A DNA stretch of 48,343 bases, from the NCBI GenBank assembly GCA_029556545.1, contig JAKQEQ010000156.1, forward strand, positions 1 to 48,343, given 5' to 3'. Position 1 is the stretch's first letter. Every line of letters begins with the position of its first letter. Under the pieces are notes generated by a model. That model did not search any database. It worked only from the letters and a program-made list of their open reading frames with translations, and had not been told where the DNA came from. Positions 1 to 48,343 of this stretch are shown in pieces. The translations under genes were made by a program, and so were the position numbers. Source of the stretch: Candidatus Hydrogenedentota bacterium. Its GTDB lineage: Bacteria; Hydrogenedentota; Hydrogenedentia; Hydrogenedentales; JAGMZX01.

Positions 1-69
1 GCGCTGGCGGTGCTGGTGGCGTTGGGCCTGGCGGCGCTGCCCCGGCTGCGCCGGGCGCGTCAGGACTGA
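1..69 (+). CDS. C-terminal end of a membrane protein (partial)
   Basis: The first 22 codons read in frame 1 give a hydrophobic Ala/Leu/Val stretch followed by a basic tail ending RRARQD and a TGA stop at 67-69. This looks like the last transmembrane helix and cytoplasmic tail of an integral membrane protein, in keeping with the positive-inside rule. The gene begins outside the window, so the family cannot be named. A strong hairpin follows 26 bases after the stop, as expected at the end of a transcription unit. Confidence 0.6.
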   Translation, partial: ALAVLVALGLAALPRLRRARQD

Positions 70-94
70 GCCGGCGCGGGCAAGGTGACATTCC

Positions 95-125
95 GGGGCC
101 TCGCGAGCACCGCTCGCGGGGCCCC
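95..125 (+). terminator. GC-rich hairpin terminator
   Basis: A 14-bp stem (95-108 paired with 112-125, one G-U pair) encloses a 3-base loop and is followed by GTTTCC. The stem is very stable but the T-tract is short. It sits just after the stop of the partial membrane protein gene, so it most likely ends that transcript. Confidence 0.6.
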
Positions 126-127
126 GT

Positions 128-141
128 TTCCGTATACGGAA
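128..141. promoter_or_regulatory. Perfect 14-bp palindrome TTCCGTATACGGAA
   Basis: TTCCGTATACGGAA is a perfect inverted repeat located 46 bases before the start of the TPR gene. Its centre contains TATAC, like the -10 elements seen elsewhere in this window. It could be an operator overlapping the promoter of the downstream gene. No bound regulator can be named. Confidence 0.3.
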
Positions 142-187
142 GCGGCGGTCATGGCGTGCTAGAGCCGGCTCAAGAAGGGTTTATGAA

Positions 188-961
188 GTGAGCGCGACGA
201 TGGATGATACGGCGGTGCGGGATAATGAGCGCACGCCGCCGCGGGGCGCCTATGAGGCGTTTCTGCTGGTTGTGGGATTGGGGTTCGTGGCGGTGGTTCT
301 CTTTGTTTTTGCGTTCGGCTATTGGGGCGAGCATGTGGTCGAAGGACTGGACGGCGCGTGCGCGGAGGCCGTGTTTGACGTGGCCAACAAACTGCGGGAC
401 ATGGGCCACGACGATCTTGCCATCCAGCGTTTCCGCCAAGCCTTGGGCGGCCGCTTTCGCGACAGCGAACGTCGCTTCATGTGCGGTCGGGCCCTTGGCG
501 ACCTGCTGAAGAAGCATCAACGCTACGACGAGGCCATCGAAGTCTACCGTTCGCTGCCGCCGGAGGCTTACGCCTTCGCGGGCGCATATGCGGGGTTCGT
601 GGACGCGTTGTGGCGTCACGGTATGCTCGACGAGGCGGAGAAGCTCGGGGCCGTTTGGCTGGCCAAGGCGGAGGAAGAGCGGAACGCGGAACAAATCGAG
701 TGGGCGCACGGCATACAGATGTGTGTCGCGGACGAGCGTGGCCGCATCGAGGAAGCCGTGGCGCACGGGCGCGCCGCGGTCGCGACAAATCCGAAGAGCG
801 ATATCGGGCTAATGCTGGCGCAGCTGCTGCATCGCCAGGGGAAGACGGACGAGGCGCTGGCGCAACTGGACGTATTTCTCGCGAATTCGACGAACGCGAA
901 ATTGCTCCCCGAGGCGGAAGAATTCAAGGGGCGCATAGCAGCCTCAACGCCGTTACCCTGA
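188..961 (+). CDS. Membrane-anchored TPR-repeat protein
   Basis: A 257-residue protein with one N-terminal transmembrane segment at about residues 22-45, then a helical region built of TPR-like helix pairs (residues about 55-250). Examples are the repeats around DLAIQRFRQAL, DEAIEVYRSLPP and DEALAQLDVFL. TPR domains are protein-interaction scaffolds; no catalytic motif is seen. The GTG start is chosen because AAGAAGG lies about 9 bases upstream; an in-frame ATG four codons later is an alternative. It is convergent with the aldehyde dehydrogenase gene, with only 35 bases between the stops. The partner protein is unknown. Confidence 0.8.
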   Translation: MSATMDDTAVRDNERTPPRGAYEAFLLVVGLGFVAVVLFVFAFGYWGEHVVEGLDGACAEAVFDVANKLRDMGHDDLAIQRFRQALGGRFRDSERRFMCGRALGDLLKKHQRYDEAIEVYRSLPPEAYAFAGAYAGFVDALWRHGMLDEAEKLGAVWLAKAEEERNAEQIEWAHGIQMCVADERGRIEEAVAHGRAAVATNPKSDIGLMLAQLLHRQGKTDEALAQLDVFLANSTNAKLLPEAEEFKGRIAASTPLP

Positions 962-996
962 GTCGCCTGCCGCCGGAATCACCCCCTCTCGCGCCG

Positions 997-2586
997 TCAC
1001 AAGCGTTCGCGCCGATTCTGGAATTCGAGTTTGATTGCGGCGGCCAGTGTCTTGAGTATGCCGGCGAGGCCGCCCTGCGTCACGCTCTCAAGAATCCGCG
1101 ACAAGAGCGTCAGCTTCTCCCGGGAATAGGGATACCAGTATGGCTCGAGACGCCCGGAGTTGCGGTCGACAAGAATGGACTTGATGTTCGAGAACGCGTG
1201 CAGACCGATCTTGCCCCGATACCTGCCGAACCCGCTGTCCTTGAGCCCGCCGAAGGGCAAGCCGGGATGCGCCTGGGTCGCCAACACATTGTTGATGGAC
1301 ACGTTGCCCGTCACCAGTCTGCGGGCCACGCGCAGGGCGCGATCGCGGTCCGCGGACCACACGCTGGCCGCGAGACCGTAAGGGGAATCGTTGGCCATCG
1401 CCACAGCCTCATCCTCGGTGCGGAACTTGCGCACGGTGATGACGGGCCCGAACGTCTCGTGCCATTGCACGCGCATGTCGCGATCGACATCGGTCACGAT
1501 GGTCGGCGGAAACACGTGGGATGCGCCCTCGCGCCCGCCCCCGGTGACGAACCGCGCGCCGCGGGCTTTCGCTTCGGCGAGCTGTTCCTCGATCTCGCGA
1601 ATCTGGAAATCGGCGGTCATGCAGCCGACCCCGAGTTCGCCCTCGTCGTCAATCGGCGTGTGCCCGTCCACGAGCCGCAGTTTCTCCGCCTTCTCCTTGA
1701 GTCGCGCCAGAAAGTCGTCGTAAATGCGCTCATGCACGAAGATGCGCTCGATGGAGGTGCACGTCTGGCCGCAGTTAGCGAATCCGCCCCAAAGCGCGCC
1801 GCTTGTGGCGCGTTCGAGATTCACGTCGTCAAACACGATGAGCGGGTCTTTGCCGCCGAGTTCGAGTTCTACGGGGATAAGCCATTGCGCCGCCTGCGCC
1901 ATGATTTGCCGTCCAACGTCGACGCTGCCGGTAAAATGAATCTTGTCGGGCCGCTTTTCGATGAGGTAGCCGGCGGTCTTGCGACTGGCGTACACAACCT
2001 GGAGCGCGTCTTCCATGAAACCGCTGTTCTTGACGATGTCCTCGACAACGCCGTGCAGCGGGGTGTAGCGCGACGGCTTGAGTATAGCGGCGTTCCCCGC
2101 GAAATAGGCGCAGAGCCAAGGAACAATCGAAAGATGGAACGGATAATTCCATGGCGAAATGATCAACACGACGCCCATCGGTTCGTAGTGGATACGCGCT
2201 TTCTTGCCCGCCAGCATGAGCGGCGTCCGCAGCTTTTCATCGGCGAGGAACTTTGGCGCGTACTTCTGATAATAGGCGATGGTGTCAATAACGGGGAAGA
2301 TTTCCATCATGGTCGCGTCGGTCACGCATTTCCCCGTCTCCTCGACGATACGCCGCGCGATCTTGTCGCGGTTCGCGAGAATGTACCGCTTGAGTTTCTC
2401 TGCCTCGACGCCGCGCTCGCGGGGCGTCATGGCGCGGAGGCGGTCCGCCGCCGCGCGGGCCTTCTCATAGACCCGGTCCACGTCCTCGTGGGTCGGTTCG
2501 GGCACCGAATACAAGGTTTCGCCGGTCCGCGGGTTCTTGACGGTGATGACGTGCGTTGTTGGGGGGTCAAGCGTGGCTGTGGCCAT
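997..2586 (-). CDS. NAD(P)-dependent aldehyde dehydrogenase
   Basis: This 529-residue enzyme of the ALDH superfamily oxidises an aldehyde to a carboxylate with NAD(P). The cofactor-binding block (PWNYPFHLS, about 145-153), the general base E242 in ELELGGKDP and the nucleophile C276 in NCGQTC are present, with the usual 34-residue Glu-Cys spacing. The C-terminal PFGGLKDSGFGR motif is also intact. About 50 extra C-terminal residues resemble membrane-associated fatty-aldehyde or coniferyl-aldehyde dehydrogenases, so the substrate may be a long-chain or aromatic aldehyde (inference). The ATG at 2586 is preferred over a start 13 codons upstream because CAGGAG lies 8 bases before it. It is divergent from the sulfatase-fold gene. 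Confidence 0.93.
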   Translation of the reverse strand: MATATLDPPTTHVITVKNPRTGETLYSVPEPTHEDVDRVYEKARAAADRLRAMTPRERGVEAEKLKRYILANRDKIARRIVEETGKCVTDATMMEIFPVIDTIAYYQKYAPKFLADEKLRTPLMLAGKKARIHYEPMGVVLIISPWNYPFHLSIVPWLCAYFAGNAAILKPSRYTPLHGVVEDIVKNSGFMEDALQVVYASRKTAGYLIEKRPDKIHFTGSVDVGRQIMAQAAQWLIPVELELGGKDPLIVFDDVNLERATSGALWGGFANCGQTCTSIERIFVHERIYDDFLARLKEKAEKLRLVDGHTPIDDEGELGVGCMTADFQIREIEEQLAEAKARGARFVTGGGREGASHVFPPTIVTDVDRDMRVQWHETFGPVITVRKFRTEDEAVAMANDSPYGLAASVWSADRDRALRVARRLVTGNVSINNVLATQAHPGLPFGGLKDSGFGRYRGKIGLHAFSNIKSILVDRNSGRLEPYWYPYSREKLTLLSRILESVTQGGLAGILKTLAAAIKLEFQNRRERL

Positions 2587-2691
2587 AGTGAAAACTCCTG
2601 CAATTGCTGCACACGACGGGCGCATTCCAGAGACTCGTTCGCGCCCATTCCCGTTTCAAGGCTGCCCGCGGCGACGGCGCCTCCCACACCC

Positions 2692-2699
2692 ACTATAAC
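2692..2699. promoter_or_regulatory. Divergent -10-like element between ALDH and sulfatase-fold genes
   Basis: Bases 2692-2699 read ACTATAAC. On the plus strand this gives TATAAC, and on the minus strand TATAGT. Both resemble sigma70 -10 boxes and could serve the two divergent genes. The remainder of the 282-base spacer (2587-2868) shows no convincing gene. Confidence 0.35.
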
Positions 2700-2868
2700 A
2701 ACGGAGAACCGCCGCAACAATCCCGCCTGATGGGCAAGATTCGCCACAACGGCGGGACACGTCACGAACGACTTGGCCCGGGGCGGCGGATAGGCTACCA
2801 TGAGGGACCTTTCCCCGAGGCGCGCGGCGGCGGATGGCGCGAGCGCGGTCTCGCGGCGGAGACCTTGT

Positions 2869-4188
2869 GTGAACGTTATCCTCATGATGATCGACACCCT
2901 GCGCGCGGACCATCTCAGCTGCTACGGGTATCATCGCCCGACCTCGCCGAACATCGACGCTTTCGCGGCGCGGTCGGTGTTCTTCGAGCGGCATTTCGCC
3001 ACCTCGATCCCGACCCATCCCGCGTTCACGACGCTGCTGTCGGGCCAGCACGCCATCACGCATGGGGTTGTCGCGCACGGCGCACCGCAACCGCTGCCGC
3101 GCACGATCCCCTGGCTGCCGGCGGTCTTCCAGAAAGGGGGCTACACGACGTGCGCCATTGACAATCTGGCGCAAACGCGTATGGGTTTCCTGCGCGGTTT
3201 CGAGTTTTACATCGACCCGAGTCAACGCCAGACGCTGAGTCTCACGTGCGACAATCGCGAAATCAACCGCCGCGCCGTTCAGTGGATCGAAGCCCACCGC
3301 CGTGACCGTTTCTTCCTGATGATGCACTACTGGGACCCGCACACGCCGTATATGCCGCCGCCGCCCTATCGGCGACTGTTTTACTCGGGCGATCCGAGCG
3401 ACCCGGAGAACCCCACCCTCGAAGGTATGGAGCGGCACCCGCTGGGGAGGATGTGGCGCGAGACTTGGTTTCGCGGCCTCGAGGGACACGTCACGGATGC
3501 CGAGTACATTGTCGCGCTGTACGACGGGGAAATTCGGTACTGTGACGAGGGAGTGGGCGCGTTTCTCGATACGCTCGACCGGCTCGGCCTCGCGGACGAC
3601 ACGCTGGTCGTGCTGCTGAGTGACCACGGCGAGATGATGTACCGCCATGGCATCTTCTTCGACCACCACGGCCTGTATGACGGCAATCTGCACGTACCGT
3701 TTCTCGTGCGGCATCCCGGCATCGCGGCGCGGCGCATCACGTCGATGACCACTCACGTTGACGTGGCGGCAACTCTGCTTGCGTGCTGCGGCCTCGAGGC
3801 CCCGGCGGAAATGGAAGGCGAGGACCTGACGCCGTGGATGCGCGGCGCGCGGGAGGATGTGACGCACGAGTACGTCGTCAGCCAGGAATGCACCTGGCAG
3901 ATGAAGTGGTCGCTGCGCACGGATACGCACAAGTTCATACTTTCCCGCGAGGAAGATTTCTACGGCACGCCGCCACGGGAACTGTACGACTTGCGCGAGG
4001 ACCCGGATGAACTGCGCAACATCGTTGACCACGCGCCGGAACTCGCTTGCGAACTCGAGGCGCGCCTCGAAGCCTGGATAGGCGACGGCATGACGCGGAA
4101 CGGGCTCGAGATGGACCCCCTGATCGCGCATGGCCTCACCCTCGGTAGGGCCTGGAAGGCTGAGCGGGCGGGACAGACGCCCGCGTGA
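2869..4188 (+). CDS. Sulfatase-fold hydrolase with Thr at the nucleophile position
   Basis: A 439-residue member of the alkaline phosphatase/sulfatase superfamily. Metal-ligand blocks are clear: IDTLRADHLSCYGY at the N-terminus, YWDPHTPY near residue 155 and LLSDHGE with D252-H253. At the nucleophile site, where sulfatases carry C/S-x-P-S-R, it reads T49-H-P-A-F, so it cannot make formylglycine there. Thr is the nucleophile in phosphodiesterase and lipoteichoic-acid-synthase relatives, so a phosphoester or phosphonate substrate is plausible (inference). The GTG start is chosen because GGAGA lies 6 bases upstream and the family normally begins a few residues before this block. An in-frame ATG at 2800 has no visible ribosome site. 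No signal peptide is seen. Confidence 0.85.
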   Translation: MNVILMMIDTLRADHLSCYGYHRPTSPNIDAFAARSVFFERHFATSIPTHPAFTTLLSGQHAITHGVVAHGAPQPLPRTIPWLPAVFQKGGYTTCAIDNLAQTRMGFLRGFEFYIDPSQRQTLSLTCDNREINRRAVQWIEAHRRDRFFLMMHYWDPHTPYMPPPPYRRLFYSGDPSDPENPTLEGMERHPLGRMWRETWFRGLEGHVTDAEYIVALYDGEIRYCDEGVGAFLDTLDRLGLADDTLVVLLSDHGEMMYRHGIFFDHHGLYDGNLHVPFLVRHPGIAARRITSMTTHVDVAATLLACCGLEAPAEMEGEDLTPWMRGAREDVTHEYVVSQECTWQMKWSLRTDTHKFILSREEDFYGTPPRELYDLREDPDELRNIVDHAPELACELEARLEAWIGDGMTRNGLEMDPLIAHGLTLGRAWKAERAGQTPA

Positions 4189-4273
4189 ACGCCGCAGCGC
4201 CCGAGCCGGACGCGGGATGGTGCGCAAGGGTGGTGGCGCGCGCGCATGCGGGTTGCTACACTGGAGCGGCGAC

Positions 4274-4969
4274 ATGGGAGGAGACATGGGCAGCGGCGAG
4301 TTCACGAGTGAAGAGCTGATTAGCGAGTGCGCGGACCCCGTCGCGCTCGTACCGTTTGTGCCCCGTGCGGCGCGGCGCATTCTGGTCTGCGGCGGGCGCG
4401 CAGGCGTGCTTCCGGGGGCGCTCGCGGGGCGCGCCGATGCCGCAGTGGCTTGCTGGCCGGAAGGGGGCAACGTGCCCGGGGGACCCATCGAGGCGGCGCC
4501 GCTTCCCTTCGCGGACGACTACTTCGACTGCATCCTGGCGGCGGACCTGCTGGCCCGCCTTCGCGAGCCGGAAGTGGTGTTGTGCGAACTGCGCCGCGTC
4601 CTCGCGCCGGGCGGGCTGCTGATTGCGACAGCGCCGAACCTCCAGTATTTCGGCACGGTGTTCATGGTACTGCAGGGGCGCTGGGCCTACGCGGACAAGG
4701 GTATTCTCGCGCGCGGCCACGTGCGATTCTTTACCGGCGTCGAGGTCGCGGAACTGCTCGACGCGGCGAAGTTCGAGGTGCGTTCCCTGTCCAGCCTGGT
4801 CCTCGCCGACCCGTCGCGCCTTCCCCGCGACGCGGACGGCTGCATCCGCGCGGATCGCATCCGCGTCGGCCCGTTGAATGACACGGAGTACCAGATCTAC
4901 CGGACCAGCCAATTTGTCGCACTGGCGGTGAAGTCAGATGCGCCCGCCGCAGCCCTGGGGCCGTCATGA
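4274..4969 (+). CDS. Class I SAM-dependent methyltransferase (type 11-like)
   Basis: A 231-residue protein. ILVCGGRAGVLPG matches the glycine-rich SAM-binding loop in degenerate form. The block LPFADDYFDCILAADLLARL and the following ELRRVLAPGGLLIATAPN are typical motifs of methyltransferase 11 family enzymes. The methyl acceptor is unknown. ATG 4274 is chosen because GGAG lies 7 bases upstream; ATG 4286 is also possible. The stop overlaps the glycosyltransferase start as ATGA, which implies translational coupling and a shared role, perhaps in surface glycan or lipid modification (inference). A TACACT -10-like box lies at 4257-4262. Confidence 0.82.
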   Translation: MGGDMGSGEFTSEELISECADPVALVPFVPRAARRILVCGGRAGVLPGALAGRADAAVACWPEGGNVPGGPIEAAPLPFADDYFDCILAADLLARLREPEVVLCELRRVLAPGGLLIATAPNLQYFGTVFMVLQGRWAYADKGILARGHVRFFTGVEVAELLDAAKFEVRSLSSLVLADPSRLPRDADGCIRADRIRVGPLNDTEYQIYRTSQFVALAVKSDAPAAALGPS

Positions 4970-6687
4970 ACGTGCTCGCTATGGGCATCGCCCTCTGGGG
5001 CGACCGCGCACACCTCGATTTGTACCGCTCGACGCGCGGTCACGAAGTCCGGCTGCTCGCGCTCGCGGGCGACGCGGACTTCCATTTCAAAGCCGACGAG
5101 ACCGCGACGGAGGTGGTGGGGCGCGTCGCGGCCGAGTGGCCGCCGGACGTACTGCTCTGCGGCTGCCCCGAAGTGTTGCCGCCGCCGCGCGAAGTCGAGC
5201 GTTGCCCTATCAAGACGGTCGCGTTGCTATCGGACTGGAACTTGTACCAGCCGCAACTCGAACATAATCTTGCCCGTTTCGACATCGTGCTAAGCGATCG
5301 CCTCGCTGAGCGGGAACTGTGCGTATGGGGCGCGCGACCACATTTCGTGCAGCCGCTGTATGCGCACCGCACGCTGGTTCATCGCCCGCTCGAAATCGAC
5401 CGCGACATCGACGTGCTGTTCCTCGGCAACCTGAACCACGCGATCCACCGCGAACGGGGACGGATGCTCGAAATCGCGGCGCGCCTGTCGGACGAGTATC
5501 GCGTGCTCATCGACGCGGGGTATCCACCCGAGGATTACGCCCGGCATCTGAACCGCGCGCGGATCGTCGTAAACCACGCCGTGCGCCGCGAAATGAACCT
5601 GCGCTGTTTCGAGGCGCCCGTGTGCGGGGCGCTACTCTTCTTCGAGGATGCGAATCTCGAAGCGGGCGATTACCTCGCGGACGGTGAACAGGCGGTGCGG
5701 TACAACGCGGGGAACCTCGAAGGGCTGCTTCGGACCTATCTCGACGACGAAGAGAAACGCGCGGCGGTCGCGCGCGCAGGGCGTGAACGAATCGCCGGCC
5801 TCGCTATCGAGCGTCGCCTGGACGACTTGTTCGATTGGATGGAGGTCCAGCCGCGCGGTGCGCGGCGATTCCTCGAGTTGCCCGAGGCCGTGCGCGCCCT
5901 TGCCGACGTCATGCTCTATGCGTCGAGTCTTGAAACCGAGCAGCGCGCGCTGGCTGCGGCGCTTCTGGGCGAACTCCTCGGACGGGACCGGACGCCCCCC
6001 TGCCTCATGGCCGCCGGATGCATGCTTTTCGAAGAAGCCGCGCTCGGCGGTTCCCCCGACGCCGCGAAGACCGTGCGGGCCTGCGTGGACCGCTTCCAGG
6101 AGGCGGCGCAGACGGCCCCGACCGACGCCGCGCCGTGGTTCAACTTGGCGGTCGTGGCGCGCCAGGCCAACGCGGGCATCGCCGAGCTGGAATGCCTGCG
6201 GCGCGTGCTCGACGCGCACGACGTCGCGTTGAGCCCCTTCGCGTTGGGTAAGGTGACCGACCCGTACTACGCCGCGTGGCGGCTGGCGCTGGGCCGCGGC
6301 GCGATGAGCCCGGCCCTGTTGCAGGCGGCGGCAGCCGCGCGACTCGCCGAGTGCGCGCTTGAGCGAGGGGACAACGGCGATGCCCTCGAGTTCGCGCGGC
6401 AAAGCATCATGCTCCGCCCGGAAATTGCCGTTCCCTACCGCTGGGCGGCGATGGCGCACACGCGCGCGGGCGCCAACGACGAGGCCGCGCGGCTACTCGA
6501 GGTCGGCCTGCCGCATACCGCCTTCGACGTGGATTACCGGCTGGACCTGGTGAGCGCATACCGTGCGCTGGGTCGCCACGACACGGCGCGCGCGTTGGCG
6601 ATCGAGTCGGCCCGCATTTTCCAGGCGTGTCCGCCCCTGCGCCGCCACGCGATCCAGTTTCGGTCGCTGGCGGTGGAAGACGGCTGA
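4966..6687 (+). CDS. CgeB-like glycosyltransferase with C-terminal helical repeats
   Basis: A 573-residue protein with two parts. Residues 1 to about 300 resemble the CgeB/glycosyltransferase-1-like family: a Rossmann-like start (MNVLAMGIALWGD), a segment IDVLFLGNLNH and the nucleotide-sugar block NLRCFEAPVCGALLFFED near residue 210. The C-terminal half (about 330-570) is alpha-helical with TPR-like repeats, for example the helix pair around ERGDNGDALEFARQS. It probably transfers a sugar in the cytoplasm. Translation is coupled to the methyltransferase gene by an ATGA overlap. Donor and acceptor cannot be deduced. Confidence 0.78.
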   Translation: MNVLAMGIALWGDRAHLDLYRSTRGHEVRLLALAGDADFHFKADETATEVVGRVAAEWPPDVLLCGCPEVLPPPREVERCPIKTVALLSDWNLYQPQLEHNLARFDIVLSDRLAERELCVWGARPHFVQPLYAHRTLVHRPLEIDRDIDVLFLGNLNHAIHRERGRMLEIAARLSDEYRVLIDAGYPPEDYARHLNRARIVVNHAVRREMNLRCFEAPVCGALLFFEDANLEAGDYLADGEQAVRYNAGNLEGLLRTYLDDEEKRAAVARAGRERIAGLAIERRLDDLFDWMEVQPRGARRFLELPEAVRALADVMLYASSLETEQRALAAALLGELLGRDRTPPCLMAAGCMLFEEAALGGSPDAAKTVRACVDRFQEAAQTAPTDAAPWFNLAVVARQANAGIAELECLRRVLDAHDVALSPFALGKVTDPYYAAWRLALGRGAMSPALLQAAAAARLAECALERGDNGDALEFARQSIMLRPEIAVPYRWAAMAHTRAGANDEAARLLEVGLPHTAFDVDYRLDLVSAYRALGRHDTARALAIESARIFQACPPLRRHAIQFRSLAVEDG

Positions 6688-6771
6688 TCCGGGAAAATCC
6701 TGGCCGGGGCCGGCTGTCCATTTTCTCGGCTGCCGCGTATCTGTACAATGGTTCAAAGAGGAACTTGCGCC

Positions 6772-9700
6772 ATGCTTTCGTTCTTCTTGCGGGACAGGGA
6801 CGCGCGGTTGGTCCGGGCCGCGCTGGCGGGGCGATCCGCCGCCTTCGAGCGCCTGGTGCAGCGGTACCTGCCGATGGTGCATGCGCTCGCGTGCGCGCAC
6901 GCCGGGGACGCCGACGCCGAGGACGTGGCCCAGGAAGCTTTTCTGCTAGCGTATCACAAGCTGAACACCCTGCGCGAGCCGCGCAAGTTCGCGGGCTGGC
7001 TGGCGACGATTACGCGCAACGTCGCGCGCCGCGCCGCGCAGAAGCGAGCGCGGGAGGTCCCCCTCGAGGACGCCGCCGCCGCGGAACAGACCGTGGACCC
7101 CGCCGTCGAACAGCGGGAACTGGCGGCGCTCTTGCGCGAACACCTCGATCGCATGGAAGACGAACAGCGTGAGGTCCTGCTCCTGTATTACTTCGCCGGG
7201 CGGACCTTGCCCGAGATCGCCCGGATTCTCGATATCTCGCAGGATGCCGCCGCAAAGCGGCTCCAGCGCGCCCGGCAGGCCCTTGGCGAGCAGCTGTTGG
7301 GCGAGGTGGCCAAGGCCGACCTTCCCCGGCCCGACTTCGACGGTCGGCGGCGCGTCATCATGGCGGCGATCGTCGCCGCGCCCGCCGCGTGGCAAGCCGC
7401 CGCCGCCACGGCCGCCGTCTCGATCAGCGCGAAACTGCTCGTGGGCGCGGCGGTGGTGAGTGCGACGGCAGTTGGGACGGTGTTCGGGCCCGCGCTCTGG
7501 AAGGAGCACGCCCCGCAACCCGTGTCTTCGGAACCATCCGCGGCGGTTACAGAGTCGGCGCGTGCCGACGCCGAGGATGCCAGCGGGCGACCGGAAACGG
7601 CGACCGACGCGGAGCAGCCCCTCGACACGCGCACGGGCCCCGGCATCGTGCGAGGGCGCGTGGTGGACGCGGCGGGGAATCCGGTCGCGGGCGTGCAGGG
7701 CTTTGTCGAGCTTGTCGACTGGGACCCGCCGGAACCGCCGCCGGCCAAGCCGTTCCGCCGTTACGGCGAGACCGACGCGGACGGATACGCCGAGTTGCGC
7801 GACCTGCCCTTGGGCCCGTACGGGATCATCGTCTGGAAGGGCAGCCAGGCCGATGCGGCCATGTTCTTCCTGAGCGAGCGGTATCCGGTCGAGGAGGAGT
7901 CGCTCGTGCTCAAGCCTACGCTGCCGCTCTCGGGGCGCGTGCTGGACCCGAACGGCGCGCCGGTGACCGGCGCGTGTGTGTTTCCCCATCGGTACATGTT
8001 GGCCCCCGACGAACAACTGCCCCACGAAATGACCTATCCCGCGCGACAACAGACGGACACCGAGGGCCGGTTCTCCTTCCCGCATCTCCCGCCCGGCAGC
8101 ATGCAATTCCTCGTCGAGGCGGCCGGATTTCCCGCCACCGTGTCTCCCTACATTGTCTCCGGTGCGAGCGACGCCGTGATCACCCTCGCGCACGGGGGCC
8201 GCGTCGAGGGGCGCGTCGTTCGCGAGGATACCGGCGCGGCCGTGCCGAACGTGGCCATTCACTGGTGCGCGGATACCGAGCGGCGACGCACCTTCCGCGT
8301 GGAGGCGGACGCCGAGGGCCGCTTCCTGACCGACCCGCTGGCCCCCGTCGCCCACACCGTCACGATTGACGACCCGGCGCTTGTCCCGGTGGACCCCGAA
8401 TTCGCGATCACGCCCGCCGCTGGCAAGACCCTCAAGGCGGACATTCCCGTTCGCCTCGGCGCCATGGTCTTCGGCAAGGTTACCATCCGGGAAACCGGCG
8501 AGCCGGTCGTGGAAGCCCGGATATCGCTGCAGTCAGAGAAGATCAGGGCATACCGCCACACAAAAACCGACGCCTCCGGCTCATACATTTTCCATGGGCT
8601 GCAACCCGGCCACTGGGAACTAATTCTTAACATGCCGGAAGGGTACGCTTACGGACCGGGAAGCCTTCAGGAGCAGCGGTTTATCCTCACGGGCGGCGCT
8701 GAGGTGGAACACAATTTCAGTATCCAGCAAGGCGTCAGTCTCCTGGGCCGGGTAGTGGACGCGCGCGGCGTTGGGGTCGCGGGCGCGGAGATTCGCACGG
8801 AAAACCGTTATGACTATAGCTGTTACATCTCGGACGCGCGCACCGGTCCGGGCGGGCGATTCCGTATTCCAGGCGCGCCGCCCAATACGACGACAGAACT
8901 GTATGCGTTTACACGGGAACAGCGCAGTTACGTACAGAGGGTCGAAATGGGGCCGCTCGGCTCGGAGCCGCTCGAGATCGTGATCGAGATGCCGGACTGC
9001 GCCCGGATCACGGGGAGCGTCTCGATGGCCGGGGTCTCCCTCATCGAACGCCTTCAATATCGCCATCAGTTGCGCCTGAAATCGGCGGACGAGCGTATTC
9101 CAAGCCGCATTGAAAGCTCGGCGGATATGGCCGGCGCGTTCAACTTGCGCGGCATACCGCCCGGCGAATACGAGTTATTCCTGAAAGCGCTCGGCGGTCA
9201 CGCCGAATGCCTTGTCACGACCCTGCGCCTCGAACCGGGCCAACAAGTCGACCTCGGGCGCATCGGCTGCGCCGACCTCGGCGGGCTGGCCCTCGGCGGG
9301 CGCGTGTTCTCGCCCGAGGGGCGGCCTATCCATGCGGCGCAGGTATGTCTCAAAGGCCTTCTTGACCGTGAGATGTGGACCAGCGTGGATGGACGATTCC
9401 GCTTCGCCGGGCTCGAACCCGGCCTGTATACCGTGACGGCGACTCACCGGGACTACTCGGGGCGGAACCTCGAAAGCGACGCAGGAGCGGAAGACCTGAG
9501 TATCGCGCTCGAATCGGCCGGAAGCATCGCGGGCAAAATACGAGCTGCTCGGACCGGCAAGCCTATAACCCAAGGCACGATCCGCAGCGAGTGGTGGTAT
9601 GCCCGCGTCATGTGCAGTTACGCGTCCGAGCCTCGACGAACGACGACGGACGACGTTGGCGCCTTCCTGCTCGATAAGATGCCCGCGGGCAGCGGCAAAG

Positions 9701-10938
9701 TGTTCGTCGAAGCGCCGGGGTACGTCCAGTTTACGCAAGAGGTGAGTCTTGATCCGGGCGAGCGCATCGAGGGGCTCGAAATCGCGCTCATGCAGGCCAT
9801 GCGCCTCGAAGGGGTGGTGTATAGCCCGGGCGGCGCGCCTGTGGACGACGCGGAAGTCCAATTGTATCTGCTGGACGCCGAGAGGGCATCCAAGACGCGC
9901 ACGGACGAGGCGGGCGCGTTCGTATTCACGGACGCCGACCCGGACGGCGGCTTCATACAAGTCCGGAGCAAGGGGTTTGCACCGCACACGCACGAACTGA
10001 CCCCGGCGGAGCTTCATAGCGGCAAAGTCGTGATTACGTTGGACCATGGTGGCATTATCGAGGGACGCATCCGGGTGGGCGATCAGCCGCAATCCGGCCG
10101 GATCCATGCGTGGCCGAAATTCCAGAGAGGCCGCCCGGAAAGCTCCAGCGCCAGTCAAGATGTCGGCGAGGACGGCGACTTTCGCCTGGAAAGCTTGGCG
10201 CCAGGCGAATACAGGGTTAGGGCAAGTGTGGACATTGCCGACAAGACGACGTCCCGGATGGGGCGCTCCGTGGAAAGGCAGGTCTTCGTCGAGGCGGGAA
10301 GTGTCACGATGGTGGACTTCCAATTCGAGGCCGCCACGGCGGTGGTCGAGGGTATGGTGCATCTGATTGGCTTGGCGGCGACCGATTTGCGCGTTGCCCT
10401 GAGAACAGTAGGCGAGGGTCAGGAGGAAGAACTCGACGCAGATGCCCGCGGCGGGATGTTTCGTTTTCCTGCCGTACCGGCGGGGCCGGTGATGCTCACC
10501 GCCTCTTGCAGCACATCGGACGGACAGTACCGTGGCGCGGAATTCCTTGAAGTGGTCGCCGGCGGCGAGTACCACGTCGAACTCACATTGCAGCGCCAGG
10601 AAACCGTTACCATTGCTGCCTCGCCGCTGGTGGACGGCGAGCATTTCTCGGCGTACTTCGTCCCGGAAGCTGTGGCGGGGTTCCTGCCCAATCCAATAAC
10701 CCCCGAAATATGGGAGTCCGACTACCAGCGCATTTCGCGCCTGATTGCGTTTTGGGTCAGTTTCGGTGACGATGACGAGACCACAGTGGACCACGTCCCG
10801 CCCGGCGACTACCAGATAGTGGTGCGGTATGCGGTCCTCGACGACGCCTGGAACGCAATATCCGAGAGCATCGGCCAGCAGCGCGTCACCGTTACCGGCC
10901 AGCCCGGACAGGTGATCACCCTCGAACGGCCTGAATAG
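6772..10938 (+). CDS. Giant ECF sigma factor fused to carboxypeptidase-regulatory-like repeats
   Basis: A 1388-residue fusion. Residues 15-85 form sigma region 2 (QRYLPMVHALA, DAEDVAQEAFLLAYHKL) and 115-172 form region 4 with a helix-turn-helix (LPEIARILDISQDAAAKRLQRARQAL), as in ECF sigma factors. A hydrophobic Ala/Val-rich segment at about 196-241 probably crosses the membrane. From about 275 to the end there are many beta-rich repeats of the carboxypeptidase-regulatory-like/SpaA-like type, each with G(x)V.D..G.PV...V and T(D/E).(D/E)G.F.F..L.PG.Y signatures. The ATG at 6772 is preferred because AGAGGA lies 9 bases upstream; ATG 6748 overlaps the likely -10 TACAAT (6744-6749). No separate anti-sigma gene is adjacent, so the tail may itself regulate the sigma domain. 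Confidence 0.88.
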   Translation: MLSFFLRDRDARLVRAALAGRSAAFERLVQRYLPMVHALACAHAGDADAEDVAQEAFLLAYHKLNTLREPRKFAGWLATITRNVARRAAQKRAREVPLEDAAAAEQTVDPAVEQRELAALLREHLDRMEDEQREVLLLYYFAGRTLPEIARILDISQDAAAKRLQRARQALGEQLLGEVAKADLPRPDFDGRRRVIMAAIVAAPAAWQAAAATAAVSISAKLLVGAAVVSATAVGTVFGPALWKEHAPQPVSSEPSAAVTESARADAEDASGRPETATDAEQPLDTRTGPGIVRGRVVDAAGNPVAGVQGFVELVDWDPPEPPPAKPFRRYGETDADGYAELRDLPLGPYGIIVWKGSQADAAMFFLSERYPVEEESLVLKPTLPLSGRVLDPNGAPVTGACVFPHRYMLAPDEQLPHEMTYPARQQTDTEGRFSFPHLPPGSMQFLVEAAGFPATVSPYIVSGASDAVITLAHGGRVEGRVVREDTGAAVPNVAIHWCADTERRRTFRVEADAEGRFLTDPLAPVAHTVTIDDPALVPVDPEFAITPAAGKTLKADIPVRLGAMVFGKVTIRETGEPVVEARISLQSEKIRAYRHTKTDASGSYIFHGLQPGHWELILNMPEGYAYGPGSLQEQRFILTGGAEVEHNFSIQQGVSLLGRVVDARGVGVAGAEIRTENRYDYSCYISDARTGPGGRFRIPGAPPNTTTELYAFTREQRSYVQRVEMGPLGSEPLEIVIEMPDCARITGSVSMAGVSLIERLQYRHQLRLKSADERIPSRIESSADMAGAFNLRGIPPGEYELFLKALGGHAECLVTTLRLEPGQQVDLGRIGCADLGGLALGGRVFSPEGRPIHAAQVCLKGLLDREMWTSVDGRFRFAGLEPGLYTVTATHRDYSGRNLESDAGAEDLSIALESAGSIAGKIRAARTGKPITQGTIRSEWWYARVMCSYASEPRRTTTDDVGAFLLDKMPAGSGKVFVEAPGYVQFTQEVSLDPGERIEGLEIALMQAMRLEGVVYSPGGAPVDDAEVQLYLLDAERASKTRTDEAGAFVFTDADPDGGFIQVRSKGFAPHTHELTPAELHSGKVVITLDHGGIIEGRIRVGDQPQSGRIHAWPKFQRGRPESSSASQDVGEDGDFRLESLAPGEYRVRASVDIADKTTSRMGRSVERQVFVEAGSVTMVDFQFEAATAVVEGMVHLIGLAATDLRVALRTVGEGQEEELDADARGGMFRFPAVPAGPVMLTASCSTSDGQYRGAEFLEVVAGGEYHVELTLQRQETVTIAASPLVDGEHFSAYFVPEAVAGFLPNPITPEIWESDYQRISRLIAFWVSFGDDDETTVDHVPPGDYQIVVRYAVLDDAWNAISESIGQQRVTVTGQPGQVITLERPE

Positions 10939-11405
10939 CGCGGGTGCCTCTGCTATGGGTCTCATGGGCCCCGGCAGTCTCTTGACTCCCCTCGGTGCTT
11001 TCGCATCGCTGCTCCCAACAATATCTAGCGCGGGAATAAACGATCGGGAATCTGACAAGTTATCCACAGGCGTTGGGCGCGGTCGGAGACTCGAGGATCT
11101 CCCGTGTTGTGCCGGAAAACCACCGCCAGTTTTCCGCGAATCCAGCGCCTAAGTTGCTTTGCGACAATATGTTACGTAGAGTTTCGCGGGTCTGACGGTC
11201 GAGAATGATCGTGAGATACATGGCGGCTTGCACATGTTCCCGGGGCGGGCCGCGCGGGTTTTCCCCAATGTTTTCCACAGGGTATGGCGCATCGAATTTG
11301 CAGCCGTAACCACAAGATATTGAGGCTGGTCGCGGGCGCCAAATCAGGGCGGAGACTTTGGAACGGGAATCGATGGTGAAGTAGCGTCGTGCCAAGCGGG
11401 CCGCC
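10939..11405. other. Intergenic stretch, no confident gene
   Basis: These 467 bases contain no well-supported gene. A 111-codon minus-strand reading frame (11060-11395) opens with TTG and lacks a ribosome site. Its inner part from an ATG at 11221 (starting MYLTIILDRQTRETLRN) has a protein-like look but is not recognised. Two DnaA-box-like sequences, TTATCCACA at 11060-11068 and TTTTCCACA at 11271-11279, lie here without other origin features. Confidence 0.4.
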
Positions 11406-11434
11406 TATACTGGCCCTTCGCAACAAAGGAAAGG
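11406..11434 (+). promoter_or_regulatory. -10 box and ribosome site of the LOG-family gene
   Basis: TATACT at 11406-11411 matches the sigma70 -10 consensus at five of six positions. AAAGGAAAGG at 11425-11434 is a strong ribosome site 6 bases before ATG 11441. No good -35 hexamer is visible at the expected spacing. Confidence 0.5.
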
Positions 11435-11440
11435 CATCGC

Positions 11441-12280
11441 ATGAAGCTCCCTCGAATTCCCGCCCGGACCGGTCCGCCGGAGAAGGCGTATAAGAACCTC
11501 GATTTCCTGAACTCGCCGGATGCGCGGCTGATCCGCGTCATGTGCGAGTTTACGGAGCCGCACACCCGGCTCCGGCGCGCGCAGGTGCGCGACACCATCG
11601 TGTTCTTCGGGTCGGCGCGGATTCCGTCGCCCGAGGAGGCGCGGGCGCGCATGGACGCACTGCGCCGGGAACAGAAGGAGGGCGGGGTGCGTGTGCCCCG
11701 CGCCGTGTGGGAGGAGGCGAAGAACGGGGTGGCCCTTTCCCGCTACTACGCGGACGCAGCGGAACTGGCCGCCCGCATGACCCGCTGGTCCATGGCGCTG
11801 CCGAAGCGGGGCCGCCACTTCGTCGTGTGCTCGGGCGGCGGTCCGGGCATCATGGAGGCGGCGAACCGGGGCGCGTCCGAGGCCGGGGGGCCGTCGCTCA
11901 GCCTGAACATCAGCCTGCCCTTCGAGCAGACGCCCAACCCGTACCAGACACCCGAGCTGGCCTTCGAGTTCCATTACTTCTTCGTGCGCAAGTTCTGGTT
12001 CGTGTACCTGGCGAAGGCGCTGGTGGTGTTTCCCGGCGGGTTCGGCACGATGGACGAGTTGTTCGAGGTGCTGACGCTGGTCCAAACGCGCAAGACCCGG
12101 AAGGCCATGCCGGTCGTCATTTACGGCGCGAAATTCTGGAAATCCCTCCTCAACTTCGACCTGCTCGCCAAGCGCGGCGTCATCGCGCGCGAAGACCTGA
12201 ACCTCTTCCGCTTCTGCGACACCGTCGACGAGGCCGCGGAATACCTGCAGGCGGAACTCACGCGAAAGTACCTGATCTGA
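11441..12280 (+). CDS. LOG-family (TIGR00730-type) nucleotide-binding protein
   Basis: A 279-residue Rossmann-fold protein of the LOG/lysine-decarboxylase-like family. It has both signatures: GGGPGIMEAANRGA (near residue 132) and PGGFGTMDELFEVLT (near residue 198, the PGGxGTxxE motif). Family members hydrolyse nucleoside 5'-monophosphates to free base and ribose phosphate, either as cytokinin-activating LOG proteins or as PpnN-like nucleosidases. It is longer than minimal LOG proteins (about 190 residues), with an N-terminal extension of about 55 residues and an insertion before the GGGPG loop. It stands alone, with its own promoter and palindromes after the stop. Confidence 0.88.
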   Translation: MKLPRIPARTGPPEKAYKNLDFLNSPDARLIRVMCEFTEPHTRLRRAQVRDTIVFFGSARIPSPEEARARMDALRREQKEGGVRVPRAVWEEAKNGVALSRYYADAAELAARMTRWSMALPKRGRHFVVCSGGGPGIMEAANRGASEAGGPSLSLNISLPFEQTPNPYQTPELAFEFHYFFVRKFWFVYLAKALVVFPGGFGTMDELFEVLTLVQTRKTRKAMPVVIYGAKFWKSLLNFDLLAKRGVIAREDLNLFRFCDTVDEAAEYLQAELTRKYLI

Positions 12281-12296
12281 CGGATCGGCTCGGGAG

Positions 12297-12350
12297 TCCC
12301 CGCGGGGATCGGGGGACATCTCGCATCCTCCTTCGCCAAGGCGTCGGAGG
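12297..12350. repeat. Two palindromes after the LOG-family gene
   Basis: TCCCCGCGGGGA at 12297-12308 is a perfect 12-bp palindrome. Arms 12327-12337 and 12340-12350 form a second hairpin with a 2-base loop and two mismatches. The second, of the CCTCCTTCGCC..GGCGTCGGAGG type, resembles dispersed palindromic repeats that I recall from metagenomic genomes of related phyla. They may also terminate the LOG gene transcript. Confidence 0.45.
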
Positions 12351-12518
12351 ACAGGCTCGCTTGTGCCAGTCCCCCTTGCCTACCCGGTGCCAGCGTTGAC
12401 GAACTGGATCGACCGCAGCAACTCAGTCATACTGATAAGCCAATCCTGGGGCGCGTAGCTGCTTGAATGGGGCGTGTGTAAGCGTCGTCGGCGCGCGGTT
12501 CTGTTCGTAGTACAGTCT

Positions 12519-12668
12519 TTAAAGCTGTCTTGCCGCGTCCCCCCAACCGCGCCAGAGCTCGATGTGTCGCTCCGGTATTTCGGGCAACCTGATGCCGTGC
12601 TTTTTCATGTATGCCTCGACCGGCGGCGAACGCCGGACCTCCGGCGGGTTCACGCATGAGAACATCAT
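12519..12668 (-). pseudogene. Possible small gene or frameshifted relic
   Basis: On the minus strand a 49-codon frame starting ATGATG ends in a convincing protein-like tail (VEAYMKKHGIRLPEIPERHI, then ELWRGWGDAARQL and TAA). A different frame just upstream, starting at 12732, opens MAARFRELVLEAVHEGEVRY and runs into this region. The two could be one ancestral small gene split by a frameshift near 12660, or an independent micro-gene. I do not recognise the family and the ribosome site is weak. Confidence 0.25.
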
Positions 12669-13162
12669 CGCGGTATCTTACCTCGCCCTCGTGGACGGCT
12701 TCGAGTACCAGCTCCCGAAATCTCGCGGCCATGAGGCATAGCCCCGCAGCGACTGGGAGCGGAATTCCGTCCCTCAGGGCTTGGGAACCAGGTGTCTGGC
12801 AGCACCTCTCGGCGCCTTTTTTCGGGGGTTAAATGCCCTTCCCGCGCGGCTGGCGGAGGGTCTTCGCGTGGTGTCATCGTCGGCCAACCCACTATGTACG
12901 TCATTTTTCAGCACAAGTAGTCTCTTGACAGTATCGAGCAATTGTGGTCAAATACCGGATAAGGGGGCGGGAGCGAGTCCCGCGCTGTTGTCTACGGTGC
13001 AAAGCGCGGGATTCGAAGGAGGATGTTCGCAGGGTCGTATACGAGGGGAGGGGGCAGAGGTTGCGTGCAAAGTTTCTATGACCCACAAACGATGGAGCTG
13101 TACGTTGAACAGCGTACGGCGGGATGGTGCCTTGGTGCCGGTTCACTGAAGGAGTGGGCGTG
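12669..13162 (+). promoter_or_regulatory. Long leader region with promoter for the orphan gene at 13163
   Basis: This roughly 490-base stretch has no convincing gene. TTGACA at 12925-12930 followed after 17 bases by TCAAAT at 12948-12953 (four of six -10 matches) forms a plausible sigma70 promoter, leaving a leader of about 200 bases. AAGGAG at 13149-13154 sits 8 bases before ATG 13163. The sequence from about 12890 onward is visibly less GC-rich than the flanking genes. Confidence 0.4.
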
Positions 13163-13567
13163 ATGGTATGTAAGATTCCGAATCTGTGGCCTGAATTGTC
13201 TGTCGCGGGTTCGCCAGTGACGCCGCGTGCGATCTTGCAGCGGCAGGCCCAGGTGTTGTCCGAGAGGTCGGAGAATACGATTTGCGGCGAGATTGTGAGT
13301 CGCGTGCTTGGGCCTGACTTGATCACCACGATGCACGTAGTGGTGCCGGAAATGGAAGGTCTGCGCTTCTTTGTGATACGTGTTCGTCACAATATCCAGT
13401 ATCCGTATCCTCTGCAAGTTCTCTTTTCGGAATCGGACAACAGTGGCAAGGATTGTGCATCGGAGGCGGAATTCATCGAGCTGGTGCGCGAGTTGCTGCG
13501 CACGCCTCGTATAGTGAACATGGTGAATTCCCTGTTGACCCAAGTCGGCGTCGTTGTAGGGTCGTGA
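13163..13567 (+). CDS. Hypothetical protein of about 134 residues
   Basis: A 134-residue soluble protein with a good ribosome site (AAGGAG, 8-base spacing). It has an N-terminal part TPRAILQRQAQVLSERSEN, a central beta-rich part around HVVVPEMEGLRFFVIRVRHN and YPLQVLFSE, and a C-terminal helix EAEFIELVRELLRTPRIVNM. From memory this pattern (P..IL..QA..L...T, then a beta sheet with RV.H....YP..., then E.EF...L...L.....) recurs in unnamed roughly 130-residue proteins of many bacteria; I cannot confirm it here. Base composition is lower in GC than the neighbours, which suggests transfer. It is convergent with the MATE exporter. Confidence 0.65.
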   Translation: MVCKIPNLWPELSVAGSPVTPRAILQRQAQVLSERSENTICGEIVSRVLGPDLITTMHVVVPEMEGLRFFVIRVRHNIQYPYPLQVLFSESDNSGKDCASEAEFIELVRELLRTPRIVNMVNSLLTQVGVVVGS

Positions 13568-13628
13568 CGAATTCCTCGATTCGGAGACTGACGGAGGGGC
13601 ATTTCCAAATGGACGTTCGTGCCCGCGT

Positions 13629-15014
13629 CTACGGCGCGCTGAAGATGTTGATGTGGCGCCAGCGCTCGCCGCGGAAGCGGGCGAATAGCACGCCGCTGAG
13701 GAGGAAGATGTAGATGGTGGCGCCGATCCAGGCGCCGTAGGCGCCGCCGTTGAAGAGGAGGGCGATGACGCCGGCGAGTGGCAGGAAGAAGACATAGGCG
13801 GCGAAAAAGGTGATCCACATCATCCAGCGGGTGTCGCCCGCGCCGCGTAACGCGCCCATGCAGACGATGTTGGTGGCGTCGAATGCCTGGAAGACGGCGG
13901 CGAGTATGAGGAGTCGGTGGCCGAGGTTGATCACGACGGGATCGCTGCTGAAGATGAGGCGAATGAGGACGCCGCCGGACACGGCGAACACAAGGCCCAT
14001 GCACACCATGTACGCGATGCAGATGCGGAGCGCGGTGTAGGTGCGGGCCTTGGCGGTGGGGATGTCGCCGCGTCCGACCCAGCGGCCGACGATGGCCGTG
14101 ATGGCCTGGTTGACGGCGACGGCGGGCATGAAGGAGACGCTCATGAAACTGACGGCGATGTTGTTCGCGGCGAGGGGCGCGTCGCCGAATCGTCCGACGA
14201 TGAAGCTGACGAAGACGCCCCAGGTGGCGACGTCCATGAGGAAGGTGAGGCCGGAGGGGAGGCCGATGCGGAGCAGATCGCGGGCGCGTCGGGCGTGGAA
14301 GGGGTAGCTGCGCCGCGTGTTGTATGCGGCGTCCATCGCCGGGCGCAGGAACAAGGCGAGCAGAAGCGCGGCGTGGAGCCACTGCGAGATAATGGTGGCG
14401 AGCGCGGCCCCGTTGACGCCGAGCCTCGGGAATCCGGCGTGGCCGAAGATCAGGAAGTAGTTGAGGAGAATATTGCAGCCGTTCGCGACGAGTGCGATGT
14501 ACATGGTCACCTTCGGGCGGCCGATTGCGGTGAAGAAGGCGACGAGGGCGCTGGACCACGCCATGGGGACGTAGCCGAGGAGTCGGACGCGGAAGTAGCC
14601 GGTTTCGAGGGCGGTCACGGCGGGGCTGTGGCCCATGGAATGGAACAGCCCATCGGCCATCGGCCAGAGGAGGAGCGTCGCCGCGCCCGCGCCGAGGCCG
14701 ATGTAGAGTCCCTGCCAGGTGTAGCTCCCGGCGGTTTCCGCGTTGCCGCGGCCGAGGCTCTGCGCGACGAAGGTGTTGACGCAGCCGACGATGCCGAGGA
14801 AGAGGGTGCTCAGGAGGAAGGCCCAGACGCCCGCGGAACCCACGGCGGCGATGGACTCGGTGCCGAGTTGCGCGACCATGATGCGGTCGGCGAATTCCAT
14901 GATGGTGTAGGAGAGCGAGCCGAGCACGATGGGCCAGGACATGCCCATGACTTCGCGCACGCCTTCCCAGCGCGCGCGCCCGTCTTTCGTCCTGTCCGGC
15001 ATGGCTTGCGTCAT
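13629..15014 (-). CDS. MATE-family multidrug/sodium antiporter
   Basis: A 461-residue membrane protein with about 12 transmembrane helices arranged as two homologous halves. The N-terminal PIVLGSLSYTIMEFADRIMVAQLG and the mid-protein IGLPSGLTFLMDVATWGVFV are the duplicated first helices typical of MatE domains. Members export cationic drugs or metabolites in exchange for Na+ or H+. It most resembles the NorM/DinF-type branch by eye; the substrate cannot be predicted. A -10-like TATGAT (minus strand, 15047-15042) lies about 28 bases before the ATG. It is divergent from the aroD gene. Confidence 0.93.
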   Translation of the reverse strand: MTQAMPDRTKDGRARWEGVREVMGMSWPIVLGSLSYTIMEFADRIMVAQLGTESIAAVGSAGVWAFLLSTLFLGIVGCVNTFVAQSLGRGNAETAGSYTWQGLYIGLGAGAATLLLWPMADGLFHSMGHSPAVTALETGYFRVRLLGYVPMAWSSALVAFFTAIGRPKVTMYIALVANGCNILLNYFLIFGHAGFPRLGVNGAALATIISQWLHAALLLALFLRPAMDAAYNTRRSYPFHARRARDLLRIGLPSGLTFLMDVATWGVFVSFIVGRFGDAPLAANNIAVSFMSVSFMPAVAVNQAITAIVGRWVGRGDIPTAKARTYTALRICIAYMVCMGLVFAVSGGVLIRLIFSSDPVVINLGHRLLILAAVFQAFDATNIVCMGALRGAGDTRWMMWITFFAAYVFFLPLAGVIALLFNGGAYGAWIGATIYIFLLSGVLFARFRGERWRHINIFSAP

Positions 15015-15041
15015 GGAGCTTGCGTTCCCCCACGAGAGCGT

Positions 15042-15047
15042 ATCATA
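15042..15047 (-). promoter_or_regulatory. -10 box of the MATE gene
   Basis: Read on the minus strand this is TATGAT, five of six positions of the -10 consensus. A GGGGGAA ribosome-site-like run follows before ATG 15014. No clear -35 was found. The rest of the 325-base divergent spacer (15015-15339) holds a basic reading frame upstream of aroD that I regard as leader sequence. Confidence 0.4.
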
Positions 15048-15294
15048 TTCACGGTGCGGAGTGGTTTCGTGGAATGTGTGGGAGAGGCGGGCCTCGCCGG
15101 TCCCACGTAAGGCGGCGAGTTATGCATATCCCTCCTGGGGTTGTGGGTCTTGACGGCTTGTCGGCGTCGACCGGTAGACGCCGGAGCATGATTCGGGTAT
15201 GCCGAAACGGGTGAATTCTCAAGGAAGACACACGATGGATACCAAAGACAAGAGGCGGCGGAGGCGCAAAGTGGAGCGCCAGGCGGGGAAATCG

Positions 15295-15302
15295 TATACA
15301 AT
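15295..15302 (+). promoter_or_regulatory. -10 box of aroD
   Basis: TATACAAT at 15295-15302 contains TACAAT, a close -10 match. A transcript starting about 7 bases later would begin inside the upstream in-frame extension. This supports ATG 15340, preceded by AGGGGG, as the true start, rather than ATG 15235. Confidence 0.45.
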
Positions 15303-15339
15303 AGGCGAAGAAAACCGCGAACCGAACAGGGGGCCAGTC

Positions 15340-16089
15340 ATGTTGTATCTGGGCGCCGTCACATTGGGCCCTGTCCCACGAGTCGTGGTGTGCCTTCGGG
15401 ACAACACGCCGCCAGCGACGCTGGACGCCATCGCAGCCGCAGGCGCGGACGCTGTGGAATTGCGGATTGACGAATTCACCGATCAGTCGCCGGCCTATGT
15501 ACTCGAGCAGATCGAGCGTGCGCGGCGCCTTCCCATCATCGCGACGATTCGCGGACGCCTCGAGGGCGGGGCGTGGAACCGGAGCGAGAAAGAGCGCCTG
15601 GAGCTTTATCGGGCGGTTGCGCCGCACGTGCAGGCGCTCGATATCGAGTTTTCGTCCCTGGACATAGCGTTCGAGGTCATGAAGATCGCGGCGAAATCGG
15701 GCGCGCTGGCCATCGGGTCGTATCACAATTTCACGGAGACACCGGTCCCGGAGATTCTTGAGGAATGTGCACACCAGGGCCATGTGGTCGGCGCGGACGT
15801 TGCCAAGGTGGCGACGTTATGTACGACGTGCGAAGACGTGCTTCATCTCGCGACGTTCACCGCGGAGAGCCTGCATCCCCTGATCAGCGTGGGGATGGGC
15901 CCCTACGGCGCACTGACGCGCATAATACTGCCCGCGCTCGGGTCCCTGTTGGTGTATGCGGCATGTGACCGCCCGACCGCGCCCGGGCAGTTGTCCTATC
16001 AGGATACGATCGCGTTTCTTCGCGCATTTTACCCCGACTATAATCGGGAAAAGGCCGGAGCGTCGCCCGAGGCCGCGGGCGACCGCTAG
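15340..16089 (+). CDS. aroD: Type I 3-dehydroquinate dehydratase
   Basis: A 249-residue class I dehydroquinase, third step of the shikimate pathway (3-dehydroquinate to 3-dehydroshikimate). It shows the catalytic set: E40 in AVELRID, H129 in GSYHNF and the Schiff-base lysine K156 in GADVAKVA. The substrate loop MGPYGALTR is near residue 186. An in-frame start at 15235 would add a 35-residue Arg/Lys-rich extension with a fair ribosome site. The family begins close to PRVVVCLRD and the -10 box lies between the two starts, so I prefer 15340. No other shikimate genes are adjacent. Confidence 0.93.
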   Translation: MLYLGAVTLGPVPRVVVCLRDNTPPATLDAIAAAGADAVELRIDEFTDQSPAYVLEQIERARRLPIIATIRGRLEGGAWNRSEKERLELYRAVAPHVQALDIEFSSLDIAFEVMKIAAKSGALAIGSYHNFTETPVPEILEECAHQGHVVGADVAKVATLCTTCEDVLHLATFTAESLHPLISVGMGPYGALTRIILPALGSLLVYAACDRPTAPGQLSYQDTIAFLRAFYPDYNREKAGASPEAAGDR

Positions 16090-16138
16090 TGCGTGGCGGC
16101 GACTTCCCGGGAGGGGACTTGCGCGGCCGCCGATTCTG

Positions 16139-16167
16139 TTGCGAAACGCCGCCGCAATCCGTACACT
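16139..16167 (+). promoter_or_regulatory. Sigma70-type promoter of the tandem 48-residue genes
   Basis: TTGCGA (16139-16144) and TACACT (16162-16167) are separated by exactly 17 bases, each matching four of six consensus positions. A second TACACT lies at 16195-16200. The promoter is positioned to transcribe the two small paralogues and probably the cyclophilin gene after them. Confidence 0.5.
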
Positions 16168-16252
16168 AATCAGATACGCGGCGGCTTGCCGCGGTACACT
16201 GTTTGGCGAGGGTCGCGGCGCTCGCGGTCACGGCGCGATGAAGGAGCACGAG

Positions 16253-16399
16253 ATGCAGCAGGCGGTGATTATTCAGTCCAACGGATCGGGCAAGCAGGAG
16301 TTCGATGACCTGTTGCGGGATGGATGGACGGTAGCGTTCATAACCCCGAATAATGGCCAGAGTTACAATGACTTTCTTATCATCTTGGAAAAGAACTAG
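16253..16399 (+). CDS. Small 48-residue protein, first tandem paralogue
   Basis: A 48-residue protein with AAGGAG 6 bases before its ATG. The pattern is VIIQSNGSGK, then LLRDGWTV, then QSYNDFLIILEK: a predicted strand, a short helix ending in an L-L-x-D-G-W-x-V motif, and a final strand. The LL..GW.V motif is reminiscent of small DUF4177-like beta-alpha-beta proteins, but the similarity is only by eye. It shares 31 of 48 positions with the next gene. The function is unknown. The start at 16253 rather than 16238 is favoured by the ribosome site and by alignment with the paralogue. Confidence 0.75.
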   Translation: MQQAVIIQSNGSGKQEFDDLLRDGWTVAFITPNNGQSYNDFLIILEKN

Positions 16400-16457
16400 T
16401 CTGGAAAAGACGGGCAATGGGGCGGCTCCCACGGGGACCGCACCGGGAGGAGATGTG

Positions 16458-16604
16458 ATGCAGACATCGGTGATTATTCAATCGAACGGATCGGGCAAGG
16501 ACGACCTGGACCGGCTGTTGAAAGACGGCTGGCGCGTCGTATCCGTAACGGCGAACGACGGCAAGAGTTACAACGACTTCCTGGTTATCCTGGAACGTTC
16601 GTGA
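16458..16604 (+). CDS. Small 48-residue protein, second tandem paralogue
   Basis: A second 48-residue protein, 58 bases downstream of the first and preceded by a strong GGGAGGAG ribosome site (16445-16452). It keeps VIIQSNGSGK, LLKDGWRV and KSYNDFLVILER. The conserved positions are shared end to end, which confirms the reading frame and start of both copies. Conservation after duplication, with conservative replacements at the variable sites, suggests that both are translated and under selection. No targeting signal or catalytic motif is seen. Confidence 0.77.
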   Translation: MQTSVIIQSNGSGKDDLDRLLKDGWRVVSVTANDGKSYNDFLVILERS

Positions 16605-16668
16605 ACCCGTGCACGGAGAACGGGGCGTCCGCGGGCGCGGGCGTGTCGATGTCGAGGAGTAGACGCTC

Positions 16669-17478
16669 ATGAACAAGATTGTCGCGATTCTGATAGTCAT
16701 TGCGGTCCTTGGCGGGGTGGCGTGGTTCACGTTCGTGTTCCAGCCGTCGCGGCTGACCTATGCGCAGATACAACAGCAGGCGGAAGCGGAAAAACGGCTG
16801 GCGATGGCGGAAACGGGCGGCGCGATCGATGCGGAAGCGCCCGAAAAGGCCCCGGACAAAGCGGCGGCGGAAAAGTGGCCTGCGGAGGCGCCCGATATGT
16901 TTCGTGTGAAGTTTGAGTGCACTAACGGCACGGTTGTCATCGAATGCCACAAGAAATGGGCGCCCCTCGGCGCGCAGCGGTTCTACGAACTGGTACGCAA
17001 GCAGTTTTTCGACGGCGCGGCCTTCTTCCGCGTTGTGCCGGGGTTCGTGGTCCAGTTCGGCATGCCGGCGGATCCGCGCGTCGGCGCGCAGTGGGTGGGC
17101 TCGGAGTTTCCCGACGACCCGGTCCTCGAGACGAACGGGCCGGGGACGGTCAGCTTCGCGTCGCGCGGCGAAAACACGCGGACGACACAGGTCTTCATCA
17201 ACCTGGGCCAGAACGCGCGGCTCGACGGGATGGGTTTTGCGCCCTTCGGCAAGGTGATCGAGGGCATGGACGTGGTGAAGGCGATCAACGCGGAATACGG
17301 GGAGCGACCGGATCAGGGCCGCATCCGCACGGAAGGCGCGTCGTACCTCAAGGCGAATTTCCCGCGTCTCGACTTCATCGAGCGCGCCACGCTGGTCCCC
17401 GTCGAGGCCGAGCCGGCCAAGGCCGCGCCCGCCGCGCCGGAGAAGGCACCCGAGGAGTCCCCACCGGCGGAGGGTTGA
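16669..17478 (+). CDS. Membrane-anchored cyclophilin-type peptidyl-prolyl isomerase
   Basis: A 269-residue protein. Residues 4-26 form an N-terminal membrane anchor or uncleaved signal, followed by a charged linker and a cyclophilin domain (about 80-240). The core FFDGAAFFRVVPGFVVQFG carries the catalytic Arg, and TTQVFINLGQNARLDGMGFAPFGKVIEGMDVV completes the active site. A C-terminal Ala/Pro/Glu-rich tail is probably disordered. It catalyses proline isomerisation during folding, most likely on the periplasmic side. AGGAG lies 9 bases before the ATG. It may be cotranscribed with the two small genes upstream (64-base gap). Confidence 0.92.
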   Translation: MNKIVAILIVIAVLGGVAWFTFVFQPSRLTYAQIQQQAEAEKRLAMAETGGAIDAEAPEKAPDKAAAEKWPAEAPDMFRVKFECTNGTVVIECHKKWAPLGAQRFYELVRKQFFDGAAFFRVVPGFVVQFGMPADPRVGAQWVGSEFPDDPVLETNGPGTVSFASRGENTRTTQVFINLGQNARLDGMGFAPFGKVIEGMDVVKAINAEYGERPDQGRIRTEGASYLKANFPRLDFIERATLVPVEAEPAKAAPAAPEKAPEESPPAEG

Positions 17479-17585
17479 AACGCCGCCGGCAATCATCGGG
17501 GTTGGAGGATTGGTGAGCGCCCGCCTGCCGCGTCGTATGCGATTGGGGCTGTCAAGGCGGGGCGAACGTCAGGGACAGGGCCAAC

Positions 17586-18377
17586 ATGGACCTCGACAGA
17601 CTTCGGCGGTTACGTTATTTCCTGCTGGATATGGACGGGACCGTGTACCTCGGCCCGCGCCCGATTCCGGGCGCGCCCGAGTTCATCCGGCACCTGCGGG
17701 ATTCGGGGCGACGCCGCCTCTTCTTCACGAACAACCCGACCCGGGACGCGGCGGCATACAGCGAGAAACTCGGGCGCATGGGCATCGAGGCCACGCCCGA
17801 GGACATCCTGACGGCGGGCGAGGCCACAGTCCGCTATTTGCGCACCCAGACGCCCTATCGGAAGCTGTACACGGTCGCGCCGGAGTCCTTCGCGGCGGAA
17901 CTCGAAGCGGCGGGTTTCGTATTGGATGACGCATCGCCGGAGGCCGTGGTGATCAGTTTCGACACGTCGTTGACCTACGCCAAGCTCGAACGCGCCTGTC
18001 TCCTGCTGAGGCAGGGGTTGCCCTACGTCGCCACCAACCCGGACAAGGTATGCCCGACGGAATATGGGTTTATCCCGGATTGCGGGGCGATTGCGGCGCT
18101 CATCGAGGCGGCGACGGGGCGGACGCCGAAGTTTATCGGCAAGCCCGACCCGGAGATGGCGCGGATGGGCATGGCGAAGATCGGCGCCGCGCCGGAGACG
18201 ACCGCGATGGTCGGCGACCGCCTGTATACGGACATGCGGATGGCCCGCGCGGCGGGCATTGCGTCGGTCCTCGTGCTCAGCGGCGAAACGACGGCTGCGG
18301 ACCTCGAGGCGGCGGAAGACGCGCCGGACTTTGTGTTTCCCTCCGTTCGGGAACTGCACCGCGCGCTGTGCGCGTAG
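17586..18377 (+). CDS. HAD-family sugar/aryl phosphatase (NagD-like, class IIA)
   Basis: A 263-residue HAD hydrolase. Motif I is LLDMDGTVYLG with nucleophile D15 and acid D17, motif II is LFFTNNPT, and motif IV is MVGDRLYTDMRMA with the Mg-binding aspartates. The conserved lysine is in the KFIGKPDPEM block. The C2-type cap between motifs II and III is typical of NagD/p-nitrophenyl phosphatase members, which dephosphorylate sugar phosphates or nucleotides in the cytoplasm. AGGGACAGGG precedes the ATG. The specific substrate is not predictable. Confidence 0.9.
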   Translation: MDLDRLRRLRYFLLDMDGTVYLGPRPIPGAPEFIRHLRDSGRRRLFFTNNPTRDAAAYSEKLGRMGIEATPEDILTAGEATVRYLRTQTPYRKLYTVAPESFAAELEAAGFVLDDASPEAVVISFDTSLTYAKLERACLLLRQGLPYVATNPDKVCPTEYGFIPDCGAIAALIEAATGRTPKFIGKPDPEMARMGMAKIGAAPETTAMVGDRLYTDMRMARAAGIASVLVLSGETTAADLEAAEDAPDFVFPSVRELHRALCA

Positions 18378-18463
18378 GCCGCCCCGCCGTTTGGCGTCGG
18401 GCGGCCCGAGCAGGGATAATGAAGCAGGTCCGGAGTCCGCGGGCCGCGAAGGAGGAACCGAAC

Positions 18464-18934
18464 ATGGCAGTGCGCGAGTTGACGCGGGAGACACGGCCGT
18501 ATTTCGTGGAGCGGCTGCAGCGGATTCACTCGGTCGAGCAGCGCCTATGGGGGACCCTGAGCCCGGAAGGGCTCATGCGCCACCTGCGCACCTCGGTCGA
18601 GATATCGCTGGGGGAAGGGCCGAAGACGCCGGGGTTGAGCATTCCCGTCGTGCGCACGGTGCTGCGCGCCCTGTTCTTCCATTGGTTCACCAAGTGGCCC
18701 GGCGGTTGGATAAAGGCCCCGGCCTCGTTTACGCCGCCCGCCGACGCGGACCTTGACCAGGAACGCGAGGCCCTATTGGGTGTTATTGACCGCTTCCTGG
18801 ACGCCGTCGACGCCGACGCGGAGCATCTCGCCCCGAACATGCTGCTCGGGCCGCAGCCGCTGGGCTATTACGGGCGCATTCACGGGGTGCATTTCGAGCA
18901 CCACTTCCGGCAATACGGCGTCGACGACGCCTGA
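18464..18934 (+). CDS. DUF1569/DinB-like putative metal-binding protein
   Basis: A 156-residue protein with an excellent ribosome site (AAGGAGG, 8-base spacing). The histidines MRHLRTS (N-terminal third) and GVHFEHHFRQYGV (C-terminus) match the four-helix DinB/DUF1569 superfamily, where such His residues bind a divalent metal. The segment LGPQPLGYYGRIHGVHFEHH is particularly diagnostic. DinB-like proteins include thiol transferases and unknowns, so no reaction is assigned. It is followed after 16 bases by the acetyltransferase gene. Confidence 0.78.
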   Translation: MAVRELTRETRPYFVERLQRIHSVEQRLWGTLSPEGLMRHLRTSVEISLGEGPKTPGLSIPVVRTVLRALFFHWFTKWPGGWIKAPASFTPPADADLDQEREALLGVIDRFLDAVDADAEHLAPNMLLGPQPLGYYGRIHGVHFEHHFRQYGVDDA

Positions 18935-18950
18935 GGTCGAGAGGTTCTTC

Positions 18951-19655
18951 ATGAGCCGCCTGCGCGAGTTTATCCGACCCAAATGGTGGTGGACCGTTTT
19001 CTGGATGCGGTTCGCCGGAACGGGCCGTTGCGGCAGATTGGCGACGCGTCTGGCCACATGGTTCGCGCCGCCGTATAAGGGACGTCGCTACCTGGCCCGG
19101 CTGCATCCGCGCGGGTTCATCTCCCCGGCGGCCGAGATTGACTTCGCAGCGCTGCGCTCGGGCGCGAACGTGTTTATCGACGACCGCGTGGTAGTCCATC
19201 GCGCGGAGGGGGCCTCGGGAACCTTTACCCTCGGGGACCGGGCAAGCCTGCACCGCGACACCATCTTCGAGATTGGGCCCGGCGGCGAGATCATCATCGG
19301 CGACGACACGCATATCCAGCCGCGATGCCTGTTTGCGAGCTATGAAGCGCCCATTCGCATCGGTCGCGAGGTGCAGATCGCGGCGCAGTGCTGCTTCTAT
19401 TCCTACGACCACTCCTTCTCGCCGGGGCGGTCCATTATGGAACAACCACTGAAGACGAAGGGCGGCATCGTGCTCGAGGACGGCGTCTGGTTCGGGGTGG
19501 GCGTGATCGTGCTTGACGGGGTGCGAATCGGCGCGGGCGCGGTGGTGGGCGCGGGCAGCGTAGTTACGCGCGACATACCCGCCAACGCCCTGGCCGTCGG
19601 CGCGCCGGCGCGGGTGGTGGGCGACCGGGGCGCTTGCGACCCCGCAACGCCATAG
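18951..19655 (+). CDS. Hexapeptide-repeat (left-handed beta-helix) O-acyltransferase
   Basis: A 234-residue protein of the LbH/maltose-O-acetyltransferase type. The C-terminal half holds hexapeptide repeats such as IGDDTHIQPRCLF and VWFGVGVIVLDGVRIGAGAVVGAGSVV. The latter precedes the classic tail ending VTRDIPANALAVGAPARVVG. The active-site His is probably in YSYDHSF. It transfers an acetyl or other acyl group from acyl-CoA to a sugar or glycan. The ATG is preceded by GAGAGG with 6-base spacing; longer in-frame starts overlap the previous gene and are unlikely. Confidence 0.88.
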   Translation: MSRLREFIRPKWWWTVFWMRFAGTGRCGRLATRLATWFAPPYKGRRYLARLHPRGFISPAAEIDFAALRSGANVFIDDRVVVHRAEGASGTFTLGDRASLHRDTIFEIGPGGEIIIGDDTHIQPRCLFASYEAPIRIGREVQIAAQCCFYSYDHSFSPGRSIMEQPLKTKGGIVLEDGVWFGVGVIVLDGVRIGAGAVVGAGSVVTRDIPANALAVGAPARVVGDRGACDPATP

Positions 19656-19702
19656 GTCCGCGTCATTCCCTGGCGCGACTGTGATGTACGCATGGGTAGA
19701 GG

Positions 19703-19708
19703 TATAAT
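19703..19708 (+). promoter_or_regulatory. Consensus -10 box upstream of the Rnk-like gene
   Basis: TATAAT is a perfect -10 hexamer 69 bases before the ATG at 19778. The -35 region (19680-19685, TGTGAT) is weak. AGGAG occurs 9-10 bases before the ATG. Confidence 0.5.
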
Positions 19709-19777
19709 AATGGCCGCACTGGCCAATGGGCGCGGGTTTGCTTCCGGCGACCTCTCATACACGAGGAGAGTGATCTC

Positions 19778-20200
19778 ATGAAACCGAGAACGATCATCAT
19801 CACCGCGACGGACCGAGACCGGTTGCGGCGGTGCATCAACGACCTGCTCTCCCGCGGCGAAGTCAAGGAAACGCGCCATATTGACGAACTGGAGGACGAA
19901 CTTGGGCGTGCGACCATTGTCGCTGACTCCAAAGAGGTGCCGCCGGACGTCATCACCATGCGCAGCAAGGTGCGCCTGCGCGACCTCGATTCCGGCGAGG
20001 AGGTGGTCTATACGCTGGTGTACCCGGCGGAAAGCAACGCCGAGAAGAATCTGATCTCCGTGCTGGCGCCCATCGGCGTGGCCATGTTGGGGTACCGTGT
20101 CGGCGACGCGATCGAGTGGGCCGTGCCGCGGGGCAAGCGGCGGCTGCGGGTCGAGGAAATTCTGTACCAGCCCGAGGCTGCGAAGGATTTTCACCTGTAG
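19778..20200 (+). CDS. rnk: Rnk/GreA-type regulator of nucleoside diphosphate kinase
   Basis: A 140-residue protein with a short N-terminal coiled region (DRDRLRRCINDLL...IDELEDEL) and a C-terminal FKBP-like GreA/GreB domain. Signature blocks are DVITMRSKVRLRDLDSGEE, YTLVYPAES, SVLAPIGVAMLGYRVGD and VEEILYQPE. Rnk proteins bind RNA polymerase near the secondary channel, lack the long GreA coiled coil, and influence nucleoside diphosphate kinase levels in known species. It stands alone with its own promoter. It lies beside the HPr-TIR locus but the composition change starts after it. Confidence 0.88.
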   Translation: MKPRTIIITATDRDRLRRCINDLLSRGEVKETRHIDELEDELGRATIVADSKEVPPDVITMRSKVRLRDLDSGEEVVYTLVYPAESNAEKNLISVLAPIGVAMLGYRVGDAIEWAVPRGKRRLRVEEILYQPEAAKDFHL

Positions 20201-20498
20201 CGGCCGGCGAACTCGCGTGTGCCTACACCCGTAAATGACATTGACCGCACCGATTGCCTTGTTTACCATGGTTGGAGTCGGGGTGTCGGCGCCGACCAGA
20301 CACACCGGGTCGTACCAGCGAGGTTCCAGTGAACGGCGTTGTGCCGCGACGGGCGCGAAACGTCTGATTTTCAAGCTCTGAGTTGACAGAAGGAATGCCA
20401 TTATTACGTCCAGAATCCGGGATCAGGATGGCGTGCGATTGCTTTGAAGCAGTCGGTACCACAAGGGGAGCACCCGCGGCCATGAGGGAGAGCCGACG
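20201..20498 (+). promoter_or_regulatory. Upstream region of the HPr-TIR operon
   Basis: About 300 bases without a gene. TTGACA at 20383-20388 is a perfect -35 hexamer, but the -10 position offers only weak matches such as TACGTC at 20405. GGGAG before ATG 20499 is a reasonable ribosome site. No copy of the nearby tRNA 3' end was found here. Confidence 0.35.
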
Positions 20499-20864
20499 AT
20501 GGGTCGTATATTCTTGCGCGTGGAAGTGAAGAACGCAAAGGGAGTTCATGCCAGACCCGCCAGCTGTATTGTGCAAGCTTGCTTACAAGTGAGTGTTGAT
20601 ATCGAGTTATGGTGTTGGGAGGGGGCTTACTATAAGATGGTGAATCCACGCAGCATTATGGCGCTGCTGACTTGTGCTTTGACGCGAGGAACCGTGTTTT
20701 ACCTATGTCTACGCGGGTGTGAGGGTGCGGACCTTGATGCAGCCGTGACGCAACTCAAGACAAGATTGGAATACGCCGGATCCAGTGGTCGCGACCTGGA
20801 AACCGGCATTACGGTCATTGATGAGCAGCAACTGCCGGAACAACTGCGAAAGGTCCTGGCATGA
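20499..20864 (+). CDS. HPr-like phosphocarrier protein
   Basis: A 121-residue protein whose first 90 residues match HPr. The phosphohistidine loop KGVHARPAS carries H17 (equivalent to His15) and R19 (Arg17). The regulatory segment NPRSIMALL places S52 at the HPr-kinase serine (Ser46), and the end of the domain (ADLDAAVTQLKTRL) fits the last HPr helix. About 30 extra C-terminal residues are unusual for HPr. In PTS systems HPr accepts phosphate from enzyme I; no enzyme I or PTS permease gene is in view. The stop overlaps the REC-TIR start as ATGA, so the two are translationally coupled. GC is lower than in neighbouring genes. Confidence 0.85.
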   Translation: MGRIFLRVEVKNAKGVHARPASCIVQACLQVSVDIELWCWEGAYYKMVNPRSIMALLTCALTRGTVFYLCLRGCEGADLDAAVTQLKTRLEYAGSSGRDLETGITVIDEQQLPEQLRKVLA

Positions 20865-21730
20865 CGGGACGCAGGCCAACAGTTCTTTTTGTCGAGGACG
20901 AGAACTACATCCGCGCGGAGTTTTCCAGAATCCTTGTACAGGAAGGCTATGAGGTCATCGATACGGACAGGCCGGATGTGGCGATAGACCGCATGGAAGA
21001 AACGCCGCAAATAGATCTGCTCATCGCTGACGTACAGATGTCGATCGAGGATTCCAAGTACCTCAGCAATATGCGAACGCAAGGCGGCAAACTCGCCGGT
21101 CTGGAGGTCGCCCGGCACTTTCGCCGTTACTATCCATCGGCGCCGGTCCTGTTCTGGACCTACTCGTATGACCGCGAGTTGCGTCTCGCGATTCGAAAAA
21201 TGGGGAACGCACACCTGGTAAGCAAGCGGGTGGAAGCCGATTTTCTCTTAGACCTGATTGCGGAGGCACTGGAGGGATACAAGGGGGGACAACGTCCGCG
21301 GGCATTCATTGTCCACGGACATGACGAGCCGTCTCTTGGCGAACTCATATCTTTTCTTAAGGAGGACTTGGGGTTCCCGGCGCCCGTCGTGTTGCGGGAG
21401 CGCGCGTCGAGCGCGCAGACGCTTATTGAACGGGTGGAGGACGAGGGTCTGAACGTCGATGTTGTATTCGTGTTGTTGACGCCTGACGACAAAGTCGTGA
21501 CGGAGGACGGGCTCGGCTTTGTATTCCGGGCTCGGCAGAACGTGTTGCTTGAACTGGGTTTCTTCTTGGGTCTGCTCGGGCGCGGCACAGGGCGCGTTAT
21601 CCTGCTGCACAAGCAGCCCGTCGAGCTGCCGTCGGACTTGGGTGGGGTGGTGACTGTGGATATCACAAACGGGGTCCGCGGCCAGGAGGCAATGTTGCGC
21701 GACGCGCTCAGCGAATGGACCGCGCATTGA
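20861..21730 (+). CDS. Response-regulator receiver fused to a TIR-like (CAP12/Pycsar-type) effector domain
   Basis: A 289-residue two-domain protein. Residues 6-140 are a CheY-like receiver with E12, D13, phospho-acceptor D57 (LLIADVQM), T100 (LFWTYS) and K122 (LVSKR) all present; a roughly 20-residue insertion follows D57. Residues 147-285 match the predicted nucleotide-binding TIR-like family of Pycsar/CAP12 effectors. It has FIVHGHDE, TLIERVE, VVFVLLTPDD, RARQNVLLELGFF with candidate catalytic E231, and LPSDLGGV. Family members cleave NAD+ when activated and cause growth arrest or death of infected cells. Here the cyclic-nucleotide sensor is replaced by a receiver, so phosphorylation may control activity (inference). 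No histidine kinase gene is adjacent; the overlapping HPr-like gene is the natural candidate partner. Confidence 0.88.
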   Translation: MTGRRPTVLFVEDENYIRAEFSRILVQEGYEVIDTDRPDVAIDRMEETPQIDLLIADVQMSIEDSKYLSNMRTQGGKLAGLEVARHFRRYYPSAPVLFWTYSYDRELRLAIRKMGNAHLVSKRVEADFLLDLIAEALEGYKGGQRPRAFIVHGHDEPSLGELISFLKEDLGFPAPVVLRERASSAQTLIERVEDEGLNVDVVFVLLTPDDKVVTEDGLGFVFRARQNVLLELGFFLGLLGRGTGRVILLHKQPVELPSDLGGVVTVDITNGVRGQEAMLRDALSEWTAH

Positions 21731-21844
21731 CCTTTACCTGTTAAAGATTACTTTCCTCCAATACCATACAAGCGGGAGCATCGAGGGGCATTTTCGGACA
21801 CCTCGTGAGAGCTGGTCGGCAACCCCGGTCATGGCGAAGGGGGG

Positions 21845-21920
21845 TGGTAGCGGCGGAGGGACTCGAACCCCCGACAGACGGATTATGATTCCGCTGCTCT
21901 ACCAACTGAGCTACGCCGCC
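21845..21920 (-). tRNA. tRNA-Met (anticodon CAT), elongator type
   Basis: The minus strand folds into a complete cloverleaf of 76 nt. It has a 7-bp acceptor GGCGGCG/CGCCGCT with a terminal G-U pair, a D-arm GCTC/GAGC, an anticodon stem GCGGA/TCCGT around loop ATCATAA (anticodon CAT), a T-arm with TTCGAGT, and an encoded CCA end. The sequence resembles elongator tRNA-Met rather than the initiator, which lacks the first acceptor pair; a lysidine-modified tRNA-Ile cannot be strictly excluded. A TATCAT -10-like box lies about 22 bases upstream (21948-21943 on the minus strand). Confidence 0.93.
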
Positions 21921-22030
21921 CCGGATGCATCGATTCGGGGGAATGATATCAAAATTATGCGGTGCTTTCCAGTGGCGAGGCGTGGGCGCGCGGCGGTACG
22001 GGCAGGCCTATCGGTCGCCGGCGCGATCGG

Positions 22031-22363
22031 CCCAAGGTTTTTCATGGGCGGGATGGCCATGCCAAGGGGGGTGAGGTTTGCAGTGCCCTGTTTCGCGCTT
22101 ACAGGGCTTGGCGTAGATGTGTGACCCTTTCCCCAGGGCGTTGCCCTGGGCTGTCATGTGGCCGCCCCGTTGGGGCGGCAAGACCGTAGGGAAATTGTTC
22201 GAGGGTTGGGGCGGCAAGACCGTAGGGAAATTGTTCGAGGGTTGCGGCGGGGCTGTCAGGTGGCCCCGTTGGGGCGGCAAGACTGTCCGAGAGAGGTAGA
22301 AAGCCTTGGGGAGTGCGTTGCCCAAGGTTTCTCATGGGCGGGATGGCCATGCCAAGGGGGGTG
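22031..22363. repeat. Repeat cluster: 43-bp direct repeats, hairpins and a 36-bp tandem repeat
   Basis: A 43-bp sequence beginning CCCAAGGTTT occurs at 22031-22073 and again at 22321-22363 with one difference. Between them lie hairpins at 22085-22107 (7-bp stem), 22132-22150 (CCCAGGGC/GCCCTGGG) and 22161-22179 (GCCGCCCC/GGGGCGGC). There is also a 36-bp tandem unit (TTGGGGCGGCAAGACC...) twice at about 22170-22241, with a partial third copy at 22269-22283. No gene is credible here. It looks like an array of dispersed palindromic elements that has accumulated downstream of the tRNA locus. Confidence 0.75.
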
Positions 22364-22396
22364 CGCATAGGGGTGTGTCAAAGGGGGTGCGAACGG

Positions 22397-22630
22397 GTGA
22401 AACAGGTGCGTTTTGACTTGCAGGGTGTTGTGATGACCGCGTTGAAGTTCAGCGAAAAGACCGGAAGGTCGCGGCAGGAAGCCGCGGCGGGGGTAACGTT
22501 ACTGGAGGCGTATCGTCTCTGCACGCGGCAATCGGTACCGCCCGAGGAGACGTCGCAGGCAGCCCCGTCGCCGGAGGATCCGAGGACCGTCGCGGCTGAG
22601 CAGGCACGGGTGGCTTCGCGCGGCGCCTGA
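22397..22630 (+). CDS. Possible small hypothetical protein
   Basis: A GTG-initiated 77-residue frame directly after the repeat cluster. It contains a plausible helical stretch (SRQEAAAGVTLLEAYRLCTR) and a low-complexity Glu/Ala/Pro tail. No clear ribosome site is present and no family is recognised. It may be a remnant or a chance frame. It is convergent with the lipoprotein gene, with a 4-base gap between the stops. Confidence 0.3.
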   Translation: MKQVRFDLQGVVMTALKFSEKTGRSRQEAAAGVTLLEAYRLCTRQSVPPEETSQAAPSPEDPRTVAAEQARVASRGA

Positions 22631-22634
22631 AGAC

Positions 22635-24239
22635 CTACGGCGCGTCGGGGGCCGCTTTGAGGCGGATGCGGAAGGGCTTGTCCGGCGTGATGGAGATATC
22701 CAGCCCCTCGCGGAGCGCGGCGCCGCTGAGATTCCCTTCGTCGGTGAGATACGTCGATTCCGCGCGCGCGGTGAACCATTCGGGGAACTGGTTCAGCCTC
22801 GGGTAGTCCAGGGGCATCCGGAAGTATTCGGCATGGCGCGGGACGTCGAAGCGGAGCCGCCCCCGCCAGGGCCAGTCGGCCTTTACCTCGAAGCAGGTGT
22901 AGCCCTCGTCGTCCAGGGCCGCGCCGACGGCCACGTCGGCGCGCCACGGCTCGACGTATGCGCCCCGGGTCTTCCACATCGCGTACATCAGCATCGTGCG
23001 CGCCCCGTTGCCGTCGCCGTGCCACCCCTCGATGACGCCCGTGTCGCGCTGTTTCTTGAGCAGGCGCTCGGCGGAATGGTCCGCCCACTCCATTGCCTCG
23101 GGGATCGGGAACCGGTTGATGAGATTGAGGCCGCTTTCGAGGGAATCGGCGATGCCGTCCGCGCCGTCGTTTTCCCAGGGATAGTCCTTGGCGGCGGGCA
23201 GGCGCGCGAGCGTGAACTCGATGGCTTCGCGGTAGCGGTCCACGTCGTCCAGCAGCGCGACGGTGGCGAAGGCGTTGTAGTCATAGCCCCAGTTATCGGT
23301 CAATTCGTCGTTGAGCACCTTGCCCTCGACCGGGTCTATCAACATGTAAAGGAGGCCGTTCTCGTTGCGGGCGACTTCGAGGATGCGGTCGAGCATGGCG
23401 TGCATGGGCTCGCGCCAGCGCGCGTGGACGTCCGGGTCCTCGTGCGCGGCGATGAAGTACGCTTCCGAGAGCCCGTTAATCACCTCGCAGCCGTGGTCGT
23501 CCATCGAGAGTTTCGGGGCGTTCGTGGGCAGGTGATGATCGAGGAAGTAGGAGGCGAGCAGGTAGGCGCGGTCCTTGTAGGCGGCGTTGCGGGTCATCCA
23601 GTAGCATCGGGAGTAGCCCTGCATGAGGTCGCCGGCCACTTCGTGCGACGCGCTCGGCAGCACGCCCACCTCGGTGTGTACGTTGCCGTGCCTCCAGATG
23701 TCGTCGAGGAGCCCGAGCATTCGCTCGGACCACGGGCTGGGCCCGAGCCATTCCGTGAGCGGGAGCAGGCCGTCCTTGACGTATTCGCTCGCGCCGAAGA
23801 TGAGGGCGTCCAAGTCCGGTTCGGACGTGCGGAAGGTCTTCGTAACGAAGTCGTAATCGTCCGGCAGCCGGTCTACGCGGTTGCAGAGGCGCTGCTCGGC
23901 TTCGAGAATGGCCGGCATGCGTTCCTCGAAGGCCCGCCGGTCGGTGAAGAGCGTGACCAGCGTCAGGAAGGGGTAATTGTCCGCCGCGCAGTCCTTGGCG
24001 TTCCAAAAGGCATCGCGGGCGAGGTTGCGCGGCAAGAGCCCCGTCTCCGGGTCGACAAACTGGAGCCAGCCCTGGCTATAGCGCCAACAGAAGAGCATGG
24101 CCTTGCGCGCCTGTTCCGCGTGGACGCTCGTCTTCGACCACACGTCGTCGCCCGCCGCGCGCGGCGTGACCGCGCAGCCCGCAAGCAACGCCGCGATGAC
24201 GGCCAGGGCCGCCGTTCGTTTCCCTCGATTGCTTCGCAT
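22635..24239 (-). CDS. Secreted lipoprotein, probable alpha/alpha-toroid fold
   Basis: A 534-residue protein with a lipoprotein signal peptide (RSNRGKRTAALAVIAALLAGC, lipobox cysteine near residue 21). The mature part is rich in aromatic and acidic helices, for example AMLFCWRYSQGWLQFVDPET, CEVINGLSEAYFIAAHEDPD, NWGYDYNAFATVALLDDVD and SLESGLNLINRFP. These resemble six-hairpin glycosidase-like or unsaturated-glucuronyl-hydrolase-like toroids, so a polysaccharide-processing role is plausible, but no catalytic residue is assigned. GGGAGGT lies 7 bases before the ATG, clearly marking this start over longer frames. It is divergent from the CYTH gene. Confidence 0.75.
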   Translation of the reverse strand: MRSNRGKRTAALAVIAALLAGCAVTPRAAGDDVWSKTSVHAEQARKAMLFCWRYSQGWLQFVDPETGLLPRNLARDAFWNAKDCAADNYPFLTLVTLFTDRRAFEERMPAILEAEQRLCNRVDRLPDDYDFVTKTFRTSEPDLDALIFGASEYVKDGLLPLTEWLGPSPWSERMLGLLDDIWRHGNVHTEVGVLPSASHEVAGDLMQGYSRCYWMTRNAAYKDRAYLLASYFLDHHLPTNAPKLSMDDHGCEVINGLSEAYFIAAHEDPDVHARWREPMHAMLDRILEVARNENGLLYMLIDPVEGKVLNDELTDNWGYDYNAFATVALLDDVDRYREAIEFTLARLPAAKDYPWENDGADGIADSLESGLNLINRFPIPEAMEWADHSAERLLKKQRDTGVIEGWHGDGNGARTMLMYAMWKTRGAYVEPWRADVAVGAALDDEGYTCFEVKADWPWRGRLRFDVPRHAEYFRMPLDYPRLNQFPEWFTARAESTYLTDEGNLSGAALREGLDISITPDKPFRIRLKAAPDAP

Positions 24240-24355
24240 GGTTGTTACCTCCCCGATTCGGCGGGCTGGTCCGCCGGCGCGGCGCGAGTTCCATGAAGAG
24301 CAGGAAACCACACAAGCCGCGCCCGACGCAAGTGCGCGCACCGGCGCGGGTCGAC

Positions 24356-24361
24356 TATACT
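24356..24361 (+). promoter_or_regulatory. -10 box of the CYTH gene
   Basis: TATACT, five of six positions of the -10 consensus, lies 36 bases before ATG 24397. It is one of several TATACT boxes at similar distances from start codons in this window. Confidence 0.45.
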
Positions 24362-24396
24362 CGATGCGCGCGTTCGGGCGCGGGGCGAGGCACACG

Positions 24397-24879
24397 ATGG
24401 GCACTGAGATCGAGCGGAAATTTCTCGTAATCGACGATAGCTGGCGCACGGGTGTGCGCGGCGTCTCGTGCCGCCAGGGATACCTGTGCGTCGGGCCGCC
24501 GGTGGCCGTGCGCGTGCGGATCATGAACGGTCGCGGGACGCTGAACATCAAGAAGGCGACGCTCGATATCACGCGCGACGAGTTCGAGTATCCGATTCCG
24601 ATCGAGGATGCCGAGAAATTGCTCGCCGACCTGTGCGAGGGATACGCCATCGAGAAGACGCGCCACAAGACGGTTTTCGCGGGGGCGACATGGGAGATCG
24701 ACGAATTTCACGGGGAGAATCGGGGCCTCGTCGTGGCCGAAATCGAGCTTAGCGCCCCGGACCAGCCCTTCGAGCGGCCCCCGTGGCTTGGCGATGAGGT
24801 ATCCGGCGACCCGCGCTACCTGAATTCGAGCCTGAGCCGCCGCCCCTATTCGCAGTGGCCAGAGCGAATGGGTTCCTAG
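24397..24879 (+). CDS. CYTH-domain triphosphate tunnel enzyme
   Basis: A 160-residue CYTH protein. The family signature ExExK is present at the start (EIERKFLV), and alternating charged residues line the predicted beta barrel: RVRIMNGRGTLNIK, EFEYPI, KTRHKTVF, WEIDEFHGENRGLVVAEIEL. Bacterial members are inorganic tripolyphosphatases or, rarely, class IV adenylate cyclases; the short single-domain form favours tripolyphosphatase. The ATG is chosen because ExExK is always N-terminal and the promoter lies just upstream. It is convergent with the sulfotransferase gene. Confidence 0.9.
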   Translation: MGTEIERKFLVIDDSWRTGVRGVSCRQGYLCVGPPVAVRVRIMNGRGTLNIKKATLDITRDEFEYPIPIEDAEKLLADLCEGYAIEKTRHKTVFAGATWEIDEFHGENRGLVVAEIELSAPDQPFERPPWLGDEVSGDPRYLNSSLSRRPYSQWPERMGS

Positions 24880-24909
24880 CGCCCCCAGCGGCGCGCCGTC
24901 TTCGAGTGC

Positions 24910-25560
24910 TTAGTCGGTTCCCGGCGTGTCGTGTCGCTGCCGGTGGAGCGCGGGGTCCACGGCGGCGGCCATGGCGTCCACGTCGAGCCCACCGCCCAGA
25001 AAGGCGTTGACGCGCTCCGCAACCGCGCGCGGGTCCGCGAACGCGTCGCGGTGCTCGACATGCAGCACCGACACGTTCGCGCGGCTTTCGAGCCAGTCCG
25101 CGGCGCGGCGGAGGTCCTTCTCGAACAGCGCGGCCATGCGTTCATCGTCGGTGGCGTCGCGTTGCCCGCGCCGTTCGAGCATTTTGCGCTGCGACGCGAG
25201 CACCTCGGGCATGGCGCGGTGTAGGAGAATGATCTTGTAGCGGAACGTGTCCGGCAGTTCCGGCAGAAAGAACGAAATGATCTTGACGGCCTTGCCCCGG
25301 GCATCGGCCAGCCAGGCCGCGTCGTCGCGCAGCTTCTTGACGCGCTCGAACTCGTAGTAGCCGTTGGGGTTGTCCTCGTCCGCCGTGCGCAGGCCGTCGC
25401 TGAGGATGGGGAGCCCGCCCGCTTCGAGCATGCGCATCATCATGGACGTGCCCGAGCGCGGGAGGCCGGAGATGACAATCACCTGTTCATGCAGCGATAT
25501 AGCGTGTTTCGCGGGTGGTTCGTGCAATGTCCGACTCCCTGGGTGGGTACCGCGTTCCAT
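24910..25560 (-). CDS. Sulfotransferase-family protein
   Basis: A 216-residue protein with the PAPS-binding P-loop VIVISGLPRSGTSMMMRML at residues 27-45. Further blocks (NPNGYYEFERVKKLRDDAAW, FRYKIILLHRAMPEVLASQRKML and the C-terminal VLHVEHRDAFADPRAVAERV) are typical of short bacterial sulfotransferase-like proteins. These transfer sulfate from PAPS to a carbohydrate, lipid or protein. The canonical 3'-PSB arginine/serine pair is in the LLHRAMPEVLAS region. The ribosome site is weak. It is divergent from the giant GH13 gene. Genes for sulfate addition and sulfatases coexist in this window. Confidence 0.82.
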   Translation of the reverse strand: MERGTHPGSRTLHEPPAKHAISLHEQVIVISGLPRSGTSMMMRMLEAGGLPILSDGLRTADEDNPNGYYEFERVKKLRDDAAWLADARGKAVKIISFFLPELPDTFRYKIILLHRAMPEVLASQRKMLERRGQRDATDDERMAALFEKDLRRAADWLESRANVSVLHVEHRDAFADPRAVAERVNAFLGGGLDVDAMAAAVDPALHRQRHDTPGTD

Positions 25561-25673
25561 GATACCAGTTTCCACAGCGGTCGCGGCAGAAGCCTTCCGA
25601 CCGGTCGCCCAATTCATTGAGGAGAATCCGCCGCGCTTCATTCCGTTCTTGGCGCGTCCGCGGCGGAATGATG

Positions 25674-25679
25674 TATGAT
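25674..25679 (+). promoter_or_regulatory. -10 box overlapping the upstream ATG of the GH13 gene
   Basis: TATGAT is a good -10 match and includes the in-frame ATG at 25675. If it is the promoter, that ATG is not translated, and GTG 25768 with AAGG six bases upstream is the start. Confidence 0.4.
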
Positions 25680-25767
25680 TGCGCCGTGTTGCCAAGGTAA
25701 CGCCGCAGAAACAGCCCGAATTCTTGGTTCCCGGCGTGTGTCGGGGCACGCGCAATCAAGGTTTATC

Positions 25768-28700
25768 GTGTCAGTATTGTTCGACAGACTCGCCCACGAA
25801 GACTTCCCCTTCGGGTTTCACGTGACCCGGAAGGCGTGGGATCGGTATCAAGTCGCCACGTTGCGGCGGCCCGCGAACGAGGCGGCGGGCATTACGGAGC
25901 ACGTGTACCGTATCCGGGGCCTCGCGGACCGCATAAACCGGGAACGCGACTTCGGCCGGCCGGGGGTGCGCCCCGCGCGCACGGGCGAGCTGCTCGCGAT
26001 GGGGCTGATCCTGGACATTCTGCGCTACGTCGCCGACCTCTACTGCGAAGAGGAGGTTCCGGGCGTCATGGGACGCGGGCTCGAGCACGTCCGTGCGCAC
26101 GCGGGCGGGCCGGTGGCCGATACGCCGCTTCCCGCGTTTGTGGCGCAGTATACGCCGCGACGCGTCATGAGCGGGCTGCTGAGCGAAGAGGCGTACCTCG
26201 AGGCGCGGTCCGACCGGCTGAGCAACCGGGAAGGCGTTGCGCGCGAGCTTATCCTGCTGCATCTGGCCGTGCTCAACCCGGCGATGCGGTCCTACGTCGA
26301 GCTTTTCGATGACGCCGACCTGCGCGTCGCCGCGCCGTATGAGCGCCTGGTGCACGGGCTGGAGACCTTCTTCGCGGGACAGCCGCCGCTGCGCCTCGTG
26401 AACGACACTTTGATTAACGTGCTGCGCAGTCCGATGCTCGAGAATCCGGACTCGCTCGAGGGGCAGCTTGAATTCATCCGCCGCTTCTGGCGCGAACTGT
26501 TGCCGCCGGAACTGCTCGAGCGGCTGATGGTGGCGCGGGGCATTCTCAAGGAAGAGACGGCTTGGCGCGGTTTCGGGCCGGGCCCGACGCGGGTGCTCGA
26601 GTTCGGGCGGGGCGTCGCGGGCTACCCGGAGCCCGAGGCGTTCAGTGTCGATAAGGACTGGATGCCGCACGTGGTGCTGATTGCGAAGTCCACTTACGTG
26701 TGGCTTGACCAACTCTCGAAGAAGTATCAACGGCCTATTCACCGGCTCGACCAGGTTCCCGACGAGGAACTGGATCGGCTCTCGCGGTGGGGATTCAACG
26801 GGCTGTGGCTCATCGGGTTGTGGGAACGGTCGCCCGCCTCGCAGTGGATCAAGCAGATGATGGGGAATCCCGAGGCGGTCGCATCGGCGTATTCGCTGTA
26901 CGATTACGAGATCGCCGCGGACCTCGGGGGCGAGGAGGCGTATCACAGCCTGAAGGAGCGGGCGCTGCATCGCGGCATCCGACTCGCGAGCGACATGGTG
27001 CCGAACCACGTCGGCATTTACTCGAAGTGGGTTATGGAGCACCCCGACTGGTTTATCCAACTGCCGTATCCGCCGTACCCGAAGTACGCTTTCACGGGGC
27101 CGAATCTGTCGGGGGACGGGCGGGTCACGCTTCAGATCGAGGACGGTTACTGGAACCACACGGACGCCGCAGTCGTGTTTCAGCGGCGGGACAACTGGAC
27201 CGGCGACACGCGGTTTATCTATCACGGCAACGATGGCACGAACATGCCCTGGAACGACACGGCGCAGCTCAATTTCCTGCTACCCGAAGTGCGGGAGGCG
27301 GTGATCAGGACCATCCTGCACGTAGCGCGGCTGTTTCCGATCGTCCGTTTCGACGCCGCCATGACGCTCGCGAAAAAGCACTATCAGCGGCTGTGGTTCC
27401 CCAGGCCCGAGGACGACGGGTCGGTGCCATCGCGCGCTGAGCACGGCCTGAGCCGCGAGGCGTTCGACGCGGCGTTTCCGAAGGAATTCTGGCGGGAGGT
27501 GGTGGACCGCGTCGCGGCGGAGGCGCCGGACACGCTGTTACTCGCCGAGGCCTTCTGGCTGATGGAAGGGTACTTCGTGCGCACGCTGGGCATGCACCGC
27601 GTGTATAACAGCGCGTTTATGAACATGCTGAAGATGGAGGAGAACTCGAAGTACCGGCAGACGGTGAAGAACGTTCTCGAATTCAGTCCGGAAGTACTCC
27701 AGCGGTTTGTCAATTTCATGAATAACCCGGACGAACTCACCGCCGTCGAGCAATTCGGCAAGGGCGACAAGTACTTCGGCGTCTGCGTGCTTATGGCGAC
27801 CCTGCCGGGGCTGCCCATGTTCGGCCACGGCCAGATCGAGGGATTCGCCGAGAAGTACGGCATGGAATACCGGCGCGCCTACTGGGACGAAGCGGTCGAC
27901 GAGCACCTTGTGCGGCGTCACGAGGCCGAGGTTTTTCCGTTGATTCGGCGTCGGCGGCTTTTCAGCGGGGCGCGCAATTTCGCGTTTTTCGATTTTGTGA
28001 CGCCGGAGGGCTGGGTGGACGAAAACGTTTTCGCGTATACGAACCGCAGCGACGGCGAACGGGCGCTCATCGTCTATAACAACGCGTATCAGCGCACGCG
28101 GGGCACGCTGCGGCTTTCGACAGCGATCAACGTCGGTACCGCCGAGGACAAGCAGCTCGTCCGGCGCACGCTGGCCGAGGCGCTCGGGCTTATCGTCGAA
28201 GACGACCGCTACTACATCTTCCGCGATCATCGCTCGGGGCTCGAGTATCTGCACCATGCGCGGGAACTGGCCGAGGAGGGCCTTGCGCTCGAATTGCATG
28301 GCTACCAGTATTACGCCCTCCTCGATTGGCGCGAGGTCCGCGATCACGACCTGACCTGGGCGCACCTGCACGCGACCTTGGGCCGGCGGGGCGTGCCGTG
28401 CATCGAGGAGGCGTATCAAGAGTTGGTGCTCGCGCCGGTGCTTGACCCCTTCCGCGCGGCCATGAACAGCGAGTTTCTCGACGCGCTCACGCGGCCCGAC
28501 CTGGACGGCGTTCTCGAACGGTTCGAACCGGCCTTTGATGCGTTTCTGCACGCCGTGGGCAAGAAAGTAGGACGCAAAAAGCCGGAGCGCCTAGTTAACG
28601 GTATCCTCGCCGAGGTTCGGGAGGAACTCGCAATGCTGCACGATTTTAGGGAGCGGCTGGCAGCGGTCGAACTGCATCCCGACGTCGCGGCCTACCTCAC

Positions 28701-29256
28701 CGCGCCGCTGCCGCGCAAGAAGGACTTGCGCGCACGATTCTGGCGCGTGCCGGTTGCTTGGAGCGTGCTGCGCCGTCTGGGGCGGCTCCTGCCGCGCAAG
28801 CGCGGAGAAATCGTGGATGAAATGGCCGTGAGCGCGGTCTGGCTGCGTGAATGGTTCTTGGTCAAGTCGGTCGCGCAGAGTTTTCGCGACATGGACGGCG
28901 ACGACCATCGCGCGCAGTTGGACGCGGGCATGGTGCGCGCGAGCATCGCGCATGGGCCGCGGCTTGCCCTGCTTCAGCGGGAACCGTGGGGCCCGATTCT
29001 TTACGAGGCGTTCCGCGACCAGGATACACAGCGTTTTCTCGGGATGAACCAGTGGGGCGGGCGCATCTGGCTCGTGAAAGAGCAGCTTGAACGGTGGGCG
29101 CACCTGATGCTGTTCACGAACACGGTCGCGTGCCTGTCCGGCGGCGTGGCCGATGGCGGCGAGATCGAGGCACTCTACGATAATCTGCAGGAGCTGCTGC
29201 TCGCGACCGAAGACGCGGGCTACGACGTCGAGCGCACGCTGGAGAGCCTCAAGTAG
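25768..29256 (+). CDS. Very large GH13 alpha-amylase-family enzyme
   Basis: A 1162-residue cytoplasmic protein. An N-terminal helical part (about 1-300) is followed by a GH13 TIM barrel with all four conserved regions: D409MVPNH, the nucleophile D529 in VRFDAAM, the acid E594 in LLLAEAFW, and D655 in NNPDE. About 400 further residues, helical and basic, follow without a known domain by eye. GH13 enzymes hydrolyse or transfer alpha-glucosidic bonds. No signal peptide is present, so an internal glucan such as glycogen is the likely substrate (inference). The architecture is far longer than ordinary amylases (about 500 residues). Confidence 0.88.
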   Translation: MSVLFDRLAHEDFPFGFHVTRKAWDRYQVATLRRPANEAAGITEHVYRIRGLADRINRERDFGRPGVRPARTGELLAMGLILDILRYVADLYCEEEVPGVMGRGLEHVRAHAGGPVADTPLPAFVAQYTPRRVMSGLLSEEAYLEARSDRLSNREGVARELILLHLAVLNPAMRSYVELFDDADLRVAAPYERLVHGLETFFAGQPPLRLVNDTLINVLRSPMLENPDSLEGQLEFIRRFWRELLPPELLERLMVARGILKEETAWRGFGPGPTRVLEFGRGVAGYPEPEAFSVDKDWMPHVVLIAKSTYVWLDQLSKKYQRPIHRLDQVPDEELDRLSRWGFNGLWLIGLWERSPASQWIKQMMGNPEAVASAYSLYDYEIAADLGGEEAYHSLKERALHRGIRLASDMVPNHVGIYSKWVMEHPDWFIQLPYPPYPKYAFTGPNLSGDGRVTLQIEDGYWNHTDAAVVFQRRDNWTGDTRFIYHGNDGTNMPWNDTAQLNFLLPEVREAVIRTILHVARLFPIVRFDAAMTLAKKHYQRLWFPRPEDDGSVPSRAEHGLSREAFDAAFPKEFWREVVDRVAAEAPDTLLLAEAFWLMEGYFVRTLGMHRVYNSAFMNMLKMEENSKYRQTVKNVLEFSPEVLQRFVNFMNNPDELTAVEQFGKGDKYFGVCVLMATLPGLPMFGHGQIEGFAEKYGMEYRRAYWDEAVDEHLVRRHEAEVFPLIRRRRLFSGARNFAFFDFVTPEGWVDENVFAYTNRSDGERALIVYNNAYQRTRGTLRLSTAINVGTAEDKQLVRRTLAEALGLIVEDDRYYIFRDHRSGLEYLHHARELAEEGLALELHGYQYYALLDWREVRDHDLTWAHLHATLGRRGVPCIEEAYQELVLAPVLDPFRAAMNSEFLDALTRPDLDGVLERFEPAFDAFLHAVGKKVGRKKPERLVNGILAEVREELAMLHDFRERLAAVELHPDVAAYLTAPLPRKKDLRARFWRVPVAWSVLRRLGRLLPRKRGEIVDEMAVSAVWLREWFLVKSVAQSFRDMDGDDHRAQLDAGMVRASIAHGPRLALLQREPWGPILYEAFRDQDTQRFLGMNQWGGRIWLVKEQLERWAHLMLFTNTVACLSGGVADGGEIEALYDNLQELLLATEDAGYDVERTLESLK

Positions 29257-29279
29257 TCTGGCACGGAAAGGGTATGACT

Positions 29280-30206
29280 ATGCGGTACGTCTTGATTACG
29301 CTGTGCGCGCTGCTGCTTGCGGCGCCGGTCCTCGCGGAGGGGAAGATCGTCATCGCGCACCGGGGCGCTTCGGGTTATCTGCCGGAGCACACGCTCGAAG
29401 CGTACGCTTACGCCCATGCCGTCGGTGCGGATTACATCGAGCAGGACCTCGCGCTGACCAAGGACGGCGAACTGGTGTGCCTTCACGATGTCACGCTTGA
29501 CAAGACGACGGACGTGGCGGAACGTTTTCCCGATCGCAAGCGCGACGACGGCCGCTGGTACGCCGCGGATTTCACGTTGGCCGAGATCAAGCAATTACAG
29601 GCGCGGGAACGGTTGCCGAAACGGTTCCCGGTCGGCAAGAGCGATTTTGAAGTGCCGACGTTTCGCGAGGCCATCGAGCTTATCCAGGGGATCAATGGGA
29701 GCACGGGCCGGGACGCGGGCATCTACCCGGAACTCAAGCAGCCTTCATGGCATGCGGCCCAAGGGCAGGACATCGAAACGCCGTTTGTCGCCATACTGCG
29801 CGAGTATGGCTACGACGCGCCCGATGCGCGCATCTATGTGCAGTGTTTCGAGGTGAATACCCTCAAGAAACTGCGGCATGAAATGGGCCTGCGCGCGCCG
29901 CAGGTGTTCCTTATGGGCGACGACCCGTCGAGCCGGTGGCTGACCGACGAAGGGCTCGCGGAAGTCGCCGAATTCGCCGAGGGCATCGGGCCGGACAAAC
30001 AAGCCGTCGAGAAGGATCCGGACCTCGTGAAACGGGCGCACGCACGCGGGCTGGTGGTGCATCCCTACACCGCGCGATCGGACGCGGTCCCGCGCAAATA
30101 CGCCGATGCGCAGGCGGAACTCCACGCCTTCTATTTCGAGTATGGCGTGGACGGGCTGTTTGCTGATTTTCCCGATCATGCCGTGGCCGCGCTGCGTGCG
30201 CCGTAG
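29280..30206 (+). CDS. glpQ: Periplasmic glycerophosphodiester phosphodiesterase
   Basis: A 308-residue GDPD with a cleavable signal peptide (YVLITLCALLLAAPVLAEG). It carries the TIM-barrel motif IAHRGASGYLPEHTLEAY and the metal-binding EQDLALTKDGELVCLHD block, which contain the two catalytic histidines and the metal ligands. The terminal GVDGLFADFPD is also diagnostic. It hydrolyses glycerophosphodiesters to glycerol-3-phosphate and an alcohol. The long insertion and the sequence ELKQP resemble GlpQ of the periplasmic type. ATG 29280 has better spacing from GGAAAGGG than ATG 29274, two codons earlier. Confidence 0.92.
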   Translation: MRYVLITLCALLLAAPVLAEGKIVIAHRGASGYLPEHTLEAYAYAHAVGADYIEQDLALTKDGELVCLHDVTLDKTTDVAERFPDRKRDDGRWYAADFTLAEIKQLQARERLPKRFPVGKSDFEVPTFREAIELIQGINGSTGRDAGIYPELKQPSWHAAQGQDIETPFVAILREYGYDAPDARIYVQCFEVNTLKKLRHEMGLRAPQVFLMGDDPSSRWLTDEGLAEVAEFAEGIGPDKQAVEKDPDLVKRAHARGLVVHPYTARSDAVPRKYADAQAELHAFYFEYGVDGLFADFPDHAVAALRAP

Positions 30207-30242
30207 CGAATAACGGGCTCGTTCCCGGTGGCACTTTGGGCC

Positions 30243-30294
30243 GAACGGTGAATGCCGTTCTATTGTTCGTCTGATCGGTCGGATCCGTCCGATC
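30243..30294 (+). terminator. Hairpin after glpQ and adjoining near-palindrome
   Basis: GAACGG (30243-30248) pairs with CCGTTC (30255-30260), followed by TATTGTT, a plausible weak terminator. Directly after it, 30273-30294 is a 22-bp inverted repeat around GGATCC with one mismatched pair on each side. Confidence 0.4.
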
Positions 30295-30420
30295 TGTCCA
30301 ATTCGTGGTAAACCGAGAGAAAATGATTACGTCCCCGACCCGGACGATCGCCATGCGTTGCATCGCCCGCGGTCCTCTGCCATACTCCGCCGCATCCATT
30401 CCTTACGCGGGAGTACTGCC

Positions 30421-31539
30421 ATGGTTTCGGTCCCTTCCTGGAAAGACAAGGCGCTCTACACGCCCGGCCCGCTCACGACGAGCAGGACGGTCAAGCAGGC
30501 CATGTTGCGCGATTTTGGATCGCGCGATTTCGCCTTTATCGAGGTGGTGAAGGACATCCGCCGCCGCCTGCTCGACGCGGGCGAGGTCGCCGGCGCGGGC
30601 TACGACGCCATCCCGATGCAAGGCAGCGGCACGTTCTCGATCGAGGCGGTGCTCGGGTCGACGGTCCGGCCCGACGGCAAGGCGCTGATCGTGGTGAACG
30701 GCGCGTATGGCAAGCGCATGGCCCGGATATGCCGCGTGCTGCGCATTGACCACGAAACGATCGAGTGTCCCGAGAACAGTGTGCCGAACCTCGACGCGAT
30801 CCGGGCGAAACTCGATACGGGCGCGTTCACCGACCTCGCGGTCGTCCACTGCGAAACGACGACCGGGATCATCAACCCGATTCGCGAGATCGGCGCCATC
30901 GCGCGCGTCGCGGGCGCGCAGTACTTCGTCGACGCCATGAGCAGCTTCGGCGCGGTCCCGTTCAACCTCGCCGACTGCGGCATCGACTACCTGGTCTCGT
31001 CGGCGAACAAGTGCATTGAAGGCGTGCCTGGCTTCGGGTTCGTCATCGCGCGGCGCGCGGCCCTCGACACGACGGAAGGCTGGGCGCGGAGCCTGAGCCT
31101 CGACCTGCTCGACCAGGTGCGCGGCCTCGAGAAGGACGGCCAGTTCCGCTTCACGCCGCCGACGCACGCCCTGCTCGCGTTCCATCAGGCGCTCGTCGAA
31201 CTCGAGGCGGAAGGCGGCCCGGCGGGCCGCGGCGCACGGTATCGCAAGAACCACGAGACCCTCGTGGCGGGCATGCGCGCGTTGGGTTTCCGCGAATACC
31301 TGCCGCCCGAACTCCAGGGCTACATCATCACCTCGTTCCTCTACCCCGACGACCCGAATTGGTCCTTCGAGACCTTCTACCGCCTCCTCAACGAGCGCGA
31401 CTTCGTCATTTACCCCGGCAAAGTCAGCAACGCCGACTGTTTCCGCATCGGGACCATTGGCCGCCTCTTCGAGCAGGACATGCGCGCCCTCCTCGCGGCC
31501 CTTCGCGAGGTCGTCGTCGAGATGGGGCTGCGGCTATGA
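30421..31539 (+). CDS. PLP-dependent aminotransferase, PhnW-like (2-aminoethylphosphonate:pyruvate)
   Basis: A 372-residue class V aminotransferase. The N-terminal [46 protein letters not shown]171 in [14 protein letters not shown] and PLP lysine K197 in [15 protein letters not shown] closely match 2-aminoethylphosphonate-pyruvate transaminases, which make phosphonoacetaldehyde. Phosphonoacetaldehyde hydrolase or dehydrogenase genes are not adjacent, so a related alanine-glyoxylate/serine-pyruvate activity remains possible. GGGAG is 7 bases before the ATG; CATACT at 30381-30386 may be the -10. The symporter gene follows after 144 bases. Confidence 0.87.
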
Positions 31540-31683
31540 GCGAGGTGCCGCGTTCGGGTAGACTGCGTGGGTTGCGGGAGTGCGCGGAAGGGAGGCCGGG
31601 TGCTTTCGCAAGCGGGGGCGGGGTTGGCGGTATGGTCGAGGGAGCGCATGCGCCGGGGAGCGGCGCGCGGGAGGTGAAGCGTT

Positions 31684-33447
31684 ATGGTATGGCTTGACTG
31701 GCTGATGGTGGGGCTGTATTTCGCGTTGTTGCTGGGACTGGCGTGGTGGGTGATCCGCAAGGGGAAGGACACGGCGGATGACTACTTCCTTGCGGGCCGG
31801 AATCTTGGGTGGTTCCTGGTGGGCGCGTCGATTTTCGCATCGAACATCGGGTCGGAGCATCTGGTGGGGCTCGCGGGGTCGGGCTGCACGGACGGCGTGG
31901 CGATGGCGCACTACGAGTTGCACGCCTGGTGCCTGCTGGTGCTGGGCTGGGTGCTCGTGCCGTTCTACGCGCGGTCGCTGGTCTTCACAATGCCGGAGTT
32001 TCTCGAACGGCGCTACAACGCGACGGCGCGGTGGGTGCTGTCGATTATCTCGCTGGTGGCTTACGTGCTCACGAAGATCGCGGTGGGCATATTCGCGGGC
32101 GGGGTCGTGTTCGCGACGCTGCTGCCGGAACTGCGGGTCGACCTGGGCTTCGCGGCGCTCAACAGTTTCTGGATCGGGTCCATCGCGGTGATCGTGCTTA
32201 CGGGTTTGTACACTATTCTGGGCGGCCTGCGCGCGGTGGCGTATGCGGACGCGTTGCAGACGGTGGTGCTCGTGTTCGGCTCATTCCTGGTGACGGTGTT
32301 TGGGCTGCGGCTATTGGGCGGCTGGGGCGTGCTGCGCGAGGTGTGCGGCTCGGAGATGTTCAACCTGTGGAAGCCGCTCGTGCCCGAGGGCATGGAAGGC
32401 ACGTGGGCGCCCGTGAAGGAATCGGGGCGCATCGCGTGGTACTTCAACGGCAATTATCCTTGGCTCGGCATGCTTTTCTGCGCGCCGATCATCGGCCTGT
32501 GGTACTGGTGCACGGACCAGTACATCGTGCAGCGGGCGCTGGGCGCGCCGAACGAGCAGCAGGCGCGGCGCGGCAGCATCTTCGCGGCGTTCCTCAAGCT
32601 GTTGCCCGTGTTCATCTTCATCATTCCGGGGATGATCTGTTTCGCCCTCGCGAAGAGCGGCAAAGTCGAGGCGCTGCAGCAGGCGCTGTACGCCGAGGGC
32701 GCGATCAACGTCGAGCGCGCGCAGGCGGCGTTTCCGCTCATGGTGCAACACGCGCTCCCGGCGGGCGTGCGCGGCATCGTGGTGGCGGGGCTGCTTTCCG
32801 CGCTCATGAGTTCGCTGGCGGGCGTGTTCAACGCGAGTTCGACCCTGTTCACGATGGACTTCTACCAGAAGTTCCGCCCGACGGCGAGCCAGCACCAGCT
32901 CGTGTGGATCGGGCGCGTCGCGACGACGGGGATGGTGCTCATCGGCCTGGCGTGGATACCGGTGATCCAGGGCGCGCAGGGGCTGTACCACTACCTGCAG
33001 GGCGTGCAGGGCTACCTCGCGCCGCCGATCTTCGTGGTGTTTTTCTTCGGTGTGTTTTTCAAGCGGCTCAACCATAAGGGGTGTCTCGCCGCGCTCGTGG
33101 TCGGCTTCGCGCTCGGCGTGTTCCGGCTCGGCGTGGATACGCCCGTGGCGCTCAAGCTTGCGGGCTTCGAGCACGGGTACGCGGAGGGGTCGCTGCTGTG
33201 GATGGTGAACAACGTGTACTTCCAGTATTACAGCCTGTTCATCTTCCTGGTGTCGGCGGCGGTCATGGTCGTGGTCAGCCTCATGACCGAGGCCCCCGAC
33301 GCCGCGCGGCTGCACGGACTGACCTATGGGACCATCACGGACGAGCACCGGCAGGCGTCCCGCGGCAGTTGGGATTGGCGCGACGTCGCCGCCTCCGCCG
33401 TCGTCCTGATCATCATCCTCTGCGCGTACCTGTACTTCAACGGTTGA
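31684..33447 (+). CDS. Sodium:solute symporter (SSS family)
   Basis: A 587-residue membrane protein with about 14 hydrophobic helices. The SSS signatures are clear: DDYFLAGRNLGWFLVGASIFASNIGSEHL near the start, FTMPEFLERRYN, and GLLSALMSSLAGVFNASSTLFTMDFYQKF with the sodium-site serines. It resembles SGLT-like sugar transporters of Planctomycetota-type genomes, so uptake of a sugar or sialic acid is plausible, given the sialidase-like genes beside it (inference). GGGAGGTGA precedes the ATG. It is convergent with the sialidase pair. Confidence 0.92.
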   Translation: MVWLDWLMVGLYFALLLGLAWWVIRKGKDTADDYFLAGRNLGWFLVGASIFASNIGSEHLVGLAGSGCTDGVAMAHYELHAWCLLVLGWVLVPFYARSLVFTMPEFLERRYNATARWVLSIISLVAYVLTKIAVGIFAGGVVFATLLPELRVDLGFAALNSFWIGSIAVIVLTGLYTILGGLRAVAYADALQTVVLVFGSFLVTVFGLRLLGGWGVLREVCGSEMFNLWKPLVPEGMEGTWAPVKESGRIAWYFNGNYPWLGMLFCAPIIGLWYWCTDQYIVQRALGAPNEQQARRGSIFAAFLKLLPVFIFIIPGMICFALAKSGKVEALQQALYAEGAINVERAQAAFPLMVQHALPAGVRGIVVAGLLSALMSSLAGVFNASSTLFTMDFYQKFRPTASQHQLVWIGRVATTGMVLIGLAWIPVIQGAQGLYHYLQGVQGYLAPPIFVVFFFGVFFKRLNHKGCLAALVVGFALGVFRLGVDTPVALKLAGFEHGYAEGSLLWMVNNVYFQYYSLFIFLVSAAVMVVVSLMTEAPDAARLHGLTYGTITDEHRQASRGSWDWRDVAASAVVLIIILCAYLYFNG

Positions 33448-33504
33448 CGCCCACCGCGACCACTGAGTACACGGCGCTTGCGACGATGGGGCGCGGACCG
33501 GCGT

Positions 33505-34695
33505 CTACTGGTCTCGCTTCCGGGTTCCGAGCGGACGGTTGATCGTGACCGGCGTGGCGAGCAGCGCATCGAGATCATGCCCCTCCGTCAGCCACGCGAG
33601 ATCGAATGTGACGACCGCCACGGTCTCGTACAGCTTCTTCTCGCCTTTCTCGAAAAGCAGATGGATGTTGCCCCGCTTGTCCGCGGCGAGGGACGAATAC
33701 GCGCTGGGTCCGGCATACACGAGGCGTTTCACGGGCCACGTCCAGCCCCGGTCGAAACTCGCCCACACCGTCATGCCCGTCCGGCCCTTGCCGGGGTTGT
33801 CCGGCGTGCTGAAGACGAGCACGTCCTTGCCGCCGGTGCGTTCCGCGGGCAGGCGCACCAGCCCGGCGTTGCATCCGTAGCTGGGCGCCGTGCCGTACTT
33901 GAAGTAAAAGGGTTCGCCCACCTCGCGCAGGTCTTCGCATACGCGCCAGTCCACGTACATGGCGCCGCCGTCGTAACTCCAGGCGATGCGCCTGCGATGG
34001 TCCACGGACATGTGGGAGCGCGAGTTGTAGTAGACGTCGCCGTTCAGCATTTCCGCGAGCGTTCCCTCGCCGGTGCCGCTCTGGACGGGCCCGCTCGTCT
34101 GCCAGGTGCTTCCCCCGTCATCGCTGAAGATGGACGTGTTGTAGTGGTACGGCCACCACTCCTGGTCGTTGCTGCCGTGGGGCGCCATGATCCGCGCGGG
34201 CACAAGCAGCCGGCCCTTATGTTCGCCGTATCGCAGCGTGACGCCGGATTCCGAGCAACTCGTGTCTGCGGGAACGCCGTCGGGAGCGCCGTGACCGTAC
34301 GCGTTCGGCTTCACGACAATCGACTCTCTGGCCCACGTCCGGCCATGGTCCTTGCTTCGCCATAGAATGCCCTTGTCCGGCTGCACCACCATGACGTCGC
34401 CCGTACTCTGATCGACGACGCTCGTGCCAGCCGCATCGTCACCGATAACCTGGGGATCGCTCCACGTCTTTCCGCCGTCCTCGCTGCGGCGCAGCAGCTT
34501 TCCCGAGTCCGCGAAGGCGAGCACCGTCCCGTCCGCGGCCACGTTGATATTCGGAATGCGCACTCCCGTGAAGAGGTCTTGAAAATCGAGGCCGGAGGCA
34601 GGCGCCGGCGGTTCGTCAGCATCGGACCGGTCCCCGATGCCCGACAGGAGCGAGGTTATAACGGCGCAGATGACGATCGAGGGACAAGGCTTCAC
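33505..34695 (-). CDS. Secreted sialidase-like BNR-repeat protein (downstream copy)
   Basis: A 396-residue protein with a signal peptide ([18 protein letters not shown]) and a six-bladed beta-propeller. Asp-box motifs (S-x-D-x-G-x-T-W) occur as [16 protein letters not shown] and SDDGGSTW, with a degenerate [24 protein letters not shown] resembles the sialidase RIP arginine motif. Exo-alpha-sialidases release terminal sialic acid; other BNR proteins only bind glycans. The GTG at 34695 overlaps the stop of the upstream sialidase gene (GTGA), and AAGGAG lies 7 bases before it. The pair is therefore a coupled operon. Confidence 0.86.
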
Positions 34696-35861
34696 TGTTG
34701 GTCTCCTTGCAGCATGTTGTCGGTTTCCCACAGGGTGAACCGTGTGCTGACGACGGAATGCTTCTCGCGGCCGGGCCGGTACTTGATATAGGTCGTGGCG
34801 ACGATTGTCCCGTCCGGCAACCGTTCCAAACCGGGGTAGCCGCAGTCGCCGCCGGCGTGGCTGTGCAGCAGCTTGATGCGGTATTGCCCTTCGCGGCGCA
34901 TCTTGATGTCCTCATACGTGCCGACCCACGCCACGAAATGATTGTGGGTCTCCGCCCCGATGGCCTTGTCGCGGAAGGCAACCACAAGGCGACCGTCGTC
35001 CGCGTAGACCCCGATGTGACGATCACCCGTCAGCCCCCACGGCGTATCGATGGGGCGGGTCCACGTTTTTCCTTCGTCGCGCGAGAACATCATCAGGCTG
35101 CGGCCCGTGTGCGTGTTCTCGCGCATCAAGCAGCACAATTCATCGCCGTCGGGCGAACGGAAGACAAAGGGTTCGCAGGCGAGTTTGCCGGGAACGTCGG
35201 CGGCGACCGTCGGGGCGGACCACGTGAGGCCGCCGTCGCGCGTGAAGGTCTGCATGACCTGAAGGGACTTGTCATCGGGGCCGCAACGGCGATGGTACAT
35301 GCCGAGATAGCTGCCGTCCTTCACGCGAAGGACGGAACTGAAGGTCATGACGCACCGGAACTCCTCGCCCAGCGGTGGCAATTCGCGCCACGTTGCGCCG
35401 CCGTCCTCGCTGACAATACGGGGCATGTCCGGCGAGGCCGAGTACACCCACAGGCGCTCGTTCCCCGCCGGGTCCACCATGCGATAGATGCTGGGGCAGT
35501 TCTTGTGCCCGGTGAATCCCTCCGGCAGCGCGTCGTCCAGGCGCGTCCACGTGAGGCCGCCGTCATCGCTGCGCGCCATCGGCCCCGCGAAACCGCCGTG
35601 CTTGATGCACCATACCGCGAACATCGTCTTTCCATCTGGCATCAGCAGCGTTGTCGGATGCCCCTGATAGATCGCTTCCGTCCCCGCGGCGATCACCACG
35701 TGCCGCGACGTTTCGCCGGAGAGGTCGACCACGGGCAGGTTTGGCGACGTTTCCGCCCGCGAACGGTGGCACGCGGCGAACAAGAGCAGCACAGCAAGCC
35801 CCGTCGCAAACAAGGCCGGCGCCCGCAAAGGATACAGAAGGAATTGCGACTCCCCGCGCAT
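34692..35861 (-). CDS. Sialidase-like lipoprotein (upstream copy)
   Basis: A 389-residue protein with a lipoprotein-like signal ([14 protein letters not shown]) and a beta-propeller. Asp boxes are [24 protein letters not shown] and [28 protein letters not shown] and the late [22 protein letters not shown] are typical of the planctomycete-type exo-alpha-sialidase family. AAGGAG lies 9 bases before the ATG. It probably acts at the cell surface on sialylated or similar glycans, cotranslated with the second propeller. The two copies differ in blade spacing and are not recent duplicates by eye. Confidence 0.87.
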
Positions 35862-36020
35862 CGGTGATACTCCTTGACCGGTTCCGCTTTGCTCCGCACA
35901 TCGTCAGGACTTGCCCAATCCTACACCGCGCCCCGTTGGTTCTTCACTCTCGCCACGATGCGCGGTCCGGGCCGGGGACCGGCATGATACGCGCGATTCG
36001 AGGACTGCCGCGAAGACTGC

Positions 36021-36026
36021 TATACT
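36021..36026 (+). promoter_or_regulatory. -10 box upstream of the nucleotidyltransferase gene
   Basis: TATACT lies 8 bases before an in-frame ATG at 36035 and 77 bases before ATG 36104. If transcription starts about 36033, translation from 36035 would be nearly leaderless, so the start remains ambiguous. Confidence 0.4.
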
Positions 36027-36103
36027 TACGCCCCATGAGGGCGCATGGAGAAAACGCCGCGGCGGGCGCGCCGGGAACAATACCGGACGCCGGATACCCA
36101 GCT

Positions 36104-36424
36104 ATGAAAAGCTCCGATGAACAGCTTGCCGAAGAACTCAAGTCCCGGTTGCGCGCGAGCGGGATTCCCTTGGCGCGTCTTATCGTCTATGGTTCGCGCG
36201 CGCGCGGCGACGCCGGCGCGGAATCAGATTTCGACGTTCTGGTGTTGGTCGATACCCTGACGAAGGAGATGCGCCGCACTATAAGCGATTGCGCGTGGGA
36301 GGTCGGATTCGACGCTGGAGTAGTCATCACGCCCGTGGTCATGACCCGGGAAGAGGCGGAGGAATCCCCCGAGCGCTCTTCCTTGTTCATGGTGTCTGTT
36401 CGCAAGGAAGGTATTCCGGTGTGA
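36104..36424 (+). CDS. Minimal nucleotidyltransferase (MNT/MntA-like)
   Basis: A 106-residue protein with the DNA polymerase beta-like nucleotidyltransferase motif GSRARGDAGAESDFDVLV (GSxxxG...SDxD). Small proteins of this type are usually antitoxins (MntA) that AMPylate HEPN toxins (HepT), or parts of two-subunit nucleotidyltransferases. No HEPN gene follows: the next gene is an acyltransferase 112 bases away. An in-frame ATG at 36035 would add 23 residues. The ribosome site is weak for both. It is therefore a solitary copy or acts on an unlinked partner. Confidence 0.78.
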   Translation: MKSSDEQLAEELKSRLRASGIPLARLIVYGSRARGDAGAESDFDVLVLVDTLTKEMRRTISDCAWEVGFDAGVVITPVVMTREEAEESPERSSLFMVSVRKEGIPV

Positions 36425-36536
36425 ACCTGAACGGCGCGGGATAGCACGCCTGCCCTTGTGTCCGTGCCTCGGTCGTTGAGACGGACGTCGCGCGGCGCGA
36501 TTAACTCATAACCTCAAACGCGGAAATACGACCACG

Positions 36537-37184
36537 ATGTCTAATCATACCGTTCCGATTCATCATTACACGAAGAAGCGCACACATTACGGCCCAGTCT
36601 CGCGGTGGCTGGGCCGCACGGTGCTGAGGCTGCTCGGCTGGCGGCTCGTGGGGGAACGACCGGATGTGCCGAAGTGCGTGGTGGCCTGCGCGCCGCACAC
36701 GTCGAACTGGGATTTCTTCTATACGCTGCTCGCGGCGTGGGCGTTGAATGTGCCGTGTGTGTTCATGATCAAGGACACGTTGTTCTGGTGGCCGCTCGGG
36801 GTGGTGCTGCGCTGGTTGGGCGGCATCCCGATCAACCGGACCGTGCCCGAGGGCATCGTCGAGCAGATGGCCCACGTTATCCGCGAGAGTGAAAAGATCA
36901 ACGTGGTGATCACCCCCGAGGGCACACGCAAGGGCGCGCAATACTGGAAACTCGGCTTCTACCGCATCGCCGTGGCGGCGGCGGTTCCGGTCCTCTTCGG
37001 CGTTATGAACTACAAAGAGCAATGGGTCGGCGTGGCCGACGTGTTCCATCCCACCGGCGACCTCGACGCGGACTGGGCGCACATCACGGAGGTCTTCGAG
37101 CGGACCGTGGGCGTGACGCCGAAGCGCCGGCCCCCGGACGCGGGGGAGGCCGCCGCCGGGCACGAAAAGGAGCGGCGCGCATGA
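36537..37184 (+). CDS. PlsC-like 1-acyl-glycerol-phosphate acyltransferase family protein
   Basis: A 215-residue acyltransferase. H54 and D59 form the HX4D catalytic motif in CAPHTSNWDF; FMIKDTLFWWPLG, GGIPINRT and TPEGTRK are the remaining blocks. Members transfer acyl groups to lysophosphatidate or related acceptors at the inner membrane. By eye it belongs to a branch with HTSNWD rather than NHxxxxD, known from many bacteria as a glycerol acyltransferase. The ATGA overlap with the next gene (37181-37184) couples it to the sulfatase. Confidence 0.88.
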   Translation: MSNHTVPIHHYTKKRTHYGPVSRWLGRTVLRLLGWRLVGERPDVPKCVVACAPHTSNWDFFYTLLAAWALNVPCVFMIKDTLFWWPLGVVLRWLGGIPINRTVPEGIVEQMAHVIRESEKINVVITPEGTRKGAQYWKLGFYRIAVAAAVPVLFGVMNYKEQWVGVADVFHPTGDLDADWAHITEVFERTVGVTPKRRPPDAGEAAAGHEKERRA

Positions 37185-38689
37185 CACGCAGGGCATTCCT
37201 GCAACAGATCGGCGCGGGATGCGCGGTTGCGGCGCTGGGCCGCCCAGCGCCAAGCGCAACGGAGGGGAACGCGATGTCCGGTAGACCGCCACACATAGTT
37301 TATATTCTCGCGGACGACATGGGTTACGGAGACCCCGGGTGCTGCAACGCGAATTCGAAGATTCCCACGCCGCACATGGGCCGCATAGCCCGCGAAGGCA
37401 TGCTCTTTACCGACGCGCACTCGGGATCGGCGGTGTGCACGCCGACACGCTACGGCATCCTGACGGGTCGGTATTCGTGGCGTTCGACGTTGAAAAGTGG
37501 CGTACTCGAGGGGTATTCGCCGCCGCTGATCGAGCCGGGGCGGCTGACCGTGGCCGCCATGCTGAAAGAATGCGGCTATCGCACCGCGTGCGTGGGCAAG
37601 TGGCATCTCGGGTTGGATTGGGCGACGAAGGACGACGAAAGCGCCAACGCCGAAAAAGTGGACTACGAAGCGCCGGTCGCGGGCGGTCCGACCGCCCTGG
37701 GGTTTGATTATTTCTTCGGTATTTCCGCCTCCCTCGACATGCCGCCCTACTGCTACATCGAGAATGACCGCGTGGTCGCGTCCCCAACTGGGCGAATCGA
37801 GGAACAGCGCGGCCAGGGCTTCTTCCGCGCGGGCGCGATCGCGCCGGGCTTCCGTCATGGCGACGTGTTGCCGACGTTGACGGAGAGGGCCGTCGCGTGC
37901 ATCGACCGCCACGCGGCGGAACATGCGGACGCGCCGTTGTTCCTCTATTTCCCGCTGAACGCGCCGCACACGCCCATGCTGCCCACACCCGCCTTCGCGG
38001 GCAAGACCGACACCAACGCCTACGGCGATTTCATCGCGCAGGTGGATGCGACGGTAGGGGATGTGCTGGCCGCGCTCGAACGGCACGGCATGGACCGCGA
38101 CACGCTCCTCATCGTTACCAGCGACAACGGCCCGCCGCCGCCCGCGGATATGCTGTTCCTGGGCGAGAAGGGGCACCACCCGAGCTATCATTTCCGCGGC
38201 CACAAGGCGGATATTTTCGAGGGCGGACACCGGATCCCCTTTATCGCGCGCTGGCCCGAGCGCGTTCGCGCGGGCGCGCTCTGCAATCAGACCGTCTGCC
38301 TGACCGACCTCATGGCCACAGCCGCCGCCCTCGTCGGCCGCGACCTGCCCGAAGACGCGGGGGAGGACAGCGTCAGCCTGCTGCCCGTGTTGCTCGGGAA
38401 GGATGCTGGCCCGTTGCGCGAGGCGACAGTGCACCATTCCATCAACGGTTCGTTCGCAATACGGCAGGGTCCGTGGAAGCTGATCCTGTGCCCGGACTCG
38501 GGCGGGTGGAGCGATCCCCGCCCGGGCGACCCGGCGACCCGCGACCTGCCGCCGGTGCAGTTGTACAACCTCGCGGAGGACGTCGGCGAGCGACGCAATG
38601 TCCAGGCCGAGCATCCCGAGATCGTCGAGCGCCTTACGCGCCTGCTCGAACGCTACGTGGCCGAGGGCCGCAGCGCGCCCCGCGCGTAG
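37181..38689 (+). CDS. Tat-exported sulfatase (arylsulfatase type)
   Basis: A 502-residue S1-type sulfatase. The N-terminus TRRAFLQQIG is a twin-arginine signal. Metal ligands DD45-46 sit in YILADDMGYGD, and the formylglycine site is C86 in C-T-P-T-R-Y-G-I-L-T-G-R. The T at the fourth position is a known variant of C-x-P-S-R in this superfamily. GKWHLG, NAPHTP and TSDNG blocks complete the active site. It hydrolyses sulfate esters outside the cytoplasm and needs a formylglycine-generating enzyme, not seen here. AAGGAG is 8 bases before the ATG. Convergent tsaD ends 6 bases beyond its stop. Confidence 0.92.
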   Translation: MTRRAFLQQIGAGCAVAALGRPAPSATEGNAMSGRPPHIVYILADDMGYGDPGCCNANSKIPTPHMGRIAREGMLFTDAHSGSAVCTPTRYGILTGRYSWRSTLKSGVLEGYSPPLIEPGRLTVAAMLKECGYRTACVGKWHLGLDWATKDDESANAEKVDYEAPVAGGPTALGFDYFFGISASLDMPPYCYIENDRVVASPTGRIEEQRGQGFFRAGAIAPGFRHGDVLPTLTERAVACIDRHAAEHADAPLFLYFPLNAPHTPMLPTPAFAGKTDTNAYGDFIAQVDATVGDVLAALERHGMDRDTLLIVTSDNGPPPPADMLFLGEKGHHPSYHFRGHKADIFEGGHRIPFIARWPERVRAGALCNQTVCLTDLMATAAALVGRDLPEDAGEDSVSLLPVLLGKDAGPLREATVHHSINGSFAIRQGPWKLILCPDSGGWSDPRPGDPATRDLPPVQLYNLAEDVGERRNVQAEHPEIVERLTRLLERYVAEGRSAPRA

Positions 38690-38695
38690 CCCGTT

Positions 38696-39676
38696 TTACC
38701 CTTCGAGGGACAGGCTGGGATTCGGCGTGCTGCCGAGGTCGCCGACAAGGCCGCGTTCGAGGCGTGACGCGCCCGCGGCGGCAATCATGGCGCCGTTGTC
38801 GATGCAGTACTCGAAGGGCGGGAGAAACACGGCGGCATCGAGTTCGGCCTGGAGCCGATCCCGCAGGAGGTGGTTCGCCGCGACGCCGCCCGCCAGGACC
38901 AGTTGTGTCGCGCCGGTCGCAGCGAGCGCCTGCTTCGTCTTGATCAGCAAGATGTCCACGGCGGCGGCCTGAAAACTCGCGGCGAGGTCCGCCGTGCTGT
39001 GTTGGTTGCCGCCGCGCAGTTCGTAGAGCACCGCCGTCTTGAGGCCGCTGTAACTGAAATCGAGGTGTTCCGCGTCGCGCATGGCGCGCGGGAACGCGAC
39101 CGCCTCGGGGTTGCCGTCTTCCGCTGCACGCTGAATCGACGGCCCGCCGGGGTACGGCAGGCCAAGCAGCCGCGCGACCTTGTCGAAACACTCGCCCACG
39201 GCGTCGTCGCGGGTCGTGCCGAGGATGCGGTAGGCGTGCGTGCGCGGGCAATCGATGATTTGCGTGTGGCCGCCGCTCACCACCAGCGCCAGGAACGGGA
39301 ACGCGGGCGCGGGCTCCGCGAGAAACGCCGAGAAGATGTGCCCCTCGATGTGATGCACCGGGATGAACGGCACGTTCCGGGCGTAGGCAAGCGCCTTGCC
39401 GAAACATACCCCGACCAGCAGGGACCCCATGAGGCCGGGGCCGTTCGTCGCGGCGACGGCGTCCACATTGCCGCCGGCGACCTCGAGGGCGCGCCGCGCG
39501 AGTTGCGAGATGACGCCCGTGTGCTGCCGCGACGCGATCTCGGGCACGACGCCGCCGAATTCCTTGTGTACGTCGATCTGGGAGGCGACTTCGTTGATGA
39601 GGACGCGACGCCCCCCTTCGATCACGGCCACGCCGGTCTCGTCGCAGGAGGTTTCGATGCCGAGGACCCGGCTCAT
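38696..39676 (-). CDS. tsaD: tRNA N6-threonylcarbamoyladenosine transferase TsaD
   Basis: A 326-residue member of the Kae1/TsaD ASKHA-fold family. It transfers the threonylcarbamoyl group to A37 of ANN-decoding tRNAs together with TsaB and TsaE. Diagnostic blocks are LGIETSCDETGVAVI, the metal motif HHIEGH, VVSGGHTQI, DDAVGECFDKVARLLGLPYPGGP and LAGGVAANHLLRDRL. The length is close to the usual 335-340. Its start overlaps the stop of the upstream polysaccharide deacetylase as ATGA, so the two are cotranslated. tsaB and tsaE are not in the window. Confidence 0.97.
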   Translation of the reverse strand: MSRVLGIETSCDETGVAVIEGGRRVLINEVASQIDVHKEFGGVVPEIASRQHTGVISQLARRALEVAGGNVDAVAATNGPGLMGSLLVGVCFGKALAYARNVPFIPVHHIEGHIFSAFLAEPAPAFPFLALVVSGGHTQIIDCPRTHAYRILGTTRDDAVGECFDKVARLLGLPYPGGPSIQRAAEDGNPEAVAFPRAMRDAEHLDFSYSGLKTAVLYELRGGNQHSTADLAASFQAAAVDILLIKTKQALAATGATQLVLAGGVAANHLLRDRLQAELDAAVFLPPFEYCIDNGAMIAAAGASRLERGLVGDLGSTPNPSLSLEG

Positions 39677-41262
39677 CGCACGATCTCCGAGGCAGGCACG
39701 AGCTCGATGCCCTCTTTCTCAAGTTCGGGGATCATGTCGGCGAGCACGGCCACAGTTTCCTTGCGGAAATGGCCGATGGCCACGGCCTCGCCGCGCTTCT
39801 TGACGACGGCGATCAACTGTTCGAACTGGCCGCGAATGTACTCGCGGTCCGGTTGGTTGTCGAGAAACACGTGGCGCGCGGCGCAGGGCACGCCGAGCGC
39901 GCGCGCTTCCGTGTAGGCCACGCTCGACGCCGTGGTGCGGCTGTCGATGAAGTACAGACCGTATTCCTGGATGACCTCGAGGAAGGCGCGCATGGCCTCG
40001 GCGTCCGCCGTGAACTTGCCGCCGGTGTGGTTGTTGACGCCCACGACGCCGGGAATCTGTTCGAGCGCCGCCTCGGTAAGCGCGCGGATTTGCCCCGCGT
40101 CCATATCCGTGTTGATTTGGCCGGGGAACGCGCGGGCGTTGCCGCCGATCTCCATCGGCATGTGAAGCATGACCTCGAAGCCGAGTGCCGCGGCCTGCGT
40201 CGCAGTCTCCTCGGCGAGCGGCGTGTTTGGCAAGATGGCGAGCGTGAGATTCGGGTCCAGCGCCCACAAGGCCTCCGTCGCGGGGCCGCCATACCCGCCG
40301 TCGTCAAGAATGATGGCGACGCGAAGTTGCGTTAGGGACGCGGGCTGATTTTCGCCGGGCCCATTGGCGGCGTCGGCGGCGCCGTTCGACTCGAGCGGCA
40401 AGTCATTCGGTTCCGGCAGTCCGGCGACCGGCGAAGAATTCGGTATATCGCTTGCGGCGTGATACGGAAACACGATTTCGACGAACTCCCTGTCCCCGGA
40501 GAGTACGGACAGCACAGCGCCCGCATCCCGGTAGACGAGGCGCGTGTGCACGTTGTATTCCGCGAGTCGTTTGGGGATACCCGCCTCGACTTCCGCGGGG
40601 CTTAGGCCGTCCGGCAGCGTGACCTCGAGGCGCGTGAGGGTCCAGACGGCCCGGTCGTCCTCCCGGTCCAGCACGCCCAGAGGTACACAGCAATCTCGTG
40701 GCACACCTAGCGTGGCGAGTAGCCGGGGCAGTTCCTCCGCGACCCGCAGGCTCTCGGGGACCAGAAAGACTTGGACGCGCGGCGGCGGCGTCGGGGCATG
40801 GAACACGACCTCCGCGAATACGCGCCCGCCTAATGCGAAGTGGACGGCGCCGCCCTCTGGGTTTTCGTAGGCCCGCAAGACCGCCCCGTACCGTTTGAGG
40901 ATCGTGTCGCGCAGCGCGTGACGCAGCCCCTCCGCGTTCAGGTCTTCCGGCACGTCGACGCGAAAGCGGAAAAGGTCCCAGAAACTTCTCGCGTCCCGCA
41001 ACAGCACGCCGGGCGTGCGCTCGATCGCGTCTTCGGGCACATAGTAGTCCGCGAGTACGCCGCTGATTTCCTCGGCCAATCGCGCGGTATGGGGGCGCAG
41101 ATTGACGGGGCGCTCGCGCAGATGTTGCACGCTGAGCATCGCCGCGGCGGCCCCGGCGATGAGCAGCAGTGTCACCCCGACCATCGTCGCAAACCGCCTC
41201 GGCCCTGAGGCAGGCGTCGCCGGCTCGGCTGATGTCGTTTCCAGTCTTGATTCGAGCGCCAT
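39673..41262 (-). CDS. Divergent polysaccharide deacetylase family protein (YibQ-like)
   Basis: A 529-residue membrane-anchored protein: transmembrane segment at about residues 26-44, a linker region with two ferredoxin-like segments, and a C-terminal divergent polysaccharide deacetylase domain (from about residue 315). That domain carries VAIILDDGGYGG, LAILPNTPLAEE, MLHMPMEI, VVGVNNHTGGKFT, YFIDSRTTASS and the terminal IGHFRKET. Members of this family act on cell-envelope polysaccharides in the periplasm. The two upstream segments (around RFRVDVPEDLNAEGL and LTRLEVTLPDGLSPAEVE) look like an internal repeat. ATG 41262 is chosen; a GTG three codons earlier is possible. Confidence 0.85.
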   Translation of the reverse strand: MALESRLETTSAEPATPASGPRRFATMVGVTLLLIAGAAAAMLSVQHLRERPVNLRPHTARLAEEISGVLADYYVPEDAIERTPGVLLRDARSFWDLFRFRVDVPEDLNAEGLRHALRDTILKRYGAVLRAYENPEGGAVHFALGGRVFAEVVFHAPTPPPRVQVFLVPESLRVAEELPRLLATLGVPRDCCVPLGVLDREDDRAVWTLTRLEVTLPDGLSPAEVEAGIPKRLAEYNVHTRLVYRDAGAVLSVLSGDREFVEIVFPYHAASDIPNSSPVAGLPEPNDLPLESNGAADAANGPGENQPASLTQLRVAIILDDGGYGGPATEALWALDPNLTLAILPNTPLAEETATQAAALGFEVMLHMPMEIGGNARAFPGQINTDMDAGQIRALTEAALEQIPGVVGVNNHTGGKFTADAEAMRAFLEVIQEYGLYFIDSRTTASSVAYTEARALGVPCAARHVFLDNQPDREYIRGQFEQLIAVVKKRGEAVAIGHFRKETVAVLADMIPELEKEGIELVPASEIVR

Positions 41263-41300
41263 GAGACTCACGCCATATGCGACCCCGCTAAACCGGCGAC

Positions 41301-41330
41301 ACTATAGCGCAGCAGGCGGAGACGTGTCAC
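41301..41330 (-). promoter_or_regulatory. Sigma70-type promoter of the deacetylase-tsaD operon
   Basis: On the minus strand GTGACA (41330-41325, five of six to TTGACA) and TATAGT (41306-41301, five of six to TATAAT) are spaced by 18 bases. The -10 lies 39 bases upstream of ATG 41262. This is one of the better-formed promoters in the window. Confidence 0.55.
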
Positions 41331-41419
41331 GATGGATTTCCAGGCCGCCCGCGGCGGCAACTTGACCCCGGCGCCGCTGGCGGTCCAATCTTTAGCGCCA
41401 GTCGCATAGGAGTACTTTC

Positions 41420-42763
41420 ATGAGCGTCAAGATTGTCTTGGTGGGCGCGGGCAGCCGCAGTTTCGCGCCGTTGTCGGTGCGGGACATCCTGTTGAGCGAA
41501 CCGTTGCGCGCGCGCGGCGTCGAACTTGTGCTGATGGACATTGTCGCGGAGCATCTTATCGAGATCGAGCAATACGCCCGCGAGGTCGCGGCGACGCTCA
41601 AGCACGACGTGCGGGTTTGGTCCACCACGGACCTCGACGCCGCGCTCGACGGGGCGGACTTCGTCATCGCGGCCATCGAGGTGGACCGCTATCTCTACTG
41701 GGTGCAGGACTTCCACGTGCCGCGCAAGCACGGCTTCCGTCAGGTCTACGGCGAGAATGGCGGCCCGGGCGGTATCTTTCACGCGCTGCGGAACATGGGG
41801 CCCATCGTGCACATCGCGCGGACGATGGAGCGGCGATGCCCCGAAGCGTGGCTGATCAATTTCACGAACCCCGAGAGCAAACTCTGCGAAGCGGTCTGCC
41901 GCCTCACGAAGACCAGGAACGTCGGGCTTTGCCACGGCGTTTACCATGGTTTCGTGCAGACGGCGCACATCCTCGGGATGGCCGTCGAGGACATCGAGGG
42001 GGCCGCCTGCGGCATCAACCATTTCACGTGGTTTCAGGTGCTGCGCGACAAGAAGACCGGCGAAGACTTGTATCCGCGCCTGCGCGCGTGCGAGGCCCGC
42101 GGCGACTGGTTGGCGGAGTGGCACGAGTACGGCATGGCGCGCATCCTGTTTCGGCGCTTCGGTCTGTGGCCGTCGCCCGCGCCGAACCATTACGGCGAAT
42201 ACGTGCGGTGGGCCGAGGAGTTCGTGTGCAGCGAGGTGCAATACTTCCACGACCCGATGGACGGGCCCCCGTGGCGCACCGGCGATATCCCCGAGTTCGT
42301 TTACTCGCTGAGCGGCGATAAGACGACGCGCCCGTGGATCAAGCCGGACCCTTCGCCGACGCGCTTCCAGGACGCGCCCCTCGAAGCCTCGGACGAATTC
42401 GCCGTGCCCATCATCGAGGGGATCGCGTGCGGCGTGAAGCATGATCTCCTGGCCATCAATGTGCCGAACGGCGCCACGATCCCGAACCTCCCGGAGGACA
42501 TGGTCATCGAAGCGCCGGGTGTGGCGGACGCAGACGGCGTGCGCACCGTACCGATGGCGCCGCTGCCCGAGGGTATCGCCGCGATGCTGCGGCTCCAGGG
42601 GAGCATTCACAAACTGCTGGTCGAGGCCTTCGCCGAGCGTTCCAAGAACAAGCTGGTTCAGACTTTTCTGCTCGATCCGACGGTGGATTCGTATCGTCGC
42701 GCCGTCGAGTGCATCGATGAGATGCTCGCGCTGCAAAAGGATATCTTGCCCGAGTTCAAGTAG
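41420..42763 (+). CDS. GH4-family NAD+/metal-dependent glycosidase (alpha-galactosidase/alpha-glucuronidase type)
   Basis: A 447-residue GH4 enzyme, which cleaves glycosides by an NAD+-dependent redox-elimination mechanism. The N-terminal Rossmann motif is VGAGSRSF. The metal-binding set is N147-F-T-N-P-E, C171 in LCHG and H201 in GINHFTW. The size and the segment GENGGPGGIFHALRNMGP suit the alpha-galactosidase (MelA-like) or alpha-glucuronidase branch more than 6-phospho-glycosidases. AGGAG lies 8 bases before the ATG. It is divergent from the deacetylase gene and convergent with queA. Confidence 0.9.
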   Translation: MSVKIVLVGAGSRSFAPLSVRDILLSEPLRARGVELVLMDIVAEHLIEIEQYAREVAATLKHDVRVWSTTDLDAALDGADFVIAAIEVDRYLYWVQDFHVPRKHGFRQVYGENGGPGGIFHALRNMGPIVHIARTMERRCPEAWLINFTNPESKLCEAVCRLTKTRNVGLCHGVYHGFVQTAHILGMAVEDIEGAACGINHFTWFQVLRDKKTGEDLYPRLRACEARGDWLAEWHEYGMARILFRRFGLWPSPAPNHYGEYVRWAEEFVCSEVQYFHDPMDGPPWRTGDIPEFVYSLSGDKTTRPWIKPDPSPTRFQDAPLEASDEFAVPIIEGIACGVKHDLLAINVPNGATIPNLPEDMVIEAPGVADADGVRTVPMAPLPEGIAAMLRLQGSIHKLLVEAFAERSKNKLVQTFLLDPTVDSYRRAVECIDEMLALQKDILPEFK

Positions 42764-42804
42764 TCGAGTACGGGCGCGTCACCGAATCTTCACGACGTGC
42801 CTAC

Positions 42805-43827
42805 TCACAGGATCAGCATGACGTCGCCGTAGGAGTAGAAGCGGAAGCGGCGCTCGATGGCGTGGCGATAGGCTTCGAGGATGAACTCGACGCCGGCGAA
42901 GGCGCACACGAGGGCGAGCAAACTCGAACGGGGCAGGTGGAAATTGGTCTGCAACACGTCCACACCGGCGAACTGATAAGGGGGATGGATATAGCGGTCG
43001 GTCGTGCCGATTCCCGGGTGATACGCGCCGTCGCGGTATTGCGTTTCGAGCACGCGCGTCGTCGTGGTGCCCACGGCCACGACGCGCCCGCCGCGCGCGC
43101 GTGTCGCGTTGAGCGTGGCGGCGGTTGCCTCGGGCAGCGTGAACGATTCGGGGTCCACGGTGTGGGCCGCCAAGTCCTCCGCCGTGACCGGTTTGAAGGT
43201 GCCGTAGCCCACATGCAGGGTAAGGAACGCACGCTGCACACCCACGGCCTCGAGCGCCGCGAGTACTTCGGCCGTGAAGTGCAGTCCCGCGGTCGGCGCG
43301 GCCACCGCGCCGGGAATGGCCGCGTAGACGGTCTGATACCGGGTCGGGTCGTTGGGGTCGGGAGCGTCGCGGTGGATGTACGGCGGCAGCGGCACCTCGC
43401 CGACGGCCTCGAGCGTTTCGAGGACGTCGGGACGATTAAAGGCAACGCGGCGCCGGCCCTCGGCCAGCACCTCGCCCACCGTGGCTTCGAGACCGCTGGC
43501 AAGACGCACGGGCGTCCCGGGGCGCACCCGGCTCGACGGACGCACCAGCGCCCGCCAATCGCCCGGGCCGTCTTCATGCAACAGGAACAACTCGACCACG
43601 CCGCCGCTCGGTTTTCGCCCGAGGAGTCGCGCCCGGATGACGCGCGTGTTGTTTAGCACCGCGCAGTCCCCGGCACGCAGGTAGTGAGGCATATTCCGAA
43701 ACACGTCCTCGTGATACGTCCGCGTGGCGCGATCGAGTACGAGCATGCGCGCCCCGTCCCGCTCCGGGCAGGGATGTTGCGCGATGAGTTCGTGCGGCAG
43801 TTCATAATCGAGTTCGGCGGTTCTCAT
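42805..43827 (-). CDS. queA: S-adenosylmethionine:tRNA ribosyltransferase-isomerase QueA
   Basis: A 340-residue enzyme of queuosine biosynthesis. It transfers and isomerises the ribosyl part of SAM onto preQ1 in tRNA to give epoxyqueuosine. Typical blocks are ELPHELIAQHPCPERDGARMLVLDR, VLNNTRVIRARLLGRK, LPPYIHR, TAGLHFTAEVLAAL, LHVGYGTFKPV and VVAVGTTTTRVLE. The length matches the family. The ribosome site is weak. tgt is not adjacent. Confidence 0.97.
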   Translation of the reverse strand: MRTAELDYELPHELIAQHPCPERDGARMLVLDRATRTYHEDVFRNMPHYLRAGDCAVLNNTRVIRARLLGRKPSGGVVELFLLHEDGPGDWRALVRPSSRVRPGTPVRLASGLEATVGEVLAEGRRRVAFNRPDVLETLEAVGEVPLPPYIHRDAPDPNDPTRYQTVYAAIPGAVAAPTAGLHFTAEVLAALEAVGVQRAFLTLHVGYGTFKPVTAEDLAAHTVDPESFTLPEATAATLNATRARGGRVVAVGTTTTRVLETQYRDGAYHPGIGTTDRYIHPPYQFAGVDVLQTNFHLPRSSLLALVCAFAGVEFILEAYRHAIERRFRFYSYGDVMLIL

Positions 43828-44060
43828 CTGTCGGGGAACGTCCTGTTGCCGTCATCGCGGTCAGCTTGCCGACCCGGCGCGCTTGGCGCCACGGCCGCGC
43901 CGGCGCGGTGCATATTAGCACGGTTTGTGGACCGGCCGGGACAGCGGTACGGCGTGGGCAATCAAAAGGAATAGCGGATTTCCAAAGGGCGGAAGGCACA
44001 TGTTATCATAACACCGAAGGTTGGCCGGGATGCCTTGAGCCGGCGGCAAGGAATACGCGC

Positions 44061-44207
44061 ATGAAACATTTGCAGGCGATCAGCAAGACCCTTCCCGCGC
44101 GGGCCGTGTACACGGACCCGAATGTATCGCCGAAGATGCAGAGCTATCTGGATTTTCGGGAGGAAAAGTACGACGCTTCGCCGTACTACATGGTCAAGTA
44201 TCCCTAG
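44061..44207 (+). CDS. Small 48-residue hypothetical protein upstream of metH
   Basis: A 48-residue frame with AAGGA 8 bases before the ATG and a TATCAT -10-like box at 44004-44009. The protein is polar with a Tyr-rich tail (SPYYMVKYP). It is not related by eye to the 48-residue paralogues at 16253 and 16458. It could be a real micro-protein or a leader peptide for metH, whose start is 188 bases further on. No family is recognised. Confidence 0.5.
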   Translation: MKHLQAISKTLPARAVYTDPNVSPKMQSYLDFREEKYDASPYYMVKYP

Positions 44208-44343
44208 GCGTCGCGAGCTTTTTCCCCTCGTTCGATCGAGTTCCCGGCCTTCTCGCCGGAATGCCCCGGCGGGGGCCCGATGTTACGTGAGGATTAGACG
44301 ACAGGGCGCGGACCGTAGCGCCCTCTAGGTCATGGGCGTGAGA

Positions 44344-44380
44344 AGGCGCGGCGCAAGGCGCGATCAGCCTTGCCGCGCCT
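44344..44380 (+). promoter_or_regulatory. Strong hairpin just upstream of metH
   Basis: AGGCGCGGC plus AAGGC (44344-44352 and 44355-44359, with a 2-base GC bulge) pairs fully with 44367-44380 over 14 bp. The loop is 7 bases. The hairpin ends 15 bases before the metH ATG and has no T-tract, so it is more likely a translational or mRNA-stability element than a terminator. A smaller hairpin (GGGCGC/GCGCCC) precedes it. No known SAM, SAH or cobalamin riboswitch consensus is recognised in 44208-44395. Confidence 0.5.
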
Positions 44381-44395
44381 GTTGAATTTCAGGCG

Positions 44396-47300
44396 ATGCA
44401 ATTCCTCGAAGCAATCAAAGAACAGGTGCTTGTCCTGGACGGCGCCGCGGGCACGATGATTCAGAGTCTCGGGCTCGAGGACGCGCATTTCGGCGGGCCG
44501 GATTTCAGGATGTGCTCGGATCTGCTCTGCTTTTCGCGGCCCGATAGCATGCGGGACATCCACCTCGCCTATCTGCGCGCGGGTGCGAACGCCGTCGAGA
44601 CGAACACCTTTGGCGCGTCGCCCTTCCGCCTGGCCGAGTATGATTTCTCGAAACTCGACCTGACGTGTTTCGATCCCGCGCCGTATGACGTCGATCCGCG
44701 GCGGCTGCCCTGCGACGAGTTCGCCTATTACCTGAGCCGACGCGGCGCGGAAATTGCCGTCGAGGCCGTAGAACAGTATGCGCGGGAGGTGGCGCGTGGC
44801 ACGGGTGTCCCGCCCGTGAGCGAAGACCACGGGCAAGATGCCCATGCCACGTGGGACGGCCGGCCCCTTTTCGTCATCGGATCGATTGGGCCGTCGAACC
44901 GGGTTATCTCGAATACGAAGGCGGATCTCGCCCGCGCCACGTTCGACGAGATGGCCGAGAACTTTCGCCGGCAGGTACTCGGGCTGATCGACGGCGGCGT
45001 GCAGGTACTGCTCTATGAGACGCAGCAGGACATTCTCGAAACGAAGGCGGCGGTCTTCGGCGGGATGCGCGCCATGGCGGAGCGCGGCGTGCGCCTGCCG
45101 ATCATGTGCCAGGTTACCGTCGACCAGTTTGGCAAGATGCAGATATTCAATACGGATATCCACGCCGCGCTCGTGACCTTGCAGGACATCGGCATCGACG
45201 TCTTCGGCATCAACTGCTCGATCGGTCCGGACCTTATGGAGAAGACGATCGAGAAGATCGCGCGCTACAGCCGCCTGCCCATTTCGGTCGTGCCGAACGC
45301 CGGCCTGCCCGTATCCGAGCACGGGCGCACCGTCTTCAAGTTCCCGCCGGAGGAATTCGCGCGCTACCAACGGCGGTTCGTTGAGGAATACGGCGTAAGC
45401 ATCGTCGGCGGCTGCTGCGGCACGACGCCCGAGCACATCCGCGCGCTGGCCGAAACCGTGAAGACGATCAAGCCGGCGCCGCGCCGGCCCGAGCCGGGGC
45501 TGTTCGTCTCGGGACCGCAGGAGGCGGTCCTGCTGGATAGTTCGAGCGCGCTCATCCGTTTCGGCGAGCGGTTGAACGTGCGCGGATCGAAGAAGGTCCG
45601 AGACGCGGTCGAGAGCGGCGCGGGTATCGACCATGACGCGCTCGAGGCGGTTATCCACGAGCAGGTGAACGACCTCGGTTGCGAGGTGATTGACGTGTGC
45701 ATGGACTCGAACGTGGTCGAGACGGTCGCGGCGCTTCGCGACGTGGTCCACGTGCAGACGACGGACTTCAAGGGCGCCATGTGCCTGGATTCCTTCGAGG
45801 TCGCCGCGCTGGCCGAGGCCGTCAAGGTGTATCCGGGCCGCCCGGTCGTCAACTCGATTTCGATGGAGGAGTATTCGCCCGGCGTGCCCAAGGTGGACGC
45901 CGTCATCGAGGCGACGCGCTTCCATGCGCCTTTGTACGTGGGCCTGTGCACCGGCCCGAAGGGGCCGGGTGCGACGGCGGATGAAAAGGTCGCGCTGGCC
46001 CGTGACATCATCGAGCGCGCCCGCGACAAGTACCGCGTCGGACCCGATAGACTGCTGATAGACGTGAACGTCTTCCCTATCGGGTCAGAGTGCATCGAGG
46101 GTGCGAACTTCGCGGTCGAATCGCTCGAAGCCGTCCGCCGCGTGAAGGAGCACTGGCCGGAGACGCACACGATCGTCGGCGTCGGGAACCTCACGAATGG
46201 GCTCCAGAAGAAGCCGTACATGCGGACCGTGCTGACGTCGGTGTTCCTCGATGAGGCGCGCAAACGGGGCCTGGACGCGGCGATTATCAACCCGAATCAT
46301 TACGTTTTCGTCGGGGACCTCGATGCGCGCGACTATGAACTCGGGCGCCGCGTTGTCCTCGAACGCGACATGGACGCCTTCGCCGCGCTCGAGGCGATTG
46401 CGGAGGAGAAACGCGGGGGAAAGGTCGAGCGGCGCACGAGCTACGACGACCTGCCGCTCGAGGCCGCCATAACAGAGAAGATCAAAGACGGGTATAAGCA
46501 GCGGGAGAAGGGCGTCTTCGAGTTCAAAGGCCGCACGTATGAGTACAACGATCGCATCGTGATCGAGGTCGCCGACGCGGTGATGCGACACGCGCCGCTG
46601 GATTTCATCAATGAGTACCTTATGCGTGCGATGCAGGAGCTCGGGGACGGCTTCGGGCGCGGCGAGGTCTCGCTGCCGCACCTGCTCAAGGCTGCGGACG
46701 TCATGCGCGCGTGCATGGGTTTCCTCGAGGCGTACATGCGCCACGAGGCAGGCATCGACGTGCACGGCCACATCGCGTACAAGGGCACGGTCATCATCGG
46801 CACCGTGTATCAGGACGTCCACTCGATCGGCAAGGACCTCGCGCGCACGCTGCTGGAGAACTACGGCTATCGCGTCATCGATCTCGGCACGATGACGCCG
46901 CTTCAGGCGTATCTCGACGCGGCGAAGGAGCACGACGCGGACGCGATCGGTATGTCCGCCTTGCTGGTGCAGACGTCGAACCACATGATCACCGTGTCGA
47001 GGATGATGCTAGAGCAGGGACTCGGGCACGTGCCGGTGCTGATTGGCGGCGCGCCCGTGAGCGACCGGCACGCGGCATTCGTCGCCCTTGCCGGCGGCGA
47101 CGACCCGGAGCGGATGCGCGACAACGTCTTCTACTGCCGCACGGCGATGGACGGTGTCAACGTGATGAATCGCCTCTGTTCTCTAAGAGGTCTGGACACT
47201 TACCTCGCGGCGAACAAGGCAAAGCTGCTGCAACGGCTCGAACATGCGCAACAGCGGGCGGCGCGGGAGGACGAATTGCTGCGGACCCTGCCGCGCCGGG

Positions 47301-48076
47301 TGGTGAGCTTCGAGCGCCACCGCCTCGCCCCGGCGCCGCGCTTTCGCCTCCGGCGCGTGGACCTGAGCGTGCGCGAGTTCACGGAGCATATCGATAAGAG
47401 GACGCTGTTCTCGCTCAATTGGCGCTACGGCGGCGCAAAAGCGCGGGAGCGCAAGGGGCATTCGACGGAGCAACTCGATGCGCTCTTCGACGAGTGGATC
47501 GAGAAGGCCGCGCGCAACAACTGGCTGCGCGCCCAAGGCGTGTTCGGCATTTACTCCTGCCAGGCCGACGGCGATATCCTCGTGTTATACGACCCGGAAT
47601 CCCCGGAGCGCGAAGTCGCGCGCGTGGACTTCTCCGTCGTCATCGGCGCGGGAAACGAGGACCTGGTCAGTGGCGCGCAGTACTTTCACCCGAAGGGAAG
47701 CAGGATCCTGGACGCCTGCGGCGTGCAACTGAGCAGCAGCGGCCCGAACACGGATGCGGCGCTCGCCGAGTTTCGCGCGGCGGGGGACTCCGAATCGCTG
47801 TTGTTCCTGCAAGGGCTTTCGGACCGGGTCGCTGAGGACATGGCCGAGTATCTGCACAGCCTACAACGCGGATTGATCGGCGTGCCGGAGAAGTGCGGCA
47901 CGCGGTGGTCTCCCGGCTACCCCGGCATGGCCAATATCGCGAATAACAAGGTGATCCACGAACTGCTCGATGGCGCGAATCAGATCGGCGTGCGCCTGAC
48001 CGACGCCTGCGAGTTTCAGCCGACCGGCACGACCGGCGCCATTGTCAGCTTCCACCCGGAAGCCCGATATAGTTAG
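44396..48076 (+). CDS. metH: Cobalamin-dependent methionine synthase
   Basis: A 1226-residue, full-length MetH that methylates homocysteine using 5-methyltetrahydrofolate and methylcobalamin. Modules in order are: a homocysteine-binding domain with zinc cysteines (GINCSIG, VGGCCGT); a pterin-binding domain (GERLNVRGSKK); a B12 cap; a B12 domain with axial ligand H809 in DVHSIG plus the SALLVQTS and GGAPVSDRHA blocks; and a SAM-binding activation domain ending LTDACEFQPTGTTGAIVSFHP. An in-frame palindromic repeat adds a foreign peptide at residues 134-152. There is no clear ribosome site before this ATG. The minus-strand gene at the window edge is convergent. Confidence 0.96.
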   Translation: MQFLEAIKEQVLVLDGAAGTMIQSLGLEDAHFGGPDFRMCSDLLCFSRPDSMRDIHLAYLRAGANAVETNTFGASPFRLAEYDFSKLDLTCFDPAPYDVDPRRLPCDEFAYYLSRRGAEIAVEAVEQYAREVARGTGVPPVSEDHGQDAHATWDGRPLFVIGSIGPSNRVISNTKADLARATFDEMAENFRRQVLGLIDGGVQVLLYETQQDILETKAAVFGGMRAMAERGVRLPIMCQVTVDQFGKMQIFNTDIHAALVTLQDIGIDVFGINCSIGPDLMEKTIEKIARYSRLPISVVPNAGLPVSEHGRTVFKFPPEEFARYQRRFVEEYGVSIVGGCCGTTPEHIRALAETVKTIKPAPRRPEPGLFVSGPQEAVLLDSSSALIRFGERLNVRGSKKVRDAVESGAGIDHDALEAVIHEQVNDLGCEVIDVCMDSNVVETVAALRDVVHVQTTDFKGAMCLDSFEVAALAEAVKVYPGRPVVNSISMEEYSPGVPKVDAVIEATRFHAPLYVGLCTGPKGPGATADEKVALARDIIERARDKYRVGPDRLLIDVNVFPIGSECIEGANFAVESLEAVRRVKEHWPETHTIVGVGNLTNGLQKKPYMRTVLTSVFLDEARKRGLDAAIINPNHYVFVGDLDARDYELGRRVVLERDMDAFAALEAIAEEKRGGKVERRTSYDDLPLEAAITEKIKDGYKQREKGVFEFKGRTYEYNDRIVIEVADAVMRHAPLDFINEYLMRAMQELGDGFGRGEVSLPHLLKAADVMRACMGFLEAYMRHEAGIDVHGHIAYKGTVIIGTVYQDVHSIGKDLARTLLENYGYRVIDLGTMTPLQAYLDAAKEHDADAIGMSALLVQTSNHMITVSRMMLEQGLGHVPVLIGGAPVSDRHAAFVALAGGDDPERMRDNVFYCRTAMDGVNVMNRLCSLRGLDTYLAANKAKLLQRLEHAQQRAAREDELLRTLPRRVVSFERHRLAPAPRFRLRRVDLSVREFTEHIDKRTLFSLNWRYGGAKARERKGHSTEQLDALFDEWIEKAARNNWLRAQGVFGIYSCQADGDILVLYDPESPEREVARVDFSVVIGAGNEDLVSGAQYFHPKGSRILDACGVQLSSSGPNTDAALAEFRAAGDSESLLFLQGLSDRVAEDMAEYLHSLQRGLIGVPEKCGTRWSPGYPGMANIANNKVIHELLDGANQIGVRLTDACEFQPTGTTGAIVSFHPEARYS
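44796..44850. repeat. Palindromic repeat element inserted in frame in metH
   Basis: Arms 44796-44818 and 44828-44850 are imperfect inverted repeats (23 bases each, spacer 9). In the metH frame the element encodes GTGVPPVSEDHGQDAHAT. The insertion lies between a predicted helix (EQYAREVA) and the strand PLFVIGSIGPSNR, a surface loop position. From memory this peptide is a hallmark of dispersed palindromic repeats in Planctomycetota/Verrucomicrobiota-type genomes; I cannot verify copy number. No second copy was found in the window. Confidence 0.7.
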
Positions 48077-48191
48077 AGGCTAGAGGCTGGAGCTAGGCAT
48101 GCCTCTATCGGACAGCGTTGTCATCCATACCGTCCCTGTTGCCCCTGCCGTCCGTCGCTTTGCAGGCATGGCGGCGTATATCGAGAGTCTT

Positions 48192-48343
48192 CTATTCCCC
48201 TTCAACTCCGGGAATCGTAACCGCGACGTCGTCGACGAATACGCCGATGACGGCGCCGGGCGCGGCGGGATTGAAGTACGCGAAGAGAAGGGTCGCCGTG
48301 CTGCCATCGGCGAAGTCCGACACGTCTATTGAGACGGGTTGAT
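48192..48343 (-). CDS. C-terminal end of a secreted or surface protein (partial)
   Basis: On the minus strand a frame open from the window edge to a TAG at 48194-48192 gives 49 residues. These include VSIDVSDFADGSTATLLFAY, then APGAVIGVFVDDVAVTIPG and a short acidic end. The pattern is beta-rich with a final strand bearing VDDVAV, typical of C-terminal beta-sandwich (concanavalin- or carbohydrate-binding-like) modules of exported proteins. The gene starts beyond the window, so the family is not assigned. It is convergent with metH, leaving 115 bases between them. Confidence 0.65.
   Translation of the reverse strand, partial: QPVSIDVSDFADGSTATLLFAYFNPAAPGAVIGVFVDDVAVTIPGVEGE

Follow-up and report, generated by a model that had tools for sequence, protein, structure and literature searches.

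The window, i.e. the whole stretch of 48,343 nucleotides analysed here, contains a gene whose product may well be a signalling device made of a single protein, with a tethered ECF sigma factor, an exterior tail, release of the sigma factor and positive feedback on its own gene (Table 1). I put the probability of this reading at about 60%. Signalling across the envelope by ECF sigma factors normally takes at least two proteins, of which the anti-sigma factor spans the membrane; if the reading given here is true, one protein is sensor, switch and product. The gene had originally been singled out for its remarkable size and tail; by sequence matching it is no isolated case and belongs to a family of well over 100 members in the Hydrogenedentota. 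In this phylum-wide family the sigma factor itself appears to span the membrane, there is no recognisable anti-sigma domain, and the exterior tails look interchangeable.

Table 1. Features of the sigma/tail gene and its upstream region (window positions)
Feature	Position	Strand	Basis
Putative ECF-type promoter: -35 TGTCCAT (6715-6721), 15-base spacer, -10 GTATCTGT (6737-6744)	6715..6744	+	orthologue comparison
Ribosome-binding site AGAGGAA	6757..6763	+	direct sequence reading
ECF sigma / membrane helix / CarboxypepD_reg repeat gene, 1388 residues	6772..10938	+	single ORF; full-length relatives
Sigma region 2, residues 28-94	6853..7053	+	Pfam PF04542 Sigma70_r2, E 1.9e-13
Sigma region 4, residues 121-171	7132..7284	+	Pfam PF08281 Sigma70_r4_2, E 4.2e-11
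Juxtamembrane W-motif IxAAxxAAxxxWxA, residues about 192-212 (Trp207 at 7390-7392)	7345..7407	+	alignment
Candidate single membrane helix, residues 220-243	7429..7500	+	dG 0.83, best segment in protein
Disordered Ala/Pro/Ser/Glu-rich linker, residues 244-290	7501..7641	+	composition over family
Tail of at least 11 CarboxypepD_reg (prealbumin-like beta-sandwich) domains, residues 291-1388	7642..10935	+	Pfam PF13620

A sigma factor and a repeat tail in one reading frame

The open reading frame lies on contig C96 of a 6.1 Mb metagenome-assembled genome (MAG) of a Candidatus Hydrogenedentota bacterium, and is open from either ATG 6748 or ATG 6772 to its end at 10938. The second of these is the likely functional start, judged from its context, because it is preceded by the AGAGGAA motif and lies 27 bases past the end of the promoter, whereas ATG 6748 abuts the -10 element, with a distance of just 3 bases.

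The N-terminal part had been described as a functional-looking ECF sigma factor, and this description stands as far as the sequence goes. Regions 2 and 4 are complete and region 3 is absent (Pfam, NCBIfam), which is the ECF (group 4) layout, and the core-binding residues D51, Q54 and F57 are intact, being invariant in an alignment of 13 family members as well as in an alignment with 58 other ECFs. The AF2 model of the sigma domains is confident and resembles SigW, CnrH and sigmaE, with the ECF sigma/anti-sigma complexes SigW-RsiW and CnrH-CnrY as the nearest solved structures (TM 0.72-0.75). As AF2 may favour compact sigma forms, I do not take this likeness to anti-sigma-bound forms as a sign of inhibition. 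The predicted hydrophobic segment followed by about 1100 residues of carboxypeptidase-regulatory-like repeats is likewise recovered, as a candidate helix and a tail in which Pfam finds CarboxypepD_reg in 11 separate stretches (E 9.3e-90 overall).

The source is a fragmented MAG, and two neighbouring genes could in principle have been fused by an assembly or sequencing error, a concern raised along with the original prediction. The chance of this is negligible, and I consider the idea refuted, because relatives carry the same fusion: a genome of the same genus encodes a matching protein of 1411 residues (33% identical over residues 6-1266), and sigma factor, helix and tail share one open frame in dozens of other, independent assemblies. 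The codon structure is also unbroken, GC by codon position being coding-like throughout the sigma/tail junction.

A candidate membrane helix behind the sigma domain

Membrane insertion was scored on a Hessa-type scale with parameters entered by hand, for which glycophorin A, bacteriorhodopsin and myoglobin served as checks. All 45 family members scored have one best hydrophobic segment, located right behind sigma region 4. Its dG is 0.1 or lower in 43 of them, 0.52 in L022 and 0.83 in the protein under study, whose Ala/Gly-rich helix is thus the weakest among the 45; the other 44 score well under any segment of most of their tails. The other segments of the present protein reach 1.4 (residues 192-216), 2.15 (best in the tail) and 3.55 (sigma domain). 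From these dG values a single helix is the family consensus and borderline in this protein, and I infer that residues 220-243 are inserted in the membrane. An arrangement with two membrane helices, which would leave the tail inside, was considered and rejected, as the segment before the helix has a dG of 1-4 in the family and often contains charged residues.

The hydrophobic segment had first been drawn from residue 196 to 241. One candidate helix (residues 220-243) is retained, but the first part of the stretch corresponds to the W-motif, for which no membrane span is predicted. This motif sits between sigma region 4 and the helix, and its Trp207 is invariant in the 13-member alignment, with a Trp at the same position in 36/45 members of the wider set; zinc-binding residues are absent from it. 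The AF2 model gives a single long helix of lower confidence (residues 189-232), which merges the candidate helix with the preceding segment, and reveals no docking place for the W-motif. The segment before the helix bears a loose likeness to the pre-helix segment of anti-sigma factors.

Orientation of the tail

The best evidence for a tail outside comes from homologous tails that occur without a sigma factor. In 22 relatives such tails ride on proteins with an N-terminal signal anchor or, in L226, with a signal peptide. In addition, an STN domain, which is a periplasmic-type domain, is found in the tails of two family members (L045 and L188), and this also favours a tail outside; one of these two also shows a weak FecR_C match. 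By this sequence evidence the tail of the present protein is probably outside, in the periplasm or at the surface. The proposed topology, with the sigma domain inside and the repeats projecting outward, therefore gains from the single predicted helix and from the anchored or secreted tails of relatives, while it is weakened by the protein's own poor helix.

This weak, Ala-rich helix, together with its joining to the preceding segment by AF2, might also mean that the hydrophobic stretch is uninserted and that the protein is cytoplasmic altogether, with the tail serving as a ligand-binding or scaffold domain. I regard this as very unlikely, as nearly all relatives have a strong helix at the same place, and as neither the signal-anchored and secreted homologues nor the STN-bearing tails fit a cytoplasmic location.

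In a tree of the tails, sigma-borne and anchor-borne tails are intermingled, and well-supported branches force at least four changes between them, although the tree is weak owing to repeats and long branches. This mixing indicates that tails and anchors have been exchanged. A split version of the system, with a tail gene beside an ECF gene, was rejected as a general linkage, being found at just 1 of the 20 loci with N-anchored tail genes.

A conserved promoter before the fusion genes

When the regions upstream of orthologues are read side by side, a two-part element, TGTC(A/C)A(C/T)-N15-G(C/T)(A/G)TC(A/T), appears with identical spacing. It fits the hallmark of ECF promoters, AAC at -35 and CGT at -10 (PMC8103513), and the copy in the window is a variant of it. 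The pattern TGTCMAY-N15-GYRTCWRT is matched once each in three whole genomes (G000, G001 and G021), the source genome and two relatives, always before the fusion gene, and its reversed form is not matched in them; in the source genome the sole match is the one at 6715-6744. Two further subfamily patterns yield 13 matches, 9 of them before fusion genes. For all exact patterns, 16 matches are found in the genomes searched, 12 of which are directly upstream of fusion genes, against 0 in the reversed control.

As the exact patterns were written from some of the sites that they match, the fair tests are a matrix applied to non-seed members, the single occurrence per whole genome, and the recovery of new members. 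In the matrix test on 34 non-seed members, the best match falls within the expected 27-base zone in 13 cases, where 3.4 are expected (p = 1.2e-5), and in 2-3 cases in the reverse-strand control. The matrix threshold is reached by 7/34 fusion members vs. 0/22 anchor-only tail genes, and the patterns recovered two members (G061:C127 and G062:C379) that had not been used in writing them. A conserved promoter unique to fusion genes implies that the sigma domain is functional and acts on the gene that encodes it. Positions 6715-6744 are thus probably the autoregulatory promoter of the sigma/tail gene; that it is used by the sigma factor encoded at 6772-10938 I infer by analogy, since ECFs usually autoregulate. 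The new element in this study is this conserved ECF-type promoter, as read from sequence, before the gene of a putatively membrane-tethered sigma factor.

It had been suggested to look for target promoters upstream of surface-protein genes; none was found before other genes of this kind. A wider regulon was rejected for lack of a convincing excess of imperfect sites in the source genome (8 one-mismatch sites vs. 6 in the control) and in two closely related genomes, G038 and G057 (10 vs. 10 and 11 vs. 12 sites, counting those that differ at no more than 2 of 15 positions), in a search at fixed spacing, outside which spacing variants and weaker sites fall. In both of these genomes the sole perfect site precedes the fusion gene, whereas the remaining sites that were examined fall within coding regions. 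Over five genomes together, near-match sites show a modest excess (66 vs. 31 in the control). It is conceivable, if doubtful, that the main or only target of the sigma factor is its own gene, in which case the system would be a self-amplifying exported repeat protein that carries its own transcription factor.

How the sigma factor may be silenced and released

In the proposed mechanism, the ECF sigma domain would be cytoplasmic and anchored at the inner membrane via one helix, with the CarboxypepD_reg tail of about 1100 residues outside. Tethering, probably together with the W-motif, would hold the sigma factor low or off. Tethering itself is proposed as the silencer because a zinc-finger anti-sigma is absent: no zinc-finger domain is found by the Pfam scan of this protein, and no Cys/His pattern of a zinc finger occurs between sigma factor and helix in any of the 45 family members, which also disposes of a zinc-finger anti-sigma remnant ahead of the helix. 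Among the neighbours, a zinc-finger anti-sigma gene adjoins 6/12 canonical ECFs of the source genome vs. 0/39 fusion-gene loci, a comparison that covers adjacent genes of the zinc-finger type only. The suggestion that a one-protein sensor replaces the usual anti-sigma factor is hence supported in so far as none of the zinc-finger type is found in the protein or beside its gene.

Most ECFs rely on an anti-sigma factor, and one of an unrecognised type or encoded elsewhere could still be in control here, with the tail as an accessory sensor; such a factor would have escaped a comparison limited to adjacent zinc-finger types. I consider this distinctly unlikely, given the 39 fusion-gene loci without a zinc-finger anti-sigma beside them and given that gene neighbourhoods are not conserved: those of the fusion genes differ, and no conserved partner gene was found in them. 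The family offers many natural variants of one architecture in which to ask how tethering alone could silence a sigma factor, and the identified promoter makes this question testable by a simple reporter in a laboratory strain.

A change at the tail or linker would then activate the tethered sigma factor. The most likely route would start with site-1 cleavage of the disordered linker, after which an RseP-like protease would cut within the membrane, and the freed sigma factor would bring RNA polymerase to TGTCCAT-N15-GTATCTGT upstream of its own gene, resulting in positive feedback. Proteolytic release is plausible by analogy, as the model follows what is established for IutY and proposed for SCO4117, but the inducing signal, the proteolysis as such and any function of the W-motif are speculative. 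The source genome encodes an RseP-like M50 protease, and no site-1 protease or ligand was identified. M50 proteases are present in nearly all bacteria, and because of this near universality the gene permits the release model without supporting it.

The same anatomy would suit a sigma factor that is never released and acts at the membrane in the way of CadC or ToxR, the tail exerting control by conformation or clustering, and past the helix no conserved autocleavage or site-1 domain was identified, only the disordered linker. Still, a sigma factor must join the holoenzyme and reach scattered promoters, and, among the known fused relatives, IutY is released (PMC8999054) and release has been proposed for SCO4117 (PMC5826349), which makes permanent tethering unlikely.

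Relation to known systems

The general kind is not new, as ECF52 also joins a sigma factor to a membrane helix and an exterior tail. The ECF52 protein SCO4117 of Streptomyces coelicolor unites an ECF sigma factor, a membrane helix and an exterior region in one protein; its positive autoregulation has been suggested and its proteolytic release proposed (PMC5826349). ECF52 is the closest known kind and would work alike, yet the present protein falls outside it: the defining zinc finger was looked for and is absent. In ECF52 this domain, of the anti-sigma type, stands between sigma factor and helix, whereas the Hydrogenedentota family lacks it. The exterior of ECF52 consists of a Pro-rich and binding region with a carbohydrate-binding module, in contrast to the CarboxypepD_reg array here; the Pfam scan finds no carbohydrate-binding module in the tail, only domains of the CarboxypepD_reg type. 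Also, ECF52 has been reported from Actinobacteria only, and the present family occurs in Hydrogenedentota.

IutY (ECF243) of Pseudomonas putida resembles the layout proposed here in that its sigma factor is joined to a membrane-spanning extension, and its activity requires cleavage by Prc and RseP (PMC8999054). However, the extension of IutY is a FecR-like anti-sigma working with a TonB receptor, while here STN tails are restricted to the two family members mentioned above, and the Pfam scan of the present protein finds neither a FecR nor an STN domain. RsgI of Clostridium thermocellum, which is released by RseP (PMC12203970), combines a cytoplasmic regulator, one membrane helix and exterior sensing modules, again as in the proposed layout, but it carries an anti-sigma instead of a sigma factor, and its autocleaving periplasmic domain was not identified in the present protein. 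In ECF41, ECF42 and ECF56 (SnoaL or TPR) a C-terminal extension likewise takes the place of the anti-sigma factor; these extensions are short, soluble and cytoplasmic, unlike the present tail. My literature search brought up no paper about Hydrogenedentota sigma factors.

Distribution and origin of the family

A search model composed of sigma region 4, W-motif and helix (cut-off E <= 1e-15) was run on 68 Hydrogenedentota genomes, all of the order of the source. Matches occur in 36 of them, and in 21 of the 38 good genomes, and are nearly all long open frames. The number of copies ranges from one, as in the source genome and its genus mate, to about 15 in G033 and about 20 in G048. Tails are CarboxypepD_reg arrays, contain STN, are of no recognised kind or are almost missing. 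The sigma domains of the family group together in a core of 31 (98% SH-aLRT), with five more placed elsewhere in the best tree. This suggests two independent origins of the fusion, but a single origin is not rejected (AU p = 0.41).

This kind of sigma factor extends beyond one phylum, as a Phycisphaerales genome has the same sigma/helix/tail layout, and a Poribacteria genome encodes some 14 sigma factors that are about 1000 residues long, of which the one that was read (L203) continues into a hydrophobic helix and a tail of another kind.

Split and extended forms of the fusion

The fusion of ECF sigma factor, candidate membrane helix and CarboxypepD_reg repeat tail has a split counterpart in only one of 20 loci with N-anchored tail genes, on contig 167 of the window's own genome (L212), where a canonical ECF gene lies directly upstream of a tail gene that begins with a signal anchor. 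Outside Hydrogenedentota, the layout of the window gene is found in an uncultured member of the Phycisphaerales (L197), as an open frame of 1377 aa. The Poribacteria genome G078 holds about 14 ECF sigma factors, each of roughly 1000 residues, and in the one protein read among them (L203) a hydrophobic helix comes after the sigma domain, at about residue 221, and a large tail of a different type follows.

Within the Hydrogenedentota family of sigma factors with a helix, two members (L045 and L188) carry an STN domain in their tails, accompanied in L045 by a weak FecR_C match, which suggests, from domain content, a link to TonB-type cell-surface signalling. Several hydrophobic segments follow the ECF sigma domain at L166, L169, L179, L140 and L198, a layout that would represent a multi-pass version of the tether. 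In L184, I recognised by eye in the translated sequence an apparent protein-kinase start (GYGPMGSVYIAEH...VAVKIL) behind the sigma domain.

Other genes in the window

The co-directional genes that reach up to the fusion gene are not kept in its relatives. Further downstream, a 289-residue protein shows an unusual pairing of domains, with a response-regulator receiver and a CAP12/Pycsar-type TIR domain in one chain.

Coordinates of the features discussed
Locus	Position	Strand	Feature
L212	4100-8201		canonical ECF gene and signal-anchored CarboxypepD_reg tail gene
L045	7944-10370		STN-tailed family member
L188	2423-4867	-	STN-tailed family member
L184 (G033)	2466-4088		ECF sigma domain, kinase-like start
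Window	2800-6687	+	sulfatase, methyltransferase, glycosyltransferase genes
Window	20861-21730	+	response-regulator receiver domain, CAP12/Pycsar-type TIR domain
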